Shown piece by piece: positions 1-64,000 of a DNA stretch of 64,000 nt (its first letter is position 1; the number at the start of each line of letters is the position of its first letter). Source of the DNA: Lysinibacillus sp. FSL M8-0337 (lineage in GTDB: Bacteria; Bacillota; Bacilli; Bacillales_A; Planococcaceae). The translations under genes and the position numbers were made by a program. The stretch lies in NCBI RefSeq assembly GCF_038593855.1, contig NZ_CP151996.1, positions 4,216,001 through 4,280,000 of the forward strand. Direction: 5' to 3'. The notes under the pieces were generated by a model. That model did no database searches. It was not told the origin of the DNA and was given only the letters and a program-made list of their open reading frames with translations.

Positions 1-233
1 AATGTTGGATTAGGGTTATTTCGTGCCTCGTGTTCATCTCGGTAATCAAAAATTGTTTTTACCCCTAATGTTTCAAAGCGCACCTTATCCGCTGGTGTCA
101 TCTTACCAAGTGCAGCTGAACGATATAGCAAGCCATTCTTTACGATACGACCATCCCTCGTCTTATAGCCACCCATGTCGCGGAAATTCAAGACTGCCTC
201 AAACGGAATAACTTTCATGTCAAACTGTGTCAT
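1..233 (-). CDS. Tyrosine-protein phosphatase, partial (C-terminus beyond the window)
   Basis: The first 77 residues of a protein-tyrosine/serine phosphatase of the Y_phosphatase3 type are present. The reading contains NFRDMGGYKTRDGR followed by GLLYRSAAL, the N-terminal signature of this family, in which a short N-terminal region precedes a catalytic Cys loop; that loop would lie outside the window. The ATG at 233 has a GGGAGG site 8 nt upstream. Family members dephosphorylate phosphotyrosine or phosphoserine in the cytoplasm; the substrate cannot be told from this fragment. Confidence is good for the family and low for the role. Confidence 0.8.
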   Translation of the reverse strand, partial: MTQFDMKVIPFEAVLNFRDMGGYKTRDGRIVKNGLLYRSAALGKMTPADKVRFETLGVKTIFDYRDEHEARNNPNPT

Positions 234-802
234 CCACTACGCCTCCCTTATGTTAGCAATCATTTCTACTTCTATTTTATAGAACAAACAAAGAGAATAC
301 CAATTATCCAATGCCTTATTTATTCAACTATATTTATTTTAAAACAGGAATAACGCTATTGTCCGCTTCGGCGAATACTTTCTACAAAGGAAGAAATGCC
401 AGCGGGCAACAACGGCATAGCAAAAACAGATAATGGGACAAAAGAGAAAAAGTGTTAGATTGATGGCAGTCAATCTAACACTTTTTTGCTGCGCCGTTAT
501 TGTCCGCTTCGGCGGTGCTTTCTGCGGGCACACCGTAAGCCGCAACCCTCGCTACGCGCGGTCTGTTGCGTCTAACATAATGTGCTTTTCCCGCTAGAGT
601 CACCACCTCCGCCACCAACAACTAGGGAACCCTTCTAATTTATTATTCATTGCAAAAGAAATAATAGTAAATATATTCTATATATTTTCTTAGCAAAAAT
701 TTATCAAAACCAATGTACCTCTATTTAAGATTTTAAGGTTATGTCCCAGCCTCTTTTCTCTTTCGCCTAAAGCTAATATGAAAGGTTCTTTACCGTTTAT
801 CC
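234..802. other. Intergenic region with hairpin repeat, no gene seen
   Basis: No credible gene lies in these 569 bases. The centre holds copy A of a dispersed hairpin repeat and two copies of the string TTGTCCGCTTCGGCG (about 358 and 500). The right part (600-800) is AT-rich without recognisable signals. A 68-codon open frame on the minus strand (339-545) runs through the repeat and is not believed. Confidence 0.7.
441..550. repeat. Dispersed hairpin repeat, copy A
   Basis: A stem-loop built from GTGTTAGATTGA and TCAATCTAACAC arms (about 447-487) is followed by a GC-richer block with GCGCCG, TTCGGCGGTGCTTTCTGCGGGCAC and TAAGCCGCAACC. The same hairpin recurs at 15058-15097 and 51232-51267. 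In copy B the neighbouring GCGGCTTACTGTG, GGAAAGCACCGCC block is also conserved, so the element is larger than the hairpin. It does not encode a protein. Confidence 0.8.
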
Positions 803-1771
803 TTATTTAAATAACTCAGGATATACAGCTTTTGCAATCATCTCAACAGCTTCCCCGATACGAGGTCCAGGACGATTTGAAATATCTGTATCAATAGCAT
901 TTACTGCTTTATCTTGAATAGCTGTAATCGTATTCCATCCATCACGTCCTAGAATTTCCCCTACTGGGTCTTTTACATAGTTGACCGTTGTTAAAATAAC
1001 TTGAGGGTTTTTCGCAATAACATCTTCCTCTGCAACCTTTACCCATCCTGTTTGGTCACCAAATACATTGTTGACATTTGCAGCATTTAAAATTTCCTGT
1101 TGGAAAGTACCAGCTGCTGTTGTATAAATATCAGGTTTTGGGCTAATTTCTAAGTAAACATTTTTTGGTGTTTCTACACTTTTTACTTTTGCTTGAACAT
1201 CAGCAATTTTCGCTTTAATCTCTTTGTTTAATTGCTCGCCTTTATCTTGTACACCCATCACTTCAGCAAGTTGTTGAATATCTCCATAAACATCTTCAAA
1301 TGATGCAGCTGATTGAATAACAAATACTTTCACACCTGCATCTTCAAGACCTTTTAGTGCATCTAGTGTCTCTTCATTTCCTGTAGAGTACGCAATGACA
1401 ACATCTGGCTTTAAGGCTACAATTCGTTCGCTATTAAATGTCACTGAATCTGACACACGTTCGATGTTTTTTGCTTCTTCTGGGTACGTATCATATTCTG
1501 TAGCTCCGACAACTTTATCGCCAACACCTAGTGCAAATAAAATTTCTGTGTTACTTGGTTGTAATGACACAACAGTTTTCGGTACTGCATCAAATGCTAC
1601 TTCTACATCGCGATCATCCTTAACTTTATAGCCACTTTGCTCAACTTGTTGGTCCGATTTAGATGTATCGTCATTTTTCGCTTTATCTGCTGTGCCGCAT
1701 CCTGTCAATACAAGCGCAAGCATTAACACAGTAAGCCATTGGAATTTTAATAGTTTTTTCACTTTATTCAT
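803..1771 (-). CDS. btuF: BtuF-like cobalamin ABC transporter substrate-binding lipoprotein
   Basis: A 322-aa periplasmic-binding (TroA/BtuF fold) lipoprotein with a short signal sequence ending in the lipobox LTGC (Cys about residue 25). The body shows KTVVSLQPSNTEILFALG and RPGPRIGEAVEMIAKAVYP, typical of class III binding proteins for corrinoids or siderophores. A cobalamin riboswitch lies upstream and the preceding gene is a cobalamin adenosyltransferase, so vitamin B12 or a corrinoid is the likely ligand. It overlaps the upstream gene by 8 nt, which implies translational coupling. The ATG at 1771 sits almost on top of its AAGGAG site, so the in-frame GTG three codons on is an alternative start. 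No permease or ATPase is encoded next to it, so these must be elsewhere. Confidence 0.82.
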   Translation of the reverse strand: MNKVKKLLKFQWLTVLMLALVLTGCGTADKAKNDDTSKSDQQVEQSGYKVKDDRDVEVAFDAVPKTVVSLQPSNTEILFALGVGDKVVGATEYDTYPEEAKNIERVSDSVTFNSERIVALKPDVVIAYSTGNEETLDALKGLEDAGVKVFVIQSAASFEDVYGDIQQLAEVMGVQDKGEQLNKEIKAKIADVQAKVKSVETPKNVYLEISPKPDIYTTAAGTFQQEILNAANVNNVFGDQTGWVKVAEEDVIAKNPQVILTTVNYVKDPVGEILGRDGWNTITAIQDKAVNAIDTDISNRPGPRIGEAVEMIAKAVYPELFK

Positions 1772-2306
1772 TCTCCTTCTTTTTCTTCATTGGATATGAT
1801 TTGCTAATAAACGGGATTTCAGCGATTCCAGCCTGTTGATTCATGTAAACAGCCATAACAAAAAATACATTAGCTAGTAATCCTAAGTAGTCGAAAAGAA
1901 TGGCCGGTACTTCCCTTTCCTCTGACACTTTATGTAGCACGCGGTACGATTTTTTTGCCTCACTCCGACATAAGTGAAGCGCAGTTGCAGCCCCCGTGCC
2001 TTGTGGCAAAACAAAATTTTGTATTTGTTCCTTTACATGTCCTACATAAAAATCATAACGATCACTGAGCCAGGACAAATCTTCTTCCGTTACCGCAAGT
2101 TTGCCACGTACCGAGCCGTTGACATGGTATGCCATTGGCAAAATAGTCAATAAATCTGCCCCGACTAGTTCAACTTCTTCGGCTTTTACAGCAGCCAATG
2201 CTACACCGATATGCGTTGTTAAACTATCTGTACGGATTTCAAAATCAACTGTAGATATTTTTTCACGCATGAATGGGTAACAAGAATAACGCGCATCTTT
2301 TTTCAT
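1764..2306 (-). CDS. PduO-like ATP:cob(I)alamin adenosyltransferase (divergent)
   Basis: A 180-aa protein resembling the PduO/Cob_adeno_trans helical bundle. The best match is the stretch FVLPQGTGAATALHLCRSEAKKSYR (about residues 100-125, given here as key motif positions LPQGTG, ALHLCR and KKSYR), which corresponds to the FxLPxG...ALHxAR segment of the family. The usual N-terminal KIYTKTGD nucleotide loop is not visible, so the protein is either a divergent enzyme or a corrinoid-binding relative. Known family members transfer the adenosyl group from ATP to cob(I)alamin. It is the first gene after the cobalamin riboswitch and overlaps the btuF-like gene. RBS AAGGG lies 7 nt before the ATG. 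Role inferred from fold motif and context. Confidence 0.65.
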   Translation of the reverse strand: MKKDARYSCYPFMREKISTVDFEIRTDSLTTHIGVALAAVKAEEVELVGADLLTILPMAYHVNGSVRGKLAVTEEDLSWLSDRYDFYVGHVKEQIQNFVLPQGTGAATALHLCRSEAKKSYRVLHKVSEEREVPAILFDYLGLLANVFFVMAVYMNQQAGIAEIPFISKSYPMKKKKENE

Positions 2307-2354
2307 CTGTAATCCCTTCTTTCTTTCATGAACAGATTTTGCTTAAAAGGTGCA

Positions 2355-2670
2355 TAAAAAAACGTCGCTCCCTAGGGAACGACGAAAATAGCATATATAG
2401 TGTTGTCTAACGAAGACAGCTAATGTATTTGCCGTATATCCTCCTAGCTTCCGAAGAGTTTTTATACATTAAATAACGGTCGGTCTCCTGGCTCGTACAG
2501 TTAGCTACCTTCATTTCGTAGCGCTCATAAAGCCTTCCCATCCTGTTGTCTTTGGACAGTGGCATGTATTATGATTTTTGTACTTACAGTTGCGGAAACA
2601 GCTTCGGTCTTACACCGAATTCCCGATTATGCTAAAATTAGCACCATTATTCTGCAAGAATTATTCACTT
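2355..2670 (-). promoter_or_regulatory. Cobalamin (AdoCbl) riboswitch with terminator platform
   Basis: On the minus strand the aptamer carries the B12 landmarks in order: a GGTGC start, CGGTGTAAGACCGAAGC-like stem, GCCACTG, GGGAAGGC and finally GAGCCAGGAGACCGACCG (about 2478-2495). Downstream, CGTCGTTCCCTAGGGAGCGACG followed by seven T (2384-2355) is an intrinsic terminator just before the adenosyltransferase gene. This arrangement is that of a transcriptional OFF switch: cobalamin binding should favour termination. Confidence 0.93.
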
Positions 2671-2817
2671 GAATAGCAGTTTATCATATATGGATTTAAA
2701 AAAATAGTTATGAGATTGAAGTATAATCGAATATATCCACACCGTACTTAGCACTATTTCTACATAGTGACCAGCTATTCGTTATTCTTTCCTAATAATT
2801 CTGACTAAAAGAACTAG

Positions 2818-3363
2818 CTATAAAATTTTTTCAATTGCTTGCTCAATATCTAGTTGGGAATCAGTTGGTTCGAAGCGTTCAACTATATTACCTTGATTAT
2901 CTACTAAAAATTTCGTAAAGTTCCAACGAATATTACGCCCATCTAAAAAGCTAGGAGCGATTTGGATAATTGATTCCGCTAACATCTTTTCCTGCATATT
3001 GGCTTTGCCGAATTCACGAAAATCTACTTCGTGCTTTAAATAATTGAATAATGGATGTGTCCCCTCGCCATTTACTTGAACTATTTCAAAGATTGGGAAT
3101 GTTACCCCGTAGTTAATTTGACAAAGTTTAATGGTCTTTGCTCCATCTTCTGGGTTTTGTTCTCCAAATTGATTACAAGGGAAACCTAACACAATAAAAT
3201 TATCCTTGCCATATTTATCATACATTTTCTGTAAATCTTCGAATTGATATGTAAAATCACATTGGTTGGCTGTGTTGACAATTAGCATCGTCTTTCCACG
3301 ATAGGTTTCCATTGATAAAATTTCACCGTTTGGCTTCTTTACTAAATAATTATAAATACCCAT
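2818..3363 (-). CDS. Glutathione peroxidase family protein (thiol peroxidase)
   Basis: A 181-aa protein of the GPx/BsaA family. The peroxidatic Cys35 lies in NTANQCDFTYQF, followed by the conserved GFPCNQFGEQNP (Cys about 73) and WNFTKFLVD containing the family Trp and Asn. The length is usual for bacterial GPx. There is no signal peptide, so it acts in the cytoplasm, where such enzymes reduce peroxides, usually with thioredoxin rather than glutathione in Bacilli. The gene is monocistronic by spacing (about 500 nt from the riboswitch operon and 270 nt from the next gene). Confidence 0.92.
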   Translation of the reverse strand: MGIYNYLVKKPNGEILSMETYRGKTMLIVNTANQCDFTYQFEDLQKMYDKYGKDNFIVLGFPCNQFGEQNPEDGAKTIKLCQINYGVTFPIFEIVQVNGEGTHPLFNYLKHEVDFREFGKANMQEKMLAESIIQIAPSFLDGRNIRWNFTKFLVDNQGNIVERFEPTDSQLDIEQAIEKIL

Positions 3364-3605
3364 TATCTCGACCCTTTCTACTTTCTATTTTTTTATATAG
3401 AATGACCAACTATAACCCCTCACCGTTATGTGAACAATTATGTTGCTTATTCCTCAACAAATGGTTTTGTCGCTTTTTTTGAAATCTAATAACTATTGCC
3501 TACTAAATCCCTCATAAGTAAATAAGACCTATATTCACATGAATCAAAAATACTGTTTTTTTTATTATAACAATAACTTTTCTTTCTTCAAAATAACACG
3601 CTCAA

Positions 3606-3643
3606 CCATAAAAATAGCCATCTCGCTATGTTAACGGATGGCT
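3606..3643 (-). terminator. Terminator overlapping the end of the HEAT-like gene
   Basis: AGCCATC and GATGGCT arms form a stem-loop that includes the last codons of the gene ending at 3631; on the minus strand the stem is followed by ATTTTTAT. Confidence 0.6.
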
Positions 3644-4179
3644 GTTTTATATTTCTTTTTACATTTTGTATCTTGCTCTTCTTCAATTAATCTCATGGCA
3701 ATATCCAACAATTTATGATCATTAGTAGCATCAAATAATTTCTTGAATGAGACAATAATATCATAACGAATAAGTGTTGGTTGTTTTTCATCCATACAAG
3801 TTTGGAACCTTTTTGCTAAATAAGAAACAATTAAATCTCTTTGAACCTGTCCTGCAAGTCCTATTTGCCAGATTGCTTGTAATGCCTGTCTTGCGGTTAC
3901 TTTTCTTTCATCATACGTCACTGCCCAGATTTTTAGAAAATCATCAAGAACACGCTCTTCCGGATCACTCTTTGCTGCTAACGCACATAAAAACTGCGCA
4001 GCACGCGCACGCGCATGTCCATTATTATATGTAAGGGCTTTAACAAGTTGTTCCCAAACTGCATATGTCCAATCGACTGGCTCTTGCACAATCTTCATCA
4101 ATTTTCTATAAGACTCGTATTCAATTTCACGGTCACGCTCTGTTAAATTACTAAAAAGCTCCAAAATCTCTTTTTCCAT
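3631..4179 (-). CDS. HEAT-like helical repeat protein, unknown role
   Basis: A 182-aa all-helical, soluble protein. Residues about 40-130 read as paired amphipathic helices, for example YAVWEQLVKAL..HARARAAQFLCALA and RKVTARQALQAIWQIGL, which resemble HEAT/armadillo-type repeats such as those in DNA-alkylation-repair-like proteins. No catalytic motif is visible. Such folds usually bind proteins or nucleic acids. It stands alone between glutathione peroxidase and a divergently transcribed membrane protein. Function unknown. Confidence 0.6.
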   Translation of the reverse strand: MEKEILELFSNLTERDREIEYESYRKLMKIVQEPVDWTYAVWEQLVKALTYNNGHARARAAQFLCALAAKSDPEERVLDDFLKIWAVTYDERKVTARQALQAIWQIGLAGQVQRDLIVSYLAKRFQTCMDEKQPTLIRYDIIVSFKKLFDATNDHKLLDIAMRLIEEEQDTKCKKKYKTAIR

Positions 4180-4273
4180 GATTTATCCCTACCTTCATTA
4201 CTTTCAGAACGTTTTCAAATTTTAATTTTAATGTGTTACACTGTACTTAAATTAATGATAAAAAGGAGAGCTT

Positions 4274-5332
4274 ATGAATAGATCTATAACTCGAAAGTTG
4301 ATTATACGAACGCTAGCGATTATATGCCTCCTAGTAGCTGCATATTTTATCATACCAGTCTCCGTGCCCATACTATTAGCAGGTGTTACAGCTTTTTTAT
4401 TGGAACCCATTGTCATGTTTTTTAAACGAAAATGGAAAATGTCTCGGAAAATAGCTGTTGCGTTTATATACATAGTAAGTGTTATTTTTATTTCTATTAT
4501 CTGTTACTTTACTATTACACAACTAATGTCGCAAATAATTTCCATTTCCAAACAAGCACCTTACTATATTTCTAAGCTATCTGAGATGTGGGGGCATATG
4601 CAAGAGAATATTTCAAAATATACAGAAGACTTTCCGACTGAAGTGAGTTCCTCACTTCAAAAAACGGCAACCGACTTTATTAAGAAAATTGAAGAATCTT
4701 TTTTAAACTTCTTTAATTATACCAAAGTTACGACCTTCTTTTCACAAATTCCAAGCCTCTTTATTAGTCTTCTCGTTTATATGATTGCTCTATTTTTATT
4801 TATGCTCGATTTACCTAAATTAAAACAGATAACGTATAAATATTTAAAGCCATCAACAGAAAAGAAATTAAAAATTATTACGAATCGTTTAAAAGATGCA
4901 TTTTTCGGTTTTATGAAGGCACAAGTTCTTGTTAGCTTTATTATTGCAGGAGTTACATTTGTTGGGTTACTCCTTATTCAACCAAAATTTGCGCTAACAA
5001 TGACTTTTATTATTTGGATTATTGATGTTATCCCGTTCCTCGGCTCCATTATTATTTTAGCGCCTTGGGGAACTTACCACCTGTTGATGGGGAATACATC
5101 GATTGCCATTAAGCTCTTTGTTCTTGCAGCTATTTTATTAATTATTCGTCGAACTGTCGAGCCTAAAGTAATGGGCGCACATATCGGTTTATCGCCTCTA
5201 CCAACATTAATAGCGATGTTTGTTGGTCTACAACTATTCGGTATCATCGGCTTACTTGTAGGGCCATTTGTTATCATCTTATTGTTTGCCTTAAAAGAAA
5301 CAGGGGTTATTAAAATCAATTTTAAAATCTAG
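4274..5332 (+). CDS. AI-2E family / YtvI-like integral membrane protein
   Basis: A 352-aa protein with about seven to eight hydrophobic segments: two near the N-terminus (residues 10-45), one at 60-85, one at 155-180 and a cluster from 210 to 350. The C-terminal stretch EPKVMGAHIGLSPLPTLIAM followed by GLQLFGIIGLLVGPF is the hallmark of the AI-2E transporter family (PF01594), and this version is close to the sporulation membrane protein YtvI group. A soluble helical region at 85-150 is also typical. RBS AGGAG stands 5 nt before the ATG. The substrate is unknown; a sporulation role is an inference from family resemblance. Confidence 0.8.
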   Translation: MNRSITRKLIIRTLAIICLLVAAYFIIPVSVPILLAGVTAFLLEPIVMFFKRKWKMSRKIAVAFIYIVSVIFISIICYFTITQLMSQIISISKQAPYYISKLSEMWGHMQENISKYTEDFPTEVSSSLQKTATDFIKKIEESFLNFFNYTKVTTFFSQIPSLFISLLVYMIALFLFMLDLPKLKQITYKYLKPSTEKKLKIITNRLKDAFFGFMKAQVLVSFIIAGVTFVGLLLIQPKFALTMTFIIWIIDVIPFLGSIIILAPWGTYHLLMGNTSIAIKLFVLAAILLIIRRTVEPKVMGAHIGLSPLPTLIAMFVGLQLFGIIGLLVGPFVIILLFALKETGVIKINFKI

Positions 5333-5444
5333 CAGATGTGTTTTGGAAGAGGGCGGGCGCCAAGTTGTAAGAAGTAACAAAACGTCGCTCGCAAATTTAC
5401 AGCTGTGCTAAAGTCCTACCAACGAGAATTATAAAAATAAACAC

Positions 5445-5480
5445 AGGGCACATTCTATTCATGATAAATAGAAGTGCCCT
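5445..5480 (-). terminator. Terminator of the SLH surface-protein gene
   Basis: AGGGCAC-TTCTAT and ATAGAA-GTGCCCT arms around a short loop. On the minus strand the stem is followed by GTGTTTATTTTTAT, a fitting position 26 nt after the stop at 5506. Confidence 0.65.
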
Positions 5481-5505
5481 ACATTATTGTCTATTCTCTA
5501 CTGTT

Positions 5506-8500
5506 TTAATTAATAAGCTCCGCTTTCTTTAAGAAGCGTTCGATTATTACCGCTACTTCTGCACGTGATATGTTGGCAGTTGGCGCAATTGTTTTATTTT
5601 CTTTGCCTGTTACTAAACCTGTTTTCACTGCAACTGCAATAGGAGATTTAGCATATTCAGCAATTTGTCCTTCATCTTTAAACGTAGCTAAAATAGTTGT
5701 CGCTTCTTGCTCTGAAATCGTTTTATCTACATCGGTTAATAACAAAGCACGCGCTAAAATAGTCATTGCTTGCTGACGTGTAATTTTATCATTCGGCCCA
5801 AAGTTCCCATTGCTGTAACCTTGAATAAGCTTGTATTCACTTGCAGCATTGATATAGCTTGCATACCATGCATCTGTTGTTACATCTGCATAATGATTAG
5901 TACGATCATCTGTTTTTAAACCGAGCGCACGGACTATAATAGCAGCAAATTGTGCACGTGTTATATCTTGATTAGGTGCAAATATGCCCTCACGTACTCC
6001 ATTAATAATCATTCGAGAGCCAAGATTATTTACAGCCTCTTTTGACCAATGATTGGCCACATCCTTAAATTCAATTGGATTCCAAACAAGAGCATACGTA
6101 CTATTCGTTAAGCTATTAATCACCGCATAGTACTTTCCTTCTTTTTGTATTACCTTTGTCGGTACATGATGCGTTGTGCCGTCTTGTTTAACGACAATTC
6201 CTGTTGTAATTTTGCTTGCTTCTACGTCTTTTGGTACCGCTATAGTTCGTTGAACATAAGCATTGAAGCTTGTAACATCAACCGTTTTCATAGCACTTAC
6301 CGCTTTTACAGTAAATTCAATAGGTGCAACCATTACAGAGAAGTTACCTTGTTGTGCCACATTTTCTACAAACTTCACCATATCGTTTGTAGGCTTCGCA
6401 ATTTCAATTTGCACTTTAATATCTTCAAGTGCAATACCCTTGCCTATTTGCGTAGAAATAGCATCTATATTGATTTGTGAAGCTGGCAATGTGTAAGAAG
6501 CTGTTGGTGTTTGAATAACTACTATTGCTTGCTCATTCTGCATATTTTTTACCATTTGAGCATTTAATTCTCCAACAATGATATCAGCATCATTGTTTAC
6601 AGGAATAGTCACTACAGCTTTATTACCTTCTGCTGCTAGTTTTTCTTGTAACTTTTTAGAATCTACCGTGACAGTCATTACTTTTTGAGACCCTACCTGT
6701 GTATTTGTCGCTTTACCAATGGCCTCTTCCTTACCATTAACAAGTACTTTTACTTCTTCTGTAGGAGTCGGCTTTGGAGTAGGTTCCGACGTTGACGGCG
6801 TACTAGAAGAAGAACCACCATCACCACTAGACATCACTTCCCACTTCGCATAGACCGTTGTATTGCCTACAATTCCTTTTGTAAAATCAAACAACTTTGT
6901 CAGTTCACGATCCATATACCAACCACCAAAAGTGTAACCAGCCTTCGTTGGATTTTCGCTTGGTTTTGTAGCGACAGCGCCCTCTTTTACTTTTTGCGCT
7001 TGCACTTTACTACCACCATTCACTTCAAAGGTAACAGTAAATTGTGGTACAACCGTTATTTCAAAATCAGTCGTAACTTTGCCTCCAAAGTCGTCTTCAG
7101 CAGTAACAGTAATGGTTGCTTGTCCGGCTGATAATGGGTTAATTTTTAGATTATTATCTTTGATTGAAACTGTTGCAATTGCTTCTTTATGTGAAGTTGC
7201 AGATAGTGTCAAAGAATCATTATCTAAATCCTTAAACGTAGTCGACAAGTCGATTGAGATAGCATCACCACCTGCAATACCTTGTTGATTTGCAATCGCT
7301 TCATTGACAGTAGGTATTTGGTTTTCTTGTACAGAAAAAACGACATTTCCTGTTGCTTCTTTCGGATCAATTAATCCAGAAGTTGTACCATCATCTACAA
7401 TTGTATATTGAAAGCCCGCTTGACCTTTAAAATCCTTTTCTAAGGCAAACTTAATTTCATCATTTTCAATCGTTACGGTTCCGCCTACTGCATTATCAAC
7501 AGATTTCACGCTAAGTTTTTGATTGTTTTCGTTTTCTGGACCTGCTTTATCATTACCAAGCAGCTCAGCAAACGTGATGATTTTAGCTTTAGCATTTTCT
7601 TTCACTGTTAGTGTATCATCTGTCGCGATTGGTTCATCATTCACTTCACTCACAGAAATAGTACCTTGCGCTGTATGACTTAAGCCACTTTCTGTTGCAT
7701 CAAGTGCTGCAGCAACATCAAAACTAAAGACATCATTTGCCACTGAATTTAAATATTGTGTCGGCGTGAACTTTAAACCGCTATTCCCTTCAGCAATGGT
7801 AATAAAATCTCCATTTTGGATGACTGTTGTACCATCGTTTTTAAATAATGCCCCACCTTGAATATTGCTAATTTTCAGATGTGTAACGGCATTTCCATCT
7901 TCTGATGTAATAACTAATCCACTTTGCGTTTGACTATGTTCTGTAGTCGAAGCATTTGTAATAACTGGCATACTTGCACTTCTGATTACAGTTAATGTAT
8001 ACGTATTTTCAATACCATTGCTAGACTTTACAACGACAGGTATACTATTTTTCCCAACTTGGAGTGAAAGCTCATCAGATGGACTGTCACTCGTAACATC
8101 TGTATCTAGTACTTTTATTGTAGCGGCAGTATCCATTACGGTCGGTGTTACCTTTAACGAAGTGACTGCATTATCTACATGGACTGTATAGTCATTTGTG
8201 TCTTCTGCAAAAGTAGGGCTTAGCGTTCCTTCACTCACCGTTAAATTAGACAGTGTTGGTGGATTGCCCACTACAACATTACATGTTGCAAATTTTGTAC
8301 CATCCTTTGTTGAAGTGACCGTAATGGTAGCGCTACCTTCTGCTAAACCTGTCACTAAACCATTTTGGTCAACTGTTACAATCGTAGGATCACTAGATAC
8401 CCACGTTACATCTTGAAATGTTGTATTTGCAGGAGTAAATAAAGCTGTTAACTGTTTTGTTGCATTTGGTTTAAGCGTTATATTCGTTTGATCGAGCGCT

Positions 8501-9720
8501 AGATTAGTAGCATCAATATATAAATTTACTGGAAGATAACTAACCTTATTGTTTTCAACTGTTAAAATATCATTAACACCATCATTATTCATATCTTCTA
8601 TAAATAGTTGCTCGATTCCCCCCCCACTTGTAGTAATATCAGGAGCGCTGTTAAATTGACCTACCCCATTATTAAGGTGAATATCTAATTTCTTTTGATT
8701 TGCATTATTTAAAGCTGTAAGAGCAATATCCTTATAACCGTCATTATTTAAATCACCAATTGCAATTGAACCATTTATAAATGCACTTCGACTTAATAGC
8801 GTTATATCAAAACCTGTATTCGCACTATTACGAAGTCCTACAGATATTTCAATTGATTTCGATGGGTAACTACCTCTCACTAATACAAAATCATCTTTTC
8901 CGTCTTGATTTAAATCATCTGAAGCAACATATAGTGCGGCTATACTATCCGATCTTTGAGGTACTGCTTCAAGGTGAAATGTACCATCGCCATTACCTAG
9001 TCCAATTTTAAATAAATCATTATGATTTTTATTATCTGTCGAACAAATATAGTCTAAATTATGATCACCATTAAAATCCCCCATAGAACAACTTTGAACT
9101 CCCGATAGAATATCTACACCCACACTCTCTATCAATGAGAATGAAGGATTATTTGGTGTACTATTATTAATGCCTACATATACTTTTTCAGTTTCAAACC
9201 AAATGATATCATTTTTTCCATCATTATTGACATCTCCCGTTTGCACACTCTTACCGTAAAAAGCTTTTGAAAATAGATTAAACGTAGATTGTTTCGTTAA
9301 TGTTTGATTATCATGGTTCCATAAAATAATATTATTAGGGCTTTCTGGAACGCCATTTGGTCCGGCTGAAACAATATCCTGTTTACCATCACCATCTAAG
9401 TCAGTCATTGCTGTACTATAAAATTCATTCAGCTCCCGACTCCCATTATGTAATTGATAGGCAGGTACTCCTTTTAAATCGCTTAACGTAAAGGGTGTTA
9501 AACCCACCATTCCTGCCATGTGGAGTGTACCATCACTATCTTTTCCAATAGCTACTACTTTTTTTCCAGAGCCAATCGTTCTACCCGAAAATACCGCTTG
9601 TGGTTCTCCTAAAAATATTTGATTTAACGATGTTGCCTTTGCTTCTCGAGGTGCAATCGGAAGCAAGCTAAGTAGCATGATAAAAACAATAACAACATGT
9701 AACAATTTCTTATTCTGCAT
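5506..9720 (-). CDS. Large SLH-anchored surface protein with FG-GAP, Ig-like and InlB-type repeats
   Basis: A 1404-aa secreted multidomain protein. A signal peptide ends near residue 29 (AKA-TS). Residues about 110-400 hold at least six Ca-binding FG-GAP/VCBS motifs (DLDGDGKQDIV, DVNNDGKNDII, DFNGDHNLDYI, DLNQDGKDDFV, DLNNDGYKDIA, DMNNDGVNDIL). A Big_2 Ig-like domain follows (about 405-485), then a cadherin-like beta sandwich (490-583), further cadherin/Ig-like domains (585-890), one InlB/Flg_new repeat with GGWYMD and TVYAKW (893-962), a Ser/Pro/Thr linker, an unknown domain (990-1220) and three C-terminal SLH domains (FKDVANHWSKEAV, YADVTTDAWYASY, FKDEGQIAEYAKS). SLH domains bind pyruvylated secondary cell-wall polymer, so the protein sits on the cell surface. 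Its ligand is unknown. It is flanked by terminators and appears monocistronic. Confidence 0.92.
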   Translation of the reverse strand: MQNKKLLHVVIVFIMLLSLLPIAPREAKATSLNQIFLGEPQAVFSGRTIGSGKKVVAIGKDSDGTLHMAGMVGLTPFTLSDLKGVPAYQLHNGSRELNEFYSTAMTDLDGDGKQDIVSAGPNGVPESPNNIILWNHDNQTLTKQSTFNLFSKAFYGKSVQTGDVNNDGKNDIIWFETEKVYVGINNSTPNNPSFSLIESVGVDILSGVQSCSMGDFNGDHNLDYICSTDNKNHNDLFKIGLGNGDGTFHLEAVPQRSDSIAALYVASDDLNQDGKDDFVLVRGSYPSKSIEISVGLRNSANTGFDITLLSRSAFINGSIAIGDLNNDGYKDIALTALNNANQKKLDIHLNNGVGQFNSAPDITTSGGGIEQLFIEDMNNDGVNDILTVENNKVSYLPVNLYIDATNLALDQTNITLKPNATKQLTALFTPANTTFQDVTWVSSDPTIVTVDQNGLVTGLAEGSATITVTSTKDGTKFATCNVVVGNPPTLSNLTVSEGTLSPTFAEDTNDYTVHVDNAVTSLKVTPTVMDTAATIKVLDTDVTSDSPSDELSLQVGKNSIPVVVKSSNGIENTYTLTVIRSASMPVITNASTTEHSQTQSGLVITSEDGNAVTHLKISNIQGGALFKNDGTTVIQNGDFITIAEGNSGLKFTPTQYLNSVANDVFSFDVAAALDATESGLSHTAQGTISVSEVNDEPIATDDTLTVKENAKAKIITFAELLGNDKAGPENENNQKLSVKSVDNAVGGTVTIENDEIKFALEKDFKGQAGFQYTIVDDGTTSGLIDPKEATGNVVFSVQENQIPTVNEAIANQQGIAGGDAISIDLSTTFKDLDNDSLTLSATSHKEAIATVSIKDNNLKINPLSAGQATITVTAEDDFGGKVTTDFEITVVPQFTVTFEVNGGSKVQAQKVKEGAVATKPSENPTKAGYTFGGWYMDRELTKLFDFTKGIVGNTTVYAKWEVMSSGDGGSSSSTPSTSEPTPKPTPTEEVKVLVNGKEEAIGKATNTQVGSQKVMTVTVDSKKLQEKLAAEGNKAVVTIPVNNDADIIVGELNAQMVKNMQNEQAIVVIQTPTASYTLPASQINIDAISTQIGKGIALEDIKVQIEIAKPTNDMVKFVENVAQQGNFSVMVAPIEFTVKAVSAMKTVDVTSFNAYVQRTIAVPKDVEASKITTGIVVKQDGTTHHVPTKVIQKEGKYYAVINSLTNSTYALVWNPIEFKDVANHWSKEAVNNLGSRMIINGVREGIFAPNQDITRAQFAAIIVRALGLKTDDRTNHYADVTTDAWYASYINAASEYKLIQGYSNGNFGPNDKITRQQAMTILARALLLTDVDKTISEQEATTILATFKDEGQIAEYAKSPIAVAVKTGLVTGKENKTIAPTANISRAEVAVIIERFLKKAELIN

Positions 9721-9912
9721 TCTATTTCTCCTCTTCTAGTTTATTTTTCTAAAATGAATGCCGTAATCAGCATAACAACTGAAACTCTCAAACTTCTCTC
9801 AAATAAGATACTTTAGCATTAATTTCATAGGAAATGATTATTACTTTTTACATTATCAATCTCTATTTAAAACCGTAAAAAGGACTTACATTTAATTAAA
9901 TAGCCAAACAAA

Positions 9913-9954
9913 AATAGCATCTATTATCGTGATAATCCGATAATAGATGCTATT
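9913..9954 (-). terminator. Terminator after the CwlO-like gene
   Basis: A 17-bp perfect stem, AATAGCATCTATTATCG and its complement around TGATAATC, followed on the minus strand by TTTTTGTTT. It lies about 50 nt past the stop at 10007. Confidence 0.85.
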
Positions 9955-10006
9955 GCCTATTTTTATTTAACTTTTTTGCTATTTCATTCGTCTAACTGTT
10001 ATAAGC

Positions 10007-11134
10007 TTATTGAATACGACCGAAGCCTACTAAATATTGGTTCCACCAATCAAGTGATTCGATCACTACGCCTTTATTTTGCGCATCAATCATTGTGTTA
10101 TTACCAAGGTAAATCCCAACATGTGCTACGCCTGAACCATAGCTAAAGAATACTAAATCACCAACGCGAGCTTCACTTGCTGAAATACGTTGTGTTGCTA
10201 AGTATTGTTGTGATGCTGTACGAGGTAATGATACCCCAGCTTGCTTGTAAGACCATTGTACAAGACCAGAACAGTCAAAGCCTGTTGTAGGGTTACTACC
10301 ACCCCAAACATACGCACGACCTAGGAATTGCTTGGCAGTTGAAATAGCACCACCTGAAGATGCTGTACCAGCACCAGATCCTACGACGATTGACTGTGGT
10401 TTGCCACCGTTATTGTTCACTTGTACAACAGGTGTAGCTGATTGAAGTGCACGTAAACGAGCCGCTTCTTCTTCAGCAGCCTTACGTTCAGCTTCTAAAC
10501 GCTCTTCTTCTTGTTTCGTTGCAATTTGAGCCTTTAATGCAAGTGATTTTGCTTGGTTTTCAGCTTTTTTCACTTCCATTTCGCTTTCCTTTTGTTGAAG
10601 CTCTTGGAATTGTTTTTGAAGCTCTTTTTGTTTTTCATCTAATGTTGCTTTTTGTTGTTCTAATTTCGCTTTATCTGCTTCTTGTTGATTTACTAGCTCT
10701 TGGTCAGCATCCATTAATGTTTTAACCGCTACGACACGGTCCATTAAATCTGCAAAACTCTTTGCTTCTAGCACAACGCTTAAATAGACACCTACTGTGT
10801 TATCTTGTGCTTGATAAGCAGCCATACGTTCACTTAAAATAGCTGAACGTTGCTCAATGCGTTTTTCCGTTTCAACAATACCTGCATCTACTTCTTTGAT
10901 ATCAGCTTGTACTTGGTTAAATACTTTCACTTTTTCATCAATTTCTTGTTGTAGCTGTTGTAACTCTGTCTCTAATTTTTTTACTTCCGCATCGATTTTT
11001 GCTTTTTTCTCGATCATTTGCTGAGACGTTTCTTCAGCGTGTGCTTCAATCGGTTGTACTGTATTAAATAATAAGCCGCCTGCAAGTGCTAATGTTAGCA
11101 CCATCGACTTACGCCATTTATTGCGCTTACCCAT
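10007..11134 (-). CDS. CwlO/PcsB-like NlpC/P60 peptidoglycan endopeptidase
   Basis: A 375-aa secreted hydrolase. A signal peptide (about residues 1-33, AHA-EE) is followed by a long coiled coil (35-225) like those of CwlO and PcsB, which in those proteins mediates control by FtsEX. A Gly/Ser linker leads to a C-terminal NlpC/P60 domain (about 260-375) with the catalytic Cys in FDCSGLVQWSY, His in GVAHVGIYLG and a third polar residue further on. Family enzymes cut D-Glu-meso-DAP or equivalent stem-peptide bonds during wall growth. A perfect WalR-type box lies about 280 nt upstream, which suggests control by the wall stress system WalRK. The symbol cwlO is plausible but not assigned, because paralogues with this layout exist. 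Confidence 0.9.
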   Translation of the reverse strand: MGKRNKWRKSMVLTLALAGGLLFNTVQPIEAHAEETSQQMIEKKAKIDAEVKKLETELQQLQQEIDEKVKVFNQVQADIKEVDAGIVETEKRIEQRSAILSERMAAYQAQDNTVGVYLSVVLEAKSFADLMDRVVAVKTLMDADQELVNQQEADKAKLEQQKATLDEKQKELQKQFQELQQKESEMEVKKAENQAKSLALKAQIATKQEEERLEAERKAAEEEAARLRALQSATPVVQVNNNGGKPQSIVVGSGAGTASSGGAISTAKQFLGRAYVWGGSNPTTGFDCSGLVQWSYKQAGVSLPRTASQQYLATQRISASEARVGDLVFFSYGSGVAHVGIYLGNNTMIDAQNKGVVIESLDWWNQYLVGFGRIQ

Positions 11135-11408
11135 GAATCTTCATTTCCCTTCATCTATCAATTTCGCTCTTTATTTTCTTATGTAAATACTTGAACGATT
11201 AAATTAAGTTCTTATGTTTTTATTAGCCTTTTAAAGTTTAGCATTAATGCCGTAACTTTTATACTATTTCTCATCGTTTTAATAGTAAAGTAAAACTCGA
11301 AATATAATTGTAACATTGTATAAAACGCGACATTTTTCTACAAAACCTTTATATATAGCTATAAAATGACGTTTCCATCTACGAGTAGTCCATTTCACCT
11401 TGGTGTTT

Positions 11409-11425
11409 TGTAATCTTTTTGTAAT
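11409..11425 (+). promoter_or_regulatory. WalR-type direct repeat
   Basis: TGTAAT-CTTTT-TGTAAT is a perfect fit to the WalR (YycF) consensus TGTWAH-N5-TGTWAH. It stands on the strand opposite to the CwlO-like gene, between the upstream terminator and that gene. The orientation could point to repression or to an unusual activation geometry. Function inferred. Confidence 0.5.
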
Positions 11426-11432
11426 ATAAAAA

Positions 11433-11456
11433 AGGTAGGAGAATCATCCCCTACCT
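11433..11456 (-). terminator. Terminator after the UbiB-family gene
   Basis: AGGTAGG and CCTACCT arms followed on the minus strand by a run of seven T, directly after the stop codon at 11458. Confidence 0.8.
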
Positions 11457-11457
11457 A

Positions 11458-13446
11458 CTATTTCATTGAACGTAAAGCTTGAATGGACAGCCGTACTAAT
11501 AAGATGGCACACAGAAATAACCCTAGGTATGCAGCCGTATTTAAATACACTGCATATGGTTCATGTATAAATTGAGAAATGGCTAACAACGCAACAGAAA
11601 TGATTCCAAATGTAATACCAACAAGTAATAAGACAAAACGGGAAAATAGCTGAGTAATGAAACGAGCATTGTGGTCATCTGAAAAAATATCATGATGCAA
11701 TATAATTTTTCCACTTTCTACTCGTTGAATTAGCTGATCGATACGCCTTGGCATTTTTCGTAAAGTAGGGATTAACATCGACAGTTCTTCCTGTATACGC
11801 TCTTTTGTTTCTAACGGTTCTTTAAACGGTCTTAAAAATGCAGCTCGCATATAAGATGCCGAAAAATCCTTCGCTTCTGTAAAAATATCAAATTGTGAAT
11901 CAATTACACGCAATGTTCCATCTAGTGTTACTAATGATCGTAGCGCCAAACCAACAGAGGGATAAAACGCAAGACCAAAATCCCGTACCACTGTAAATAA
12001 CGAATGGATTAGTTCTTCGGTTGGGATACGATCAACATAGGATATTTTCAGCAATATTTGATCCATTGCCTGCTCCACCCTAGCACGTTCCGCATGTTCT
12101 TTATTTTCTACGAGTAGCATTAAGCCATCGTATAAAATACCTGAATCATTTTGTTGGATACCTAGTAAAAATAGCTTTAACCCTTCTTGCTGAGTAGCAC
12201 CTAGGCGTCCAACCGCTCCGAAGTCTAGCAGGATTGGTACTCCATCTGTCTCATCAATGTAAACATTCCCTGGATGTGGGTCCGCATGAAATATCCCTGA
12301 AAATAACATCTGCTCAAAAAAAGAATACAAAATTGTTCGTGCAAATTGGCTACGATCAATGTTTTGTCGTCGAAATTCAGATGCCCCTTCCGCCACGCTT
12401 TTACCACGAACGTATTCCATAACAATAATGTCTTCATCACAAAACTCTGTATATATTTTAGGGATGCGCACTTTATAATCGCTTTTAGCAAGAGCATTTG
12501 TTACCTGTAGTGTATTTCGTACTTCGATATCTAAATGAATTTCTTCCCTTAAACCATCCGCAAATCCACCAGCTAATTCTCGAAAGCCTAACGACTCTGC
12601 CCAAGTAGATTTGTTGGAAAACCAATTTGCAAATTCCTCTAAAATATCAAGGTCATCACGCATAATCCCCTTTACTTCAGGACGCAGTAGCTTCACCACA
12701 ACTTCTTCGTAATTTTTCAGCCGTGCCTTATGTACTTGCCCGATAGAGGCTGCTGCTAATGGCTCCGTTTGAAAGTTAATAAATACATCGTCTACTGACC
12801 TTGGTAAGGAAGTTTCTAAAATCTTTGTAACCTGCTCATGCGGCAGAGGTTTTACACTTTGCTGTAGATGTTCTAGCTCATCAATGATAATTGGAGAAAA
12901 TAATTCTTTACGCGTAGATAGTACTTGCCCGAATTTGACGAAAATCCCGCCGCATTGCTCTAATGTTGTTCTTAAGGCAATGGCAAGCTCCTTTTCATTT
13001 TCTCGTTGCCTCGCATATTTAATCGTTTGGACAATTCCATTTGTCACTGCAATTTTTAACACCTGACGTAATCGCTTCTGCTGACGCCAGTAGCTACGCA
13101 ATCTCAATAAAATGGATTTTTGCCCATGACGTCGCTCCCCTCCCTTAATGCCAATTGGATCAAATAGTTCGAAAACAAGGTAGAGCAGCATGGAGATAAG
13201 GAGCATACTACCTATCCAAATAAGGGTGCTTACTTCCGTAACAGTTTGCATCATCGTTTCCGATAAAAAATCTCGATGGCGCAAGTAGGAATACCAATAT
13301 ACAAAGGACGTAAGCGTTACACTAATAACAACAGAGAGCACTCTGCGTACAAAATTTATATTAGAACCTATTAATCGTCCGCTAACAAAATAAATAATTC
13401 CTGCAACAAAAATAATTTGAATTAGTAACTTCAAATAAACCAACAA
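11458..13446 (-). CDS. ABC1/AarF (UbiB) family protein-kinase-like ATPase
   Basis: A 662-aa membrane protein. Two or three N-terminal hydrophobic segments (residues 5-25, 35-55, 75-95) precede a UbiB-type kinase-like domain with the family's KxGQ motif in FVKFGQVLSTR, the Ala-rich nucleotide loop AAASIGQVH, the lysine of VVVKLLRP, the catalytic-loop HADPHPGNVYID and LLDFGAVGRL. Two C-terminal membrane helices (about 610-660) end the protein. UbiB/COQ8 proteins support isoprenoid-quinone synthesis by ATPase activity; in menaquinone-only Firmicutes the exact job is unclear. Translation starts at TTG (13446), preceded by GGGAGG at 6 nt. The gene seems monocistronic. Confidence 0.9.
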   Translation of the reverse strand: MLVYLKLLIQIIFVAGIIYFVSGRLIGSNINFVRRVLSVVISVTLTSFVYWYSYLRHRDFLSETMMQTVTEVSTLIWIGSMLLISMLLYLVFELFDPIGIKGGERRHGQKSILLRLRSYWRQQKRLRQVLKIAVTNGIVQTIKYARQRENEKELAIALRTTLEQCGGIFVKFGQVLSTRKELFSPIIIDELEHLQQSVKPLPHEQVTKILETSLPRSVDDVFINFQTEPLAAASIGQVHKARLKNYEEVVVKLLRPEVKGIMRDDLDILEEFANWFSNKSTWAESLGFRELAGGFADGLREEIHLDIEVRNTLQVTNALAKSDYKVRIPKIYTEFCDEDIIVMEYVRGKSVAEGASEFRRQNIDRSQFARTILYSFFEQMLFSGIFHADPHPGNVYIDETDGVPILLDFGAVGRLGATQQEGLKLFLLGIQQNDSGILYDGLMLLVENKEHAERARVEQAMDQILLKISYVDRIPTEELIHSLFTVVRDFGLAFYPSVGLALRSLVTLDGTLRVIDSQFDIFTEAKDFSASYMRAAFLRPFKEPLETKERIQEELSMLIPTLRKMPRRIDQLIQRVESGKIILHHDIFSDDHNARFITQLFSRFVLLLVGITFGIISVALLAISQFIHEPYAVYLNTAAYLGLFLCAILLVRLSIQALRSMK

Positions 13447-13700
13447 GTGCCACCTCCCGCTGTTTTTCCTAATACTGCTAGTATAACAAATTCATGAACG
13501 AACTTTCCTTTACTAGCCACTAACGACAAAAGAGGTTTTACAGAAACTTATCATAATTAGTTGAAGTCATTCCATTAGCATCTTTTATATAGTAGTTCTC
13601 TCCTAAAGCGAAAAAAATCCACTTCGCTTTCCATGGGTACATTGCAAGGCACAACAACTTGTGCCCTCCCAAAGAAATCTTCGTGGATTTTTAAATTTCA

Positions 13701-13722
13701 AAATTGTTTGAGTGACTGGCAC
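13701..13722 (+). repeat. Stop-codon repeat, copy 1 (GTGACTGGCAC core)
   Basis: AAATTGTTTGAGTGACTGGC plus AC ends 3 nt before the complement of the tsdA stop codon. It is one of six copies in the window that touch or overlap a stop codon. Confidence 0.75.
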
Positions 13723-13725
13723 TTA

Positions 13726-14676
13726 TTAGTTCGTAGAGAGAACTTGCTCCCAATCAATTGTGCCATTTTTCACTTGTTCGCGTTTCTCTTTGTTCATTAA
13801 ATCGTTAGGACGACCACCTTTAGGCCAGTCTTTATCGTGGTTGGCCCACTCCGGACGATCTTGCGATAAAATGTAAGCCGCTAAATCAGCAGCATCTTGA
13901 TCGGATAACGTACCACCCGCTCCAACTGGCATATTGTTTTGAATGTAGCCAGCCATTTTAGACATACGTGCCATGCCCGCTCCATCATTAAAGGAATTTT
14001 CTCCCCATAATGCTGGACCTGTAGTAGCACCCGTTCCAGAACCATCAGCAGCGTGACAAGCAATACAAGATTGCGCATACAATTCTTCACCGTGTGCTAC
14101 ATCTGGAATAGGGACGCTTTTCATATTACTTGTGCCAGCCCATTCACGCTCTGCACCAATCGGCACGCCTTGTGAAATATAAGCAAAGTAGGCAACCATC
14201 GCTTCAAGCTCGTCACTATTCATATCAAATTTTTTACCGTTCATACTTCGCACCATACAACCATTAATTCGCTCTTCAATCGTTACAATGCCTCCAGAAC
14301 GAGCAATATATTGTGGATAGTTAGCTGTGACACCAACTAGAGAAGATGCTTGTTCATCATACCCTGCACCTGCATGACAGCTTGTGCAAGATAGCTGATT
14401 TCCTACGTAATCATCTGCCGCAACATGCGTATTATTTACCAGTTCATAACCATATAAAATCGCTTCTTTCATCGGTCCATCCGGTACTTCTTCGATACTT
14501 GGTGGAGCGTAGACGACTTTTTGTGAATTTGCCGTCGTTGGTATTTGTGTTTTAACCGCCGCTTCGTTCGTCTCACCATTGGCGTCACCTAATATTTTGT
14601 CACTAATGGCTGCTCCAACAAAAAGAGTAGCAGCTATTAAGATTGTTCCTGCTATACCAGTTGTCATTTTCTTCAT
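13726..14676 (-). CDS. tsdA: TsdA-like dihaem c-type cytochrome (probable thiosulfate dehydrogenase)
   Basis: A 316-aa exported protein held by an N-terminal hydrophobic segment (residues 7-25). Two CxxCH haem sites are visible, CTSCH at 97-101 and CIACH at 204-208. Between them stands ERINGCMVRSMNG with Cys140, which matches the conserved Cys that serves as unusual axial haem ligand in TsdA thiosulfate dehydrogenases, together with the NYPQY...R segment before it. TsdA couples two thiosulfates to tetrathionate or runs the reverse reaction. The neighbouring genes for persulfide and sulfite handling support a sulfur substrate. I choose ATG 14676 over the GTG one codon upstream, since it gives 8 nt to the GGGGGG site. 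The gap of 450 nt to the next gene suggests its own promoter. Confidence 0.78.
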   Translation of the reverse strand: MKKMTTGIAGTILIAATLFVGAAISDKILGDANGETNEAAVKTQIPTTANSQKVVYAPPSIEEVPDGPMKEAILYGYELVNNTHVAADDYVGNQLSCTSCHAGAGYDEQASSLVGVTANYPQYIARSGGIVTIEERINGCMVRSMNGKKFDMNSDELEAMVAYFAYISQGVPIGAEREWAGTSNMKSVPIPDVAHGEELYAQSCIACHAADGSGTGATTGPALWGENSFNDGAGMARMSKMAGYIQNNMPVGAGGTLSDQDAADLAAYILSQDRPEWANHDKDWPKGGRPNDLMNKEKREQVKNGTIDWEQVLSTN

Positions 14677-15128
14677 CACTAATACCCCCCTTTGTATGTT
14701 AATTTTATTCTAGCAAGATAATATATGGCAGGATGTGATTTTTCTCACACTTCGCAATTTTAGAACCATAAAGCCGATAAAAATGGAATTAATATACATA
14801 AATATTTGTACTATAACAACAGAAACAATGCTTAATACCCCTTGTGGTTTCCACCTTTATCTGCTAACACCATTGGATAAAAACCCAATGGCTTGCTTTG
14901 TGGCCTATTGTTCGGCAGGAATAATGCTAGCGCAGAGGCGACTCCTGCTCTGAACGCCTAAAACGTATGTCGCAAGCTTTCCACGCGCAAGCAGAGGGTT
15001 GCGGCTTACTGTGCTGAGCGGAAAGCACCGCCGTAATAGTCAACAACGACATAGCAAAAAAAGTGTTAGATTGACCTCAGTCAATCTAACACTTTTTCAC
15101 GTTTGTGCAACAGCGTATGATGATGCAC
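14677..15128. other. Gap between the sulfur operon and tsdA, contains repeat copy B
   Basis: No gene is supported. Positions about 14860-14900 hold a CCATTGG-CCAATGG hairpin, and 14990-15100 hold copy B of the dispersed hairpin element. The promoter of tsdA must lie in 14680-14860, but no clear -35/-10 pair was recognised. Confidence 0.6.
14990..15100. repeat. Dispersed hairpin repeat, copy B
   Basis: It holds GCGGCTTACTGTG and GGAAAGCACCGCC, then the hairpin AGTGTTAGATTGA-CCTCAG-TCAATCTAACACT (15058-15097). The same order of blocks is seen, reverse-complemented, in copy A. The stem could act as a terminator for the DsbA-family gene that ends at 15129. Confidence 0.8.
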
Positions 15129-15836
15129 TTATAATTTACATGCACCATCAGCACAAGAAGCATCACCATTACCAACCATATTTAAAGTAGGTTTAATACC
15201 TGCAATTTCCGCAGCCTGATGCAATGTACGTACGAATACTTCATTCGGCTCAGCACCTTTAATACCGTAACGATTTTCAAAAACAAAGAATGGCACGCTT
15301 TGTACCCCAATCTGTTGCGCATCGTAGCGATCTTTATCTAACTCTTCCTTAAAAGCTTCATTTGTATTCAATACTTGTTGTGCTTCGGCAACATCTAAGC
15401 CTAACTCTTTAATAACCGCTAGCAACATGGCATCATCATTTAAATCTTTACCTTCCATTAAGTAAGCAGCCATTAACACATCTATATAAGCGGCTTCTTT
15501 CCCAAATTGCTTCGTCCATTTTGCCAAGCGGTGGGCTTTCTCTGTATGCACTTTTTTCATCTCAGCAAATTGATATGTGAGCCCAACTTCCTTTGCTCGT
15601 TCAGTAATACCAATTGTCATTTGTTCAGCTTCTTCACGCGTTACGTTTTGCTGAGCCATAAAATGTTCATAAAAACTTTGCCCCGTCTCTTTCGGTGCAG
15701 TAGGATCAATTTGATAAGATTTGTACTCTATCTCTACTTGATCAGTATATCCAGCCTCTTTTATTGCTCGTTCTAATTCTCTTTTCCCTATATAACAAAA
15801 TGGGCATGAGAAGTCAGAAAACACTTCAATTTTCAT
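15129..15836 (-). CDS. DsbA family oxidoreductase (FrnE-like)
   Basis: A 235-aa thioredoxin-fold protein with the active-site CPFC at residues 11-14 in FSDFSCPFCYIGKRELE, an inserted helical domain, the cis-Pro segment VQSVPFFVFENRYGIKGA, and an extra Cys pair at the C-terminus (CADGAC). There is no signal peptide, so it is cytoplasmic, as FrnE proteins are. FrnE-type enzymes isomerise or reduce disulfides and glutathione-like adducts; here it closes the sulfur operon, 10 nt after the TauE gene, so a role in low-molecular-weight thiol persulfide chemistry is likely by context. Confidence 0.88.
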   Translation of the reverse strand: MKIEVFSDFSCPFCYIGKRELERAIKEAGYTDQVEIEYKSYQIDPTAPKETGQSFYEHFMAQQNVTREEAEQMTIGITERAKEVGLTYQFAEMKKVHTEKAHRLAKWTKQFGKEAAYIDVLMAAYLMEGKDLNDDAMLLAVIKELGLDVAEAQQVLNTNEAFKEELDKDRYDAQQIGVQSVPFFVFENRYGIKGAEPNEVFVRTLHQAAEIAGIKPTLNMVGNGDASCADGACKL

Positions 15837-15846
15837 TGTTATCCTC

Positions 15847-16623
15847 CTATAAAATATCCATCCAAATTTTAATAGCCGTTGCTAGAATCAAGACAGCTAA
15901 TATCCCTTGTAATACTTTCGTATTTAAACTTTTCCCTGCTTTTGCTCCTAGTGGCGCTGCTATTAAACTTGCCACAATCATGATGGCTGCTGGATAATAA
16001 TCCACTTGCCCCGTCATTAGCTTTCCTATTGTTCCCCCAATGGAAGAGATAAAGGTAATGGCTAAACTTGTAGCAATCGTCATTCTCGTTGGTATTCTTA
16101 GTACAACAAGCATGATCGGTACAAGTAGGAAACCACCTGCTGCTCCTACGATACCAGAACCAATACCAACGATGAATGCTAAAATTGCCGCTACGGGCTT
16201 ATTAAAAGTAACATCATTCATTGGCTTATCGTCAATTTGCTTTTTAGGAATAAACATCATAATTGCCGCTATAAGCGCCAAAATCCCATAAACGATATTA
16301 ACGCCTGCCTCCGATAAATATTGGGAACCAAAGCTACCGACAAAGCTACCTGCTAAAATTGCCCCACCCATATAAATAATCAGTGATTTGTTTAGATAGC
16401 CACCTTTACGATATGCCCATACCCCTGCAATCGAAGCGAAAAACACTTGTACAGCACTAATACCTGATACTTCATGTGCTGTGAATGCAGTAAATCCTAG
16501 TAAAGGTGGAATATATAATAGCATTGGATATTTAATAATCGAGCCTCCAATACCAAGCATACCTGAAACATAAGATCCTACAAAGCCGATTAAAAATATC
16601 GTAATAATCCATGTTATATCCAT
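15847..16623 (-). CDS. TauE/SafE family sulfite/sulfur-anion exporter
   Basis: A 258-aa membrane protein with eight predicted hydrophobic segments and the TauE/SafE (PF01925) signatures [21 protein letters not shown] near the N-terminus (key: SGMLGIGGS) and [19 protein letters not shown] in the second half (key: GIVGAAGG). Members export sulfite or other sulfur anions, or import sulfur compounds. In CstR-controlled loci a TauE protein typically removes sulfite or thiosulfate produced by persulfide oxidation, and the neighbours here (persulfide dioxygenase, rhodaneses) fit that. It lies 10 nt from the FrnE-like gene. Confidence 0.88.
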
Positions 16624-16766
16624 CTATTTTTCCTTCTTTCAAGTCGTTTACACCTTGTTGCTTAACGCAAAAGCTAAGTTCACCAAGGCTATTACTGCAT
16701 TCGGCAAAATGCATTATAGAATGAAGTGGAAAGGTGAGTGTCCTGCTTGAACACTCACCCGTCTCA

Positions 16767-16994
16767 TTACGCTTTTTGAATAAAGAATGTAATGACGCCC
16801 GCGTCTTCCGATTTATCTAAAATCGTGTGACCACCTGCATTTGCCCATGCAGGGATATCCGCTAAAGCCCCTTTATCTGTTACTTGTACTTCCAAAATCT
16901 CACCTGAAGCTAGTGTATCCATCGCCTTTTTTGTTTTTACGATCGGCATTGGACAAGATAAACCTGTTGCATCTAATTGTAAATTTGAGTTCAT
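16767..16994 (-). CDS. tusA: TusA family sulfur carrier protein
   Basis: A 75-aa protein with the TusA CPxP motif in DATGLSCPMPIVKTKKAM (Cys14) and the compact beta-alpha-beta-alpha fold. TusA proteins carry a persulfide on this Cys between rhodaneses and acceptors. AAGGAG stands 7 nt before the ATG. It shares its first 30 residues nearly word for word with the TusA domain encoded at 18742-19296, which points to duplication in this locus. Confidence 0.92.
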   Translation of the reverse strand: MNSNLQLDATGLSCPMPIVKTKKAMDTLASGEILEVQVTDKGALADIPAWANAGGHTILDKSEDAGVITFFIQKA

Positions 16995-17019
16995 GTTAAT
17001 CTCCTTTTAAATTGTTTGT

Positions 17020-17041
17020 AAATTGTTTGGGTGACTGGCAC
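17020..17041 (+). repeat. Stop-codon repeat, copy 2
   Basis: AAATTGTTTGGGTGACTGGC plus AC directly abuts the complement of the stop codon of the persulfide dioxygenase gene. Confidence 0.75.
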
Positions 17042-18169
17042 TTATCTTACTGCACAGCGGTTCGGGCCAATCTCCATTTCAGTTTGTTCCTCTATAGCTG
17101 GCGTTATTTTCCCCATATTCACTTGACGAATTTCTTGATATGCATTTGGTTGTGGTGGTAAGTTATCTGTCACAATGCTGCGGAATGTTTCAGCATCCTC
17201 AATATTTAAACCATGATTTTCAGCAAATAACTCTCCTAAACGTTTTGCTACAGTACCATCTTCATTTAGCTCATCAATAATCATAAAATGAGCAGGTAGA
17301 ACAACTAAATCGTCCGATAATTCACGGTAACGTTTATAAAGCGTTTCGCGTAAATCACCAACCCAGTCCTCTGCAAGGCCTGCTAAATCAGGACGACCAA
17401 TCGAATCAATAAATAAGATGTCCCCTGTTAATAAATATTTGTTATCTACAACAAACGACGTTGAGCCAATTGTATGACCTGGTGAATAAAGTGCACCTAC
17501 ATCAATTTTTGAAGCACCAATTTGCACCACATTGCCATCTACTAATGGCGTATAATCAAATACAACCTCTTCTGCATCTTTCGGTGGTAAATAATATGTT
17601 GCACCTGTTTGTGCTGCAATATGGCGTCCACCTGAGATATGATCCGCATGTAAATGTGTATCAAAAATGTGCTTAATTTGAACGTTTTTCTCTTTTGCAA
17701 AGTTTGTAAATACATCCGTGAAGCGTACAGCGTCAATTATTGCTGCTTCGCCTTCAGAAATAACCATATAAGATAGACAGCCTTTACCTAAACGAACGAA
17801 TTGGTAAAGCTCACCACCACCTGTTAAATCGCCTACCTTAATCGGTTCTAAATATTCACTCCACGTCTTCATACCACCCTCTAAATAGGCAACAGTACGT
17901 CCAGCATCAGATAGCATCTCTGCCACCATCATTGAAGATCCTTCCTTTGCACAAACGACTAATACATCTTTGTCCGTAGGGATTTTAGGTAAAATTTCTG
18001 CGACACCATCTAATAGCTCAAAATACGGGATATTAAGGTATTCAAATTTATGTCCATCGATTTTCCAATCTTCAAATGCATCTGTATTACGTACATCTAA
18101 AATAAATAATTCTTTGTTTTCGATTACTTTTTTCGCTACTTCTGCAGCGCTCCATTTTAATACTGACAC
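17042..18169 (-). CDS. Rhodanese-persulfide dioxygenase fusion (MBL fold)
   Basis: A 375-aa fusion. Residues 1-110 form a rhodanese domain with active-site Cys73 in [10 protein letters not shown]. Residues 120-375 form an ETHE1-like metallo-beta-lactamase domain with the iron ligands in [12 protein letters not shown] (His172, His174, Asp176, His177), [10 protein letters not shown] and [20 protein letters not shown]1 enzymes oxidise low-molecular-weight persulfides to sulfite; the rhodanese part would form thiosulfate or deliver the persulfide. I place the start at GTG 18169, 8 nt after a GGGGGG site, rather than at the more distant upstream Met. A 10-bp hairpin (18209-18233) precedes the start. 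Domain order (rhodanese first) differs from staphylococcal CstB. Confidence 0.9.
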
Positions 18170-18208
18170 TTCGTTTACCCCCCAAGGTATTATTTCGTTG
18201 ATTTTTTT

Positions 18209-18233
18209 AGCGGAAAGGACATGCCTCTCCGCT
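18209..18233 (-). other. Hairpin in the leader of the persulfide dioxygenase gene
   Basis: AGCGGAGAGG and CCTTTCCGCT form a 10-bp stem with one G-U pair around CATGT. No T run follows in the gene direction, so it is not a terminator; it could be an mRNA processing or stability element inside the sulfur operon. Confidence 0.45.
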
Positions 18234-18329
18234 TGTTTGTATCTTCTAGTCAAAATGCATTGCACTACCGAATATATTCAGCATTCGGTTATCACTCACG
18301 ATAAGCCATCTACATCTGTTGCAACTTAA

Positions 18330-18725
18330 TTAGAACGTTAATGATGGTGCTGCATCTTTAGCGAATTCTAAGAATGTTACAGCTCCTCCAACCTCAATAC
18401 CGTCTACAAAATCTTCTACTGTTAAGCCCATTACATCCATCGTCATTTGACACGCAATAAATTTAACACCTAATTCTTGTGCCATTTCTACTAATTGCGG
18501 AATAGCAGGTACATTCGCTTTCGCAAAACCTTCTGCAAAATGTTCCGTACCAGCTGGCATTGGTAAAGCATTCATGCCTTGCTTATGAATTAAATTTAAT
18601 CCTTCGAATGTGAAAAAGATTGCTACTTCCTTGTCAGAAGCTGCCGCTGCTGTTGCGATATTGAACACCTTATACGCATCAAAAAGACCACCGTTACTTG
18701 CAATAATTGCTACTTTGTTTGACAT
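18330..18725 (-). CDS. DsrE/DsrF family protein (DrsE_2 type)
   Basis: A 131-aa protein with the DsrE fold: an N-terminal strand KVAIIASNGGLFDAYK and the conserved Cys92 in FIACQMTMDVMGL, followed by a C-terminal GGAVTFLEFA. Such peroxiredoxin-like DsrE2 proteins transfer sulfane sulfur and are commonly encoded with TusA and rhodanese, exactly as here. The ATG at 18725 has GGAGG 8 nt upstream, so the longer in-frame Met at 18740 lies upstream of the ribosome site and is rejected. It lies 16 nt downstream of the TusA-rhodanese gene. Confidence 0.87.
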   Translation of the reverse strand: MSNKVAIIASNGGLFDAYKVFNIATAAAASDKEVAIFFTFEGLNLIHKQGMNALPMPAGTEHFAEGFAKANVPAIPQLVEMAQELGVKFIACQMTMDVMGLTVEDFVDGIEVGGAVTFLEFAKDAAPSLTF

Positions 18726-18741
18726 AATAAATTCCTCCAAT

Positions 18742-19296
18742 TTAAATAGTTTTAATTAATTCGCCCGTCCAAGATGTCATACCTGGTAAGACGTTAAATA
18801 CTTTTGTAAAGCCATTTGCTACTAGCTTTTGTGCAGCTAAATCACTGCGAGCACCTGTACGACAAATCACATAAATTTCAAGATCTTTATCGAGTTCAGA
18901 AAGGCGCTCTTCAAGCTCACCCATTGGAATGGATTTCGCCCCTTCAATGTGACCGAATGCAAACTCCGCTTCTTCACGCACATCGAGGATAAGCCCATCT
19001 TTTCCTACGATTTGTTCCAGCTCAATTGTGGACTCAAACGTTTTTTCATTCGCTGACTCCTGCGCGCATTTACGAATGTAATGCTTAAGCACAGTATCTT
19101 CTTCCACTGTTCCGATATACTGATGCCCTACAGACTCAGCCCAAGCTGCGATATCGGCTTTCGAACCTTTATCTGTAGCTGAAACTTCTAAAATTTGACC
19201 ATCCGCTAATTCAGCCATTGCCTTTTTCGTTTTAACGATTGGCATCGGGCAGGATAGCCCTTTGGCATCTAGTTGAAAATCTGCCTTAATACTCAT
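18742..19296 (-). CDS. TusA-rhodanese fusion protein
   Basis: A 184-aa two-domain protein. Residues 1-77 are TusA-like with Cys16 in GLSCPMPIVKTKKAM; residues 88-184 are a rhodanese with the active loop CRTGARS (Cys145). The fusion would let the rhodanese load its own carrier domain with sulfane sulfur. It begins 13 nt after an inverted repeat that matches CstR-type operators. RBS AGGAGG is placed 5 nt before the ATG. It resembles the staphylococcal CstA idea (TusA and rhodanese in one chain) in content, although similarity was judged only from motifs. Confidence 0.92.
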   Translation of the reverse strand: MSIKADFQLDAKGLSCPMPIVKTKKAMAELADGQILEVSATDKGSKADIAAWAESVGHQYIGTVEEDTVLKHYIRKCAQESANEKTFESTIELEQIVGKDGLILDVREEAEFAFGHIEGAKSIPMGELEERLSELDKDLEIYVICRTGARSDLAAQKLVANGFTKVFNVLPGMTSWTGELIKTI

Positions 19297-19308
19297 AACT
19301 TCCTCCTT

Positions 19309-19324
19309 ATACCTATAAGGGTAT
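19309..19324 (-). promoter_or_regulatory. CstR-type operator upstream of the TusA-rhodanese gene
   Basis: ATACCTATAAGGGTAT, an inverted repeat with the ATACC...GGGTAT arms typical of CsoR/CstR operators, lies 13 nt upstream of the start codon. It shares its arms with the sites at 20046 and 20384. Confidence 0.75.
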
Positions 19325-19373
19325 TATTTTTGCTAAAAAAATATAGAGTAGGGTATGCCCTCACTATAGACTA

Positions 19374-19670
19374 TTACTGTACTTCGCCTTCCCATGCAAG
19401 CATGCCACCAACCATATTTGTTACATCAAAGCCTTGGCTTTCTAAAAATTGTGTAGCACGACCACTGCGAGCACCTGATCTACAAACGATAATATATGAT
19501 TCATTTTTATTTAACTCGTGCATGCGAAACTCAAGTAAGCCAAGTGGCATATTCATCATTCCAGGAATATGTCCAGCCTGCACTTCGTCCACTTCACGAA
19601 CGTCGATTATTTTTAACATCTGTCCATTTGCTAAAGCTTGTTGTACTTCTTTTGCTGAAATTTCCTTCAC
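19374..19670 (-). CDS. Single-domain rhodanese
   Basis: A 98-aa rhodanese with DVREVDEVQAGHIPGMMNMPLG (key: DVRE...GHIPG) and the active-site loop CRSGARSG (Cys63). Rhodaneses move sulfane sulfur from thiosulfate or persulfides to thiol acceptors. The start is GTG at 19670, preceded by GGAGG. It follows the membrane-anchored rhodanese gene by 12 nt, so both are in one transcript. Confidence 0.9.
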   Translation of the reverse strand: MKEISAKEVQQALANGQMLKIIDVREVDEVQAGHIPGMMNMPLGLLEFRMHELNKNESYIIVCRSGARSGRATQFLESQGFDVTNMVGGMLAWEGEVQ

Positions 19671-19682
19671 AATCGTTTCCTC

Positions 19683-20024
19683 CTAATAGGCGCTCATGCC
19701 ACCACGGACATTTGTTACGCGCTCATATCCTAGTTTTTTCAATTGCTTACACGCCTGACTACTACGCATACCACTTTGACAAATAACAACAACTTCCTTA
19801 TCCTTCGGTATTTTATCAAAGCTAGAGCCTAACGGAATATTTTTGAATTGCGGGATGTTGCGACCTTTGTATTCAGCTGGCGTTCGCACATCAATGAATA
19901 CTTTATCTTTATCATTCAGCACATTTTTTAGTTGAGCTGTTGATATGGACTGCACTCCTTTTGCTGGCTTCATACGCCAAACTAAAAACCCAATCACAAT
20001 AGCGATCATAATCCATGCTTCCAA
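19683..20024 (-). CDS. Membrane-anchored rhodanese
   Basis: A 113-aa protein with an N-terminal hydrophobic helix (residues 4-17, IMIAIVIGFLVW) and a rhodanese domain with FIDVRTPAEYKGRNIPQFKNI (key: DVRTPAEY) and active Cys82 in CQSGMRSS. The anchor would hold the sulfurtransferase at the cytoplasmic face of the membrane, close to the TauE exporter or the TsdA-like cytochrome. Start is TTG at 20024 with GGAGG upstream. It is the first gene after a CstR-type operator and follows cstR. Confidence 0.88.
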   Translation of the reverse strand: MEAWIMIAIVIGFLVWRMKPAKGVQSISTAQLKNVLNDKDKVFIDVRTPAEYKGRNIPQFKNIPLGSSFDKIPKDKEVVVICQSGMRSSQACKQLKKLGYERVTNVRGGMSAY

Positions 20025-20045
20025 GTATCACTACCTCCTATCTAT

Positions 20046-20061
20046 ATACTATAATGGGTAT
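20046..20061 (-). promoter_or_regulatory. CstR-type operator upstream of the rhodanese genes
   Basis: ATACTATAATGGGTAT lies between the cstR stop and the start of the membrane rhodanese gene. The arms ATAC...GTAT and the G-run match the other two sites, with one arm weaker. Confidence 0.65.
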
Positions 20062-20068
20062 AATAAAT

Positions 20069-20329
20069 TTATCTACTTTTTACGACCAAATCCATCGCTT
20101 CTTGGATGGCACTATTCATTTTCTCTGAATCCCCATCAGCAGTCGCAACACAATTCAGCAAGTTCTCACTGACAATAACACCTATCGTCCGATCAACTGC
20201 AGAACGCACGGCGGATAGCTGTGTAATCACATCTTTACAACTTTGTTCTTCTTCCATCATGCGTAAAATCCCACGCAATTGGCCTTCCATTCGTTTTACA
20301 CGATTTGCTGTTTTAGCATCGTACGCCAT
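20069..20329 (-). CDS. cstR: CstR-type persulfide-sensing repressor (CsoR family)
   Basis: An 86-aa CsoR/RcnR-family repressor with the RVKRMEGQLRGI helix. Cys31 and Cys60 are present, but residue 56, which in copper-sensing CsoR is the metal-binding His four positions before the second Cys, is Asn. This Cys-Cys pair without His is the signature of CstR, which forms di- or trisulfides between the two cysteines on exposure to sulfane sulfur and leaves the DNA. The downstream genes (rhodaneses, TusA, persulfide dioxygenase, TauE) are the classic CstR regulon. A perfect inverted repeat lies 55 nt upstream, which suggests autoregulation. Confidence 0.9.
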   Translation of the reverse strand: MAYDAKTANRVKRMEGQLRGILRMMEEEQSCKDVITQLSAVRSAVDRTIGVIVSENLLNCVATADGDSEKMNSAIQEAMDLVVKSR

Positions 20330-20383
20330 TATGTGTACGCCTCCCTTCGAATTAAGTGATTCATCTTGCTTACGTGTTTTATA

Positions 20384-20405
20384 TTATACCCCATTAGGTA
20401 TAATG
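20384..20405 (-). promoter_or_regulatory. CstR-type operator upstream of cstR
   Basis: A perfect inverted repeat, ATTATACC-N6-GGTATAAT, with CCATTA in the middle. It is the strongest of the three sites. Confidence 0.8.
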
Positions 20406-20471
20406 TCAACATGAAAGATCTATTTTTTTCTTAAAGCGCTTTGCATATAGATTTTAGAACGCAATGACATG

Positions 20472-20517
20472 AAAAAACTCTGTTACAAGTGCATAAAATG
20501 CAGCTTATAACAGAGTT
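20472..20517 (-). terminator. Terminator after hmp
   Basis: AACTCTGTTA and TAACAGAGTT arms with an inner TGCAT pairing; on the minus strand six T follow. It is 11 nt past the hmp stop. Confidence 0.85.
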
Positions 20518-20527
20518 CATTATAATT

Positions 20528-21694
20528 TTAGTTTGCTAATTGCATGGCAGGTCCAAAGAATTCATAGTGAATTTTTTCATCTTTAATACCAATTTCGTGG
20601 AGATTTTTAATTACCGCCTCCATAAAACCAACAGGACCACAGATATAAACGTCCGTATTATCTGGAATCTGTGCAGCCAATAATTCTTTCGTCAATAACT
20701 TATCCTCATCCGAATAAAGCGCTGTATAGGATGCATTCGGAAGCGCATTTACTTTAGCTTGGATGTCATCACTAAATGCTACTACTTTTTCATTACGTGC
20801 ACATTGGATAAAATGCACTTCATTCACTGCATCATCCTTTAAAGATTGTAGCATACTGTTTAATGGTGTTACGCCGATTCCTCCACTAACAAATGTAATT
20901 GGAGCTGCAGTTTCTTCTAATACAAATAAACCTGCTGGCACACTTACATCTACTAAATCTCCAACTTGTAACACATCGTGAATAAAGTTAGATACTTTGC
21001 CATTTGGTGTATGATCGCTTTCCCGTTTTACTGAAATACGGTAGCCATCCTCAGCACTCGCTTGTGAAAGTGTATATTGGCGGTTTAATAAATATTCTTC
21101 CCCAGGTACTTTGACACGAATACTAATATATTGCCCTGGTTCATATGCCGGAAGTGGCGATCCATCTTCATTCACAAAGTAAATAGAAGTAACAAGGTCA
21201 CTTTCAACTTCTTTTTTAGCTACTTTCAATGGTTTAAACATACGCCATCCACCATTATTTTCAGCTTTTTGATATAGATCTTCTTCTACTTGAATGAAAA
21301 CATCCGCAATAACGCCATATGCTTCAGCCCATGCGTTAATAATATCATCAGTAGCTGCGTCACCAAGCACTTCTTTTATTGCTTTTAGTAAATGTTCCCC
21401 TACAATCGGGTAATGCTCTGGCAAAATTCCTAAACTACGATGCTTATGAGCAATTAACATAACTGCTGGTAAAATAGCTTCTAAATTTTCAATATGAACT
21501 GCTGCTGCATACACGGTATTTGCTAATGCAGTTTGTTGACGGCCTTTTTCTTGGTTTGTGTGGTTAAAAATATTCAGTAATTCTGGATGAGCTTGAAACA
21601 TATTTTTATAAAACGTCTTAGTAATTTCTACCCCATGAACTTCTAATACGGGCACTGTTGCTTTAATAATTTGTACTGTTTCTTGTTTTAACAT
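20528..21694 (-). CDS. hmp: Flavohaemoglobin, nitric oxide dioxygenase
   Basis: A 388-aa flavohaemoprotein. The globin domain (1-140) has the proximal His in [16 protein letters not shown] and the distal Tyr/Gln region [17 protein letters not shown] (key: FYKNMF). A ferredoxin-reductase-type FAD domain (150-255, RQYTLS) and an NAD domain ([20 protein letters not shown]) follow. It oxidises NO to nitrate with NAD(P)H and oxygen. The ATG four codons upstream (21706) lies inside the AAAGGA ribosome site, so I start at 21694. Upstream, TTGTCT-N17-TATTAT is a likely promoter (21753-21781) and a 17-bp NsrR palindrome abuts its -35. Confidence 0.95.
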
Positions 21695-21752
21695 ATCGCA
21701 TACCATCCTTTCGTGATTACAATATAACGCTTACAATTCATTAAAGCAATAT

Positions 21753-21781
21753 ATAATATACATCTTTAACAAAATAGACAA
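21753..21781 (-). promoter_or_regulatory. Probable sigma-A promoter of hmp
   Basis: TTGTCT (21776-21781) and TATTAT (21753-21758) on the minus strand are 17 nt apart. The NsrR palindrome begins 6 nt upstream, and the AT-rich ATGTATATTATATA around the -10 resembles a second, weaker NsrR site. Confidence 0.6.
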
Positions 21782-21786
21782 ATTTG

Positions 21787-21803
21787 ATGTATTTGAAATA
21801 CAT
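21787..21803. promoter_or_regulatory. NsrR operator between hmp and nsrR
   Basis: ATGTATTTGAAATACAT, a perfect 8-bp inverted repeat around one G, close to the Bacillus NsrR consensus. It is placed between the divergent genes and can serve both. Confidence 0.82.
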
Positions 21804-21887
21804 GTTTTAAAAAAGCAATGATTTACAATAATTTAAGGTAAAAATGCTATAATTATTGAAGTGAATTACAGAAAGTAGGGTGTTCCA

Positions 21888-22325
21888 ATGCGATTAACTT
21901 TATACACAGATTACTCCCTTCGAACACTCATTTATCTAGGTGCGAAGGAAGAGGGTCAACTATCAACTATTCAAGAAATTTCAGATGCCTATAATATATC
22001 AAAAAACCATTTAATGAAGGTGACACACCAATTAGGGTTGCTTGGTTACATCGAAACGATTCGCGGTCGAGGTGGCGGTATCCGTTTGGCAATCGATCCA
22101 AAGTCCATTACGATTGGTGAAATTGTACGCCATACAGAAGAAGATTTTCATCTTGTTGAGTGTTTCGACAAAGAAAATAACTTGTGTAAAATTGCACCTG
22201 AATGCCAGTTAAAAGGTGTCCTCTATGAGGCATTACAAGCCTATATGGCTGTTCTTGATCGCTATTCTCTTGACGATTTTTTACACTCCAAGGAGAAGTT
22301 AATGGCCTTGTTATTTGGTAAATAA
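21888..22325 (+). CDS. nsrR: NsrR, Rrf2-family nitric-oxide sensor
   Basis: A 145-aa Rrf2 regulator. The winged helix includes LTLYTDYSLRTLIYLG and SKNHLMKVTHQLGLLGYIET (key: NHLMKV), with the RGRGGGIRLA wing. Cys92, Cys100 and Cys106 (VECFDKENNLCKIAPEC) are the three cluster ligands found in NsrR. NsrR binds an Fe-S cluster that reacts with NO and relieves repression of hmp; the gene is divergent from hmp with an NsrR palindrome between. A TATAAT (21848-21853) lies 35 nt upstream of the start. Confidence 0.94.
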   Translation: MRLTLYTDYSLRTLIYLGAKEEGQLSTIQEISDAYNISKNHLMKVTHQLGLLGYIETIRGRGGGIRLAIDPKSITIGEIVRHTEEDFHLVECFDKENNLCKIAPECQLKGVLYEALQAYMAVLDRYSLDDFLHSKEKLMALLFGK

Positions 22326-22363
22326 AAATACCCGCTCAACAATTGTTGGTCGGGTATTTCTTT
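22326..22363 (+). terminator. Terminator after nsrR
   Basis: AATACCCG and CGGGTATT arms with inner AACAATTGTT pairing, followed by TCTTTAT; directly after the stop. Confidence 0.75.
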
Positions 22364-22391
22364 ATGACAGTCTTATTCTAGACATTGCTTT

Positions 22392-23372
22392 TTATAATGC
22401 TTTTGAAAAGACAATCATATCTAATGCTCGTATGCCATTTTCATAAATGGGTTCAGGATACTTACTGAAAAAATTCTTTTCGATGGTATCCATCCGGAAG
22501 CCTGATTTTTGATAAAACGCAATATTGTTAATACTAGAATTTGCTGTGCCAACTAAAATATTTTCATATCCTTGTCCTTTACAAAGGGCAAAAATTTTGT
22601 TCAAAGCTTCCTTCCCAATGCCTTTGCCCTGAAATGCTTCCACAACCGCTATATTTTTCAACTCAATTGTTGCGTCTGACTGTGGAATAAGCAAGGCTGT
22701 GCCTGCCAATTTTTCACCGCATTTAATGGTGTAAAGTTCACCATCATTCATATATTGGCGAACGGTCATTTCACTTTCATCCGCTAGTAATAAATATGGT
22801 AAGTAGCTTTCACGGCTACCTTCCACTTTTTCTATTGTTGTATAATAACGTACAAAATCCACACGTTCAAAAACGTTTAATACGCAAGGTTGCTTTTCCT
22901 TCACTTCTAACCAAGAATGTTCCTGCGGAAACTCTTTTTCTACACCTAGACGAATAAAAGGCAACTTTTCCTGTGCCTTTTGTGAGCGAATATTGATCTT
23001 TCTAGCTCCTGCGAAAACGCGTTCAAGCCCTAAATCAAAAAAAGCAATTTCCAAAATGGCCTTTTTCGCTTCCTCATTGTAGCCTTTTCCCCAAAACTCA
23101 TATCCTAGCCATGACCCTATATGACAACACTTATTTATATGGTCAATAAACATCAATGCTGTGACACCAATGAGTCGACCTTCCTCATTTAGCACAACAC
23201 GAGGAACAGTCTTTCCTTCTTCCTCGTCTACACATTCACGTTTGATAAAATTAATGGTATCTTCCACTTTCCCAGCAGGTAACCCAAGCGCATCCCGAAC
23301 CTGTGGCATTGAAGACAATGCATGCATTGCTTCAGCATATTTTATGTCATGCTTTACTAAAGTTACTGCCAT
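22392..23372 (-). CDS. Tandem GNAT acetyltransferase (two domains)
   Basis: A 326-aa protein with two GNAT domains. The N-terminal one (about 1-170) is of the RimJ/RimL type: GVTALMFIDHINKCCHIGSW, GYEFWGKGYNEEAKKAILEI (key: GKGYNEEA) and RVFAGARKINIRSQK. The C-terminal one (about 185-326) has AVVEAFQGKGIGKEALNKIF (key: QGKGIGKEA), NNIAFYQKSGF and ENGIRALDMIVFSK, like YvbK-type proteins. The first start codon of the open frame overlaps the next gene; ATG 23372 with GGAG 8 nt upstream is chosen. Substrates unknown. Whether this is a true ancestral fusion or a local gene fusion cannot be judged here. Confidence 0.85.
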   Translation of the reverse strand: MAVTLVKHDIKYAEAMHALSSMPQVRDALGLPAGKVEDTINFIKRECVDEEEGKTVPRVVLNEEGRLIGVTALMFIDHINKCCHIGSWLGYEFWGKGYNEEAKKAILEIAFFDLGLERVFAGARKINIRSQKAQEKLPFIRLGVEKEFPQEHSWLEVKEKQPCVLNVFERVDFVRYYTTIEKVEGSRESYLPYLLLADESEMTVRQYMNDGELYTIKCGEKLAGTALLIPQSDATIELKNIAVVEAFQGKGIGKEALNKIFALCKGQGYENILVGTANSSINNIAFYQKSGFRMDTIEKNFFSKYPEPIYENGIRALDMIVFSKAL

Positions 23373-23394
23373 ATTCTTTTCTCCTTTTACGTAT

Positions 23395-23847
23395 TTAGGT
23401 TTTACTATGCCAAACATGCATTGGACTTTTTGCTATATCCTCTACCGGCATATGAATCATGCGAAACACACGTTCTTCATTAATTTTCTGCAAATCTGCA
23501 TAAACCTCACTTGAGCGACTTAAACCAACTGCCAAAGCATCAGCTAGTGAATTAGCATAATAAGCCTTGTCGACACCCGCCATTGCCATTGCACCGAAGC
23601 ACATCGGACAAGGTGCCCCACTTGCATACATAACCGTGCCTCGTAAATCAATAGAACCGAGTTTTTCTTGTGCACGTCTTAAGGCAAGTAGCTCAGCATG
23701 ACCTGTACTATCCGGACGCAAATGCAGTTCATTGACGCCTTCCCCAATGATTTCATCGCCCTTTACCAAGACAGCTCCAAATGGCTGACCGCCCTGTGCT
23801 ATATTTTGAAGAGCAAGCTCCACTGCTCGCTCCATCCATTGATTCAT
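23395..23847 (-). CDS. Nucleoside/guanine deaminase (cytidine deaminase fold)
   Basis: A 150-aa zinc deaminase with the ligands HAE (in STGHAELLALRRA) and PCPMC (in YASGAPCPMCFGAMAMAG) and a C-terminal tail with MHVW typical of guanine deaminases of the GuaD type in Bacillus. It hydrolyses an amino group of a purine base, most likely guanine to xanthine. The start has GGGGGAG 5 nt upstream. It precedes the double GNAT gene by 22 nt, so these are probably co-transcribed. Confidence 0.85.
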   Translation of the reverse strand: MNQWMERAVELALQNIAQGGQPFGAVLVKGDEIIGEGVNELHLRPDSTGHAELLALRRAQEKLGSIDLRGTVMYASGAPCPMCFGAMAMAGVDKAYYANSLADALAVGLSRSSEVYADLQKINEERVFRMIHMPVEDIAKSPMHVWHSKT

Positions 23848-23865
23848 ATATACTCCCCCTGATAT

Positions 23866-24243
23866 TTAATTATACGTAAGTTGCCACGATACACCGAAAC
23901 GATCCTGAATCCAAGCAAACTGCTTAGAGAACCCATAGTTATTTAACGGCATTAACGCTTGTCCACCATCCACTATTTGTGCAACTAAACTCTCGATTTC
24001 TTCTATCGTCTCACACGCCAAAAAGATGGATATTGATGGAGTAAAGGAAAAGGCATGCTTAATTGAACTGTCATTCATCATAATTTTCAGACCTTTTAAA
24101 TCGATTTCAGCCATTGCAATCTGTTGTGTGTCCTCCACATACGTTAAGTTTTCAATTGTTAACTCTGGGAACCATTGCTTATATTGCAAAATAGCCTCAT
24201 GCGCCTGTCCTTGGAACATTAAAAATGTAGTAGCACTTTTCAT
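23866..24243 (-). CDS. VOC family protein (PhnB/3-demethylubiquinone-methyltransferase-like)
   Basis: A 125-aa glyoxalase/VOC-fold protein of the PF06983 group: FLMFQGQAHEAILQYKQWFP near the N-terminus (key: FQGQAHEAI), IFLACETIEEIESLV in the middle and the end KQFAWIQDRFGVSWQL. Members of this group bind small ligands and have no assured reaction. Its ATG overlaps the TGA of the preceding DUF1801 gene by 4 nt, so the two are translationally coupled. Confidence 0.85.
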   Translation of the reverse strand: MKSATTFLMFQGQAHEAILQYKQWFPELTIENLTYVEDTQQIAMAEIDLKGLKIMMNDSSIKHAFSFTPSISIFLACETIEEIESLVAQIVDGGQALMPLNNYGFSKQFAWIQDRFGVSWQLTYN

Positions 24244-24674
24244 TTATTCAACTCTCCCTCGTATCTAGTAACCCATTGTGCAGGGGTCATTTTGGAAACA
24301 AGTTCTCCAATCAAATCATATGGAATATTTTTTGTACTCGTAAAACGAATACAGCTTTTCCCCATATTTAGCTTAGTTGGTACACGCTTAGCATACTCCT
24401 CTTGAAACCAAGATAATAAAGCGTTATCTGCATAAATACCCATATGATAAACTGCTATATGTCGCTTTTGCGCTGCTAAGCTAATAAATGGTAGTGGTGT
24501 ATTAGGTGTTACATGATAACCTTTAGGATATGACGATAACGGCACTACATAACTAATCATGTCGTAAGTCATTGTTTGTTCAAAGCCATCAGGAATATTC
24601 GTTGCTACTATGTCCGCAAGCTTTGCAAAACTATCTCGCCATTTTTCATCTACTTGTTCGATATATGCATGCAT
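24240..24674 (-). CDS. DUF1801 family protein
   Basis: A 144-aa protein matching DUF1801 (YdhG-like): DKWRDSF-type N-terminus, FEQTMTYDMISYVVP, PLPFISLAAQKRHIAVYHMG (key: KRHIAVYHMG) and GKSCIRFTSTKNIP. The fold resembles iron-chaperone frataxin-like proteins; no reaction is known. It is first in a coupled pair with the VOC gene. RBS GGGGGAA lies ahead of the ATG. Confidence 0.85.
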   Translation of the reverse strand: MHAYIEQVDEKWRDSFAKLADIVATNIPDGFEQTMTYDMISYVVPLSSYPKGYHVTPNTPLPFISLAAQKRHIAVYHMGIYADNALLSWFQEEYAKRVPTKLNMGKSCIRFTSTKNIPYDLIGELVSKMTPAQWVTRYEGELNK

Positions 24675-24812
24675 GAAATTCCCCCACTTTTTAATATTTT
24701 GATTCTAGAACGAATTAAAAATATTCCTTAATAGTAGTATGAAGCTTATTAGTTGGCAATAGTGACAGTGTCATTGCTACAACAATCGACAAAAGTTTCA
24801 CGGTATGTAGCT

Positions 24813-25119
24813 TTTACCCCGAAAACCTTCTGCTCAACCATTGGCCTTTTCGGTAGTGTTCCTTCGTCTTAAAACCAGCCCTTGTGATTTCACGCAATCC
24901 GCTAAACGAGCTAGCCGTGTCTCTTGCTTTTTCGCACTATAAATGTATCGTGCCCAATCTTTTTGATATCCTGGCGTTAGCGCGTCATAAAAAGCTACAT
25001 CATTTGGATTTTCTATCAGTATAGCGCGCAACAAAGGGACCATACGTTCATAGTCTCTTACACATTGGATCCTTACTGTCTTTTTCTTTGCTCTTCCGTC
25101 TTATGCAAAATGTCAGCAT
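24813..25119 (-). pseudogene. Decayed YdeI/OmdA-like gene
   Basis: A 69-aa open frame (24834-25043) encodes VAFYDALTPGYQKDWARYIY and SAKKQETRLARL, the C-terminal signature of the YdeI/OmpD-associated family. The homologous-looking sequence goes on beyond both ends in other frames: upstream DGRAKKKTVRIQCVRDYER is in frame but ends at a stop, with a start and RBS (AGAAGG, ATG 25119) one frame away; downstream AGFKTKEHYRKGQ lies in another frame. Two frameshifts are the simplest reading, so this is a relic. End positions are approximate. Confidence 0.6.
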
Positions 25120-25185
25120 CCTTCTATTATGTACCCTAAATTTATCACAAAATATTAAAATTAACTCCTATTGTCCAAAATATGT

Positions 25186-25219
25186 ACAAAAAAACGCTTG
25201 GATCAATTCACCAAGCGCT
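25186..25219 (-). terminator. Terminator after the GNAT gene
   Basis: GCGCTTGG and CCAAGCG arms followed on the minus strand by TTTTTTTG; 17 nt past the stop at 25236. Confidence 0.8.
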
Positions 25220-25235
25220 TTGTTCTTTCTTTTTC

Positions 25236-25640
25236 TTATCTTCCTGCTTGCATTGCATAATTCCTATAAACCATACCGTTCGTTTTCATCATTCCGAATT
25301 TTTCATAGTAAGGTACAAGGTCATCATCACAGCATAAATCAATCATATAAATCTCATCCAGTTCTTTTAGCATTCGACTTACTAATTCCTTGCCTATACC
25401 TTTATTTTTGTATTGTGGTAATACTTCCAATAATGGAACATAGGCAGATAAGACACCATCACTTATCGCTGTAATAAACCCTATCACTTCATTTGTGCGC
25501 TCATCAATCGCCAAAACTATTTTGCTGCTATTCTCCAACAATCGTAAATGGGTTTGTGGATTAGGTGGACTCGGCCAGCCTACAAAAAAACCATTTAACA
25601 TATTTGAAGAAATACCTTCAAGTGAATTCTGATAAATCAT
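25236..25640 (-). CDS. GNAT family N-acetyltransferase
   Basis: A 134-aa single GNAT domain: VLAIDERTNEVIGFITAISDG (strand pair), LEVLPQYKNKGIGKELVSRM with the acetyl-CoA loop QYKNKGIG, and LVPYYEKFGM. Substrate unknown. RBS AGGAG stands 8 nt before the ATG. It looks monocistronic with its own terminator. Confidence 0.87.
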   Translation of the reverse strand: MIYQNSLEGISSNMLNGFFVGWPSPPNPQTHLRLLENSSKIVLAIDERTNEVIGFITAISDGVLSAYVPLLEVLPQYKNKGIGKELVSRMLKELDEIYMIDLCCDDDLVPYYEKFGMMKTNGMVYRNYAMQAGR

Positions 25641-25742
25641 TTTCTCAACTCCTAATATTTTGGACTATTAGTTAGCTGCAAAAAATCAATAGAACAGTAA
25701 CAAGCTATTACCTCCAATATGTATAATGAAAACGTGCACTAG

Positions 25743-26237
25743 TTATTTAATCTTCGAAGAAGCAATTATACCTTTAATAATCGGGATACCTGTACCAATT
25801 AGCACAAATGGCAAGAACCACCAACCTAGTCCTTCGATTTTACCTAATGCAACAAGTACTATTTCACAAGAGATGATTGCAAATAAAATTAAGCAAAAGT
25901 TTTTTACTTCATTACATAATTTACGACTATTTAAATAAAATGCCTCAACGTTGTGCTCATCTAATCGCGTTGGATAATTATGCATATGTGGCGCTTTCTC
26001 AAGGAGCCCTAAAAATATCCACATAAAAATTCCGATACCTGGTAAAATAAATAGTTCTATTTTCGAACCCCATCGGTCAACCTCGCCCTTAGCATTAAAA
26101 TGTGCTGGGATTTCTTCTGGTAAATTACCCCATTGAAAAATAATAAATAGGATGGATACAGTAAATAACCCGCAACCTATAACGTCCAAAGATTTTTCAT
26201 ACTTGGTTTTTGGTAATTTTAAAATTGGTCGATACAT
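25743..26237 (-). CDS. DUF1648 membrane protein
   Basis: A 164-aa protein with four hydrophobic segments (about 20-38, 60-80, 110-130, 138-157). The motif WGNLPEEIPAHFNAKGEVDRWG (key: LPEEIPAHFNAKG) after the first helix is the DUF1648 signature, found in SdpI-like immunity proteins and other membrane proteins of Bacilli. A true immunity role is not shown; no toxin gene is adjacent. Confidence 0.82.
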   Translation of the reverse strand: MYRPILKLPKTKYEKSLDVIGCGLFTVSILFIIFQWGNLPEEIPAHFNAKGEVDRWGSKIELFILPGIGIFMWIFLGLLEKAPHMHNYPTRLDEHNVEAFYLNSRKLCNEVKNFCLILFAIISCEIVLVALGKIEGLGWWFLPFVLIGTGIPIIKGIIASSKIK

Positions 26238-26556
26238 TGTCCCACATCCTTGGTTAACGTTTATGGTATGTATACGATTGTTTCAACTTTTTAGTTTCAA
26301 TATATTTATATGAAAAACACTATCGCTTAATACCATTTGCTGTATTTTCATTCACTACTCACACAAAATAATACATAAAACTCCGCTTTAAGTAGTATAA
26401 TCTATAACTTAATTCCCTCTTTATTTCATATTTTTCACTATGAATAAACTCATATTGCTTTTTAAAATCCAAATAATCTGATATAAATGGTATATATACA
26501 TATTTCACCTTTTTGTAACATTTCTACTAAAATTACTAGGAAAGGACTTTTCAAAC
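26238..26556. other. AT-rich intergenic region upstream of the chemoreceptor
   Basis: I see no gene, repeat or convincing promoter pair in these 319 bases between the divergent DUF1648 and chemoreceptor genes. The promoters of both must be here. Confidence 0.5.
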
Positions 26557-28251
26557 ATGCGATTTACGATTTATAAAAAATTAATTCTCGGTTTTTTTAT
26601 AGTTATATTAGTTTTAATAGGCACGATTGCCTTAAATTTTAAACAACTTAATTCAGTAAATGGCACTTATCAAGATTTACTCGAAGAACAAACAAAAAAG
26701 TCTATTAGTATACAAGAACTAAGAGTCATTGCAAAACAAGAAATAGTGAGTATGCGTGGCTATCTTTTACTTGGCGATAAACAAAATCGCGAAGGTAATA
26801 AATCCGCTCGTGAAGAATTCAAAACAAAATCAGAAAGTTTAATGGCTACATTAGAGTCAAAAAAATCAATTGAACTGTTAGAAGCCGTCAATAAAAGTGA
26901 GCAAAATGTTCAGCAATTCGCCGATCGAATGTTTTCATTAAAAGATGCTGGTGAAACAGAACAATATGAAAAATTAGATAGCACACAAGGACGTCTTATT
27001 TTAAAACAATTCGATGAGCGTGTTGAAAACCTTGCCAATTATCAAAGTGAAGCCGTAGAAGCAAAAATAGCTGCTACTTCAAAAGAGATTGATGCCATTA
27101 AGATGCAAATGATTTTGCTTGGTATATTTGCCGTGCTCATTAGTCTGATAATTGCAATGATTATGGGAACAATTATTTCTCGCCCTATTAAAGGTATGGC
27201 AAAAGCAGCACAAAAAATTGCTGAAGGTGATTTAACGGCTGAGCAAATTCGTATTAGAAATCGCGATGAAGTTGGTGATTTAGCATTAGCCTTTAATCAA
27301 ATGGCCCAAAATTTAAAAAACTTGATTACCAATGTCAGTCAAAATACGGTGCAAGTAAGTGCCTCAGCAGCAGAGTTAACTGCTAGCGCAGATCAAACTA
27401 TTCAAGCGACTGAACAAATTACTTCTGCTATGCAAGAAGTGGCAAGTGGCTCTGAAGCCCAAGGAAAAAATGCAACTGAAAGCTCGCAAGCTATGAAAAA
27501 CATGACGAATGGCATTCAACAACTAGCATCAACAACTGCTGCTGTTTCTGAATTGGCTATTGAAACCAATACTGAAGCAAACAAAGGGAATGATTCGCTT
27601 CAACGTGTTATTTCACAAATGGATACAATTAATACTGCTGTCTTGGAGTCTGCAACTGTTGTCAAAAAACTAGGAAATCATTCTGTGGAGATTGGCAATA
27701 TCATTAGCATTATTACTGATATCGCTGAACAAACTAATTTACTAGCGTTAAATGCTGCTATCGAGGCAGCTCGAGCTGGCGATCACGGTCGCGGCTTTGC
27801 AGTCGTTGCCGATGAAGTGAAAAAATTAGCTGAGCAATCTAAGAACTCTGCTGAACAAATTGCCGGTTTAATTTCTGAAATTCAACAGGAAACAAATCGT
27901 GCTGTCACTGTTATGGATACTGGTACACAAGAAGTTCAAGTTGGTATGAAGGTTGTTAAAGTGGCAGAGGAAGGCTTTTCAAAAATCGTTGACCTTATTG
28001 AGCAAGTTTCCAAACAAATACAAGAAGCAACAACTGTTTCAGAGGAAATGTCCTCAAGCGCTGAACAAATTTACGCATCCTTTGATGACATTGCGACAAT
28101 TGCCCAAACGTCATCTTCGAACCTACAAAATGTTGCGTCTGCTTCAGAAGAACAACTCGCGACAATCGAAGAGGTTGCAGCTTCTGCCGCTACTTTATCG
28201 ACAATGGCGGAAGAATTACAATCACAAGTTTCCAAATTTAAAGTTCAATAG
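26557..28251 (+). CDS. Methyl-accepting chemotaxis protein (4HB-MCP sensor)
   Basis: A 564-aa chemoreceptor. TM1 (9-29), a four-helix-bundle sensor of about 155 residues with [20 protein letters not shown] (key: IQELRVIA), TM2 (186-207), HAMP (208-262, ending in [19 protein letters not shown]), then a methylation and signalling domain with the highly conserved hairpin [37 protein letters not shown] (key: [18 protein letters not shown]). It would signal to CheA/CheW. The 4HB domain gives no clue to the ligand. It is monocistronic, with a hairpin terminator 30 nt downstream. Confidence 0.95.
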
Positions 28252-28253
28252 CC

Positions 28254-28285
28254 AAATTGTGTGGGTGACTGGCACCCACACAATA
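28254..28285 (+). repeat. Stop-codon repeat, copy 3 (extended palindrome)
   Basis: ATTGTGTGGGTG-ACTGG-CACCCACACAAT is a perfect 12-bp stem built from the GTGACTGGCAC core, starting 2 nt after the chemoreceptor stop codon. Confidence 0.8.
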
Positions 28286-28327
28286 AGCCGCAACTGTCGC
28301 TGTCGCGCCGTTTGTTGCGGCTTTTTT
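28284..28327 (+). terminator. Terminator after the chemoreceptor gene
   Basis: AAGCCGCAAC and GTTGCGGCTT arms followed by TTTT. The AAGCCGC stem is shared with other intergenic hairpins in this window (31316, 39662). Confidence 0.8.
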
Positions 28328-28336
28328 GTGTCCTAT

Positions 28337-29092
28337 TCAGTGACTGGCACTCAAACAATTTAACCTTTGGATCATTTCAATTACTGCTGTTTCTTCACTT
28401 GGCACTTGTAATGTTGCAAGCTGGCCTACCTCATGCGCTCCAACACAAACACTGTCTAATGCTTTTACAAACATGGAGGCATCATTTGCGTCATTGCCAA
28501 AGGCGATAAATTGATTTTGTTCTACGCCTAATTTCTCCAAGCCTGTCCACTTATTAATTCCGCTTGGGCTTATATCTATTATGTTTTCCGATGCATGTTC
28601 ATATATCGAAATCGGTAGCTTTTGTAGCTGCGCTACTATTTCTAAGTGATATGCACCAGGGAACAATACAATTTTTACGATGTCCTTTAGCTCCTGTAAT
28701 GTCACTTGTTTTGCCAGCTTAAGTGGATCTAAATTTTGATAGATTGGATGTGTCTCACTACCTGTAAAGGCATAATCCCAATCACCGTCCACTAAGTAAG
28801 CTAATTGATAAGCCGTTATAATATGCTTAATGTCTTCAACAATATGTCCCTCGAATGCTACTATCTCTTTTATAGCCCCATCGACTGCAACAAATGCTCC
28901 ATTACCTCCAACCATCGAAAATTGATGCATCGACTCGGGCAATATTGGTAACAAATCTCGAATCGGACGAGCAGAGGCAAAAATTACTTCATGTCCATTC
29001 TGTAAACAACTCTCTAATGCAGCTATAATACCAGCACTCAAAGGCTGACCTTTAAAACAAATCGTGCCATCTAAATCAAATACAAATTTCAT
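28337..29092 (-). CDS. Cof-type HAD-superfamily phosphatase
   Basis: A 251-aa HAD hydrolase of the Cof (IIB) type: motif I FDLDGTICFKG (nucleophile Asp), ASARP as motif II (Ser/Thr region), a C2B cap, and motif IV FGNDANDASMF with the Lys in INKWTGL. Family members dephosphorylate sugar phosphates or flavin/PLP phosphates. The final eight codons, LNCLSASH plus TGA, lie inside copy 4 of the stop-codon repeat, so the C-terminus has probably been rewritten by the repeat. Confidence 0.88.
   Translation of the reverse strand: MKFVFDLDGTICFKGQPLSAGIIAALESCLQNGHEVIFASARPIRDLLPILPESMHQFSMVGGNGAFVAVDGAIKEIVAFEGHIVEDIKHIITAYQLAYLVDGDWDYAFTGSETHPIYQNLDPLKLAKQVTLQELKDIVKIVLFPGAYHLEIVAQLQKLPISIYEHASENIIDISPSGINKWTGLEKLGVEQNQFIAFGNDANDASMFVKALDSVCVGAHEVGQLATLQVPSEETAVIEMIQRLNCLSASH
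28340..28361 (+). repeat. Stop-codon repeat, copy 4 (inside a coding end)
   Basis: GTGACTGGCACTCAAACAATTT. In the direction of the HAD gene it encodes the last residues and ends in the stop TGA. Confidence 0.8.
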
Positions 29093-29296
29093 TGTTTTAC
29101 CTACTTTCGATGTATATAAAATCCCCCATATTATCTCATAAAATATACCTTTATTTGTTAAAAATAGCGTGTGAAGATCCGCTGATTCAAAACCTATTAG
29201 TACATTTCATCTTTAAAACAGAAAACAAATAATTTTTAGAATATTGTTGACATACTGAAAATATCCACGTATTATAACTCTCAACAACACATTGTA

Positions 29297-29600
29297 AGCA
29301 AAGATTGGAAGTAGTAGAAATGCTCGTGTACTTGTAGAGAGCCGGTGGTTGGTGAAAATCGGTAGACACACATTTTGAACTCATCCATGAGCTACTCCCT
29401 GAACCTCATCGAATAAGGCATACGATGCTTAGTAAGTTAAATGCCGGTTTCAACGTAAGGGATGTCGGTTTCCACCGTTATTGGGATAGACAGTGATAGC
29501 TGTCGATAAGGGGACTTTTTCTTGAAAGAAAAGGTCAATTAGAGTGGTACCGCGAGCAATAACTCGTCTCTATATTTTGATATAGAGGCGGGTTTTTTTT
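29297..29600 (+). promoter_or_regulatory. T-box leader, leucine specifier (CTC)
   Basis: A T-box riboswitch. The stem I region has AGAGAGCCGGTGG...GGTGAAAATCGG; the specifier segment is GAA-CTC-ATCCATGAGC with CTC (29380-29382) followed by the usual purine. The T-box AGAGTGGTACCGCG is at 29541-29554, and the terminator ACTCGTCTCTATA...TATAGAGGCGGGT plus T run spans 29571-29600. Uncharged tRNA-Leu should switch on leuA. Confidence 0.92.
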
Positions 29601-29638
29601 ATTTTTTTTATTAATTACAACAAAAGGAGTGTTTGAAA

Positions 29639-31210
29639 ATGGGAAGAAAAATTTGGGTGTTTGATACAACTTTACGTGATGGCGAGCAAGTGCCAGGGGC
29701 AAAACTAAACTTATACGAAAAAGTAGAGATTGCACAGCAACTCAAAAAATTAGGCGTCGATATTATCGAAGCTGGTTTCCCTGCTTCATCACAAGGCGAC
29801 TTTGACGCTGTAAAAGCTGTCGCACAAAAGGTCGGCAATACGAATGACATTATGATTACAGCTTTAGCACGAGCAGTACAGGCTGATATTGATTCGGTAT
29901 ACAACGCTGTAAAATATGCTGAAAATCCAATGATTCATATGGTACTTGGCACTTCTGATATCCATGTTGAAAAGAAATTCAGTAAATCGAAAGATCAAAT
30001 ATTACAAATTGGCGTAGATGCTGTGAAATATGCAAAAACACTTTTACCGCAAGTGCAGTATTCAACAGAGGATGCTTCTCGTTCAGATTTTGAATATCTA
30101 TGGAAAACGATTGAGGCAGTGATGAAGGCTGGCGCAACGATGATTAACGTGCCGGACACTGTTGGATTCGCTGAACCTGAGGAATTTGGCGCTATGATTT
30201 ATAAGCTGAATGACCGCATGAAAAATCTAAATGACAGTGTTTTACTAAGTGTACACTGTCACAATGACCTTGGAATGGCAACAGCTAACACACTTGCTGC
30301 GATTAAAAACGGGGCAGACAAAGTCGAATGTACAATCAATGGTATCGGGGAACGTGCCGGAAATGCCGCACTCGAAGAAGTGGTTATGGCATTGAAAACA
30401 CGCAGCTCCATCTACAATGCAAATACACGCATTAACACAAAGGAAATTATGAACACATCACGCCTTGTTTCTAGCTTTATGGGCTTAGATGTACAAGTGA
30501 ACAAAGCCATTACTGGAGACAATGCATTTGCCCACTCTTCAGGTATTCATCAAGATGGTCTGCTTAAATCTCGCGATGCCTATGAAATTGTCCATCCTGA
30601 AGATGTAGGTCTGGATGATATGGAACTTGTTTTAACGGCTCGTTCAGGGCGCCATGCAGTAAAAAATGCACTGGAGAAGTTGGGCTTTTCAAATCTATCG
30701 AATGAAGAATTTGAAGGTATCTTTGACGGCTTCTTAAAATTAGCTGATGCCAAAAAAGAAGTTTACGACCACGACTTATATGTCATTGTAGAAAGTTATT
30801 ATGAAAAGCATGATGCCAATCACGCCAATGCAACTCATTATAGTGAGCAATTTTTTGACATTGTCGATTTACAAGTCGTCAGCAATGCAAGCTTCCCTTC
30901 TGCTAGTGTAAAAATACGCAAAGGTGGCGAAGTATTAAAAGCTAGTGCAGTCGGTTCAGGACCGATTGACGCCTTGTATTCTGCCATTGCAGATATTGTA
31001 CAAATAGATGTAAAACTTGTGGAATATAATATTAACAGCGTATCTCGTGGTAAAGAAGCGCTTGGTAAAGTAAAAATTACAATTGAGCACGAAGGCGCGA
31101 AATATATTGCAAAAGCGGCAGATACAGATATTTTAAAAGCTAGTGCAATGGCTTATATCAATGCTATCAACAGCATTGTTGTAGCGAACTTAACACCCGT
31201 TACAAACTAA
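29639..31210 (+). CDS. leuA: 2-isopropylmalate synthase
   Basis: A 523-aa enzyme of the HMGL/LeuA family: [12 protein letters not shown] with the metal Asp, [18 protein letters not shown] (metal His pair), [13 protein letters not shown], then the C-terminal regulatory domain (about 395-520) that binds leucine. It condenses acetyl-CoA with 2-oxoisovalerate in the first step of leucine synthesis. I use ATG 29639, 9 nt after AAAGGAG, instead of a TTG two codons upstream. It stands alone, without leuB, leuC or leuD, behind its own T-box. The terminal region TPVTN is ordinary. Confidence 0.93.
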
Positions 31211-31240
31211 ATTTTTTAGGTGACAGGCACTCATACAATT
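31211..31240 (+). repeat. Stop-codon repeat, copy 5 (variant)
   Basis: ATTTTTTAGGTGACAGGCAC followed by TCATACAATT starts directly after the leuA stop; the core is GTGACAGGCAC, one base different from the rest. Confidence 0.7.
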
Positions 31241-31315
31241 CGCATACAATTCTCATACACTCACATGTGTTTTAAGGGAATATCCATGGAGACTTCAGCG
31301 GAATCCGCACAGAAC

Positions 31316-31359
31316 ATAAGCCGCCATAACCGCGCATTAGCGAGGATATGGCGGCTTAT
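31316..31359. terminator. Bidirectional hairpin between leuA and metG
   Basis: ATAAGCCGCCATA and TATGGCGGCTTAT form a perfect 13-bp stem with a 17-nt GC-rich loop between convergent genes. T runs are poor, so termination efficiency is uncertain. Confidence 0.55.
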
Positions 31360-31380
31360 CATGTGCCCACGGAAAGCACA

Positions 31381-31402
31381 GTGCCAGTCACTCAAACAAT
31401 TT
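31381..31402 (-). repeat. Stop-codon repeat, copy 6
   Basis: Read with metG, AAATTGTTTGAGTGACTGGC plus AC begins right at the metG stop codon. With copy 5 it brackets the convergent gap. Confidence 0.75.
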
Positions 31403-33036
31403 TATTGACTGTCATTAACTAACTTTTGGTATTCTTCTTCAATTAGCCCTACATCAAGCCGTTCAAATAACGGTGTTACTTCGGTAATGCTTTTAGGTAG
31501 CTCTACTTGCTCATGCCACAGCAATTCGGTTATGCCTAACATGTTCCGAATTTTCTCTGTAGAGAACGGTAAAAATGGCTGTAGTACTTGACCTAAATTT
31601 GCAATCATATAAACGCATGTTGCGAGCGTTTGATGGCAATCTTCCAACTTGTCCTTTACTTGTAACCATGGTTGCTGTTCGTCAAAATAGCGGTTGGCTG
31701 CGCGAATATATGCAAAAATCTCCTCTAACGCTTGTTTAAAATGTCCCGCTTCAATCGCCACACCGACATCACTAAACAGTTGAATCGTTTGTTTCCTTAC
31801 AGTCCCATCGACATCCACCTGAGGCACTTGACCATCAAATGACTTCTCGATAAACTTCAACGTGCGATTGACAAAGTTACCGTAAGCTCCTAGCAATTCT
31901 CCATTATGACTATAAATAAATTCTCGCCAAGAAAAATCAGTATCTCGGTTTTCCGGCGCATTCATTGTTAAAAAATATCGTATCGAATCTGCATCATAGC
32001 GACTTAAAATATATGGCACCCACACCGCCCAATTTTGACTCGTTGATAATTTTCGTTTCTCTAATGTTAAATATTCATTTGAGACAATATGTGTTGGCAA
32101 TGCTTTTGCCCCAATACCCATCAAAATCGCTGGCCAAATAACTGTATGGAATGGAATATTATCTTTGCCGTGCACATAGTAAGCAATGGTTTCTTCATTC
32201 CACAAATCTTCAATGGCGATATTATGTTGTTTTGCCCATTCCATACTAGCTGTTAAATAGCCTGCCACCGCTTCAATCCATACATAAATTTTCTTCCCTT
32301 CAAAGCCCGGAACAGGTACGTCAACTCCGTTCGGTAAATCACGGGTAACAGCACGATCTGGTACGCCTTCCGCTAAGTAACGTTCAGTTAAGCCTAGTGC
32401 ATTGTCTCGCCAGCGTTTATCTGCTTTTGCTTCAGCTAAAAACGTTTCAAGTCTTCCTTGAAATTGACTAAAAGTAAAGTAAAAATGTTCTGTTTCTCGG
32501 ATAACAGGCTCATTGCCACAAATTTTGCAACGCTTATCAATTAATTCGAGTGGATCTAAAATTTGTGAACAATTATCACATTGATCTCCACGTGCCTTTG
32601 CCCCACAATTTGGACAAATACCTTCCACAAAGCGATCAGGTAAAAACTGTTTGTCCGTTTCACAATATGCCTGCTCAATCTTCTTTTTGTATAAATAATT
32701 ATTTGCTAGCAGTTGTAAAAAAATAGACTGTACCGAATCATGATGGTGCTTTGCATCCGTTCTTGTATACAAATCATACGTAAATCCTAAGTCATGGAAA
32801 CATTGTGTGAATTCATTATGGTATTGGTTTGCGATTGCTTCTGTCGTCGTATTTTCCTGTGCAGCTCGAATCGAAATTGGCGTACCATTACAATCACTTC
32901 CTGAAACATACAATACTTGCTCACCTTTTTGTCGGTAATATCTAGCCAAAATATCACCTGGTAATAATGCAGCGATATGCCCTAAATGCAATGAACCATT
33001 CGCATACGGCCACGCTCCTCCAATTACAATTGTCAT
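31402..33036 (-). CDS. metG: Methionyl-tRNA synthetase, paralogue lacking the C-terminal tRNA-binding domain
   Basis: A 544-aa class I synthetase. The HIGH-type motif is NGSLHLGH (about 13-20), the KMSKS loop reads KLSTS, and two zinc knuckles stand at about 139-176 (CPNCGAK, CDNC, CKIC). It charges tRNA-Met. The double-knuckle type without a C-terminal EMAP/OB domain differs from the usual Bacillus MetS (about 650 aa with that domain). It resembles the MetRS2 type known in some Firmicutes to tolerate MetRS inhibitors; the resistance is an inference. A Met T-box lies directly upstream. Whether it is the only MetRS in the genome cannot be seen. Confidence 0.93.
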
Positions 33037-33171
33037 CTTAAGTTACTCCCCTCAATCTTCCAAATTTCTTGTTATGCGGATAACATGTTACAACTATCTG
33101 CAACCTTATCTTCATTCAGCGCTTATTAGAATTTTTCTCCTAAATTTTAATAGCTAACGCTTTTTGAAGAT

Positions 33172-33445
33172 AAAAAAAACGCCCTAATCATGACTGATTA
33201 GGACGAGTATACCCGTGTTACCACCTATATTTACAAATAGCTCACACTATTTGCCTTAATCAGTACGTCTTGCATTTAAATAAGAGATACTGCCGCTGTT
33301 GTAACGAGTGCCCACCTCGTCGTAATCTACTCGCAAAAAGCTTTCGGTACGAAGCTCAAAGGTCATTTTCAAAAGGGTTCATTTACCTCATTTCCACCAA
33401 CAGAGGCTCTCTATTAAATGCTTGTCCAATTTACTTTTCCTTCTC
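33172..33445 (-). promoter_or_regulatory. T-box leader, methionine specifier (ATG)
   Basis: On the minus strand the specifier segment is GAAA-ATG-ACCTTTGAGC with ATG at 33366-33364, at the same distance to GAGC as CTC in the leuA leader. The T-box AGGTGGTAACACGGG is at 33225-33211, and the terminator CCTAATCAGTCATGATTAGG with eight T at 33202-33172. A TATAAT (33460-33455) stands just upstream. Uncharged tRNA-Met should induce metG. Confidence 0.92.
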
Positions 33446-33550
33446 AACGCTTTTATTATAGTTTGGCACTATTTTACTCTTTCCCCTTATGAAATGCAAC
33501 GTAAACATTCACGAGCTTGCTATAGATGGTTGAAGAACAATAATACATTT

Positions 33551-34204
33551 TTATAAAATCGTCGCAAGTGCAGATGGTATTTCCTGTAGATTATCTATCA
33601 CAATATGCGCCTTTTGTAATTCGGATTCTTGAGCAAAATCAAAGCGTACAGCGATTGAAAATAGCTGATTATCTCGTGCTGCTTGGATATCTGATGAACG
33701 ATCCCCGACAACAGCGCCAGCTTGAATGGAATTTTCTTCGATTACACTTCTTACTAAATCAGATTTATGACCACTTGGAATAGACTGAATACTGTATGTT
33801 CCTTCTATAAAACGGTTCAGCTTATATGTTTCAACGATTGCTTGCAAGTACTCTTTTTGTCCGTTGCTCGCTATGTATAAATGATAGTCGTTTGCTAAAG
33901 TAGCGAGTGTTTGTTCTGCATTTGGATACAATGCGCCTTTGCCGTTTCGTATTAGCTCGATAAGCTTTTCATGAAATAAAACATTACTAGCTTCACGCAC
34001 CTCTAATGTGTGCATAGGGCATAATGTTTCCCATACAACAGGCAATGTAACCCCCATAATTTCACGATATTGAGCAATGGGTGTTTCCCCCTGCCATAAT
34101 CCCTTTGTACGTAGCACATCGAATGTCGCAGAAAGAGCCGGCTCCAAAATAAGATTTGTTTGAAATAATGTGCCATCCATATCAAAAATAATTGCTTTTT
34201 TCAT
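33551..34204 (-). CDS. HAD-family hydrolase (phosphoglycolate phosphatase-like)
   Basis: A 217-aa HAD hydrolase with motif I FDMDGTLFQTN, motif II IASNGQ, Lys in PSGHKSDLV and motif IV VVGDRSSDIQAARDN, plus a helical C1 cap. This is the Gph/PgmB-like subclass; the substrate is probably a small phosphate ester. It lies 15 nt after fosB, most likely in the same transcript as rsgA and fosB. Confidence 0.88.
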   Translation of the reverse strand: MKKAIIFDMDGTLFQTNLILEPALSATFDVLRTKGLWQGETPIAQYREIMGVTLPVVWETLCPMHTLEVREASNVLFHEKLIELIRNGKGALYPNAEQTLATLANDYHLYIASNGQKEYLQAIVETYKLNRFIEGTYSIQSIPSGHKSDLVRSVIEENSIQAGAVVGDRSSDIQAARDNQLFSIAVRFDFAQESELQKAHIVIDNLQEIPSALATIL

Positions 34205-34219
34205 ATTACCACTCCTTTT

Positions 34220-34645
34220 TTAATCATTAAAAAACTCCATATGCGGTTTTTCTTTTTTATAGTAAGCTAAGCGATCCTGCAAAGTACCTGTATGGAATTC
34301 AAATTTATGACCATCAGGATCGGTGAAATAGATAGATTGTTTATCTAGCTCATCTCTTAGCCTACCCTCTAAAATATTGACTTTATAATGTACAAGCTTT
34401 TCATAGATAGTATCGAAATCTTTTGCATCAATAGAGAAAGCAATATGTGTATAGGATTGGTGAATGTCGTTACGTGGAATATCCGCTTCCTCATTTAACG
34501 CAAACCAAAGCCCATTTACATCAAAATAGGCAGTGCTTCTCCCTTTCACTAAAAGCTTGGCATCAAAAACATTTTGGTAAAACGCTATAGATTGCGCTAA
34601 ATTTGAAACAGAAAATAAAAAATGATTAATAGTTTGTATAGTCAT
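34220..34645 (-). CDS. fosB: Metallothiol transferase FosB (fosfomycin resistance)
   Basis: A 141-aa VOC-fold enzyme nearly a textbook Fos[20 protein letters not shown] (metal His8), [24 protein letters not shown] (His), [20 protein letters not shown] (metal Glu; key [12 protein letters not shown]) and the end KPHMEF. FosB opens the fosfomycin epoxide with bacillithiol in a Mn-dependent reaction. ATG 34645 with GGAG 7 nt upstream is the start; the further upstream frame is spurious. It lies 70 nt after rsgA, without a convincing terminator between them, so it may share rsgA's attenuator. Confidence 0.95.
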
Positions 34646-34670
34646 ACTACATCTCCTCGAACAATTAGAT

Positions 34671-34700
34671 AGCAACTCCGCAGTCATTGCGAAGTTGCTC
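34671..34700 (-). other. Hairpin between rsgA and fosB
   Basis: GCAACTTCGCA and TGCGGAGTTGC form a stem with one mismatch-type G-U pair, without a T run. It may be a processing or partial termination signal. Confidence 0.4.
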
Positions 34701-34715
34701 CTTAACGTTTCTCGA

Positions 34716-35786
34716 CTATTTCTTTCCCTTCTTTAACCCTTTCGCAATTTGCTTCCATTTGCGTTGCTCATTCAGTTTTGCTTGCACATTCGTTTTCCGC
34801 TCTATAAAAGCAAGTTCTTTTTGCAATTTAAAATAGCTTTGTAAGCGTGATGGTTCAAGCGTTCCATCTAAAATGGCTTGCTGTACAGCGCAATGCGGCT
34901 CTTTATGGTGGGTACAATCCCTGTAACGACATGTAGTCGCAAATTCTTCAATATCACGGAAACTAGAAGAGAGACTTTCACTTTGATCCCATAATTGCAA
35001 TTCACGCATCCCTGGCGTATCAATTAAGCAACCGCCACTCGGCAGTACAATTAATTCCCGATGTGTTGTTGTATGGCGACCTTTAGCATCATCTTCTCGT
35101 ATAGCTGAAACTTTCATCAGCTCTTCTCCATTTAAAGCATTCATTAAAGTAGATTTCCCCGCACCCGATGAACCGAGCAGTGCACCCGTCACCCCTTCCG
35201 TAAAGAGCATCTGAATAGCTTCTATCCCTTCACCTGAACGTGCACTAGTTACAAAAATATCTACTCCAAATGCGACATGCTCAACCTCACGTACCATGCT
35301 CGGTATATCCTCACATAAATCGGCCTTTGTTAGGACAACTACCGGCTTAGCCCCTGAATCCCAAGCGGCTACTAAATAGCGCTCTAAACGGCGAATATTA
35401 AAATCGGCATTTAAGCTCATGACAAGAAGAACGATATCAACATTTGACGCGACTATTTGTTCTTTTATTTCTAATCCTGCCACCTTGCGAGAAAAAACGG
35501 ACTTGCGATTAAATAATTTATGAATAATCGCCTTTTCTTCTCCTGCCATCTTCTCCACTAGTACCCAATCCCCAACTGCTGGATAGTCTTCTCTAGCGAG
35601 TGATGTATACGCAAAATGCCCAGCGATGGTCGCTAACCATTCTCCTTCTTCAGCTAATACACGGTATGAATGTTTATGCTCCAAAGCAACCCTTGCAGGT
35701 ACGCAATTTGCTAACTTTGTTTCCTCTTTAAAAGCAGTGAATTGCTCTTGAAAATATGTTGAAAAACCTAAAGTTGTTAAATTCAA
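34716..35786 (-). CDS. rsgA: RsgA-like ribosome-associated GTPase
   Basis: A 356-aa circularly permuted GTPase: an N-terminal OB fold (about 30-105), G4 in [10 protein letters not shown]1 in [15 protein letters not shown]2 KGRHTTTH, G3 DTPGMREL, and a C-terminal zinc finger with [14 protein letters not shown]. RsgA tests maturation of the 30S subunit. At 356 aa with an extra C-terminal basic tail it is longer than the 290-300 aa housekeeping Bacillus RsgA (CpgA), so it is probably a paralogue. The start is TTG (35786) with GGAGG. Upstream is a leader ORF with terminator/antiterminator, suggesting induction by translation stress. Confidence 0.92.
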
Positions 35787-35842
35787 TTGTTAGTCCTCCT
35801 AAATGTGTCTATCCATTACGCCTCTTAATGCGTTACAAACAT

Positions 35843-36060
35843 AAAAAAACTTTGCAACTGCATTTCGGCAGTTACAAAGTTTCACAGGCACGTTTAAGGG
35901 AATATACAAATATAGCCATTGCCACATAGTAGTATTTCACGCTACAAAGCAAGGTCAAATTGTATATTTTAGGCGTGTGAAATTGAACAAACCGAAATGC
36001 AGTTCGTTAAAAACGGCTCTATTCATCATGTCACATCACCTACTTCCAATTTAGATGTTT
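35843..36060 (-). promoter_or_regulatory. Leader-peptide attenuator upstream of rsgA
   Basis: An intrinsic terminator (35881-35843) has 14-bp arms AACTTTGTAACTGC and GCAGTTGCAAAGTT around CGAAAT, then seven T. The loop and 3' arm, CCGAAATGCAGTT (35868-35856), are perfectly complementary over 13 nt to AACTGCATTTCGG (36004-35992), which lies inside a 24-codon leader ORF (36029-35955). Further CACGC/GCGTG and TTTCACA/TGTGAAA pairings lie between. The two pairings exclude each other, as in ribosome-mediated attenuation. Mechanism inferred. Confidence 0.75.
35955..36029 (-). CDS. Leader peptide of the rsgA attenuator (24 codons)
   Basis: ATG ATG AAT AGA ... ATT TGA encodes a 24-aa peptide starting MMNRAVFN and ending RLKYTI. 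AGGTG stands 7 nt before the ATG. Codons 9-13 (ELHFG) hold the antiterminator half. It has no sign of being a functional protein by itself; ribosome movement over it likely decides termination. Confidence 0.6.
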   Translation of the reverse strand: MMNRAVFNELHFGLFNFTRLKYTI

Positions 36061-36169
36061 CCAATATATCTAATTTTTTCAAAATTGTCAAATCGTTCTA
36101 TCGAAGCATGTATGCCCTTCCTATCTGCATATAATGTACAAGACCCCAATTTACGAAGGAGATGTTGAA

Positions 36170-37252
36170 TTGTCAAAAATTATTTCGATCAGTACATATC
36201 AACCACCTTACACATTGCAACAAGCGAATGCAGAGGCGTTAACAAAGGAACTATTTTACGAAAAAATCCCCAAATTAGAGCGTTATTTAAAAGTATTCGA
36301 TAGTGGTGGCATCCATACTCGCCATTTCTGTGTACCAGCCGAATGGCACCGCAATGAGCATACTTTTGAAGAGCGAAACAATCTGTATATAGCGTTAGCA
36401 ACGCAATATAGTGTTGAGGTCATTCAAGCTTGTTTACAAAATGAATCATTTTTAGAAGCACCGATTTCTCCTAACGAAATAGATGCCATTATTTTCGTAA
36501 GTAGTACGGGCATCTCTACACCAAGCATCGATGCCAGAATTATGAATCAACTACCTTTTTCGGATCAGTTAAAGCGTATTCCTCTATGGGGGTTAGGTTG
36601 TGCTGGTGGAGCAGCTGGCATAAGTCGTGCCTATGATTATTGCAAAGCACATCCTCAAGCAAAGGTGCTTGTTGTATGTGTTGAACTTTGTAGCTTAACC
36701 TTTCAACAAAACGATTTTTCAAAAAGTAATTTAATCGGTGCATCCTTATTCGCAGATGGTGCAGCTTGCATACTCGTTTGCGGAGACGATGCAACAATAC
36801 AGACGAAGAAAGCAGTTCCTTCGATTGTTACAACTGACTCGAAGTGGATGCCCGATTCGGAAAATGTGATGGGCTGGAATATAAAAAATAACGGGCTTCA
36901 TGTCGTTTTCCAGAAAAGTATTCCAGCGATTATTACGAATTGGCTAGGCCCTTTCATTGAACAATTTTTAGTTGAACAACATCTTTTCAGCGAACAGCTC
37001 GATCATTTTATTGCACATCCTGGGGGTAAAAAGGTGTTAAAAGCCTATGAGGATGCGCTATATCTTTCTGAACAAAAAACCGACATTTCTCGGGAAATAT
37101 TACGCAAGCACGGTAATATGTCCTCGCCTACCGTATTATATGTACTCGAACAATTTATGTTAAACGAAGGACATGTAGATGATATTGGGTTGCTTGTCGC
37201 CCTTGGTCCTGGCTTCTGTGCGGAAGTTGTATTACTTAAATGGAGGGAGTAG
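36170..37252 (+). CDS. bpsA: Type III polyketide synthase (alkylpyrone synthase)
   Basis: A 360-aa chalcone-synthase-fold enzyme. The catalytic Cys is in LWGLGCAGGAAGISRAYDY (key: GLGCAGG), the His in HFIAHPGGKKVLKAY and the Asn in HGNMSSPTVLYVLE, with ALGPGFCAE near the end. BpsA of Bacillus condenses long-chain acyl-CoA with malonyl-CoA to alkylpyrones. The start is TTG 36170, 8 nt after GGAG; the ATG at 36134 lies upstream of this site and is not used. The next gene, an isoprenylcysteine-methyltransferase-like protein, overlaps its end region and methylates the products in Bacillus. Confidence 0.92.
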   Translation: MSKIISISTYQPPYTLQQANAEALTKELFYEKIPKLERYLKVFDSGGIHTRHFCVPAEWHRNEHTFEERNNLYIALATQYSVEVIQACLQNESFLEAPISPNEIDAIIFVSSTGISTPSIDARIMNQLPFSDQLKRIPLWGLGCAGGAAGISRAYDYCKAHPQAKVLVVCVELCSLTFQQNDFSKSNLIGASLFADGAACILVCGDDATIQTKKAVPSIVTTDSKWMPDSENVMGWNIKNNGLHVVFQKSIPAIITNWLGPFIEQFLVEQHLFSEQLDHFIAHPGGKKVLKAYEDALYLSEQKTDISREILRKHGNMSSPTVLYVLEQFMLNEGHVDDIGLLVALGPGFCAEVVLLKWRE

Positions 37253-37253
37253 T

Positions 37254-37796
37254 ATGCTATTTTACTTTATTTTAATTCTTGTAATTCTACAAAGATTAAC
37301 AGAGGTTTTCATAGCCAAACGCCATGAAAAATGGATGCTTGCAAAAGGTGCCTATGAAGTAGGTGAATCACATTATTCCTATATGGTTGCCATGCATGTA
37401 TGCTTTTTTCTATTTTTGATTATTGAAGTTGTTACAAATAATATTGGTCCATCGCCCTTATTTCCGTTATTTTTCTTATTATTTCTCTTAGTGCAAGCTT
37501 TACGTATTTGGTGTATCCGATCATTAGGGCCTTTTTGGAATACGAAAATTTTGATTTTACCAGGTGCAGAAGTTGTCAGGAAGGGACCCTATACATTTAT
37601 GCGTCACCCTAATTATGCCGTTGTTAGTTTAGAAATTCTGCTGCTGCCTATTATGTTTCAAGCTTATTTTACAGCATTTTGTTTTACGCTCTTAAACATT
37701 ACAATGCTGTCTGTACGAATTCCAATAGAGGAAAAAGCATTGCGAGATGCGACGAACTATAATCATGTATTTAAAAAGGATCTACCACAAAAGTAA
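37254..37796 (+). CDS. bpsB: Alkylpyrone O-methyltransferase, ICMT-like (YpbQ/BpsB)
   Basis: A 180-aa membrane protein with about five hydrophobic segments and the ICMT signature VVRKGPYTFMRHPNYAVVSLEILLLP (key: GPYTFMRHPNY). In Bacillus subtilis the homologue YpbQ/BpsB methylates alkylpyrones made by BpsA. The ATG is 1 nt past the bpsA stop and has GGAGG inside the bpsA end, so they are coupled. A 12-bp hairpin spans its stop codon. Confidence 0.9.
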   Translation: MLFYFILILVILQRLTEVFIAKRHEKWMLAKGAYEVGESHYSYMVAMHVCFFLFLIIEVVTNNIGPSPLFPLFFLLFLLVQALRIWCIRSLGPFWNTKILILPGAEVVRKGPYTFMRHPNYAVVSLEILLLPIMFQAYFTAFCFTLLNITMLSVRIPIEEKALRDATNYNHVFKKDLPQK

Positions 37797-37808
37797 TGTG
37801 GTAGATCC
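37778..37808 (+). terminator. Hairpin at the end of bpsB
   Basis: GGATCTACCACA and TGTGGTAGATCC form a perfect 12-bp stem around the stop codon. No T run follows, so it may be a 3' stabiliser more than a terminator. Confidence 0.5.
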
Positions 37809-38061
37809 AGCTTGTCTCCTACAGTAATCTATATTCCATGCATTATTACTAAATCCAGCGAGCCCGAACACTGCGCTTTTCAAAGGCAAGCGCCGAATCT
37901 CATTAATTGCGTTACGGGTTGCTCGCTTTTTTGCGGGCGTGGCTTAAGCCTCATGCTTTTCCGCAGGAGTCGAACAACCCCTTCACTTTGATTAAACGTT
38001 ATAGTTCGTTAACTCCTATCATTAAAAGTAAGCTGAACAGGCAACCCACTATTTAGCCTCT

Positions 38062-39255
38062 TTAACTCCACTCCCAATTAAAAGGGTCCTCTAGCTGTTC
38101 CCAAGGCTCGGCAAACTCATTCGTTGTCAAAAGGCATGCATCGAGCTCTTTTGTAATTTCTTCTTGATCTAAGTCTATCCCTATAATGACTAACTGTGTC
38201 ATACGGTCACCGAACTCTTCATCCCAATCGTCCAATACCTCTGGGCTTTGTAAAAAGACATCCTGTTGCTGTGCTGTAGGTAAAGCTGCTACCCAATAAG
38301 AAACAGGTTCAATTTTCGCAGACGAACCTGCTTGTGACAGCAATAATGCCACATCTTGATGCCTCGCACTCCAAATAATACCCTTGGCACGGACAATTGA
38401 TGCTGGCATGTTATCACACCACTCTACAAAGCGCATTGGATGGAAAGGGATTTTACGCTTATAAGTGAATGAAGTAATACCGTACTCTTCTGTCTCTGGT
38501 GTATGATTTTCATGACCGAGTTCTAACTCTTTTAACCAACCTGCCGATTCTGATACTCTCTCAAAATCGAATCTTCCTGTATTTAAAATTTCAATTGGCT
38601 CTATTACCCCATTAATAGTACGAATAAGCTTTGCCTCAGGTTGTAGTGCTCGCAAAATACGTTCTAGTCTTTCAAGCTCCTCTTCTGTTACGAGATCACA
38701 CTTGTTCAGCACTAAAACATCACAAAATTCAATCTGGTCAATTAATAAATCTGCTACATCGCGTTCATCTAATTCACCAACTGCTTCCTTACGCTCCAAT
38801 AGACTTTCACCTGACTGAAAATCATGCCAAAAACGATTAGCATCGACTACAGTTACCATTGTATCGAGTTTGCAGAACTTCGTTAAATCAATGCCAAGCT
38901 CCTCGTCTAAATAACTAAAGGTTTGTGCAACTGGTATTGGTTCACTAATACCTGTCGACTCAATTAAAATATAATCAATAGTCCCTAGCTTTGCGAGACG
39001 CTCTACTTCTTGTAGTAAATCCTCACGTAGTGTGCAACAAATACAGCCATTCGAAAGCTCTACGAATTTTTCCTCTGTTCGAGAAATACCGCTCCCATTT
39101 GCAATCAACTCTGCATCAATATTAATTTCACTCATATCGTTGACAATAACAGCTACACGCATGTTTTTTTCATTTTGTAACACATGATTCATTATCGTCG
39201 TTTTACCCGAACCTAAATAACCACTTAATACAGTCACTGGAATTTTATTTGTCAT
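38062..39255 (-). CDS. zagA: COG0523 GTPase, zinc metallochaperone ZagA (YciC)
   Basis: A 397-aa G3E-family GTPase, the same length as B. subtilis ZagA. Walker A is LSGYLGSGKTTIMNH, the metal motif CICC is in SNGCICCTLREDL, and NKCDLV is the G4 motif. A CobW C-terminal domain follows (about 270-390). ZagA delivers zinc to client enzymes, for example FolE, in zinc shortage. ATG 39255 with GGAGG at 7 nt is the start. A Zur box (39276-39296) lies 20 nt upstream, so zinc represses it. Confidence 0.93.
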   Translation of the reverse strand: MTNKIPVTVLSGYLGSGKTTIMNHVLQNEKNMRVAVIVNDMSEINIDAELIANGSGISRTEEKFVELSNGCICCTLREDLLQEVERLAKLGTIDYILIESTGISEPIPVAQTFSYLDEELGIDLTKFCKLDTMVTVVDANRFWHDFQSGESLLERKEAVGELDERDVADLLIDQIEFCDVLVLNKCDLVTEEELERLERILRALQPEAKLIRTINGVIEPIEILNTGRFDFERVSESAGWLKELELGHENHTPETEEYGITSFTYKRKIPFHPMRFVEWCDNMPASIVRAKGIIWSARHQDVALLLSQAGSSAKIEPVSYWVAALPTAQQQDVFLQSPEVLDDWDEEFGDRMTQLVIIGIDLDQEEITKELDACLLTTNEFAEPWEQLEDPFNWEWS

Positions 39256-39275
39256 TTTACAACCTCCATCAATAT

Positions 39276-39296
39276 AAATCGTAATCATTACTATTT
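39276..39296 (-). promoter_or_regulatory. Zur box of zagA
   Basis: AAATCGTAAT-C-ATTACTATTT, one mismatch from the Bacillus Zur consensus arms AAATCGTAAT and ATTACGATTT. Confidence 0.88.
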
Positions 39297-39361
39297 ATAG
39301 TTTGTAATTTAATCATAAAAAATATAAAAATGCAATGCATAACTTTTTGTAACGCAAAACA

Positions 39362-39390
39362 TTGACAATGGAATGTAAACATTATATTAT
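39362..39390 (+). promoter_or_regulatory. Promoter of the rpmG paralogue
   Basis: TTGACA (39362-39367), 17-nt spacer, TATTAT (39385-39390). The Zur box follows at 39393 and so covers the transcription start. Confidence 0.8.
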
Positions 39391-39392
39391 CT

Positions 39393-39413
39393 AAAGCGTA
39401 ATAATTACGATTT
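39393..39413 (+). promoter_or_regulatory. Zur box of the rpmG paralogue
   Basis: AAAGCGTAAT-A-ATTACGATTT, one mismatch from the palindromic Zur consensus. It lies right behind the -10 element. Confidence 0.88.
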
Positions 39414-39429
39414 AAAAGGAGTCGATAAG

Positions 39430-39579
39430 ATGCGTGTTCAAGTTACTTTAGCCTGCACTGAAACAGGAGATAAAAATTACATTACAACGAAAAACAAACG
39501 AAATAATCCTGAAAGACTGGAGTTAAAGAAATATTCACCCCGTTTGAAGCGTGTTACATTACACCGAGAAACAAAATAA
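39430..39579 (+). CDS. rpmG: Ribosomal protein L33, zinc-free (C-minus) paralogue
   Basis: A 49-aa L33 protein: [20 protein letters not shown], then [25 protein letters not shown]. Zinc-binding L33 has two CxxC pairs; here only Cys9 remains, with Thr12 and Ser36 in place of cysteines. Such C-minus paralogues replace zinc-loaded L33 in the 50S subunit and free zinc under starvation. The Zur box over its promoter supports this directly. RBS AAAGGAG. Confidence 0.95.
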
Positions 39580-39661
39580 TAACAGCGCTTAATTTTGCGT
39601 AACATTTATAGAAAAAAATAGCTTAAGGCTGTGCCATGATGTTTGTACGCAGGCACACGAT

Positions 39662-39697
39662 AAGCCGCAACTCGCTGGTTCACGTTAGTTGCGGCTT
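39662..39697. repeat. AAGCCGC-stem hairpin
   Basis: AAGCCGCAACT and AGTTGCGGCTT, an 11-bp stem. It shares its arms with the hairpins at 28284 and, partly, 31316 and 533. No T run. Confidence 0.65.
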
Positions 39698-39836
39698 CCA
39701 TTTGAGCATTTTGAGCAGCACTTCTATGTCCTCCATAATCAACTATTAGTGAGCCCTATCTTTTTTGATTTTACATAGGAGGATTCATCCATCCTTATTC
39801 CACATATAAACCACTTAAATGATGCCAGCACCTATT

Positions 39837-40622
39837 TTACATCGATTGATTGGCATTGATTTCTATAACAAGTTGGTTTAATTGTTGCTCTAAGTCATCC
39901 AGTATACGTACTTTCTTGTCTAGTTGCTCTTCAAAATCAATTGATTGAGCTATTATTTTCTCAATCTTAGCGTTTAACTCTGATAGTTGCATTGTACTTA
40001 CAGTGGCTTTTTCATTCGATACGGCTTCAGCACTTGTGTTTCTATTTTTTATTTCCATTAACTCTATGGACAATTTATGGATTTCATCGTTTCTCTCTGC
40101 TAGTTCTTTAACTAAATAATCATAGACATTATTTGTGTCATCTTGCTGTAAAGTATCCATTATCGAATTCACTTTTGCATTGAGTTCTTTCGTAAATGTA
40201 CTTAACTGTATTTCAAGATTCTCTATAGCACGCTTATCATCTACTGCTATATCCTGATGGGCCTGCTTACTTGTATACTGTAACTGTTTATTTTCTGTAC
40301 GTAAGCGCTCTATTTCTTTTAATAGTAGTTCTATCGAGGCAATATGTTTTTGTCGTTGAATCTCTCTTTTTTGTCTATCTTCTTCATAGGCCTTTGACTC
40401 CTTTTCAAACGTTCTCTTCAATTTCATACGATCCATTGAAAGTTCTTTATTTTGCCTTGTCAGTCGGACATTTTCTCGCTCAAGTCTTAGTACGAGTGAA
40501 TAATAATCGCTATCTCTAAGTCGATTTATTTCATTTTTATATTTCGCAAGCTCTGCTCTTAAAAAAATAATCATTTGCTGTAGCTGTATAGGATCGTTAT
40601 TTTTAACGCTTTGATTATCCAC
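39837..40622 (-). CDS. Coiled-coil protein of the putative spore-surface cluster
   Basis: A 261-aa, almost wholly coiled-coil protein (heptads from about residue 15 to 130 and 150 to 255), rich in Glu, Lys, Gln and Asn, with no cysteine motif, signal peptide or membrane segment. Start is GTG at 40622 with GGAGG 7 nt upstream; the more distant start codon is upstream of the RBS. It lies 14 nt after the 100-aa gene and closes a three-gene unit. I do not recognise a family. A structural or scaffold role is a guess from the coiled coil. Confidence 0.6.
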   Translation of the reverse strand: MDNQSVKNNDPIQLQQMIIFLRAELAKYKNEINRLRDSDYYSLVLRLERENVRLTRQNKELSMDRMKLKRTFEKESKAYEEDRQKREIQRQKHIASIELLLKEIERLRTENKQLQYTSKQAHQDIAVDDKRAIENLEIQLSTFTKELNAKVNSIMDTLQQDDTNNVYDYLVKELAERNDEIHKLSIELMEIKNRNTSAEAVSNEKATVSTMQLSELNAKIEKIIAQSIDFEEQLDKKVRILDDLEQQLNQLVIEINANQSM

Positions 40623-40636
40623 GTTAGTACCTCCTA

Positions 40637-40939
40637 TCACGATAACTTTTTCAAAAGATTCATTATTTCCTCAAACTGTACTTTCGTTTCCTCAATCAAT
40701 TCATCTAGCTGTTTTACAATACTCAATTCAAATTGCCCACCGCCATTCTCTGCTGGTACTCCCTTGTTTCCGGATAGCAAGGAGGCAAGCAATAGTTGCA
40801 ATGTGCTTTTTTCTAGAAAAGCAAAACTATTATCTTCCTCCTTTTTAAAGTCTGAGACATTTATAAGCTGATCCTTCATATATTGACGCACGATTTGCTC
40901 AAAACCTACCTCTAGTTTTTGTTCCTCTAATTCACTCAT
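40637..40939 (-). CDS. Small protein of unknown function
   Basis: A 100-aa acidic, helical protein with a Gly-rich break (GNKGVPAENGGGQFELS) in the middle and amphipathic helices at both ends. No motif recognised. It overlaps the gene upstream by 8 nt (start within its stop region) and is followed after 14 nt by the coiled-coil gene, so it is translated from the same mRNA. Confidence 0.6.
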   Translation of the reverse strand: MSELEEQKLEVGFEQIVRQYMKDQLINVSDFKKEEDNSFAFLEKSTLQLLLASLLSGNKGVPAENGGGQFELSIVKQLDELIEETKVQFEEIMNLLKKLS

Positions 40940-41507
40940 CTTGCCCCTCCTTTACACTGCCGATTCCATTAAGATTAATAGGATTTAGCACTAAGACTCC
41001 TTCTTGTAGCTCATCACAATATGTAAATCCCGTGATTGTACCAGCATAGGATAAATTATGGGACCATTTAATTTGGAAATTAGTAAATGAAATCGTCTCA
41101 TTTGGCTCAATTGTTGTTTTCCCTAATGGTTTAAGCCAAAATTCTGTATTGTTAGAGGTATCATGTATTCGTTCCCAGCTACCAGAGACTTTTAAATTTT
41201 GATTAAAATGCTCATAAACATATCTTCCTGAGAACAAAAAAGGGGAATCTTCAGGTAGCTTTATACAAATATACGGGTTTGTTAGTGGTTGATTACCGAT
41301 ATTGCGAATATGATAAGAGCCGAGACATAGGCTTTCTTGGTCAGCATCATATGAAATATTTAGTGACGTTGTAAAATAACTAACGATACTTACTTCCTTT
41401 CTTGGGTCGAGCTCTTCCACCAGTCTTTTCATTTCATCGACATAGAATGCTGTTTGTTCTTTCAGCTTCTTTATTTTTTCTTGCACAGACTCTTTATGAA
41501 TACTCAT
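40932..41507 (-). CDS. Beta-rich protein of unknown function
   Basis: A 191-aa protein: an N-terminal helix (residues 1-45), then a beta-rich domain with SYHIRNIGNQPLTNPYICIKLPE, LKPLGKTTIEPNETISFTNFQIKW and VLVLNPINLNGIG (key segments). The alternation of strands and the phrase on tails and stabilising Asn/Pro turns resemble Ig-like or NEW3-type beta sandwiches, but no family is assigned. ATG 41507 with GAGGGGG is the start. It is first in a three-gene unit on the minus strand, after the terminator of the Cys-rich gene. Confidence 0.6.
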   Translation of the reverse strand: MSIHKESVQEKIKKLKEQTAFYVDEMKRLVEELDPRKEVSIVSYFTTSLNISYDADQESLCLGSYHIRNIGNQPLTNPYICIKLPEDSPFLFSGRYVYEHFNQNLKVSGSWERIHDTSNNTEFWLKPLGKTTIEPNETISFTNFQIKWSHNLSYAGTITGFTYCDELQEGVLVLNPINLNGIGSVKEGQDE

Positions 41508-41539
41508 AATTATGGCCCCCTCGCCTATATAATAAGTAA

Positions 41540-41572
41540 CCAAAATAAAAAAGAGAGGATAATCCTCTCTTT
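41540..41572 (-). terminator. Terminator after the Cys-rich spore-surface candidate
   Basis: AAAGAGAGG and CCTCTCTTT arms around ATTAT, then TTTTATTTT on the minus strand. Confidence 0.85.
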
Positions 41573-41604
41573 ATGTTATGACAACTTCTTATGTGTTAGC
41601 ACCA

Positions 41605-42243
41605 TTACCCCATCGTTGGGAAAATAACGGAACATTGCTTTGGACGAACTGCAGTTGGACATGAGAATGGTAAATCCGCTCTTGGTTCGCAGAAATTTGC
41701 TAAAAACTCTACAGTAACTGGGAATGTAGACTGAATACTTTGACATACTGCTACTGTAATTGTTAACGCAGAAAATGTAATTGTTCCAGTACCAGCAGTA
41801 AGCGTACCTGTTGTGCACACGAAGCAATCTAAATCTGTATAAAGAATTTCAACATCTGTCCCTTTAGGTGCACATAGTGTAACTTGCTCACAACGCGATA
41901 CAGGAATCTCACGACTTGTGAACATTGTTCCATTTGGTAAAGTAACAATAATCGTCAGAACAAAGTTCTTTTGAATATTTAAGTGTTGCAAACAAACTGT
42001 TGATCCATCAATTGAGAATTGACGGTTCTCACGACTTAAAATCACGATTGGGTTTGTTGCAGCTGGCGTTACTTTACATGTAACAGTTGCACCTTGTAAA
42101 TTTGTTTGCGGTGTTACACCTGGGAAATAAATTTCGCCTGTTGGGGAAATATCAAATGATAATTCCTTTACGATCCAGTCATATACCTTATCGACATTTA
42201 TACAAATTAGTTCGCGCGCCTGGGATGGCATATTATCTTGCAT
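41605..42243 (-). CDS. Cys-rich beta protein, candidate spore-surface component
   Basis: A 212-aa protein with about ten cysteines spread over a Thr/Val/Ile-rich beta sequence: ARELICINVDKVYDWIVKEL at the N-terminus (key: CINVDKVYDW), CEQVTLCAPKG, LDCFVCTTG, CEPRADLPFSCPTAVRPKQC near the end. INVDKVYDW-type starts occur in uncharacterised Firmicute surface and spore proteins. No signal peptide, as expected for mother-cell-made coat or exosporium proteins. RBS GGAGG is 10 nt from the ATG. Just upstream (about 42290-42300) CATATGATA resembles a mother-cell sigma -10, but the spacing to a -35 is poor. Confidence 0.55.
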   Translation of the reverse strand: MQDNMPSQARELICINVDKVYDWIVKELSFDISPTGEIYFPGVTPQTNLQGATVTCKVTPAATNPIVILSRENRQFSIDGSTVCLQHLNIQKNFVLTIIVTLPNGTMFTSREIPVSRCEQVTLCAPKGTDVEILYTDLDCFVCTTGTLTAGTGTITFSALTITVAVCQSIQSTFPVTVEFLANFCEPRADLPFSCPTAVRPKQCSVIFPTMG

Positions 42244-42465
42244 CCTTTTGACACCTCCATAAGTTTTTTATCTTTCGTTTGTATCATATGTTTTTTAGCG
42301 TTAAGTGCATGGGCTAACAAATAATTTACAGGATATTTATTCAAGAGATGTGTTGTCATGTAGTGAATAGAGTACTTTGCTTTCTTCACGGCTGATTACA
42401 TGGTTTTGTAACAGAAAGTAAAGTTTTTTAATAAAATACTAATGGACTGAAAGGGGTGAAATGCA

Positions 42466-43485
42466 ATGGAAGATTCGAAGTTGTACTCCACTCAAGACAT
42501 TGAAAAATTGAAAGAAAAAATTGATGCCTATAGAGAAACGTTAACTACTTTAAAAGCGGGTACTTCAATTGAAGATTATTTATTCGTGAAGAATGAGTTT
42601 GAGGAGCTGAAAACGCAAATCGCCCATATAGAGGGCTTAACTGAAACAATTGATGATAAACAAAGCTTACAAATTAAAGAATACGAGGAACAAGTAAAGC
42701 AGCTTTCAATTCAAATACAATCCCTTAATCAAACAATAGAAGAAATGAATCAGGAAATTTTAGCCGTATTAAATAAAATAATAACGGTTGATAACCATGT
42801 AGTACCCACGCCAACAGATAATCATTTTACGAATGTTGATGAAAGCTCATTAAAAAATATTGCCAACCCTACAAAAAAGCTTTTAGAAGAAATTGCTCAA
42901 ACAGCTGTACAACCATCATTACCTACAACCGAACCAACTTATCAATTTCTTCAAAGTTTGGCTGGCAAAGCAACAAATATAAACACCGGCATACATCTTC
43001 CACCTAATCCTAATCCTAATCCCGATAAGAAACATGAAGAACGTCATTTCAACCAGCATTATTTTCAATCAATTAATACCCATCCAAGTCATATTTATAA
43101 CGGTTTATATAGAAACACTACCGCAGAATCGACGTTTCACTTTAAAAATGCAGCAGATACACAGGGGGTCCCTGTAAGCATCTTAGAAACAAATAGTTTA
43201 ACAGCGCCAATAGCTAACGACTTGGTGCTAACAGAATCTTCTTCATTAGTTCAGGCAACGTTAGATACTCCAACCGTGCCTACTACTGAAGCTGAAACAT
43301 TCGACAACCATGATTTAGTTATAGAAGAACATACGCCGCTTATAGCAAAGAATGAAGAAGCTAGCAACCAACTAGAAATTGTTGAAAAGGTAATGGTAGA
43401 AGAAGCAATAGAAGAAGTCATAGAAGTAGACCAGAAAAAAGAAAAAAATTCTTTATTTTTCAATCTATTTCGTAGACGTAATTAG
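42466..43485 (+). CDS. Coiled-coil and disordered protein, unknown
   Basis: A 339-aa protein. Residues 5-105 are coiled coil with Glu/Lys/Gln heptads; 110-300 are low-complexity with PNPNPNPDKK and many Thr, Pro, Asn and His; a basic C-terminal RRRN tail follows an acidic stretch rich in VEEAIEEVIEV. No motif, signal or membrane helix. It is divergent from the Cys-rich gene and precedes the BclB-domain gene, so it may belong to the same spore-surface set. Function unknown. Confidence 0.6.
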   Translation: MEDSKLYSTQDIEKLKEKIDAYRETLTTLKAGTSIEDYLFVKNEFEELKTQIAHIEGLTETIDDKQSLQIKEYEEQVKQLSIQIQSLNQTIEEMNQEILAVLNKIITVDNHVVPTPTDNHFTNVDESSLKNIANPTKKLLEEIAQTAVQPSLPTTEPTYQFLQSLAGKATNINTGIHLPPNPNPNPDKKHEERHFNQHYFQSINTHPSHIYNGLYRNTTAESTFHFKNAADTQGVPVSILETNSLTAPIANDLVLTESSSLVQATLDTPTVPTTEAETFDNHDLVIEEHTPLIAKNEEASNQLEIVEKVMVEEAIEEVIEVDQKKEKNSLFFNLFRRRN

Positions 43486-43553
43486 TTTGAACGCCTCGGA
43501 GGAAAAACCATTCAATACCATGAAAATAGCCATTACAATTCCTATATGAAACG

Positions 43554-43589
43554 GTCCAATAAGTATTCACAATACCTATTGGACTTTTT
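43554..43589 (+). terminator. Terminator after the coiled-coil gene
   Basis: GTCCAATA and TATTGGAC arms with inner AGTATT/AATAC pairing, followed by TTTTTC. Confidence 0.82.
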
Positions 43590-43791
43590 CATGTCCACAT
43601 TCCCCTCATTTACATTGATGATTGCGTATTTTTAGCTGTGACATTTATCAAATAGACGATAGACTTTCATGTTACACCATATAACCTTTCTTTAGTTTTT
43701 AATGAAGATAAAAATAGCTTTATGTATGTAGTTAATAGCCCTTTTACTCTATTCCTCTATGAATAGAATAATGAAGAAAGGAGGTGTAAAT

Positions 43792-44424
43792 ATGTTCTTA
43801 AATGATCCTATGTCTAATAGCGGATGTGGTTGCTCATCTAGAGGCAGTATGGAATGTAATGCATTAGGTCCATTTTTAGCGGTTGATGCTGCATGTATCA
43901 CACCATCACAACCAGCTACAGGCGGTTCCATTATTCCATTCTCTTCTGGGATTACATCTGTTGTGTTAACTTCTTTAGCTACTGGGCTAATCGCTACACC
44001 ATCTCTTATCGGATTCGGTACTGCAGTTCCTGGTGTAACGCTTGTAGGTAATACACTTGACTTATCAGGCGTTGTAACAGAGGCATTTACAGTACCACGT
44101 GCAGGTAGTATTACAGGTTTATCTGCATCATTCTCTGCTACAGTTGCCATTGCTCTAGTGGGCTCTACTACAGTTACTGCGACAATCTATCGTGCACCTG
44201 CTGGAAGTACGACTTATACTGCTACAGATGCTACAGTTAACTTAGCTCCAGCATTTACAGGAGCAATAGCACTAGGTGCTACAGCGTTTGGTTCAGGCAG
44301 TTTTGCACCTGTAGCAGTTTCTGCTGGTGACAAACTAGTAATGGTGTACTCCATTACTACAACTGGTGTAGCTGTTGCTCAAGTACTTACTGGTACTGCA
44401 AGTGCAGGTATTACAATTGTATAA
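43792..44424 (+). CDS. BclB C-terminal-domain protein (exosporium type)
   Basis: A 210-aa protein. The N-terminal 35 residues are Cys-rich (SGCGCSSRGSMEC). Residues about 50-210 match the BclB exosporium C-terminal domain: GGSIIPFSSGITSVVLTSLA, GFGTAVPGVTLVGNTLDLSG, FTVPRAGSITGLSASFSATV and GDKLVMVYSITTTGVAVAQV (key: IPFSSG, IGFG, VPRAG, ASAGITI at the end). In Bacillus cereus this domain caps collagen-like repeats of exosporium filaments; here no collagen repeats exist, only the cap. The ATG at 43792 has AGGAGG 7 nt upstream. A strong terminator follows. Confidence 0.85.
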   Translation: MFLNDPMSNSGCGCSSRGSMECNALGPFLAVDAACITPSQPATGGSIIPFSSGITSVVLTSLATGLIATPSLIGFGTAVPGVTLVGNTLDLSGVVTEAFTVPRAGSITGLSASFSATVAIALVGSTTVTATIYRAPAGSTTYTATDATVNLAPAFTGAIALGATAFGSGSFAPVAVSAGDKLVMVYSITTTGVAVAQVLTGTASAGITIV

Positions 44425-44465
44425 TTTGACACATGTTTAGTAGCATGCATTAACAAATAAATTAA

Positions 44466-44507
44466 GAGGCGACTTTCTCTCAAACGTGAGAAAAAGTCGC
44501 CTATTTT
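44466..44507. terminator. Bidirectional terminator
   Basis: AGGCGACTTT and AAAGTCGCCT arms with TCTC/GAGA inner pairing, then TATTTTTAT; sits between the convergent BclB-type and bstA genes. Confidence 0.82.
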
Positions 44508-44510
44508 TAT

Positions 44511-45023
44511 CTATTTTGCAAGTGCATTGTGTATATGAGCAAGATGATGCTTCCCATGCCAAGCGTACATAGCGAGTGCTTTTTCAAGCGTCATGAACCC
44601 GTTGTCTGGATGGTGAAATGCACTTTGTAATTGTTCATCGGTTAAACTTGTCAGCAAATAGACCCACCGTTCGTGTAAACTTTCTAGCAACTTGTAGGAA
44701 GTCGCAACTGGCATATCTGAATCAGGGAGCATTGCCCAATGTTCTTCATTATAGGGCTTAATTGTCGGTGTATCTTCAGTTAAAGCTAACTTAAAGCGAA
44801 TAAAACTATTCATATGACTATCCGCTAGATGATGGACTAATTGTGTGACTGTCCAACCGTTCTCTCGATAGGATTTTGCTAATGATTGTTCACTTGCTCC
44901 ACTTAATGCTTCCGCTAATTGCCTCGGCAATAAACGGATATCATCAATCCATTTCTGTACATGCTGTGCGGTCACTACTTCCGGAAATCGAAATTGTCCA
45001 ATTGGATATCGTAAATCGTTCAT
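44511..45023 (-). CDS. bstA: DinB-fold bacillithiol S-transferase, YfiT/BstA-like
   Basis: A 170-aa DinB/YfiT protein: YPIGQFRFP, NGWTVTQLVHHLADSHMNSFIRFK (key: HHLADSH with metal His), LTEDTPTIKPYNEEHWA, ALAMYAWHGKHHLAHI (metal His pair). The YfiT group binds Ni or Zn and has bacillithiol S-transferase activity in S. aureus and Bacillus. Together with fosB it indicates that the host makes bacillithiol. Convergent to the BclB-type gene. Confidence 0.9.
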   Translation of the reverse strand: MNDLRYPIGQFRFPEVVTAQHVQKWIDDIRLLPRQLAEALSGASEQSLAKSYRENGWTVTQLVHHLADSHMNSFIRFKLALTEDTPTIKPYNEEHWAMLPDSDMPVATSYKLLESLHERWVYLLTSLTDEQLQSAFHHPDNGFMTLEKALAMYAWHGKHHLAHIHNALAK

Positions 45024-45110
45024 TTAGCTCGCCCCCGTTTCTATTTCTAAATTCATTATACTACCAATGTAAAAGTTTCATTTCATTTTCATTTTAATTT
45101 TTATCGGCGA

Positions 45111-45761
45111 TTACACTTTTTTATCAACGATTCCCCCAAATTCCACTAACGATAGTAATGGATGTGTAATCGCTACACCGAACTCCTCTTCAAATTGTTG
45201 CGCAGCCTCCACCATCGAAAGCTGGGCAACAGCAATTTGCAACTCATCACTCATTATTTCCCGGAAATATTGGATAATAGCATTGTTATACGCTGCCTTA
45301 TTTCCTTGCATAATCAGATCAAATGTATTGTCTATTACCTTCACCTGTACATTGATGGTCTTCTTATGGAGCTTCGCATATTGGTAAAGTCTCTCCATCG
45401 TTCCATCTACCGTTGCAGGGTTTGTAAAAAGGATTGTTTGGGGTTGCGTCTCTTCACAAATCGTTTGAAAGAAAGGTTCATCTATTTTTATAATCGGTAT
45501 AGACAATGACAGCTGTTGTTCCTTTAACAATGCAATGTAATTTGTACATGTAATCAAAATGACATCGACATTACAGCTTGCTATCCACTCCAATTGTTCT
45601 TTTACCTTTAAGGACAAATGATCAGTACCCTTTGTCACATGCTGAATGAGTCCCGGGTCAACAAAGTGCACTAGCTCTATCTCTTGAAAACCATTAAATG
45701 CTTGCTCTATGTAGTCTATATTTGAATGATGTGCATGCAAACAGCCTATTCTTTTTTTCAA
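45111..45761 (-). CDS. Asp/Glu racemase superfamily-like protein
   Basis: A 216-aa protein with the aspartate/glutamate racemase double-domain look: VDVILITCTNYIALL (first Cys, equivalent to catalytic xCT) and AVAQLSMVEAA in the second half, where the usual second catalytic Cys appears as Ser. Loss of one Cys argues against ordinary racemase activity; hydrolase or lyase relatives of this fold exist. The TTG at 45761 fits the GGGGGG site at 7 nt; an ATG two codons upstream is too close to it. It follows the GNAT gene by 12 nt. Confidence 0.7.
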   Translation of the reverse strand: MKKRIGCLHAHHSNIDYIEQAFNGFQEIELVHFVDPGLIQHVTKGTDHLSLKVKEQLEWIASCNVDVILITCTNYIALLKEQQLSLSIPIIKIDEPFFQTICEETQPQTILFTNPATVDGTMERLYQYAKLHKKTINVQVKVIDNTFDLIMQGNKAAYNNAIIQYFREIMSDELQIAVAQLSMVEAAQQFEEEFGVAITHPLLSLVEFGGIVDKKV

Positions 45762-45773
45762 ATACATGCCCCC

Positions 45774-46241
45774 CTATAGTGTCTTCTCCATTGTTACAAC
45801 AGGAAGCGAAATACCATTAAGATTTTCTGCCATCGTTTCTTTCGTAATAACATATCCCAATGAACGATATAATTCAATATTACGTGGTACACTCATACGG
45901 ACTTTACATTCGCTTACACTTTTGCCTTGAGCACGTGCATAATTTTCTACTTCAGCTATCAATGTCTTGGCCAATCCTAGCCCTTGCTTTTCTGGAATCA
46001 CCGATAATCGGAAGAAATAAATACCCTCATCATTCAACGTAAATCGGACCATAGCGACAGGTTCATTTTCCATATAACTAATAAATGCTTGCTCGCCATT
46101 ATTTAGCGCCTGTTCAATTGAATCAACTGTTTCACCTAATGCACTAGATGGCGGTGTTGCATGTTCATATTCTTTAAAAGCTTGCATCATGACCTTATGC
46201 ACTATGTGTGCATGTTGACTATCTGCTAAAATAACACCCAC
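45774..46241 (-). CDS. GNAT family N-acetyltransferase
   Basis: A 155-aa GNAT: AFISYMENEPVAMVRFTL, FFRLSVIPEKQGLGLAKTLI (acetyl-CoA loop KQGLGLAK) and NIELYRSLGYVI. Start is GTG 46241, directly after an in-frame stop and 8 nt from AAGGTG. The next gene follows 12 nt downstream, so they form an operon. Confidence 0.87.
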   Translation of the reverse strand: MGVILADSQHAHIVHKVMMQAFKEYEHATPPSSALGETVDSIEQALNNGEQAFISYMENEPVAMVRFTLNDEGIYFFRLSVIPEKQGLGLAKTLIAEVENYARAQGKSVSECKVRMSVPRNIELYRSLGYVITKETMAENLNGISLPVVTMEKTL

Positions 46242-46298
46242 TTAAATCACACCTTTTTTGATTTTAAATACATATTATTGTATTTTTATCCAAAAGTA

Positions 46299-46326
46299 AA
46301 CCGCATTACCTAAGATAATGCGGTTG
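46299..46326 (-). terminator. Terminator after besA-like gene
   Basis: AACCGCATTA and TAATGCGGTT arms, then TACTTTT on the minus strand. Confidence 0.75.
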
Positions 46327-46331
46327 CAAAA

Positions 46332-47111
46332 TTAATTTTTATACACATAACGTATTGCTCTACTCATGACAGTAGGGACCACAGACGCATGATTTTCGCT
46401 CAATGCCTCATAAAAAACTATGTCCATTACTTGCTCCAGCTGTTCAGCCATTTGTCGCGCGTCTTCTACCATAAACGTTTCTAGTTCTCCCACGCCGATA
46501 AAGATTGTTTCCTTCACATGTTGGTGTGCTTCGATAAAAGCCTTTACTCTACCAAACAATTCATGTTCATTCCACCAGATTGAAGGGCTAATAGCGATAT
46601 AATGTTGGAAACGATCTTTATCATTTAATAATTGCCATAGTGCAAAATAACCTGCTAACGAATGTCCAAATATGGTTTGTTGCTGTTTATTTACATGGAA
46701 TTGTGCATACAGTTGCGGCTTTAATTCCTCCTGTAAAAAGCGGCTAAAGTTTTCTGCCCCTCCATGCTGATGATAGCCTTTGCCTTTAAATCTCGCAGGA
46801 TAACTATACGTTTCGGCAGGTGCTGTAAAGTCGTAGAAACGGCGTTCATGCATATCAGCACGATGGCCAATACCGACAACAATGGCAGGTAATACCCCTG
46901 TTTTGAGCGCATTACGACTTTGTAGGCGTACGGCTTCCTTTACGTACTGGAAATATGACGAGCCATCTAATACATATATAACAGGAAATCCTTCTTTCGG
47001 AGCTTCCCCTTGAGGTACATAAACATTTATCGAGTACGTATAGTCTGCAAACATCGAAGTCATTTCATAGCAAAAAAAGTCAGATACATTGCCTACTTGT
47101 CCAACAGTCAT
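46332..47111 (-). CDS. besA: Siderophore esterase (BesA/IroE-like alpha/beta hydrolase)
   Basis: A 259-aa esterase of the Fes/IroE/BesA type: INVYVPQGEAP, GFPVIYVLDGSSYFQ, VVGIGHRADMHERRFYDFTAP (key: YDFTAP), nucleophile Ser in FGHSLAGYFALW and His in SENHASVVPT. It would open the trilactone of imported catecholate siderophore to release iron. The ATG overlaps the ATPase gene by 4 nt and is thus in the uptake operon. Cytoplasmic: no signal peptide. Confidence 0.88.
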   Translation of the reverse strand: MTVGQVGNVSDFFCYEMTSMFADYTYSINVYVPQGEAPKEGFPVIYVLDGSSYFQYVKEAVRLQSRNALKTGVLPAIVVGIGHRADMHERRFYDFTAPAETYSYPARFKGKGYHQHGGAENFSRFLQEELKPQLYAQFHVNKQQQTIFGHSLAGYFALWQLLNDKDRFQHYIAISPSIWWNEHELFGRVKAFIEAHQHVKETIFIGVGELETFMVEDARQMAEQLEQVMDIVFYEALSENHASVVPTVMSRAIRYVYKN

Positions 47112-47908
47112 TTGTCTCCCTCCTTTAACACATCATAGCCATAGCATACAGGGGTGTTTGTTGCAGGATCTTCCATAATTCTCGCGGAAATATTAAACAC
47201 TTTGCGCATCACATCCGCGCATAAAATTTCCTGTGGAGTACCCGTTTCCACTACAGCACCTTGACGCATGGCGATTAAATGGTCTGAATATCGCGCTGCA
47301 TGGTTAATATCATGTAAAACCATCACAATCGTACAGCCATGTTGTTCATTTAAATCTTTTACGATATCAAGCACTTCTAGCTGATGTGCCATATCCAAAT
47401 AAGTCGTGGGTTCGTCTAGCAACAAAATACTCGTTTCTTGCGCCAAGGCCATTGCTAACCAAACACGCTGTCGCTGCCCTCCTGAAAGTTGTGCTAATTC
47501 CCGACTGCGATACTCCAATGTATTTGTAACTGTTAAGGCCCACTCAATCATTTTTTCATCCTTCTTCGTTAAACGATTGACATTATGACGATGTGGATAA
47601 CGACCGTATGCAATTAGCTCCTCTACCTTTAACTGTCCTGGTGCAATCGGTGTCTGGGATAATATCGCTAACTTTTTCGCAATTTCTTTGGTCGATAAAT
47701 TTTGCATATTTTGCTCCTGCAAATAAACGGTTCCCTGTTGCTTTTTTAAAATGCGTCCAATTGTTTTCAATAAAGTTGATTTGCCACAACCATTTGGTCC
47801 TATAATCGTTGTCACTTTGCCCTCTTCTATCGTTAAATTCAACCCTTCGAATACACGAACATGCTCATAACCAGAAGATAAATTTTCCATTCTGAATGCA
47901 ATTTGCAC
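47108..47908 (-). CDS. Siderophore ABC transporter ATP-binding protein
   Basis: A 266-aa FecE/FepC-type ATPase: Walker A GPNGCGKST, Q-loop LSQTP, signature LSGGQRQRVWLAMAL, Walker B ILLLDEPTTYLD, H-loop LHDINHAAR. It drives the two FecCD permeases next to it. Start is GTG 47908 with GGGGG upstream. Coupled to besA by a 4-nt overlap. Confidence 0.94.
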   Translation of the reverse strand: MQIAFRMENLSSGYEHVRVFEGLNLTIEEGKVTTIIGPNGCGKSTLLKTIGRILKKQQGTVYLQEQNMQNLSTKEIAKKLAILSQTPIAPGQLKVEELIAYGRYPHRHNVNRLTKKDEKMIEWALTVTNTLEYRSRELAQLSGGQRQRVWLAMALAQETSILLLDEPTTYLDMAHQLEVLDIVKDLNEQHGCTIVMVLHDINHAARYSDHLIAMRQGAVVETGTPQEILCADVMRKVFNISARIMEDPATNTPVCYGYDVLKEGDK

Positions 47909-47919
47909 ACGATTTCCCC

Positions 47920-48960
47920 CTAAGCTTTTGACTTTACTAACAAATACAAAAAGTAAGGTATGCCAATAATGGATACAACAATACCTACAGCCAACTCTGA
48001 AGGTGCAAACACCGTTTTACCAATAAAGTCTGCTATCACTAATAAACAAGCCCCTATAAGAGCACTTACCGGCATAACATAACGATGTTGAATACCGACA
48101 AGTTGTTTGGCAATATGTGGCGCCATTAGCCCAATAAAGCCAATACTCCCCGAAACGGATACACAGGCACTCACTAAGCCAACACTCGCCAATAATAACT
48201 TCATTTTTTCCTTTTCCAACGCTATGCCTAAGCTCGTAATACTGTCTTCTTCCAATTGAAAATAATCGAGTAAATACGATTTCCGATAGACATAAAAACC
48301 TAGCAATAGGAGCCAAGGCAACATAGAGATGACAAAAATCCAATTGGCATTGTAGATAGAACCAGCCATCCAAACGGCAGCCGACTCATAATCTTGTGCA
48401 TTCATTTTCAAAGATAGAAACAGCGATAACGCGCCAAAACCACTATTAATAGCAATCCCTGTTAAAATCAATCGTTGCATATCTAAATGACCATTTTTCA
48501 TCGCAAAGGAGAAAATTAAAGCCGCGGCCATCGTACCACCAACAAAACCAAAAATCGGCATCATTAAAATGGATAACCAGCTACTGATATCCGCTGTGAC
48601 CACACGGAACTGAAAGAAAAACATAAAAATAACAACCGCTGCACCCGCTCCAGCATTAATGCCTAAAATTCCAGGGTCTGCTAAGCCATTGCGTGTAATG
48701 CCCTGTAACACGACTCCCGCCATTCCTAGCCCTACCCCTACAAGTGCCGCGATGACTATTCGTGGGAGACGAAATTCAAAAATAACAAGATCAAATTTCG
48801 GGTTGGGTTCAATTCGCAAGAGTGTTTTTAGAACATCCATTACAGACATATCAAAAACACCATTTGTTATATGGAGATAGCTTGCCCCTAACATTACTAA
48901 AAGAAGTATAGTGACGACCGTAATTACTACACGGGAAGCTCTATTATGCATGCTTTTCAC
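47920..48960 (-). CDS. Siderophore ABC transporter permease (FecCD family)
   Basis: A 346-aa FecCD permease with about nine to ten membrane helices; RLPRIVIAALVGVGLGMAGVVLQG (key: RLPR...GVGLGMAG) and the GLMAPHIAKQLVG loop that contacts the ATPase. Overlaps the other permease gene by 17 nt. Partner of the ATPase and binding lipoprotein. Confidence 0.94.
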   Translation of the reverse strand: MKSMHNRASRVVITVVTILLLVMLGASYLHITNGVFDMSVMDVLKTLLRIEPNPKFDLVIFEFRLPRIVIAALVGVGLGMAGVVLQGITRNGLADPGILGINAGAGAAVVIFMFFFQFRVVTADISSWLSILMMPIFGFVGGTMAAALIFSFAMKNGHLDMQRLILTGIAINSGFGALSLFLSLKMNAQDYESAAVWMAGSIYNANWIFVISMLPWLLLLGFYVYRKSYLLDYFQLEEDSITSLGIALEKEKMKLLLASVGLVSACVSVSGSIGFIGLMAPHIAKQLVGIQHRYVMPVSALIGACLLVIADFIGKTVFAPSELAVGIVVSIIGIPYFLYLLVKSKA

Positions 48961-49951
48961 CTCCGTGCTTACGAACTAAATATAAGAAGAATGGGACACC
49001 GACCAGTGCAGTTAATACACCAATGGGCGTTTCAAATGGGTAATTGACATAACGACTAAGCACATCGCAAAGTGCTAAGAAAAATGCACCTATTACCGCT
49101 GCACACGGAATAATAAAACGGTAATCCACGCCAACAAGAAAGCGTGTAATATGTGGGATAACTAGCCCTACGAAAGCGATTTTTCCTACAAGGGCAACCG
49201 CAGTTCCTGTTAAACATACGACGGCAAGCATACTGACCATTTTTACTGCTTTTGTTTTTTGTCCGAGACCTATAGCAATATCATCACCTAATGCGGTAAT
49301 TGTAATGGCCCTTGCTGAAAATAACGCCAACATTAGACCAATTAAGCCAAAAGGAACGGATAGTATGAGCATACTATTGTCGACTGTATGTACTTTTGTG
49401 TTATACCAAGCGCTAACCGTTTGTGATACTTGGAAATACATCGCAACGGCTGTCGCGATACTACTTAAAAATGTCCCAATAACCGTCCCTATAATAGCTA
49501 ATCGAACGGGCGACAGCCCATTTCGAATAAGGGAACCGAAGCCGAAAACGATGCCAGCACCTAATGCTGAGCCGAGCATAGATAGCAATATCATTTGATA
49601 GTTTGGGAGTCCAGGAAAGAATACAATAGCTAATGTAATGACAAAGGCTGAACCATCATTAACACCCATTAAGGATGGCGATGCTAAATAGTTTCGAGTG
49701 ATACCTTGCATAACTGCACCCGCTACTGCTAAAAATGCACCTACTAGCAATACGGCACAAATTCTAGGAATACGGCTAGTCCTTATAATTTGGTGGTCAA
49801 TATTTGCAGGGTCAAATACTGTGATGGCTTGCCACACAGTTAAGACACTAATATCTTTGGTCCCGTACATAACAGCAATTAAAGCCACAATCGCAATGAG
49901 GAAAGGTGAAGCTACCAATATAGAGAACGATACTATGTTTGTTTTTTTCAA
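48944..49951 (-). CDS. Siderophore ABC transporter permease (FecCD family)
   Basis: A 335-aa FecCD permease: RTSRIPRICAVLLVGAFLAVAGAVMQG (key: RIPRICAVLLVG) and FVGLVIPHITRFLVG. It forms the heterodimer with the following permease. About 90 nt and a partial terminator separate it from the binding-protein gene, which should make more binding protein than membrane parts. Confidence 0.94.
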   Translation of the reverse strand: MKKTNIVSFSILVASPFLIAIVALIAVMYGTKDISVLTVWQAITVFDPANIDHQIIRTSRIPRICAVLLVGAFLAVAGAVMQGITRNYLASPSLMGVNDGSAFVITLAIVFFPGLPNYQMILLSMLGSALGAGIVFGFGSLIRNGLSPVRLAIIGTVIGTFLSSIATAVAMYFQVSQTVSAWYNTKVHTVDNSMLILSVPFGLIGLMLALFSARAITITALGDDIAIGLGQKTKAVKMVSMLAVVCLTGTAVALVGKIAFVGLVIPHITRFLVGVDYRFIIPCAAVIGAFFLALCDVLSRYVNYPFETPIGVLTALVGVPFFLYLVRKHGGEKHA

Positions 49952-49985
49952 TTGCTACACCTTTTTCTATTTATTCTTTATCTTA

Positions 49986-50034
49986 TAAAAGGCTGGTAAT
50001 AGCACGGTGATTCCACCAATTCTACTACCAGCCT
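49986..50034 (-). terminator. Intercistronic terminator after the binding-protein gene
   Basis: AGGCTGGTA-TAG and CTA-TACCAGCCT arms, then TTTTATAA on the minus strand. Read-through to the permeases is likely. Confidence 0.7.
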
Positions 50035-50041
50035 ATTTCAT

Positions 50042-51022
50042 CTATTTAAGTAATTTCTCCATTGCAGCGTCTAGGAATTTCACTTTAGACCAAGCAGTAC
50101 CACCTTGAGCTAGAGGCTCGATCGCATTAACAAAAATTTGTTCATTTTTAGTTGCCTTTAAGCTTGCAAAGATTGGGTTTTTTTGCAATTCTTCTAATGC
50201 TTTCGGAGCGTCTGTATTTTCAGATTCCTCAAATTGCAGGAAAATTGCATCTGGGTTGATGTCCGCTAACGTTTCAAGTGACAGTTCCGCTTGTGCCTTC
50301 GTCGTTGATAAAACATTTGGAACTGGTGCTCCTAAGTCTTCATAAAGCACAGGATTTAAGTAAACACCCGCAGGATAGATATACATAACGCCACCACGCA
50401 AACGAACAATTAACACCTGTTTGTCTGCCAGTTGCTCTTTAGATTTCACTTGAGCATCGGCAACCTTCCCTTCATAGTCTGCAATGATTTTTTTAGCATC
50501 CTCTTCTTTCCCAGTAAGCTGTGCGAGCAATGTTAAGTTTTCCTTCCAATTTGTTGAAATATGCGAGTAAGGAATCATTGTTTGAATTTTATTGAGCTTT
50601 TCAGCCGTTTCTTCAGGGAATTTGGACGTTCCGATAATTACGTCGGGATCCAGCGCTAAAATTGCCTCCGCATTTGGCTCCATTTTATTGCCTACTAGTT
50701 GGGCTCCTTCTAATTCTTTTGTAAGATAAGATGGAATTTTGCCACCAATCTCGAGTACACCCACTGGTTTAATACCGAGCATTACAGCATCTTCCATAGA
50801 TTCTAAACTTGCCGCTACAATGTTTTTTACCTTTGCTGGTAGTTCATATGTTTCGCCTAAATATGTAATGTTTTGTGTTGTTGCTTGTTCTGTTTGTGTT
50901 TCTATGGAACTTGTAGCCGCTTCATTTTTTACTGCTGTAGACTCTGCCGATTTATCGGTATTACAGGCAGCAAGGGACAGTACTAAAAGTGCAGGTGCAC
51001 ACATTTTGATATATTTATTCAC
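50042..51022 (-). CDS. Siderophore-binding lipoprotein (FeuA-like)
   Basis: A 326-aa class III binding lipoprotein. Signal peptide with lipobox LAAC (Cys about residue 19), then NITYLGETYELPAKVKNIVAAS, GVLEIGGKIPSYL, LDPDVIIGTSKF, LRGGVMYIYPAGVY. It delivers a ferric siderophore, likely catecholate because besA is in the operon. GTG 51022 with GGAGA 8 nt upstream is the start. Two Fur-like sites lie just upstream. Confidence 0.92.
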   Translation of the reverse strand: MNKYIKMCAPALLVLSLAACNTDKSAESTAVKNEAATSSIETQTEQATTQNITYLGETYELPAKVKNIVAASLESMEDAVMLGIKPVGVLEIGGKIPSYLTKELEGAQLVGNKMEPNAEAILALDPDVIIGTSKFPEETAEKLNKIQTMIPYSHISTNWKENLTLLAQLTGKEEDAKKIIADYEGKVADAQVKSKEQLADKQVLIVRLRGGVMYIYPAGVYLNPVLYEDLGAPVPNVLSTTKAQAELSLETLADINPDAIFLQFEESENTDAPKALEELQKNPIFASLKATKNEQIFVNAIEPLAQGGTAWSKVKFLDAAMEKLLK

Positions 51023-51055
51023 ATTAAATCTCTCCTCATCATGGTCATCTAACAA

Positions 51056-51076
51056 TGATAATGATAATCATTTTCA
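51056..51076. promoter_or_regulatory. Fur box of the siderophore operon
   Basis: TGATAATGATAATCATTTTC plus A, matching the Bacillus 7-1-7 Fur box TGATAATNATTATCA with overlapping repeats. It is 34 nt upstream of the lipoprotein start. Confidence 0.9.
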
Positions 51077-51107
51077 TTAATAAGTCAATAGCTATCCTCC
51101 AATTAAT

Positions 51108-51122
51108 TGATAGTCATTATCA
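51108..51122. promoter_or_regulatory. Second Fur-like site
   Basis: TGATAGTCATTATCA, one mismatch from the 15-bp Fur core. Confidence 0.7.
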
Positions 51123-51231
51123 TTTACGTGTTCTATCCTACCAAAGAGAAAAATAGTTGTGAATGGACAATTTCATTTTCTATATGGACTTTTGCCGAAA
51201 ATATATATCAAAAAGCCTGCACTAAAAGAGA

Positions 51232-51267
51232 AAAAGTGTTAGATTGACTGCAATCAATCTAACACTT
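51232..51267. repeat. Dispersed hairpin repeat, copy C
   Basis: AAGTGTTAGATTGA-CTGCAA-TCAATCTAACACTT, followed by TTGTCCGCGGG, which also occurs next to copy A (TTGTCCGCTTCGG). Confidence 0.8.
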
Positions 51268-51285
51268 CTGTTGTCCGCGGGTGTA

Positions 51286-51337
51286 CTGGCGATTCACGGG
51301 CTTTTATTGGCGATTCAGAAACATTTATTGGCGATTT
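51286..51337. repeat. Three spaced TTGGCGATT units
   Basis: ACTGGCGATTCACGGGC, TATTGGCGATTCAGAAACA and TATTGGCGATTTTCC at a period of about 22-24 nt, just after the AraC gene stop. Confidence 0.55.
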
Positions 51338-51349
51338 TCCCCGTCTGCT

Positions 51350-52183
51350 TTATACATATTTGGCTTCTTCCATCATTAATTTTCGAAAGGCTGTTGGAGA
51401 CATGCCCGTGGTTTTTTTAAATACCCGGCTAAAATAAAAGCTATCAACATAGCCTACACATTCAGCAATTTCAGCCACTGTAAAATTGCAATATCTTAGC
51501 AAGTCTTTTGCCCGTCGTATACGGTATTCTGTTAAATAGCTACTGGGATTCATGCCCGTATGTTGTTCAAATAGATAAGCTAATCTTCGACGCTCGACAC
51601 CGAATGCTTGCGCAATATTCGATACCGATAGTGGTCTCGCATAGTACTCGTGTATGTATTGAACGACTTGCTCCATCATTTCATTTGCCGAATCAAGAAT
51701 CTTCATCTTTGCTGAAATTAATATAGCTTCCACTAAATTCATAAATATTGCCTTGGATTTCAAAATCGCCATACTACCTGGCATGGCATAGCTTTCTTTT
51801 AACTGTTGTACAAGATTAATAATATTTGAATAATCTCCAGTATGAATGGCGAAATGCTGATTGGCTAATGAGAAAGGCACCATGTCTTTTGATGGTATAT
51901 AATGAACCACTGCGTACTCCCATATCTTATCGCCAGTCGCTTGAATTTCAATGGGCATTTGTGGTCCTGCATGGACAACCATTCCAGGCACCATCGCATA
52001 AGGTGTCCCATTAAAACTAAAAGACGCACTTCCAGCCAATGGGAATACTAAACCACATTTCCCAGGCGCAGTAGTACGTCCTGTATCCTTTCGTCCTGGC
52101 TCCATTGTATTTGTAAAAATATCAATAAAATTGACAGTTGCTTGTGCATAATAATCAATGATTTGATTTATATTTATGTCCAT
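51350..52183 (-). CDS. AraC-family regulator
   Basis: A 277-aa regulator with an N-terminal cupin-like sensor (about 35-110, GSASFSFNGTPYAMVPG) and a C-terminal double helix-turn-helix (about 175-275): SVSNIAQAFGVERRRLAYLFE and TVAEIAECVGYVDSFYFSRVFKKTTGMSPTAFR (key: FSRVFKKTTGMSP). Its position upstream of the siderophore operon recalls Btr, the bacillibactin-sensing activator of feu genes, so a similar role is likely. It overlaps the DinB gene by 10 nt. Confidence 0.88.
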   Translation of the reverse strand: MDININQIIDYYAQATVNFIDIFTNTMEPGRKDTGRTTAPGKCGLVFPLAGSASFSFNGTPYAMVPGMVVHAGPQMPIEIQATGDKIWEYAVVHYIPSKDMVPFSLANQHFAIHTGDYSNIINLVQQLKESYAMPGSMAILKSKAIFMNLVEAILISAKMKILDSANEMMEQVVQYIHEYYARPLSVSNIAQAFGVERRRLAYLFEQHTGMNPSSYLTEYRIRRAKDLLRYCNFTVAEIAECVGYVDSFYFSRVFKKTTGMSPTAFRKLMMEEAKYV

Positions 52184-52656
52184 TGCTTTTCACCTATGTT
52201 TAGCACACTTTGTACTTGTAAAAAATGATGCTGATCATGTTCTACCAATCCAGTAAAATAACTGTAAAGTGTAAGTTCAGAGCAACCAATCTTAAAACTT
52301 TGTTGCCACTGTTGATCCGGTAAATCGTGAAGCGCTTGTAACAGTAAACGCCGACACTTCAGTAATGTCTGCACTATTTGCGCTTTGCTTTGTAAGCGGC
52401 TACTACTTGCTGCTTGAGCATTCATCTGTTCTACATTTGGTCCTTTTGGTAGCTGATTTTTTGAAAATAAAAAGGGCAAACGTTCGTTTAATATAAATTG
52501 ATCCCACGGAATGAGATGCCCAATAACCTCCGCTACTGTCCACTTCCCTTGCTGGATTGGCATGCGCCACTGTTGCTCCGTAACATCTAACAGGTGCTCT
52601 AACCACAATATAGATTTTTCATAATGCATAAGTATTTGCTTTTTTTCTTGATGCAA
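52174..52656 (-). CDS. DinB-superfamily protein
   Basis: A 160-aa DinB-like four-helix protein: GKWTVAEVIGHLIPWDQFILNE (metal His; key: EVIGHLIPWD) and LVEHDQHHFLQV (HxxHH pair). Members are metal-dependent thiol S-transferases or hydrolases of unknown substrate. Start is likely TTG 52656. Overlaps the AraC gene. Confidence 0.78.
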   Translation of the reverse strand: MHQEKKQILMHYEKSILWLEHLLDVTEQQWRMPIQQGKWTVAEVIGHLIPWDQFILNERLPFLFSKNQLPKGPNVEQMNAQAASSSRLQSKAQIVQTLLKCRRLLLQALHDLPDQQWQQSFKIGCSELTLYSYFTGLVEHDQHHFLQVQSVLNIGEKQWT

Positions 52657-52676
52657 TCTCTTTTCGCCCCTTTAGC

Positions 52677-53246
52677 CTATCGTGTCGTTATAAATAGTTT
52701 TGGCCAGTTAGATTGCCACTGTTTATTATCAATCCTCTTTTGATAAATCTCATGCAGTTGTGTATGTTTATAAAAGAACGGGGTCGGTGCTACAATACCC
52801 GACAGTAAATGCTGTATGCCATAAGGTACAGCCAATTCCAGTACACCTTTTGTAAGCCTTACACCAATAGCTGTTGGGATTTCCGGAAAATGTGCCATGC
52901 CATCAATAGACGATTGATAGGGTTCACTAGCGTTTACGATATGCATTCTCGCCTGATTTTTCACAGACCACGGTTCTTTTGGTAAGAGTTCCAATAAATG
53001 CTGTTCATAGTGCTTCTCTTGTTCTTCTGAAATTAGTTGCTTATCAAAATAAATAACATCAATATCAGCTAAAGGCGTTCTATCTTGATAGTCATGCAAA
53101 TAATCCCACACCTTGGAACGAATAAAGCCAGCACAAACCCAACTGTCTGGTAACTGTTGTTGTTCCACACAACGCAAAATTTCCATCATCCACGCATCAG
53201 ATTCAATCAACGTTATTAAATCTCGTTCTGTTTGTAACTTTTTCAT
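52677..53246 (-). CDS. Nucleotidyltransferase-like protein (DUF925)
   Basis: A 189-aa protein of the NTP_transf_6 group: DSWVCAGFIRSKVWDYLHDY (key: CAGFIRSKVWD), PLADIDVIYFD with the acidic pair expected for a nucleotidyltransferase, GVRLTKGVLELAVPYGI and the end of HLLSGIVAPTP. Activity unproven. It lies 20 nt before the DinB gene, so they are co-transcribed. Confidence 0.85.
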   Translation of the reverse strand: MKKLQTERDLITLIESDAWMMEILRCVEQQQLPDSWVCAGFIRSKVWDYLHDYQDRTPLADIDVIYFDKQLISEEQEKHYEQHLLELLPKEPWSVKNQARMHIVNASEPYQSSIDGMAHFPEIPTAIGVRLTKGVLELAVPYGIQHLLSGIVAPTPFFYKHTQLHEIYQKRIDNKQWQSNWPKLFITTR

Positions 53247-53289
53247 TTATTTTAAACCCCTATTTTAAATGTACAGCTACGATGATTCT

Positions 53290-54152
53290 TTAGCCATTGT
53301 TTTTAGCAAGCCATGCTGTAATTTTTTCTGCTACCTGCTCAGGTGCATCGCGGAAAATATCATGCCCTGCATTCGGAACAGGCTCTACCTGAACATTGCT
53401 TACTTTTGCTTGGAAATCCGCTATACTTTTATTTCTTACTTGTTCCAGTTCAGCAGGTTTTGTAGCACTTACCAATAAAGTTGGACACTTGACATGCTGA
53501 AGTATGTGACAAATGGGTTCAGCATCAAGCCCTTTAATTAGCGATTGTGCTGTAAACGTAGAAAGAGCTAGTCTTATTTCGCCATCCAATTCTTTTACTT
53601 GTGCACGCGAAGCAGCTTCCAATTTAGCAGACCAGCGTGAAAGCTCCTCTTTTTCCGATTGAAAAAATTCATCCCAAGAGGAGAATCTAACATCGTTACA
53701 GAAACTTTCAATGTTCTGCAATTCCATTTCTACTGTCATCCCCATATCTTGTGAACTTAAATAGCCACCATCTAATAAAATAAGACCAGCTATTTGCTCT
53801 GGAAAAGTAGCTGCGTAATGTAAAGCTAAATCTGCACCTAAAGAATGTCCGATAAGATAAAATTTTTTATTACCTAACTTTTGGGTTAGCATCTTGTCGA
53901 TTGATATTGTGACATTTGATGGGAGATAAGCCTCTTCTTCTGTCAAGGCTGATGCATACCCATGTCCAGGTAAATCAAATGATACGATATGATATGCTGG
54001 TAAATAATTTGCTAGTTCGCCAAATGCTAGACCCGTACTACCAAGACCGTGAAAAAAACCAAAGTTGGATGTTGGGCGTGTCCCCATTGATAGATTTCTT
54101 GCTGCAAGTTTATAGCCTCCCCAAGTTTATTATTGCTTATTGATGTTTCCAT
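53290..54152 (-). pseudogene. Alpha/beta hydrolase with a frameshift in a T7 tract
   Basis: The main frame (53290-54087) lacks the N-terminal strand. Upstream, another frame reads GEAINLQQEIYQWGHAQHPT then LVFF, the normal start of such hydrolases; it joins the main frame at HGLGSTGLAFGELA if the run of seven T (A on the plus strand, 54052-54058) were eight. The rest is intact: nucleophile Ser in GHSLGADLAL, LLDGGYLS, and His in VPNAGHDIFRD. It is a frameshift mutation, slippage-dependent expression or a sequencing error. Starts: TTG 54107 with GGGGAGG, or ATG 54152. Confidence 0.7.
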
Positions 54153-54201
54153 TAATTACAATAATAACCGTATCTATTAACTTTTCAAAGGGGTGGCGAA
54201 A

Positions 54202-54657
54202 ATGAAGATTATTTCCATACGCAAGGAGCCAAGCTATGCTGAAATGGCGATCCGATATATTCAAAGCAAATGGGCAAGTGAGGAAAGTATGATGCTCTAT
54301 GAGGATTGTATTGCCCATTGCATCGATGCACAGGCACCTCTCCCACAGTGGTATGTATTAATGAATAATGATGAAATCATCGGCTGTGCTGGTTTAATTA
54401 CCAATGACTTTATAAGTCGGATGGATTTATATCCTTGGGTTTGTGCGGTGTATATTGAGGAAAGCCATCGTGGTCATGCCTATGGTGCATTACTATTAGA
54501 GCAAGCTAAAAAGGATGCAAAGCAACATGGTTTTCCACAGCTTTATATTTGTACGGATCATATCGGTCTATATGAGCGCTATGGCTTTTCCTATATCGGC
54601 ACTGGCTACCATCCTTGGGGAGAAAGCTCTCGCATTTATGCAGCAACTCTAGATTAA
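54202..54657 (+). CDS. GNAT family N-acetyltransferase
   Basis: A 151-aa GNAT: GCAGLITNDFISRMDLYPWV, AVYIEESHRGHAYGALLLEQ (loop RGHAYG) and IGLYERYGFSYIG. ATG 54202 lies 8 nt after AGGGG; an in-frame GTG nearby lies inside that ribosome site. Divergent from the broken hydrolase. Confidence 0.87.
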   Translation: MKIISIRKEPSYAEMAIRYIQSKWASEESMMLYEDCIAHCIDAQAPLPQWYVLMNNDEIIGCAGLITNDFISRMDLYPWVCAVYIEESHRGHAYGALLLEQAKKDAKQHGFPQLYICTDHIGLYERYGFSYIGTGYHPWGESSRIYAATLD

Positions 54658-54711
54658 AAAGGTTGCTGGCAATTGCCATTGCTACGAATTCAAGTGATTG
54701 TAAAGGTCGCC

Positions 54712-55071
54712 TTAGCTACTTAAATGTTCGTGAATAAGCTTCCACTCATTATTCATAACAGTAAAAACATTCGTTGCTCTCCCGCTACCTGATACAAATG
54801 TGCCATTATGATAGCCTTCATAATGGTATGTATAGATACATGTAGCGGCATTTTCATCAGCAGTAAGCCATTGTACATTGGTTGCACGATATACCTCATC
54901 TTGAATAACATGCCATGCATGCTTGAAATAAGCTTCTATTTCTTCTAGCGACGTGCATGTTCGATCCGTAAACCAATAAACCGCCTGTGGATGTAATAAT
55001 GCTTTGACGTTATTAAAATCATGTGTATTTGTTGCATCAATATAACGTGATAAAGCTTGTTGATAGCCCAT
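54712..55071 (-). CDS. SnoaL/NTF2-like protein
   Basis: A 119-aa cone-fold protein: YIDATNTHDFNNVKALLHPQAVYWF, ATCIYTYHYEG, GRATNVFTVMNNEWKLIHEHLS (key: VFTVMNNEWKLIHEH). Such proteins bind small ligands or act as isomerases; no specific role can be given. RBS GGAGG 7 nt before the ATG. Confidence 0.85.
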   Translation of the reverse strand: MGYQQALSRYIDATNTHDFNNVKALLHPQAVYWFTDRTCTSLEEIEAYFKHAWHVIQDEVYRATNVQWLTADENAATCIYTYHYEGYHNGTFVSGSGRATNVFTVMNNEWKLIHEHLSS

Positions 55072-55646
55072 TTTTATACCTCCTTCTGCAAAGTTGTATA
55101 GGGTATAATTGAGTTGTTTTCTGACAAAGTAGTTACTTGTTCAAGAATTATTCATTCACCAATTTTTTACTGTTGATACTAAAACTCATTTTTATTCTTC
55201 GTTCTCTGTTTTCATGTACCTCTTCGCCTTGTACTAGTCTAAGCGCAATTTTACTATCATCATCTACTTCTAAATAACCATTTTACTATATGACAAAGAA
55301 AAACATGAGCACTAGAAACGGTTTTCTAACCATGTATCTACTGTAATAGATACATGGTATTCTAGTAGTTCTTCAACATTATTCTAATTGACTTATATTG
55401 TATTTAGTATAACATATAATACATATTAAGGAAAAAATGCAACCTTTTTCATAACAAGCATTATTAAGATTAAGAAAGAAGTTGATTTATTGAATTTCAA
55501 CCATTAAAAATAATGATTAACAACCTTTGGGAACAACAACCCTTTCTTAAGTGAAAAGTCTATGTTAGATGAAACAATTAAATTCTCTATACATCCTTCT
55601 CTCTTAAATATAAACTATTTTAGATTTCTAGTAAGGAGACATTTTG
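55072..55646. other. Intergenic region with one large inverted repeat
   Basis: 575 AT-rich bases without a gene. The only structure is the inverted repeat at 55311-55366. The promoter of the DUF805 gene must be near 55560-55620. Confidence 0.6.
55311..55366. repeat. Nested inverted repeat
   Basis: Outer arms ACTAGAA and TTCTAGT enclose an inner 11-bp perfect stem CCATGTATCTA-CTGTAA-TAGATACATGG. No T run. It looks more like a small mobile or structural element than a terminator. Confidence 0.6.
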
Positions 55647-56030
55647 ATGAAGTGGTTTGTACATGCCTTGAAGAACACATTCAATTTTAGTGGTCGCGCT
55701 CGACGACAAGAATATTGGATGTACTACCTTTTCGGAATTATTATTTCATTTGTAATAGTAATGATTGAAGAGATGCTAAATCTCAAATTTTCACCAGAGG
55801 TGGGAATACTCAGCACGTTGTTTGGAATAATCTTTATGATTCCTAGTTTGTCTGTGACGGTCCGCCGTCTTCATGATATAGGGCGCAGTGGAGCATGGAT
55901 TTTAATCATTTTCATCCCCTTTGGCGCAATCGTACTATTTGTATTTACAGTGCTTGATAGTCAGCCACAGACAAATCGTTGGGGTCCAAGCCAAAAACCT
56001 TTACAGTCGGATTCTTCATATAGTGTGTGA
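55647..56030 (+). CDS. DUF805 membrane protein
   Basis: A 127-aa protein with three or four membrane segments and the DUF805 signatures FNFSGRARRQEYWMYYLF (key: RRQEYWMY), RRLHDIGRSGAWILI and QTNRWGPS. Function unknown. ATG 55647 follows GGAG by 8 nt; the TTG before it is not needed. Confidence 0.88.
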   Translation: MKWFVHALKNTFNFSGRARRQEYWMYYLFGIIISFVIVMIEEMLNLKFSPEVGILSTLFGIIFMIPSLSVTVRRLHDIGRSGAWILIIFIPFGAIVLFVFTVLDSQPQTNRWGPSQKPLQSDSSYSV

Positions 56031-56215
56031 GTATCTACATAGTCTAAACATACTTGCAAAACATAATATTCTATGAACATATGAGCGTCCTTGCGGTTGC
56101 ACGGGCGTTTAACTATACATATTATTCTATAACGTCATTGTAAAATTCCATCCATTCAATGCACTTTTCTCCTATGTTTCAACTTTCAAAACACCCTCTG
56201 GAATAATTTGTTTCA

Positions 56216-57175
56216 TCAATAGCCTTCACTGCTATCTAGTAACGATGTACTCAACATATCTGTTACTGCAGAATATAAGTTTTCTGGGTTTTCAGCAAGA
56301 CGATGACACAAGTATAAATACCACTCTTGCCCATATGGCAGATATACCTTACAGTTATATCCCTTTCGTTGTAAACTTTGAATTAAGTCTGGACGAATGC
56401 CATAAAGCATCTCGATTTCTACATTTGATTGTTGAAAATAGTGACGTTGTTCCATCTCTTGTATAAGCACTTCATCATGGGTTGCTATTGAAAGAGGATG
56501 ATTCCACTTGATTAACTGATCTATAAATTGTAGATAACGATGATTCAATGCTTCTGACCTCTCCATTGCAATAGTACTTGGCTCTTGAAATGCCCCTTTG
56601 ACCAATCTTATCTTTCCAGGATATTGAACAAGCTCTTGTAAATCCATTTCAGTGCGGTATAAATGAGCTTGTACTGTAATTCCGATATTGTCGTATTGCG
56701 CTGCTATCTTTTTATAAATGTCGAGAATAGCATCCGTTTTTGAAGATTCCTCCATACTAACCATTAAAATAATGCCATGCGTATTAGCATGCTGAACAAG
56801 TTGAAGCAAGTGATTATAAGCAATTTCCTTGTCTATAGATAGTCCTATATGCGATAAATCAAACGATACGGTTTGCTTCAAAGACAGCGCACCCATTCCG
56901 TCAATTAGCGACATAAATTCCTTCATAGCCTTTTGACATTCCTCAAGATTCACAGTATTTTCGCCTATAAACTCCAGTGAAACTTGATAATCTTTGGCTA
57001 ATAAATTTTCTGCTACAGCAATGGCGTCTGCTCTAACTTCCCCTGCCACATACCTTCTTGCAGCTTTTAACAATAATGGATACAGCTCTTTCGATTGTTG
57101 GAATGCATCTTTCATTTGATTATTTCTTGCAGCCGACTTCAATGCTTCAATAACTAACTCGTGTGGTTTTTTCAT
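56216..57175 (-). CDS. Proline dehydrogenase
   Basis: A 319-aa PRODH domain with SLEFIGENTVN, LSHIGLSID, KIRLVKGAFQEP (substrate Lys), ATHDEVLIQEM, IEMLYGIRPDL and VYLPYGQEWYLYLCHRLAENPEN (key: YLPYGxEWYxYLxRRL-type motif). It oxidises proline to pyrroline-5-carboxylate with FAD at the membrane. The partner P5C dehydrogenase is not nearby. Divergent MocR regulator 115 nt away may control it. Confidence 0.92.
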   Translation of the reverse strand: MKKPHELVIEALKSAARNNQMKDAFQQSKELYPLLLKAARRYVAGEVRADAIAVAENLLAKDYQVSLEFIGENTVNLEECQKAMKEFMSLIDGMGALSLKQTVSFDLSHIGLSIDKEIAYNHLLQLVQHANTHGIILMVSMEESSKTDAILDIYKKIAAQYDNIGITVQAHLYRTEMDLQELVQYPGKIRLVKGAFQEPSTIAMERSEALNHRYLQFIDQLIKWNHPLSIATHDEVLIQEMEQRHYFQQSNVEIEMLYGIRPDLIQSLQRKGYNCKVYLPYGQEWYLYLCHRLAENPENLYSAVTDMLSTSLLDSSEGY

Positions 57176-57289
57176 CTATTCATCTCCTGTTTATTATTTA
57201 AAATTACTCTATCATGGTAATATTGGTAAAAATAGAGCCACTTATTATACTTTTTGACGGTACCAATTTTATAAAGGAGTAAAACAAAT

Positions 57290-58681
57290 ATGCTATGGAT
57301 ACCTATAAATAGAGCGTTAGATATACCATTAAATAAACAGGTCTATCAACAAATTCGTGAAAAAATTTTAAATGGAACATTACAAGGCGGCGAGAGATTG
57401 GCTTCAACACGTAAACTTTGTTCTGAATTAAATGTTTCCAGAAATGTCATATTAGAAGCCTATGAGCAACTCGTGGCAGAAGGATTTTTAGTTTCCTATA
57501 GAGGCTCTGGTACATTTGTTGCCGATGGTGCCTGCTTAGCTCAACCTAGCAAAGAAACTTTCCAAAAAAAGATAGAAGATAAAACAGCAGCATCAAAAAT
57601 TGATTTTCGTTCGGGCATACCTGCGTTAGACTTATTTCCCCGGAAAACATGGGCAAAATTATCTCATACTATATGGAACGATACGAATCCTACCATTTTT
57701 GGTTACGATCAACCCGAAGGTCGATATGAATTAAGAGAAGTATTAGCTAACTACTTACTGCGGACAAGGGGTGTTGACTGTCATCCAGATCAAATTGTTA
57801 TCACCTCTGGCGCTACACAAGCATTGACTGTTATCGCTAGATTATTTTTGTCAGCAAATGATGAAGCGATTATGGAAGACCCTATTACAAATGATATTCA
57901 AACGATATTTAAATCTTCTGGAGCTTCTATTTATGCCATTCCTGTCGATCAATGCGGTATGCGAACAACCTTACTACCGCAAGATAGACAGCCAAAATTC
58001 GTCTTTATTACCCCTTCTCATCAGTTTCCATTAGGGGGTACTTTACCAATCCAACGCAGAATTCAATTAATAAACTATGCAAGGCACAAAAAATGTTATT
58101 TGGTAGAGGACGATTATGATAGTGAATTTAGATATGAAGGTCCTCCTGTAAGTTCATTGCAAGGATTAGACCCCCATCGTGTGCTTTACATTGGATCTTT
58201 TAGTAAAATTCTTTCACCCGCATTAAGAATTGGTTATTTGGTTCTCCCACTAGACCTTGTTGAAAAATGCCGTCAGCTTAAATGGTTTTCAGATTTACAC
58301 ACGCCTTCGATAGATCAGCTTATTCTTGCTCGTTTTATTAAAGAGGGTTACTTAGAACGACATATTGCAAAAATGAAAAAGTATTATAAGAATAATAGAG
58401 ATTTTCTTATCCAATGTTTACATACAACTTTTTCAAATAAAATAAAGATTTTAGGCTATTCCACTGGATTGCACCTCGTTGTAGAAATGCAAAACATCCA
58501 TTTCTCAAGTGCATTACTTGAAAAAATCGAGCAATTTGGTGTGAAAGTATATCCCGTAGAAGATCATTCCATTAGTAAAGGGAAACATAACGATCAAATT
58601 ATATTAGGATTCGGACATTTAAAGAAAGATGAAATACAAGAAGGCATAACGCGTTTATTTCGTGCAATCTTTCATAAGTAA
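57290..58681 (+). CDS. MocR-family transcription regulator (GntR-aminotransferase fusion)
   Basis: A 463-aa protein. An N-terminal GntR winged helix (residues 8-75, GGERLASTRKLCSELNVSRN) is fused to a class I aminotransferase-like domain (120-460) with VITSGATQALTVIARLF, the PLP lysine in YIGSFSKILSPALRIGY (key: SFSKIL) and YLVEDDYDSEFRY. MocR proteins such as GabR and PdxR bind PLP and an amine or PLP itself and act as regulators. Placement next to proline dehydrogenase hints at control of amino-acid catabolism. Confidence 0.93.
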   Translation: MLWIPINRALDIPLNKQVYQQIREKILNGTLQGGERLASTRKLCSELNVSRNVILEAYEQLVAEGFLVSYRGSGTFVADGACLAQPSKETFQKKIEDKTAASKIDFRSGIPALDLFPRKTWAKLSHTIWNDTNPTIFGYDQPEGRYELREVLANYLLRTRGVDCHPDQIVITSGATQALTVIARLFLSANDEAIMEDPITNDIQTIFKSSGASIYAIPVDQCGMRTTLLPQDRQPKFVFITPSHQFPLGGTLPIQRRIQLINYARHKKCYLVEDDYDSEFRYEGPPVSSLQGLDPHRVLYIGSFSKILSPALRIGYLVLPLDLVEKCRQLKWFSDLHTPSIDQLILARFIKEGYLERHIAKMKKYYKNNRDFLIQCLHTTFSNKIKILGYSTGLHLVVEMQNIHFSSALLEKIEQFGVKVYPVEDHSISKGKHNDQIILGFGHLKKDEIQEGITRLFRAIFHK

Positions 58682-58778
58682 AAAGAAATGGCTGCTCTTA
58701 ACACCAAGTTCGCATAACTTTTCCCATCTGAATATGCATAATTGACATGGCTATTACAAAAGCTGAAAAGTCATTAAA

Positions 58779-58808
58779 AACCCCTGAGCATACTTGTGCT
58801 CAGGGGTT
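58779..58808 (-). terminator. Terminator after the lipoprotein gene
   Basis: AACCCCTGAGCA and TGCTCAGGGGTT arms, perfect 12-bp stem, then TTTTT on the minus strand. Confidence 0.88.
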
Positions 58809-58813
58809 ACTTA

Positions 58814-59599
58814 TTATTGCTTAAAAGCTGTTGCAATTGCAAGTGCCTTCATTGGGTCCTTGATGGAATCAAGCGTATAGATAAGCTTTCCATCCTGCCA
58901 TACGATTAAGTTTCCTGTTTTATAAACATCTAAATGTAACATACCGTGTTCATGTGGGATTGGAAGTGTATGGGATTCTAAATATTGTACTGCTTGTTTT
59001 GCCAGCTCTACTCCAGCTTCTGGATTATCTGTTCGGGTATGAGTTGCTAATGCCCATCTTCCCTCATTCCAACCAGTCCATAACGAGCCCGCGCCTGCAT
59101 CCTGATAACCAGTCATATTGAACCCAAGCGGAACTTGTTGTCCTCCATTTTTACTAAATTCTTCATAAGCAATCTGTTCGCTTGCCTCATCTATACTGTC
59201 ATAGAGCTTTACAGTAAGCTTGGCAATCGCAGTTGCCGCTGTCGCATTTTTTAGCTTTACATCATTAACCGGAAGATACTCTTTACTTTCTAGAAATAGA
59301 ACTTCGGCTTGTTGTTCTTCACTTTTAGTTGTTGCGGTTAAAAAAGCTCCTTCCGTTAGTGGAAGATTCGTTGGCAAAACAATGGCTAGTTCTGTTCCAA
59401 GCTGCTCCTTTATCGTTTTCAATGCTTCTGCCTGCGTGAGAGAAGAGACTGTGTCTTTAGATGTTGTTTCAGAAATACAAAGTTTATTTTCGTTCCATTG
59501 ATGGTCTTGTTGTGAATCTTGTTTACTATTCGTATCTCTTTCAGTACATGCGCTAATCATACTAATCGTTAGTATGGTTATAAAAAATAATTTTTTCAT
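58814..59599 (-). CDS. Lipoprotein of unknown function
   Basis: A 261-aa lipoprotein with signal peptide and lipobox ISAC (Cys18). The body has TGYQDAGAGSLWTGWNEGRWALAT (key: SLWTGWNEGRWAL) and LVVWQDGKLIYTLDS-type segments (IVWQDGKLIYTLDS) conserved among uncharacterised Bacillales lipoproteins. No further function visible. It is monocistronic. Confidence 0.75.
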   Translation of the reverse strand: MKKLFFITILTISMISACTERDTNSKQDSQQDHQWNENKLCISETTSKDTVSSLTQAEALKTIKEQLGTELAIVLPTNLPLTEGAFLTATTKSEEQQAEVLFLESKEYLPVNDVKLKNATAATAIAKLTVKLYDSIDEASEQIAYEEFSKNGGQQVPLGFNMTGYQDAGAGSLWTGWNEGRWALATHTRTDNPEAGVELAKQAVQYLESHTLPIPHEHGMLHLDVYKTGNLIVWQDGKLIYTLDSIKDPMKALAIATAFKQ

Positions 59600-59760
59600 C
59601 TAGACACCTCAATATTTGCTTTTTATCTATTACGTCCTATTTTTTCGAGTGTGCCCGAAGATCTATAACATCAATAAGAGTCTCCCCACTTTAAAAGTCG
59701 AGCAATTGATTACTGAAATTACGTTAATGTTCCCCACTTTTTGCTGTCTTAAACGTCAAA

Positions 59761-61392
59761 CTAACGGAGTTCATTAATTTGCTTCGTCAACTCATTAAAT
59801 TTCCGATCAAGCACAGCATATTCCTTATCTTTGGCGGTTAGAAAGCTGAGTTTACCAAGTATTTCTTGCCTTTCATTTTCTAACTTTAGCCGTTGTGCAC
59901 TTGTATCATCTTGTTGCTGTGGTATGCTCTCTCTCCATTTTTTAACAATTCCTTTATTTTCAAGCTGCCACACAATATTTGTTGTTTTCTCAATAAAATA
60001 GCGGTCATGCGATACAACGAGCAATGTACCTGTATAGAGCTCCAAAGTTTTCTCTAATTGCTCTCTTGAAGGCAAATCGAGATGATTCGTTGGCTCATCT
60101 AAAATTAGCACATTCTTTTCTTCTAAAATATACGCCATCAGCTTACACTTTACACGCTCGCCCATACTCATATTGCCAATAGGTGCTGTCCAATGACTTG
60201 CAGTAAATCCTAAATGTTTCATGACATTGCGGACTTTCCCTCTTTCCTCGAACGTCTCCTTGTAAAAATATTGCTCTGGTGTAAGATGTAGTGGCAAATC
60301 AAATACATCCTGCGTTAAATAGCCGATAGTAGCTGCAGGTGATATCCACAAATCGCCATTTGCTTTTTCTTGTCCTGTCAGCACCTTCAACAAAGTCGTT
60401 TTGCCGCTACCATTTGGCCCTGTTATGGCAATTTTTTCACCAAATTGTATTGTCATAGTTAGATCTTGAAATATAAGACGCTGACCAAACGATTTTGTTA
60501 CATGCTTACATTCTAAAAATCGTTTGCCTACTCGCTGGTTTGTCTCTACTGAAAACCGCACTTCCTCTTCTTGCTTAGGCGGCTCAACTTTGCTCTTTGC
60601 TAACTCCTTTTCCAAGCGCTTTTTCTTTGATTTTACTTGTGCATCCATTCGTTTTGCTTTTACTCGGTAAAACTCTTTAAAGCTCTCCTGCTTGGTCGAT
60701 TGTGCATGTGCCTTTTGCGACCAAGAGGATAGCTCATTCATCTGCGCTTCAATCCGTTCAATATTCTTTTGCTGCTTATCATAGGCACGTTGTTGCGCTA
60801 ACCTTTGTTGCTCTCTAGCCGCTATATAACTTGTATAATGCCCATTATGTTCTAGTAGTTTACCATCTTCCAAAGACCATATTTTAGTAGCGACTTCGTC
60901 TAAAAAATAACGATCATGAGAAACAACAATAATTGTACCATCATATTTTTTTACTTGAGCGATAAGCATCGCTGTACTTGTTTCATCTAAATGATTTGTC
61001 GGTTCATCCAACAATAATAATTGCGCATGTTGTGAAAAACCTCTTGCTAGTCGCCTTTTTAGCTTTTCTCCACCGCTTAATGCTGCAAACTCGATGTTTG
61101 GCACATGCCATTTAGCAAGTAAATCTGCTTCTTCTGCGCTTACTTCCCAACTGTCTATAGTTGCTTGCTCTTGTTCCACATAGGCCATTTTAACATGCTG
61201 TAACGGCACTAACTGCCCTGCCGTAGGAGTTAGTATGCCTTGAATAAGCTGTAATAATGTCGATTTGCCAGCTCCATTTTTTCCTATAATCCCAATGACT
61301 TCACCTTGTTTTACTGTAGCCGTCACCTGTTCAAAAATTTGTATGTCTCCTACCTCATACTGTACATTCTGTATTTTTAAAAGTTCTTTCAT
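59761..61392 (-). CDS. vmlR: ABC-F ribosome-protection ATPase VmlR
   Basis: A 543-aa ABC-F protein with two ATPase modules: GKNGAGKST/LSGGEKLKRRLARG/LLLLDEPTNHLDE and GPNGSGKTT/MSMGERVKCKL/VLILDEPTNHLDLPSREQL. The linker (about 190-285, WSQKAHAQSTKQESFKEFYRVKAKR) and the C-terminal helical extension ending in KEYAVLDRKFNELTKQINEL match VmlR of B. subtilis, which removes lincosamides, streptogramin A and pleuromutilins from the ribosome. No membrane domain. Upstream lies a structured leader with two terminators, as known for vmlR attenuation. Confidence 0.92.
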   Translation of the reverse strand: MKELLKIQNVQYEVGDIQIFEQVTATVKQGEVIGIIGKNGAGKSTLLQLIQGILTPTAGQLVPLQHVKMAYVEQEQATIDSWEVSAEEADLLAKWHVPNIEFAALSGGEKLKRRLARGFSQHAQLLLLDEPTNHLDETSTAMLIAQVKKYDGTIIVVSHDRYFLDEVATKIWSLEDGKLLEHNGHYTSYIAAREQQRLAQQRAYDKQQKNIERIEAQMNELSSWSQKAHAQSTKQESFKEFYRVKAKRMDAQVKSKKKRLEKELAKSKVEPPKQEEEVRFSVETNQRVGKRFLECKHVTKSFGQRLIFQDLTMTIQFGEKIAITGPNGSGKTTLLKVLTGQEKANGDLWISPAATIGYLTQDVFDLPLHLTPEQYFYKETFEERGKVRNVMKHLGFTASHWTAPIGNMSMGERVKCKLMAYILEEKNVLILDEPTNHLDLPSREQLEKTLELYTGTLLVVSHDRYFIEKTTNIVWQLENKGIVKKWRESIPQQQDDTSAQRLKLENERQEILGKLSFLTAKDKEYAVLDRKFNELTKQINELR

Positions 61393-61874
61393 TTTATCCG
61401 TTCCTCTCTATATAGAGGGACAAAAAAATCCCTCCAATTATTTTGGAAGGATTAGTCGCGAAATATCAAACACAAAAAAGCTCAATGTTTGAGCCTTATT
61501 ATGAGATGCTCCAATACTAAAAATGCCACACCAAGCGCAGTCGTACGGTAATTTGCATTTTTAGTATACGTTCAACAATAGCAGACGTTTGAGCCTACAA
61601 TCGTGTACATTATGGAAAATGGGCAGACTAATCCTATTTTTGATTCATTGAAATATACATTTCATGTGCAAAAAATAAGATTAGTTAATCATTAGCCACC
61701 CATCGTCCCTTCATGTTTAGTTACAATTATTGTAACATCAATTACTTAAAAACAGAATACATTCGCTTCGTATTTTCATCTCGCGTCTTTTAGAAATTTG
61801 CTAAGGAACAATGCCCACTTAAATTTCGGCAGTTTTCTACATGCTCCACCCGAATCCCTTACGATTGAAATCCA
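61393..61874 (-). promoter_or_regulatory. Structured leader of vmlR with terminator hairpins
   Basis: From the promoter side: near-complement TAATCTTATTTTTTG/CAAAAATAGGATTA around a 6-codon ORF (ATGAAATGTATATTTCAATGA); a perfect 11-bp stem ACTAAAAATGC/GCATTTTTAGT (61565-61516); terminator 1 GCTCAA-ACA-TTGAGC with six T (61494-61474); terminator 2 CCTTCCAA/TTGGAGGG with seven T (61450-61422); and CTCTATATAGAG by the RBS. Tiny ORFs ATG GGT GGC TAA and ATG ATT AAC TAA lie at about 61704-61680. Antibiotic-induced attenuation is inferred from B. subtilis vmlR. Confidence 0.65.
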
Positions 61875-62255
61875 TTATCTAAAACATTCAAACGAAAGAA
61901 TATGATCTCTCGTTAATGTACGGAAACGCCATCCATATCTATTACTCCAGCGGAATCCCGCAATAAATTCTCTACCTATGACCGTAGGGAAAAACCAAAA
62001 ACTTCTTCCGTTGTTCATCCATAAATACGTGTTTCTAAATAAACACGATTGAATGCCATTTGAGCCACCATGCCACGCGGGCATAGGTGGCGCAAAGTTT
62101 GGTGGAGCACTCATTGGCATTTGCCCAGAAGACGGTGGTCCAAAGTTTGGTGGTTGGCCCATATTTGGTGGTGGTCCAACTGGTGGAATACCTGGAACAT
62201 TCCAACTTGGACCTCTGAAATTTTCCCCATAATTATTATTTGGATATAAATTCAA
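61875..62255 (-). CDS. Pro/Asn-rich small protein, unknown
   Basis: A 126-aa protein. Residues 1-60 are low-complexity PPxxGPPP-like (GIPPVGPPPNMGQPPNFGPP); residues 62-126 form a compact aromatic domain with QSCLFRNTYLWMNNGRSFWFFP and GREFIAGFRWSNRYGWRFRT. No signal or membrane segment. The composition resembles small spore-coat or exosporium proteins of Bacilli, but I assign no family. Start is TTG 62255 with GGGGGGAG 6 nt upstream. Confidence 0.6.
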   Translation of the reverse strand: MNLYPNNNYGENFRGPSWNVPGIPPVGPPPNMGQPPNFGPPSSGQMPMSAPPNFAPPMPAWHGGSNGIQSCLFRNTYLWMNNGRSFWFFPTVIGREFIAGFRWSNRYGWRFRTLTRDHILSFECFR

Positions 62256-62338
62256 TACAAACTCCCCCCTTTTACATACTTCACTATATGTAAGGGGGCG
62301 AAAGTCGCTTGAGCAATTAGCCTACCATATAACGATGT

Positions 62339-62848
62339 TTACGTTAAATACGATTGCATCACGCGCCAATCCGCTAACTTTTCGTCGAAGGATTTTATAT
62401 TTTTCCCAGGGATTGGGCTAGTCGATGGCATCTTTTGATAGGCTCGTTCATCTAAAACCTCAACACCAATATGCTTTTTAAACACTTCAAAAGCTTTCCC
62501 ACCATTAAAGAGCACAAGTTCTATATTGGGATACTGTTTAAAAAGCGTTTTAAAATCATTTGGTTTTTCATTGCGAATGGCGGCATCTAAGCTACCCTTG
62601 CGTTCACACGATTCGATAGTATCCCAAAGACCAATCCCATTTTCCTTTAACAACTCTATTCGCATTTTATAATCTTCCGGTATTGTTCTCTTTACTATCT
62701 GCCCAATAATAGCCCAAAAGTGATTGCGCGGATTGCCATAATATTGCTGTTTCTCTAATGATAGCTTTCCTGGCATTGAGCCAACAATAAGCACCTTTGT
62801 TGAAGCATCAACAACAGGTGGCAGTACATTTTTCACTTCATTTGACAT
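62339..62848 (-). CDS. DNA-deoxyinosine glycosylase (UDG superfamily)
   Basis: A 169-aa UDG-fold protein: KVLIVGSMPGKLSLEKQQYYGNPRNHFWAII (key: GSMPG and YYGNPRNHFW), NGIGLWDTIESCERKGSLDA, LVLFNGGKAFEVF and LPSTSP-type motif here MPSTSPIPG. These fit the family 6 HDG/TIGR04274 hypoxanthine glycosylases, which remove deaminated adenine. ATG 62848 is 8 nt after AGGAG. Confidence 0.9.
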   Translation of the reverse strand: MSNEVKNVLPPVVDASTKVLIVGSMPGKLSLEKQQYYGNPRNHFWAIIGQIVKRTIPEDYKMRIELLKENGIGLWDTIESCERKGSLDAAIRNEKPNDFKTLFKQYPNIELVLFNGGKAFEVFKKHIGVEVLDERAYQKMPSTSPIPGKNIKSFDEKLADWRVMQSYLT

Positions 62849-63003
62849 AGCCATCACTCCTTGCTTTTATTGTTACACTAAGTTGTTACAAGGAAACTTA
62901 GCCACTATAAAATAACTCGAACTCTTTATTTGGTGTATGCTATTCTATTCCCAAATACACTCTTTTTACAATATGGCAAACAAAAACTATCTAGAGGTGA
63001 AAT

Positions 63004-64000
63004 ATGAGAAGTTTATTCCAGTCTCTAACAGTTAAAATGATTTTTTTAATGTCGATTTTAATTTTAATGATATGCGGGCTCTTTATGTATCTATTACAAG
63101 AACATATACGAGATACAACAGAAAAGCAAATAGGCGTGGAAGCATTAAATATTGCCAAAACAATCGCTTCCATGGAGGAGATTATTACAGCATTCGAGCA
63201 AGAAAATCCAAGTGACATGATCCAACCTATCGTCGAACCTTTAAGAGAGGAGATAAATGCTGCATTTATCGTAGTTGGCAATGCACAAGGTGTCCGTTAT
63301 TCCCATCCAGAAAAAGATCGAATAGGACATTACATGGTCGGCGGGGACAATGATGCCGTATTACTAGATAAACAAGCCTATATTTCTAAAACGGTTGGTT
63401 CATTAGGAGAATCTATTCGAGGTAAAGCCCCTATTATGATAGACGACAACATTATTGGTGTTGTTTCTGTCGGGTTTTTAACCGTGCATATTGATACAAT
63501 CATCAAAGACCATCTTATGAAGTGGCTCAACTACACAATTACTATTCTCTTCATAGGTATACTTGGGGCAATTGCCATCTCTCTTTATATTAAAAAATTA
63601 TTATTTAATATGGAACCAATCCAAATTGCTAAATTATATCAACAAAACAAAGTGATTTTAGAAACGACGGAAGAAGGGATTATTGCTGTTGATCATTTAA
63701 ATCAAATTACCACTATTAATAAAAGTGCATACGCAATGCTAGATTCTACTCACAATCAATCAATTTCAGCGTGGATGGGAACTAAAATCGAGCAGATTTT
63801 CACACCTAAAATCGTTGCAGAACAACATATTCATAACTTAGAGCTAACACTAAATGAACATATTATCATCTTAAATAAAGCGCCTTTAGTGGAAAAGAAA
63901 AGGAAAATAGGTTCTTTATATACCTTTAGAAAAAAAGTAGACATCCAAAAAATTATTGATGAACTGAAACAAGTCAAACAGTATGCCAATATGCAACGCG
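63004..64000 (+). CDS. CitA/DcuS-type sensor histidine kinase, partial
   Basis: The open frame runs off the right edge (332 codons seen). TM1 (about 8-32), an extracytoplasmic Cache/PAS domain (35-170) with YSHPEKDRIGHYMVGGD and SIRGKAPIM (key: SHPEKDRIG and VGGD, the ligand-loop signature of CitA/DcuS sensors), TM2 (about 175-200), then a cytoplasmic PAS (210-300, VILETTEEGIIAVDH) and the start of a linker. Such kinases sense citrate, malate or other C4 acids and pair with a CitB/DcuR-type regulator. RBS AGAGGTG. The kinase core lies outside. Confidence 0.88.
   Translation, partial: MRSLFQSLTVKMIFLMSILILMICGLFMYLLQEHIRDTTEKQIGVEALNIAKTIASMEEIITAFEQENPSDMIQPIVEPLREEINAAFIVVGNAQGVRYSHPEKDRIGHYMVGGDNDAVLLDKQAYISKTVGSLGESIRGKAPIMIDDNIIGVVSVGFLTVHIDTIIKDHLMKWLNYTITILFIGILGAIAISLYIKKLLFNMEPIQIAKLYQQNKVILETTEEGIIAVDHLNQITTINKSAYAMLDSTHNQSISAWMGTKIEQIFTPKIVAEQHIHNLELTLNEHIIILNKAPLVEKKRKIGSLYTFRKKVDIQKIIDELKQVKQYANMQR

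Follow-up and report, generated by a model that had tools for sequence, protein, structure and literature searches.

Results

Organization of the rsgA2 leader

Three consecutive genes lie on the minus strand of the window (the whole 64,000-nt stretch of Lysinibacillus DNA that was analyzed): rsgA2 (34716–35786, with a TTG start), which encodes an RsgA-family GTPase of a paralogue clade; fosB (34220–34645), which encodes a member of the metallothiol transferase family; and the gene after fosB (33551–34204), which encodes a HAD-family phosphatase. The fosB product scored 236.7 bits against PRK04101, above the cut-off of 171 and thus a FosB, and fell below the cut-offs of the FosM (254.3 versus 255) and Fos_BSH (222.2 versus 240) models. 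The gap between rsgA2 and fosB in the window holds a hairpin without a U-run. Directly downstream of the rsgA2-fosB-HAD group is a gene for a 544-residue methionyl-tRNA synthetase (31402–33036, minus strand), preceded by a T-box leader (33196–33456, minus strand; 117.3 bits in Rfam) with a terminator-like hairpin at its end (33205–33180). Elsewhere in the window we noted a second T-box (29292–29574, plus strand; 131 bits), whose next ORF (29633–31210) resembles, by eye, a 2-isopropylmalate/citramalate synthase gene, as well as a cobalamin riboswitch (2461–2663, minus strand) and a hit for ncr1575, a Bacillus sRNA family (61422–61724, minus strand).

The leader of rsgA2 extends over ∼215 nt, counted from an inferred transcription start, from a promoter to an intrinsic terminator ahead of the gene; all of its features are on the minus strand. 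The promoter (TTGACA-17-TATATT, 36063–36091) matches the consensus at 11 of 12 positions, and the same pattern is found upstream in all 30 genus leaders described below. Segment A, the Shine-Dalgarno (SD) segment of the leader (AGGTGATGTGA, 36031–36041; the SD reads AGGTGATG), is invariant in 30 aligned rows and precedes a 24-codon ORF (MMNRAVFNELHFGLFNFTRLKYTI, 35955–36029). Within the ORF lie the 5' strand of an extension to hairpin P1 (36014–36024), segment D (AACTGCATTTCGG, 35992–36004, codons 9–13), which would serve as an antiterminator, and segment B (TTTCACACGCCT, 35971–35982, codons 16–20); the partner of the P1 extension (35994–35985) overlaps the 3' end of D. A further predicted hairpin of variable length, P2 (35901–35968), with ends that are alike and a middle that varies among the aligned leaders, separates B from segment C (GCCTGTGAAA, 35880–35889) and is a possible pause hairpin. 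The terminator hairpin occupies 35848–35881, with stem strands 35881–35868 and 35861–35848 (16 pairs including flanking ones) and a U-run at 35849–35843, and its loop and inner 3' arm constitute segment E (CCGAAATGCAGTT, 35856–35868), the complement of D. A scan of 4.5 kb gave eight terminator-like sites against 3.3 expected. The Rfam search of the leader returned no family at the gathering score, T-box included, and the matches below that score were two to miRNAs, far under their cut-offs.

A first-pass annotation of this DNA had proposed a leader-peptide attenuator made up of the 24-codon ORF with its ribosome-binding site, a strong terminator (35881–35843) ahead of rsgA, and a stretch of the ORF complementary to the terminator loop and 3' arm over 13 nt. 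Each of these parts is present, but the element was drawn too short, since it starts at the promoter (36091), and the SD-masking A:B pairing and the B:C pairing had been missed.

Alternative pairings and their conservation

The complementarity of D (36004–35992) to E (35868–35856) is perfect over 13 nt, or 14 with one flanking pair, and the run exceeds chance in comparison with shuffled leaders (z = 6.2, p = 0.003); the fold of the whole window leader has a z score of −4.9. In the predicted fold, A pairs with B in hairpin P1, which thereby masks the leader SD and also sequesters the 3' end of D. B has an alternative partner in C, immediately before the terminator, with a single C-C mismatch in the window. 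Two mutually exclusive structures result, one combining A:B with the terminator (OFF) and the other combining B:C with D:E (ON), in which D:E encloses B:C.

We read this leader in 30 Lysinibacillus genomes, comprising that of the window and 29 of the 31 other genomes of the genus; the remaining two lack rsgA2. The start codon, SD, and open frame of the leader ORF were found in all 30, with a length of 24 codons in 28 leaders and 28 codons in two. The first-pass annotation had suggested searching the genus for the two complementary segments, and they proved to be conserved: D and E can form at least 8 uninterrupted pairs in 30/30 leaders and at least 11 in 26/30.

Pairing statistics were computed from 30 distinct rows (28 from the genus and two of Metasolibacillus type). 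A:B is paired in 100% of cells but is nearly invariant within the genus and is therefore uninformative by covariation. The P1 extension is paired in 98% of cells, with two-sided changes at two pairs, and the terminator stem in 86.7%, with two-sided changes at four. For D:E, 87.9% of cells are paired and two-sided changes affect two pairs in five cells, a cell count reached by 1 of 500 shuffles and a pair count reached by 153 of 500; the window itself carries one of these changes, an A-U pair turned U-A, and the two outermost positions of D:E do not pair in 11 and 22 rows of the 30. B:C is paired in 91% of cells, with one position mismatched in 24 of 30 rows and no two-sided change among the 30. 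Taken as wholes, the OFF structure has six pairs with two-sided changes, a number reached by none of 500 shuffles (five pairs remain when the structure is slid by +1), and the ON structure has the two pairs just mentioned, with a covariation score that none of 500 shuffles reached. The mutually exclusive pairings put forward in the earlier reading are thus both conserved, with some covariation.

Linkage of the leader to rsgA2 and fosB

P1 could be represented by a covariance model of 80 positions, built without indels from 23 sequences. The model matches 30 of 32 genus genomes, exactly once each, and the two without a match (G008 and G030) are the two that lack rsgA2. Under stricter filters, a sample of the family gave matches in 18 of 121 genomes, 10 of them Lysinibacillus, and in 4 of 19 genera. 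At every matched locus that was fetched (25/25), rsgA2 adjoins P1. The SD-start pattern occurs in the genome of the window once without mismatch and four times with two to three mismatches.

The gene following rsgA2 on the same strand is fosB at 29 of 30 Lysinibacillus loci, with a spacing of 14–404 nt; at 117 other loci, within the sequence stretches examined, fosB was never found directly behind rsgA2.

RsgA2 is a second member of the RsgA family

The rsgA2 product scored 180.1 bits against TIGR00157 (cut-off 100), which places it in the RsgA family, and fell under the cut-offs of two other RsgA equivalog models, PRK12288 and PRK12289. It is 30–36% identical to the canonical RsgA (YloQ/CpgA) copies of 20 genomes. 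In a tree of 139 rows remaining after length filters, 19 canonical rows split from the 120 others with a branch support of 100 by a quick method. Judged by identity and tree position, the window gene is a second RsgA outside the canonical clade; the earlier designation as rsgA is corrected accordingly. Rows of the RsgA2 clade, drawn in part from the best 80 of 584 relatives, carry the names of Bacillota, Cyanobacteriota, Actinomycetota, Pseudomonadota, Acidobacteriota, Verrucomicrobiota, and others, and include several metagenome bins.

In a plasmid collection, 184 records match RsgA2 at the protein level, at least one of them being chromosome-sized. A Lysinibacillus fusiformis plasmid encodes a protein 82.5% identical to that of the window, and two records named as Stenotrophomonas rhizophila plasmids encode one that is 82.7% identical, which points to mislabeling or transfer. 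Some Lysinibacillus and one relative carry a further RsgA-like paralogue (L101, L102, L103, L104, and L107) that is ∼40–42% identical and forms its own clade. It is preceded by a short SD-ORF (e.g. MTTYMVLVVLT or MATTNMVIWS) and terminator-like hairpins, and the two leaders of this group that were folded (L101 and L103) gave no switch in the ribosome-footprint folding described below.

Leaders across the RsgA2 clade

Upstream regions of 150 clade members were collected, of which 147 remained when those shorter than 200 nt or containing N were dropped, and 113 when near-duplicates were removed. A usable SD-ORF was present in 93 of the 113, and the 20 without one were set aside. Leader ORFs with an SD score of −10 or better were found in 77/113 clade regions, compared with 40/339 shuffles and 51/396 control genes (other genes from 70 of the loci). 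Among regions from outside the Bacillota (Cyanobacteriota to Pseudomonadota), 14 of 22 had a strong SD-ORF and 2 of 22 a called terminator. A canonical rsgA gene had an SD-ORF upstream at 1 of 20 loci, but this is a weak control because most of these loci have a reading frame close upstream. Replacing the automatic leader pick by a fixed SD pattern changed three picks (L089, L125, and L131), none of them among the 48 terminator-bearing leaders considered next.

The leader SD tends to have a complement in the downstream sequence: 33 of 93 leaders fell in the best 5% of their shuffles (mean z −1.26), whereas the SD of rsgA2 itself did so in 3 of 92 (mean z +0.25), and the difference is highly significant (p = 1.4e-13). 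Of the 93 usable leaders, 48 have a terminator located between ORF and gene, so that an SD-ORF combined with a terminator occurs in 48/113 clade regions versus 9/396 control genes; the terminator finder sometimes picked a second hairpin nearer the gene (e.g. in L127, L134, and L149). Complementarity of the leader to the terminator, scored as an ungapped run over the hairpin, reached p ≤ 0.05 in 27 and p ≤ 0.01 in 21 of the 48. This test was devised after one based on duplex energy, which compared the leader with the loop and 3' arm, had come out not significant (6/48 at the 5% level, mean z −0.46); by our reading, the duplex-energy test is dominated by trailing A/U pairs, and in many Bacillaceae the E segment falls within the 5' arm plus the loop. 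The complementary segments differ in sequence between genera, as in the pairs CACGAAUCUG/CAGAUUCGUG and CACAGCCC/GGGCUGUG.

In the other 45 of the 93 leaders no terminator was found, and occupancy of the leader changed the accessibility of the rsgA2 SD from 0.33 to 0.39 (44 computed). Anti-SD segments are visible by eye in such leaders, but a translational variant is not established by these data because the accessibility barely shifts.

Several individual leaders have additional features. In L034/L073 and L035/L074, most of the 380 nt upstream of rsgA2 consist of repetitive, partly palindromic units; L034 also has a terminator, similar in its loop (CCGATTTGCAGC), ahead of these repeats, as though they had entered between the leader and rsgA2. 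Just upstream of the Listeria monocytogenes homologue lies a short SD-ORF (MAIVKMENLIINTGVFYL; L191:2900-3013), with no terminator found in between. By eye, the Bacillaceae leaders L120, L121, L126, and L127 have a first hairpin beginning CCATGGGCTGTG or similar and then GACCG...CGGTC with a T-run, and several Bacillaceae leaders may thus carry two terminators in series.

Predicted dependence on ribosome position

The effect of a ribosome on the leader was modeled at equilibrium with a footprint, reaching from 17 nt before to 15 nt beyond the P-site codon, that was excluded from base pairing. For the window, the terminator is predicted to form when no ribosome is present; its probability falls to 0.20 when the ribosome sits at codon 1 and to 0.27 when it sits at codon 3, and recovers to 0.87 at codon 5 and fully at codon 8. 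The D:E probability runs the opposite way (0.78, 0.72, and 0.10 with the ribosome at codons 1, 3, and 5, respectively), and B:C has a probability of 0.86 with the ribosome at codon 1. The earlier proposal that ribosome stalling on the leader sets read-through is consequently retained for a hold at about codons 1–4 in the window, but a stall at codon 8 or later is predicted to give termination.

Across the 48 terminator-bearing clade leaders, the terminator probability averaged 0.90 without a ribosome, 0.53 with one at codon 1, and 0.88 with one at codon 7, and the mean drop was 0.39 compared with 0.012 in shuffled leaders. The drop was above the maximum of 15 shuffles in 29 of the 48 leaders. 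With the ribosome placed at codon 1 or 4, it exceeded 0.3 in 24 of them (7 from Lysinibacillus and 17 others), and the other 24 gave no switch by footprint folding. In the 24 switching leaders, which were selected by this drop, the corresponding means were 0.92, 0.21, and 0.88. Control regions with an SD-ORF and a terminator, passed through the same pipeline (396 genes, 70 loci), gave a drop of >0.3 in 0 of 9. Within the genus, the effect in eight leaders that were folded ranged from complete (L031 and L005) to nearly absent in the full-length leader (L021 and L026), and the full-length drop was small or lacking in 3 of 10 Lysinibacillus leaders of the non-redundant set (L011, L021, and L026). 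For L026, the prediction is that B:C outweighs A:B even without a ribosome. When the hairpins were incomplete, a ribosome at codon 1 led to pairing of the leader with the hairpin in 8 of 8 leaders examined. Such pairing is also transiently favored without a ribosome at intermediate transcript lengths in several leaders, including that of the window, where the terminator prevails only once it is nearly complete; the OFF state would therefore require fast strand exchange or a pre-formed P1.

A constitutive terminator with a chance ORF, rsgA2 being expressed by leak or from another promoter, is a very improbable account of these leaders. Terminators ahead of genes are common and half of the clade terminator leaders do not switch in folding, as this explanation would have it, but it leaves unexplained the excess of SD-ORFs over shuffles and control genes, their combination with terminators, and the co-occurrence of P1 with rsgA2. 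We also give little credence to an RNA that binds a ligand or protein (a riboswitch, autoregulation by RsgA2 or a 30S protein, or a thermometer) and contains the ORF incidentally. Conservation at the level of the RNA, with 80 nt of P1 free of indels in 23 sequences and no coding selection, fits such an element. What recurs across the clade, however, is an SD, a start codon, and a strand complementary to the SD, half of the terminators are predicted to respond to ribosome occupancy by itself, and the leader has no Rfam family at the gathering score.

The leader peptide could instead act by specific arrest, a drug (such as a macrolide with an RLR motif) or codon starvation stalling the ribosome at a fixed internal codon. 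A leader ORF with a strong SD ahead of a ribosome-related gene recalls rli80-hflXr, which is reported to have an RLR motif (PMC6310831), but no RLR motif occurs in any of the 30 genus leader peptides. In a comparison of 23 different ORF bodies, the variable columns number 9/10/9 at the three codon positions, and the codon variants comprise 7 synonymous and 29 nonsynonymous changes compared with 43 and 173 possible single changes. In addition, leader peptides differ between genera, and the predicted outcome of a ribosome at codon 8 or beyond in the window is termination. We regard this mechanism as improbable, and codon- or peptide-specific stalling was set aside as no peptide-level selection was found in the 23 ORF bodies. 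Starvation acting at particular codons, which the first-pass annotation had offered as a possible signal, is likewise unlikely because the leader codons show no selection. By its pattern of codon variation, the leader is more likely an early-stall sensor than an arrest peptide.

Discussion

The exclusive pairings conserved in the genus, the tie of P1 to rsgA2, and the predicted dependence on ribosome position bear out the idea of a leader-ORF attenuator. The element is likely to attenuate transcription in a ribosome-dependent manner, responding to ribosomes detained at initiation or on the first few codons, and the footprint folding supports a sensor of this kind, for ribosomes halted where the ORF begins. 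By default, the nascent leader would fold P1 (A:B plus the extension), making the SD of the leader inaccessible together with the 3' end of D; a terminator hairpin would then form and transcription would end ahead of rsgA2. The trigger would be a ribosome that binds at the SD but does not move beyond about codons 1–4, possibly because of an initiation-stage inhibitor, a failed first peptide bond, or a defective initiation complex. Such a ribosome would cover A, leaving B free for C and D free for E, and the terminator would be blocked. Transcription would then continue into rsgA2 and, in Lysinibacillus, probably into fosB too, and possibly into the HAD gene. A normally elongating ribosome would cover D and B and leave, after which P1 would re-form and termination would follow.

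This anatomy, compared by its parts, resembles that of Bacillus subtilis vmlR. There, initiating ribosomes are reported to be stalled by lincomycin and retapamulin on a uORF located in an anti-antiterminator hairpin, and assembly defects to induce as well (PMC9226507). Common to both are the uORF in the anti-antiterminator hairpin, a middle (pause) hairpin, an intrinsic terminator, and an alternative antiterminator; uORF stalling leads to read-through in vmlR and is predicted to do so here, and both products are linked to the ribosome, RsgA2 by inference. The vmlR uORF has three codons and precedes a gene for an ABCF ATPase, whereas the ORF described here has 24 codons and precedes that for an RsgA-family GTPase. 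The antiterminator in the present case is composed of separate B:C and D:E helices, and induction was measured for vmlR but is a prediction for rsgA2. In Listeria rli80-hflXr, a gene for a ribosome-associated GTPase homologue likewise lies behind a leader-ORF transcription attenuator; there the protein is an HflX, the leader has an RLR motif, and induction and resistance are reported (PMC6310831), in contrast to an RsgA, no RLR, and predicted control here.

In Streptomyces coelicolor, one copy of the RsgA/EngC pair SCO6149 and SCO5211, by word order SCO6149, is reported to follow WblC and tetracycline (PMC7157823). This system resembles ours, at the level of the protein family, in that a second RsgA is tied to the response to translation inhibitors, and it differs in being controlled by the transcription factor WblC instead of a leader attenuator. 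Canonical RsgA shares the TIGR00157 family with RsgA2 but falls in a separate clade (support 100 in the quick tree) and lacks an SD-ORF leader at 19 of 20 loci. Among the matches listed in the literature searched, which lies mostly outside subscription journals, no attenuator of RsgA or fosB was described, nor did this literature yield a report combining RsgA, attenuation, and a leader peptide. The logic of the switch is thus known, and what appears new is the gene family, the unusually wide spread, and the separate B:C and D:E helices.

As to the product, we infer that RsgA2 acts on 30S subunits or initiation complexes when translation is inhibited. The same switch could also serve another purpose, RsgA2 either shutting ribosomes down under stress or phage attack or protecting metabolism in the manner of CpgA; this alternative is compatible with the attenuator because it concerns the product and not the switch. 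E. coli RsgA is reported to inhibit T4 by inactivating ribosomes (PMC10475562), B. subtilis lacking CpgA is reported to be sensitive to fosfomycin, an effect attributed to dysregulation of central metabolism (PMC12445079), and fosB is the next gene after rsgA2 here. The signal inferred for the leader is nonetheless blocked translation initiation, a Streptomyces paralogue is reported to belong to a drug-response regulon (PMC7157823), and fosB lies directly behind rsgA2 only in Lysinibacillus within the stretches examined. We therefore consider such other purposes rather unlikely, though well short of negligible.

The similarly built leaders before many relatives suggest that RsgA2, so far a little-studied protein, is produced when translation is blocked. 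A broader proposal, put forward tentatively and with somewhat less than even confidence, is that the RsgA2 clade comprises a previously unrecognized class of widespread inducible GTPases that protect or rescue the small subunit or initiation complexes, forming the RsgA counterpart of HflXr. Their genes would be governed by start-codon-stall leaders that act by attenuation in many Bacillota and as translational variants elsewhere, and Lysinibacillus would have placed fosfomycin resistance under translation-stress control. A second RsgA present in many phyla and annotated like an assembly factor would thereby gain a concrete role in the response to blocked translation. The leader would represent a compact sensor of start-codon stalls; its logic is legible in the sequence and may be used to find other such genes. 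Finally, the position of fosB suggests that resistance to a cell wall drug is under translation-stress control in one genus; if so, exposure to ribosome-targeting drugs could alter fosfomycin tolerance.
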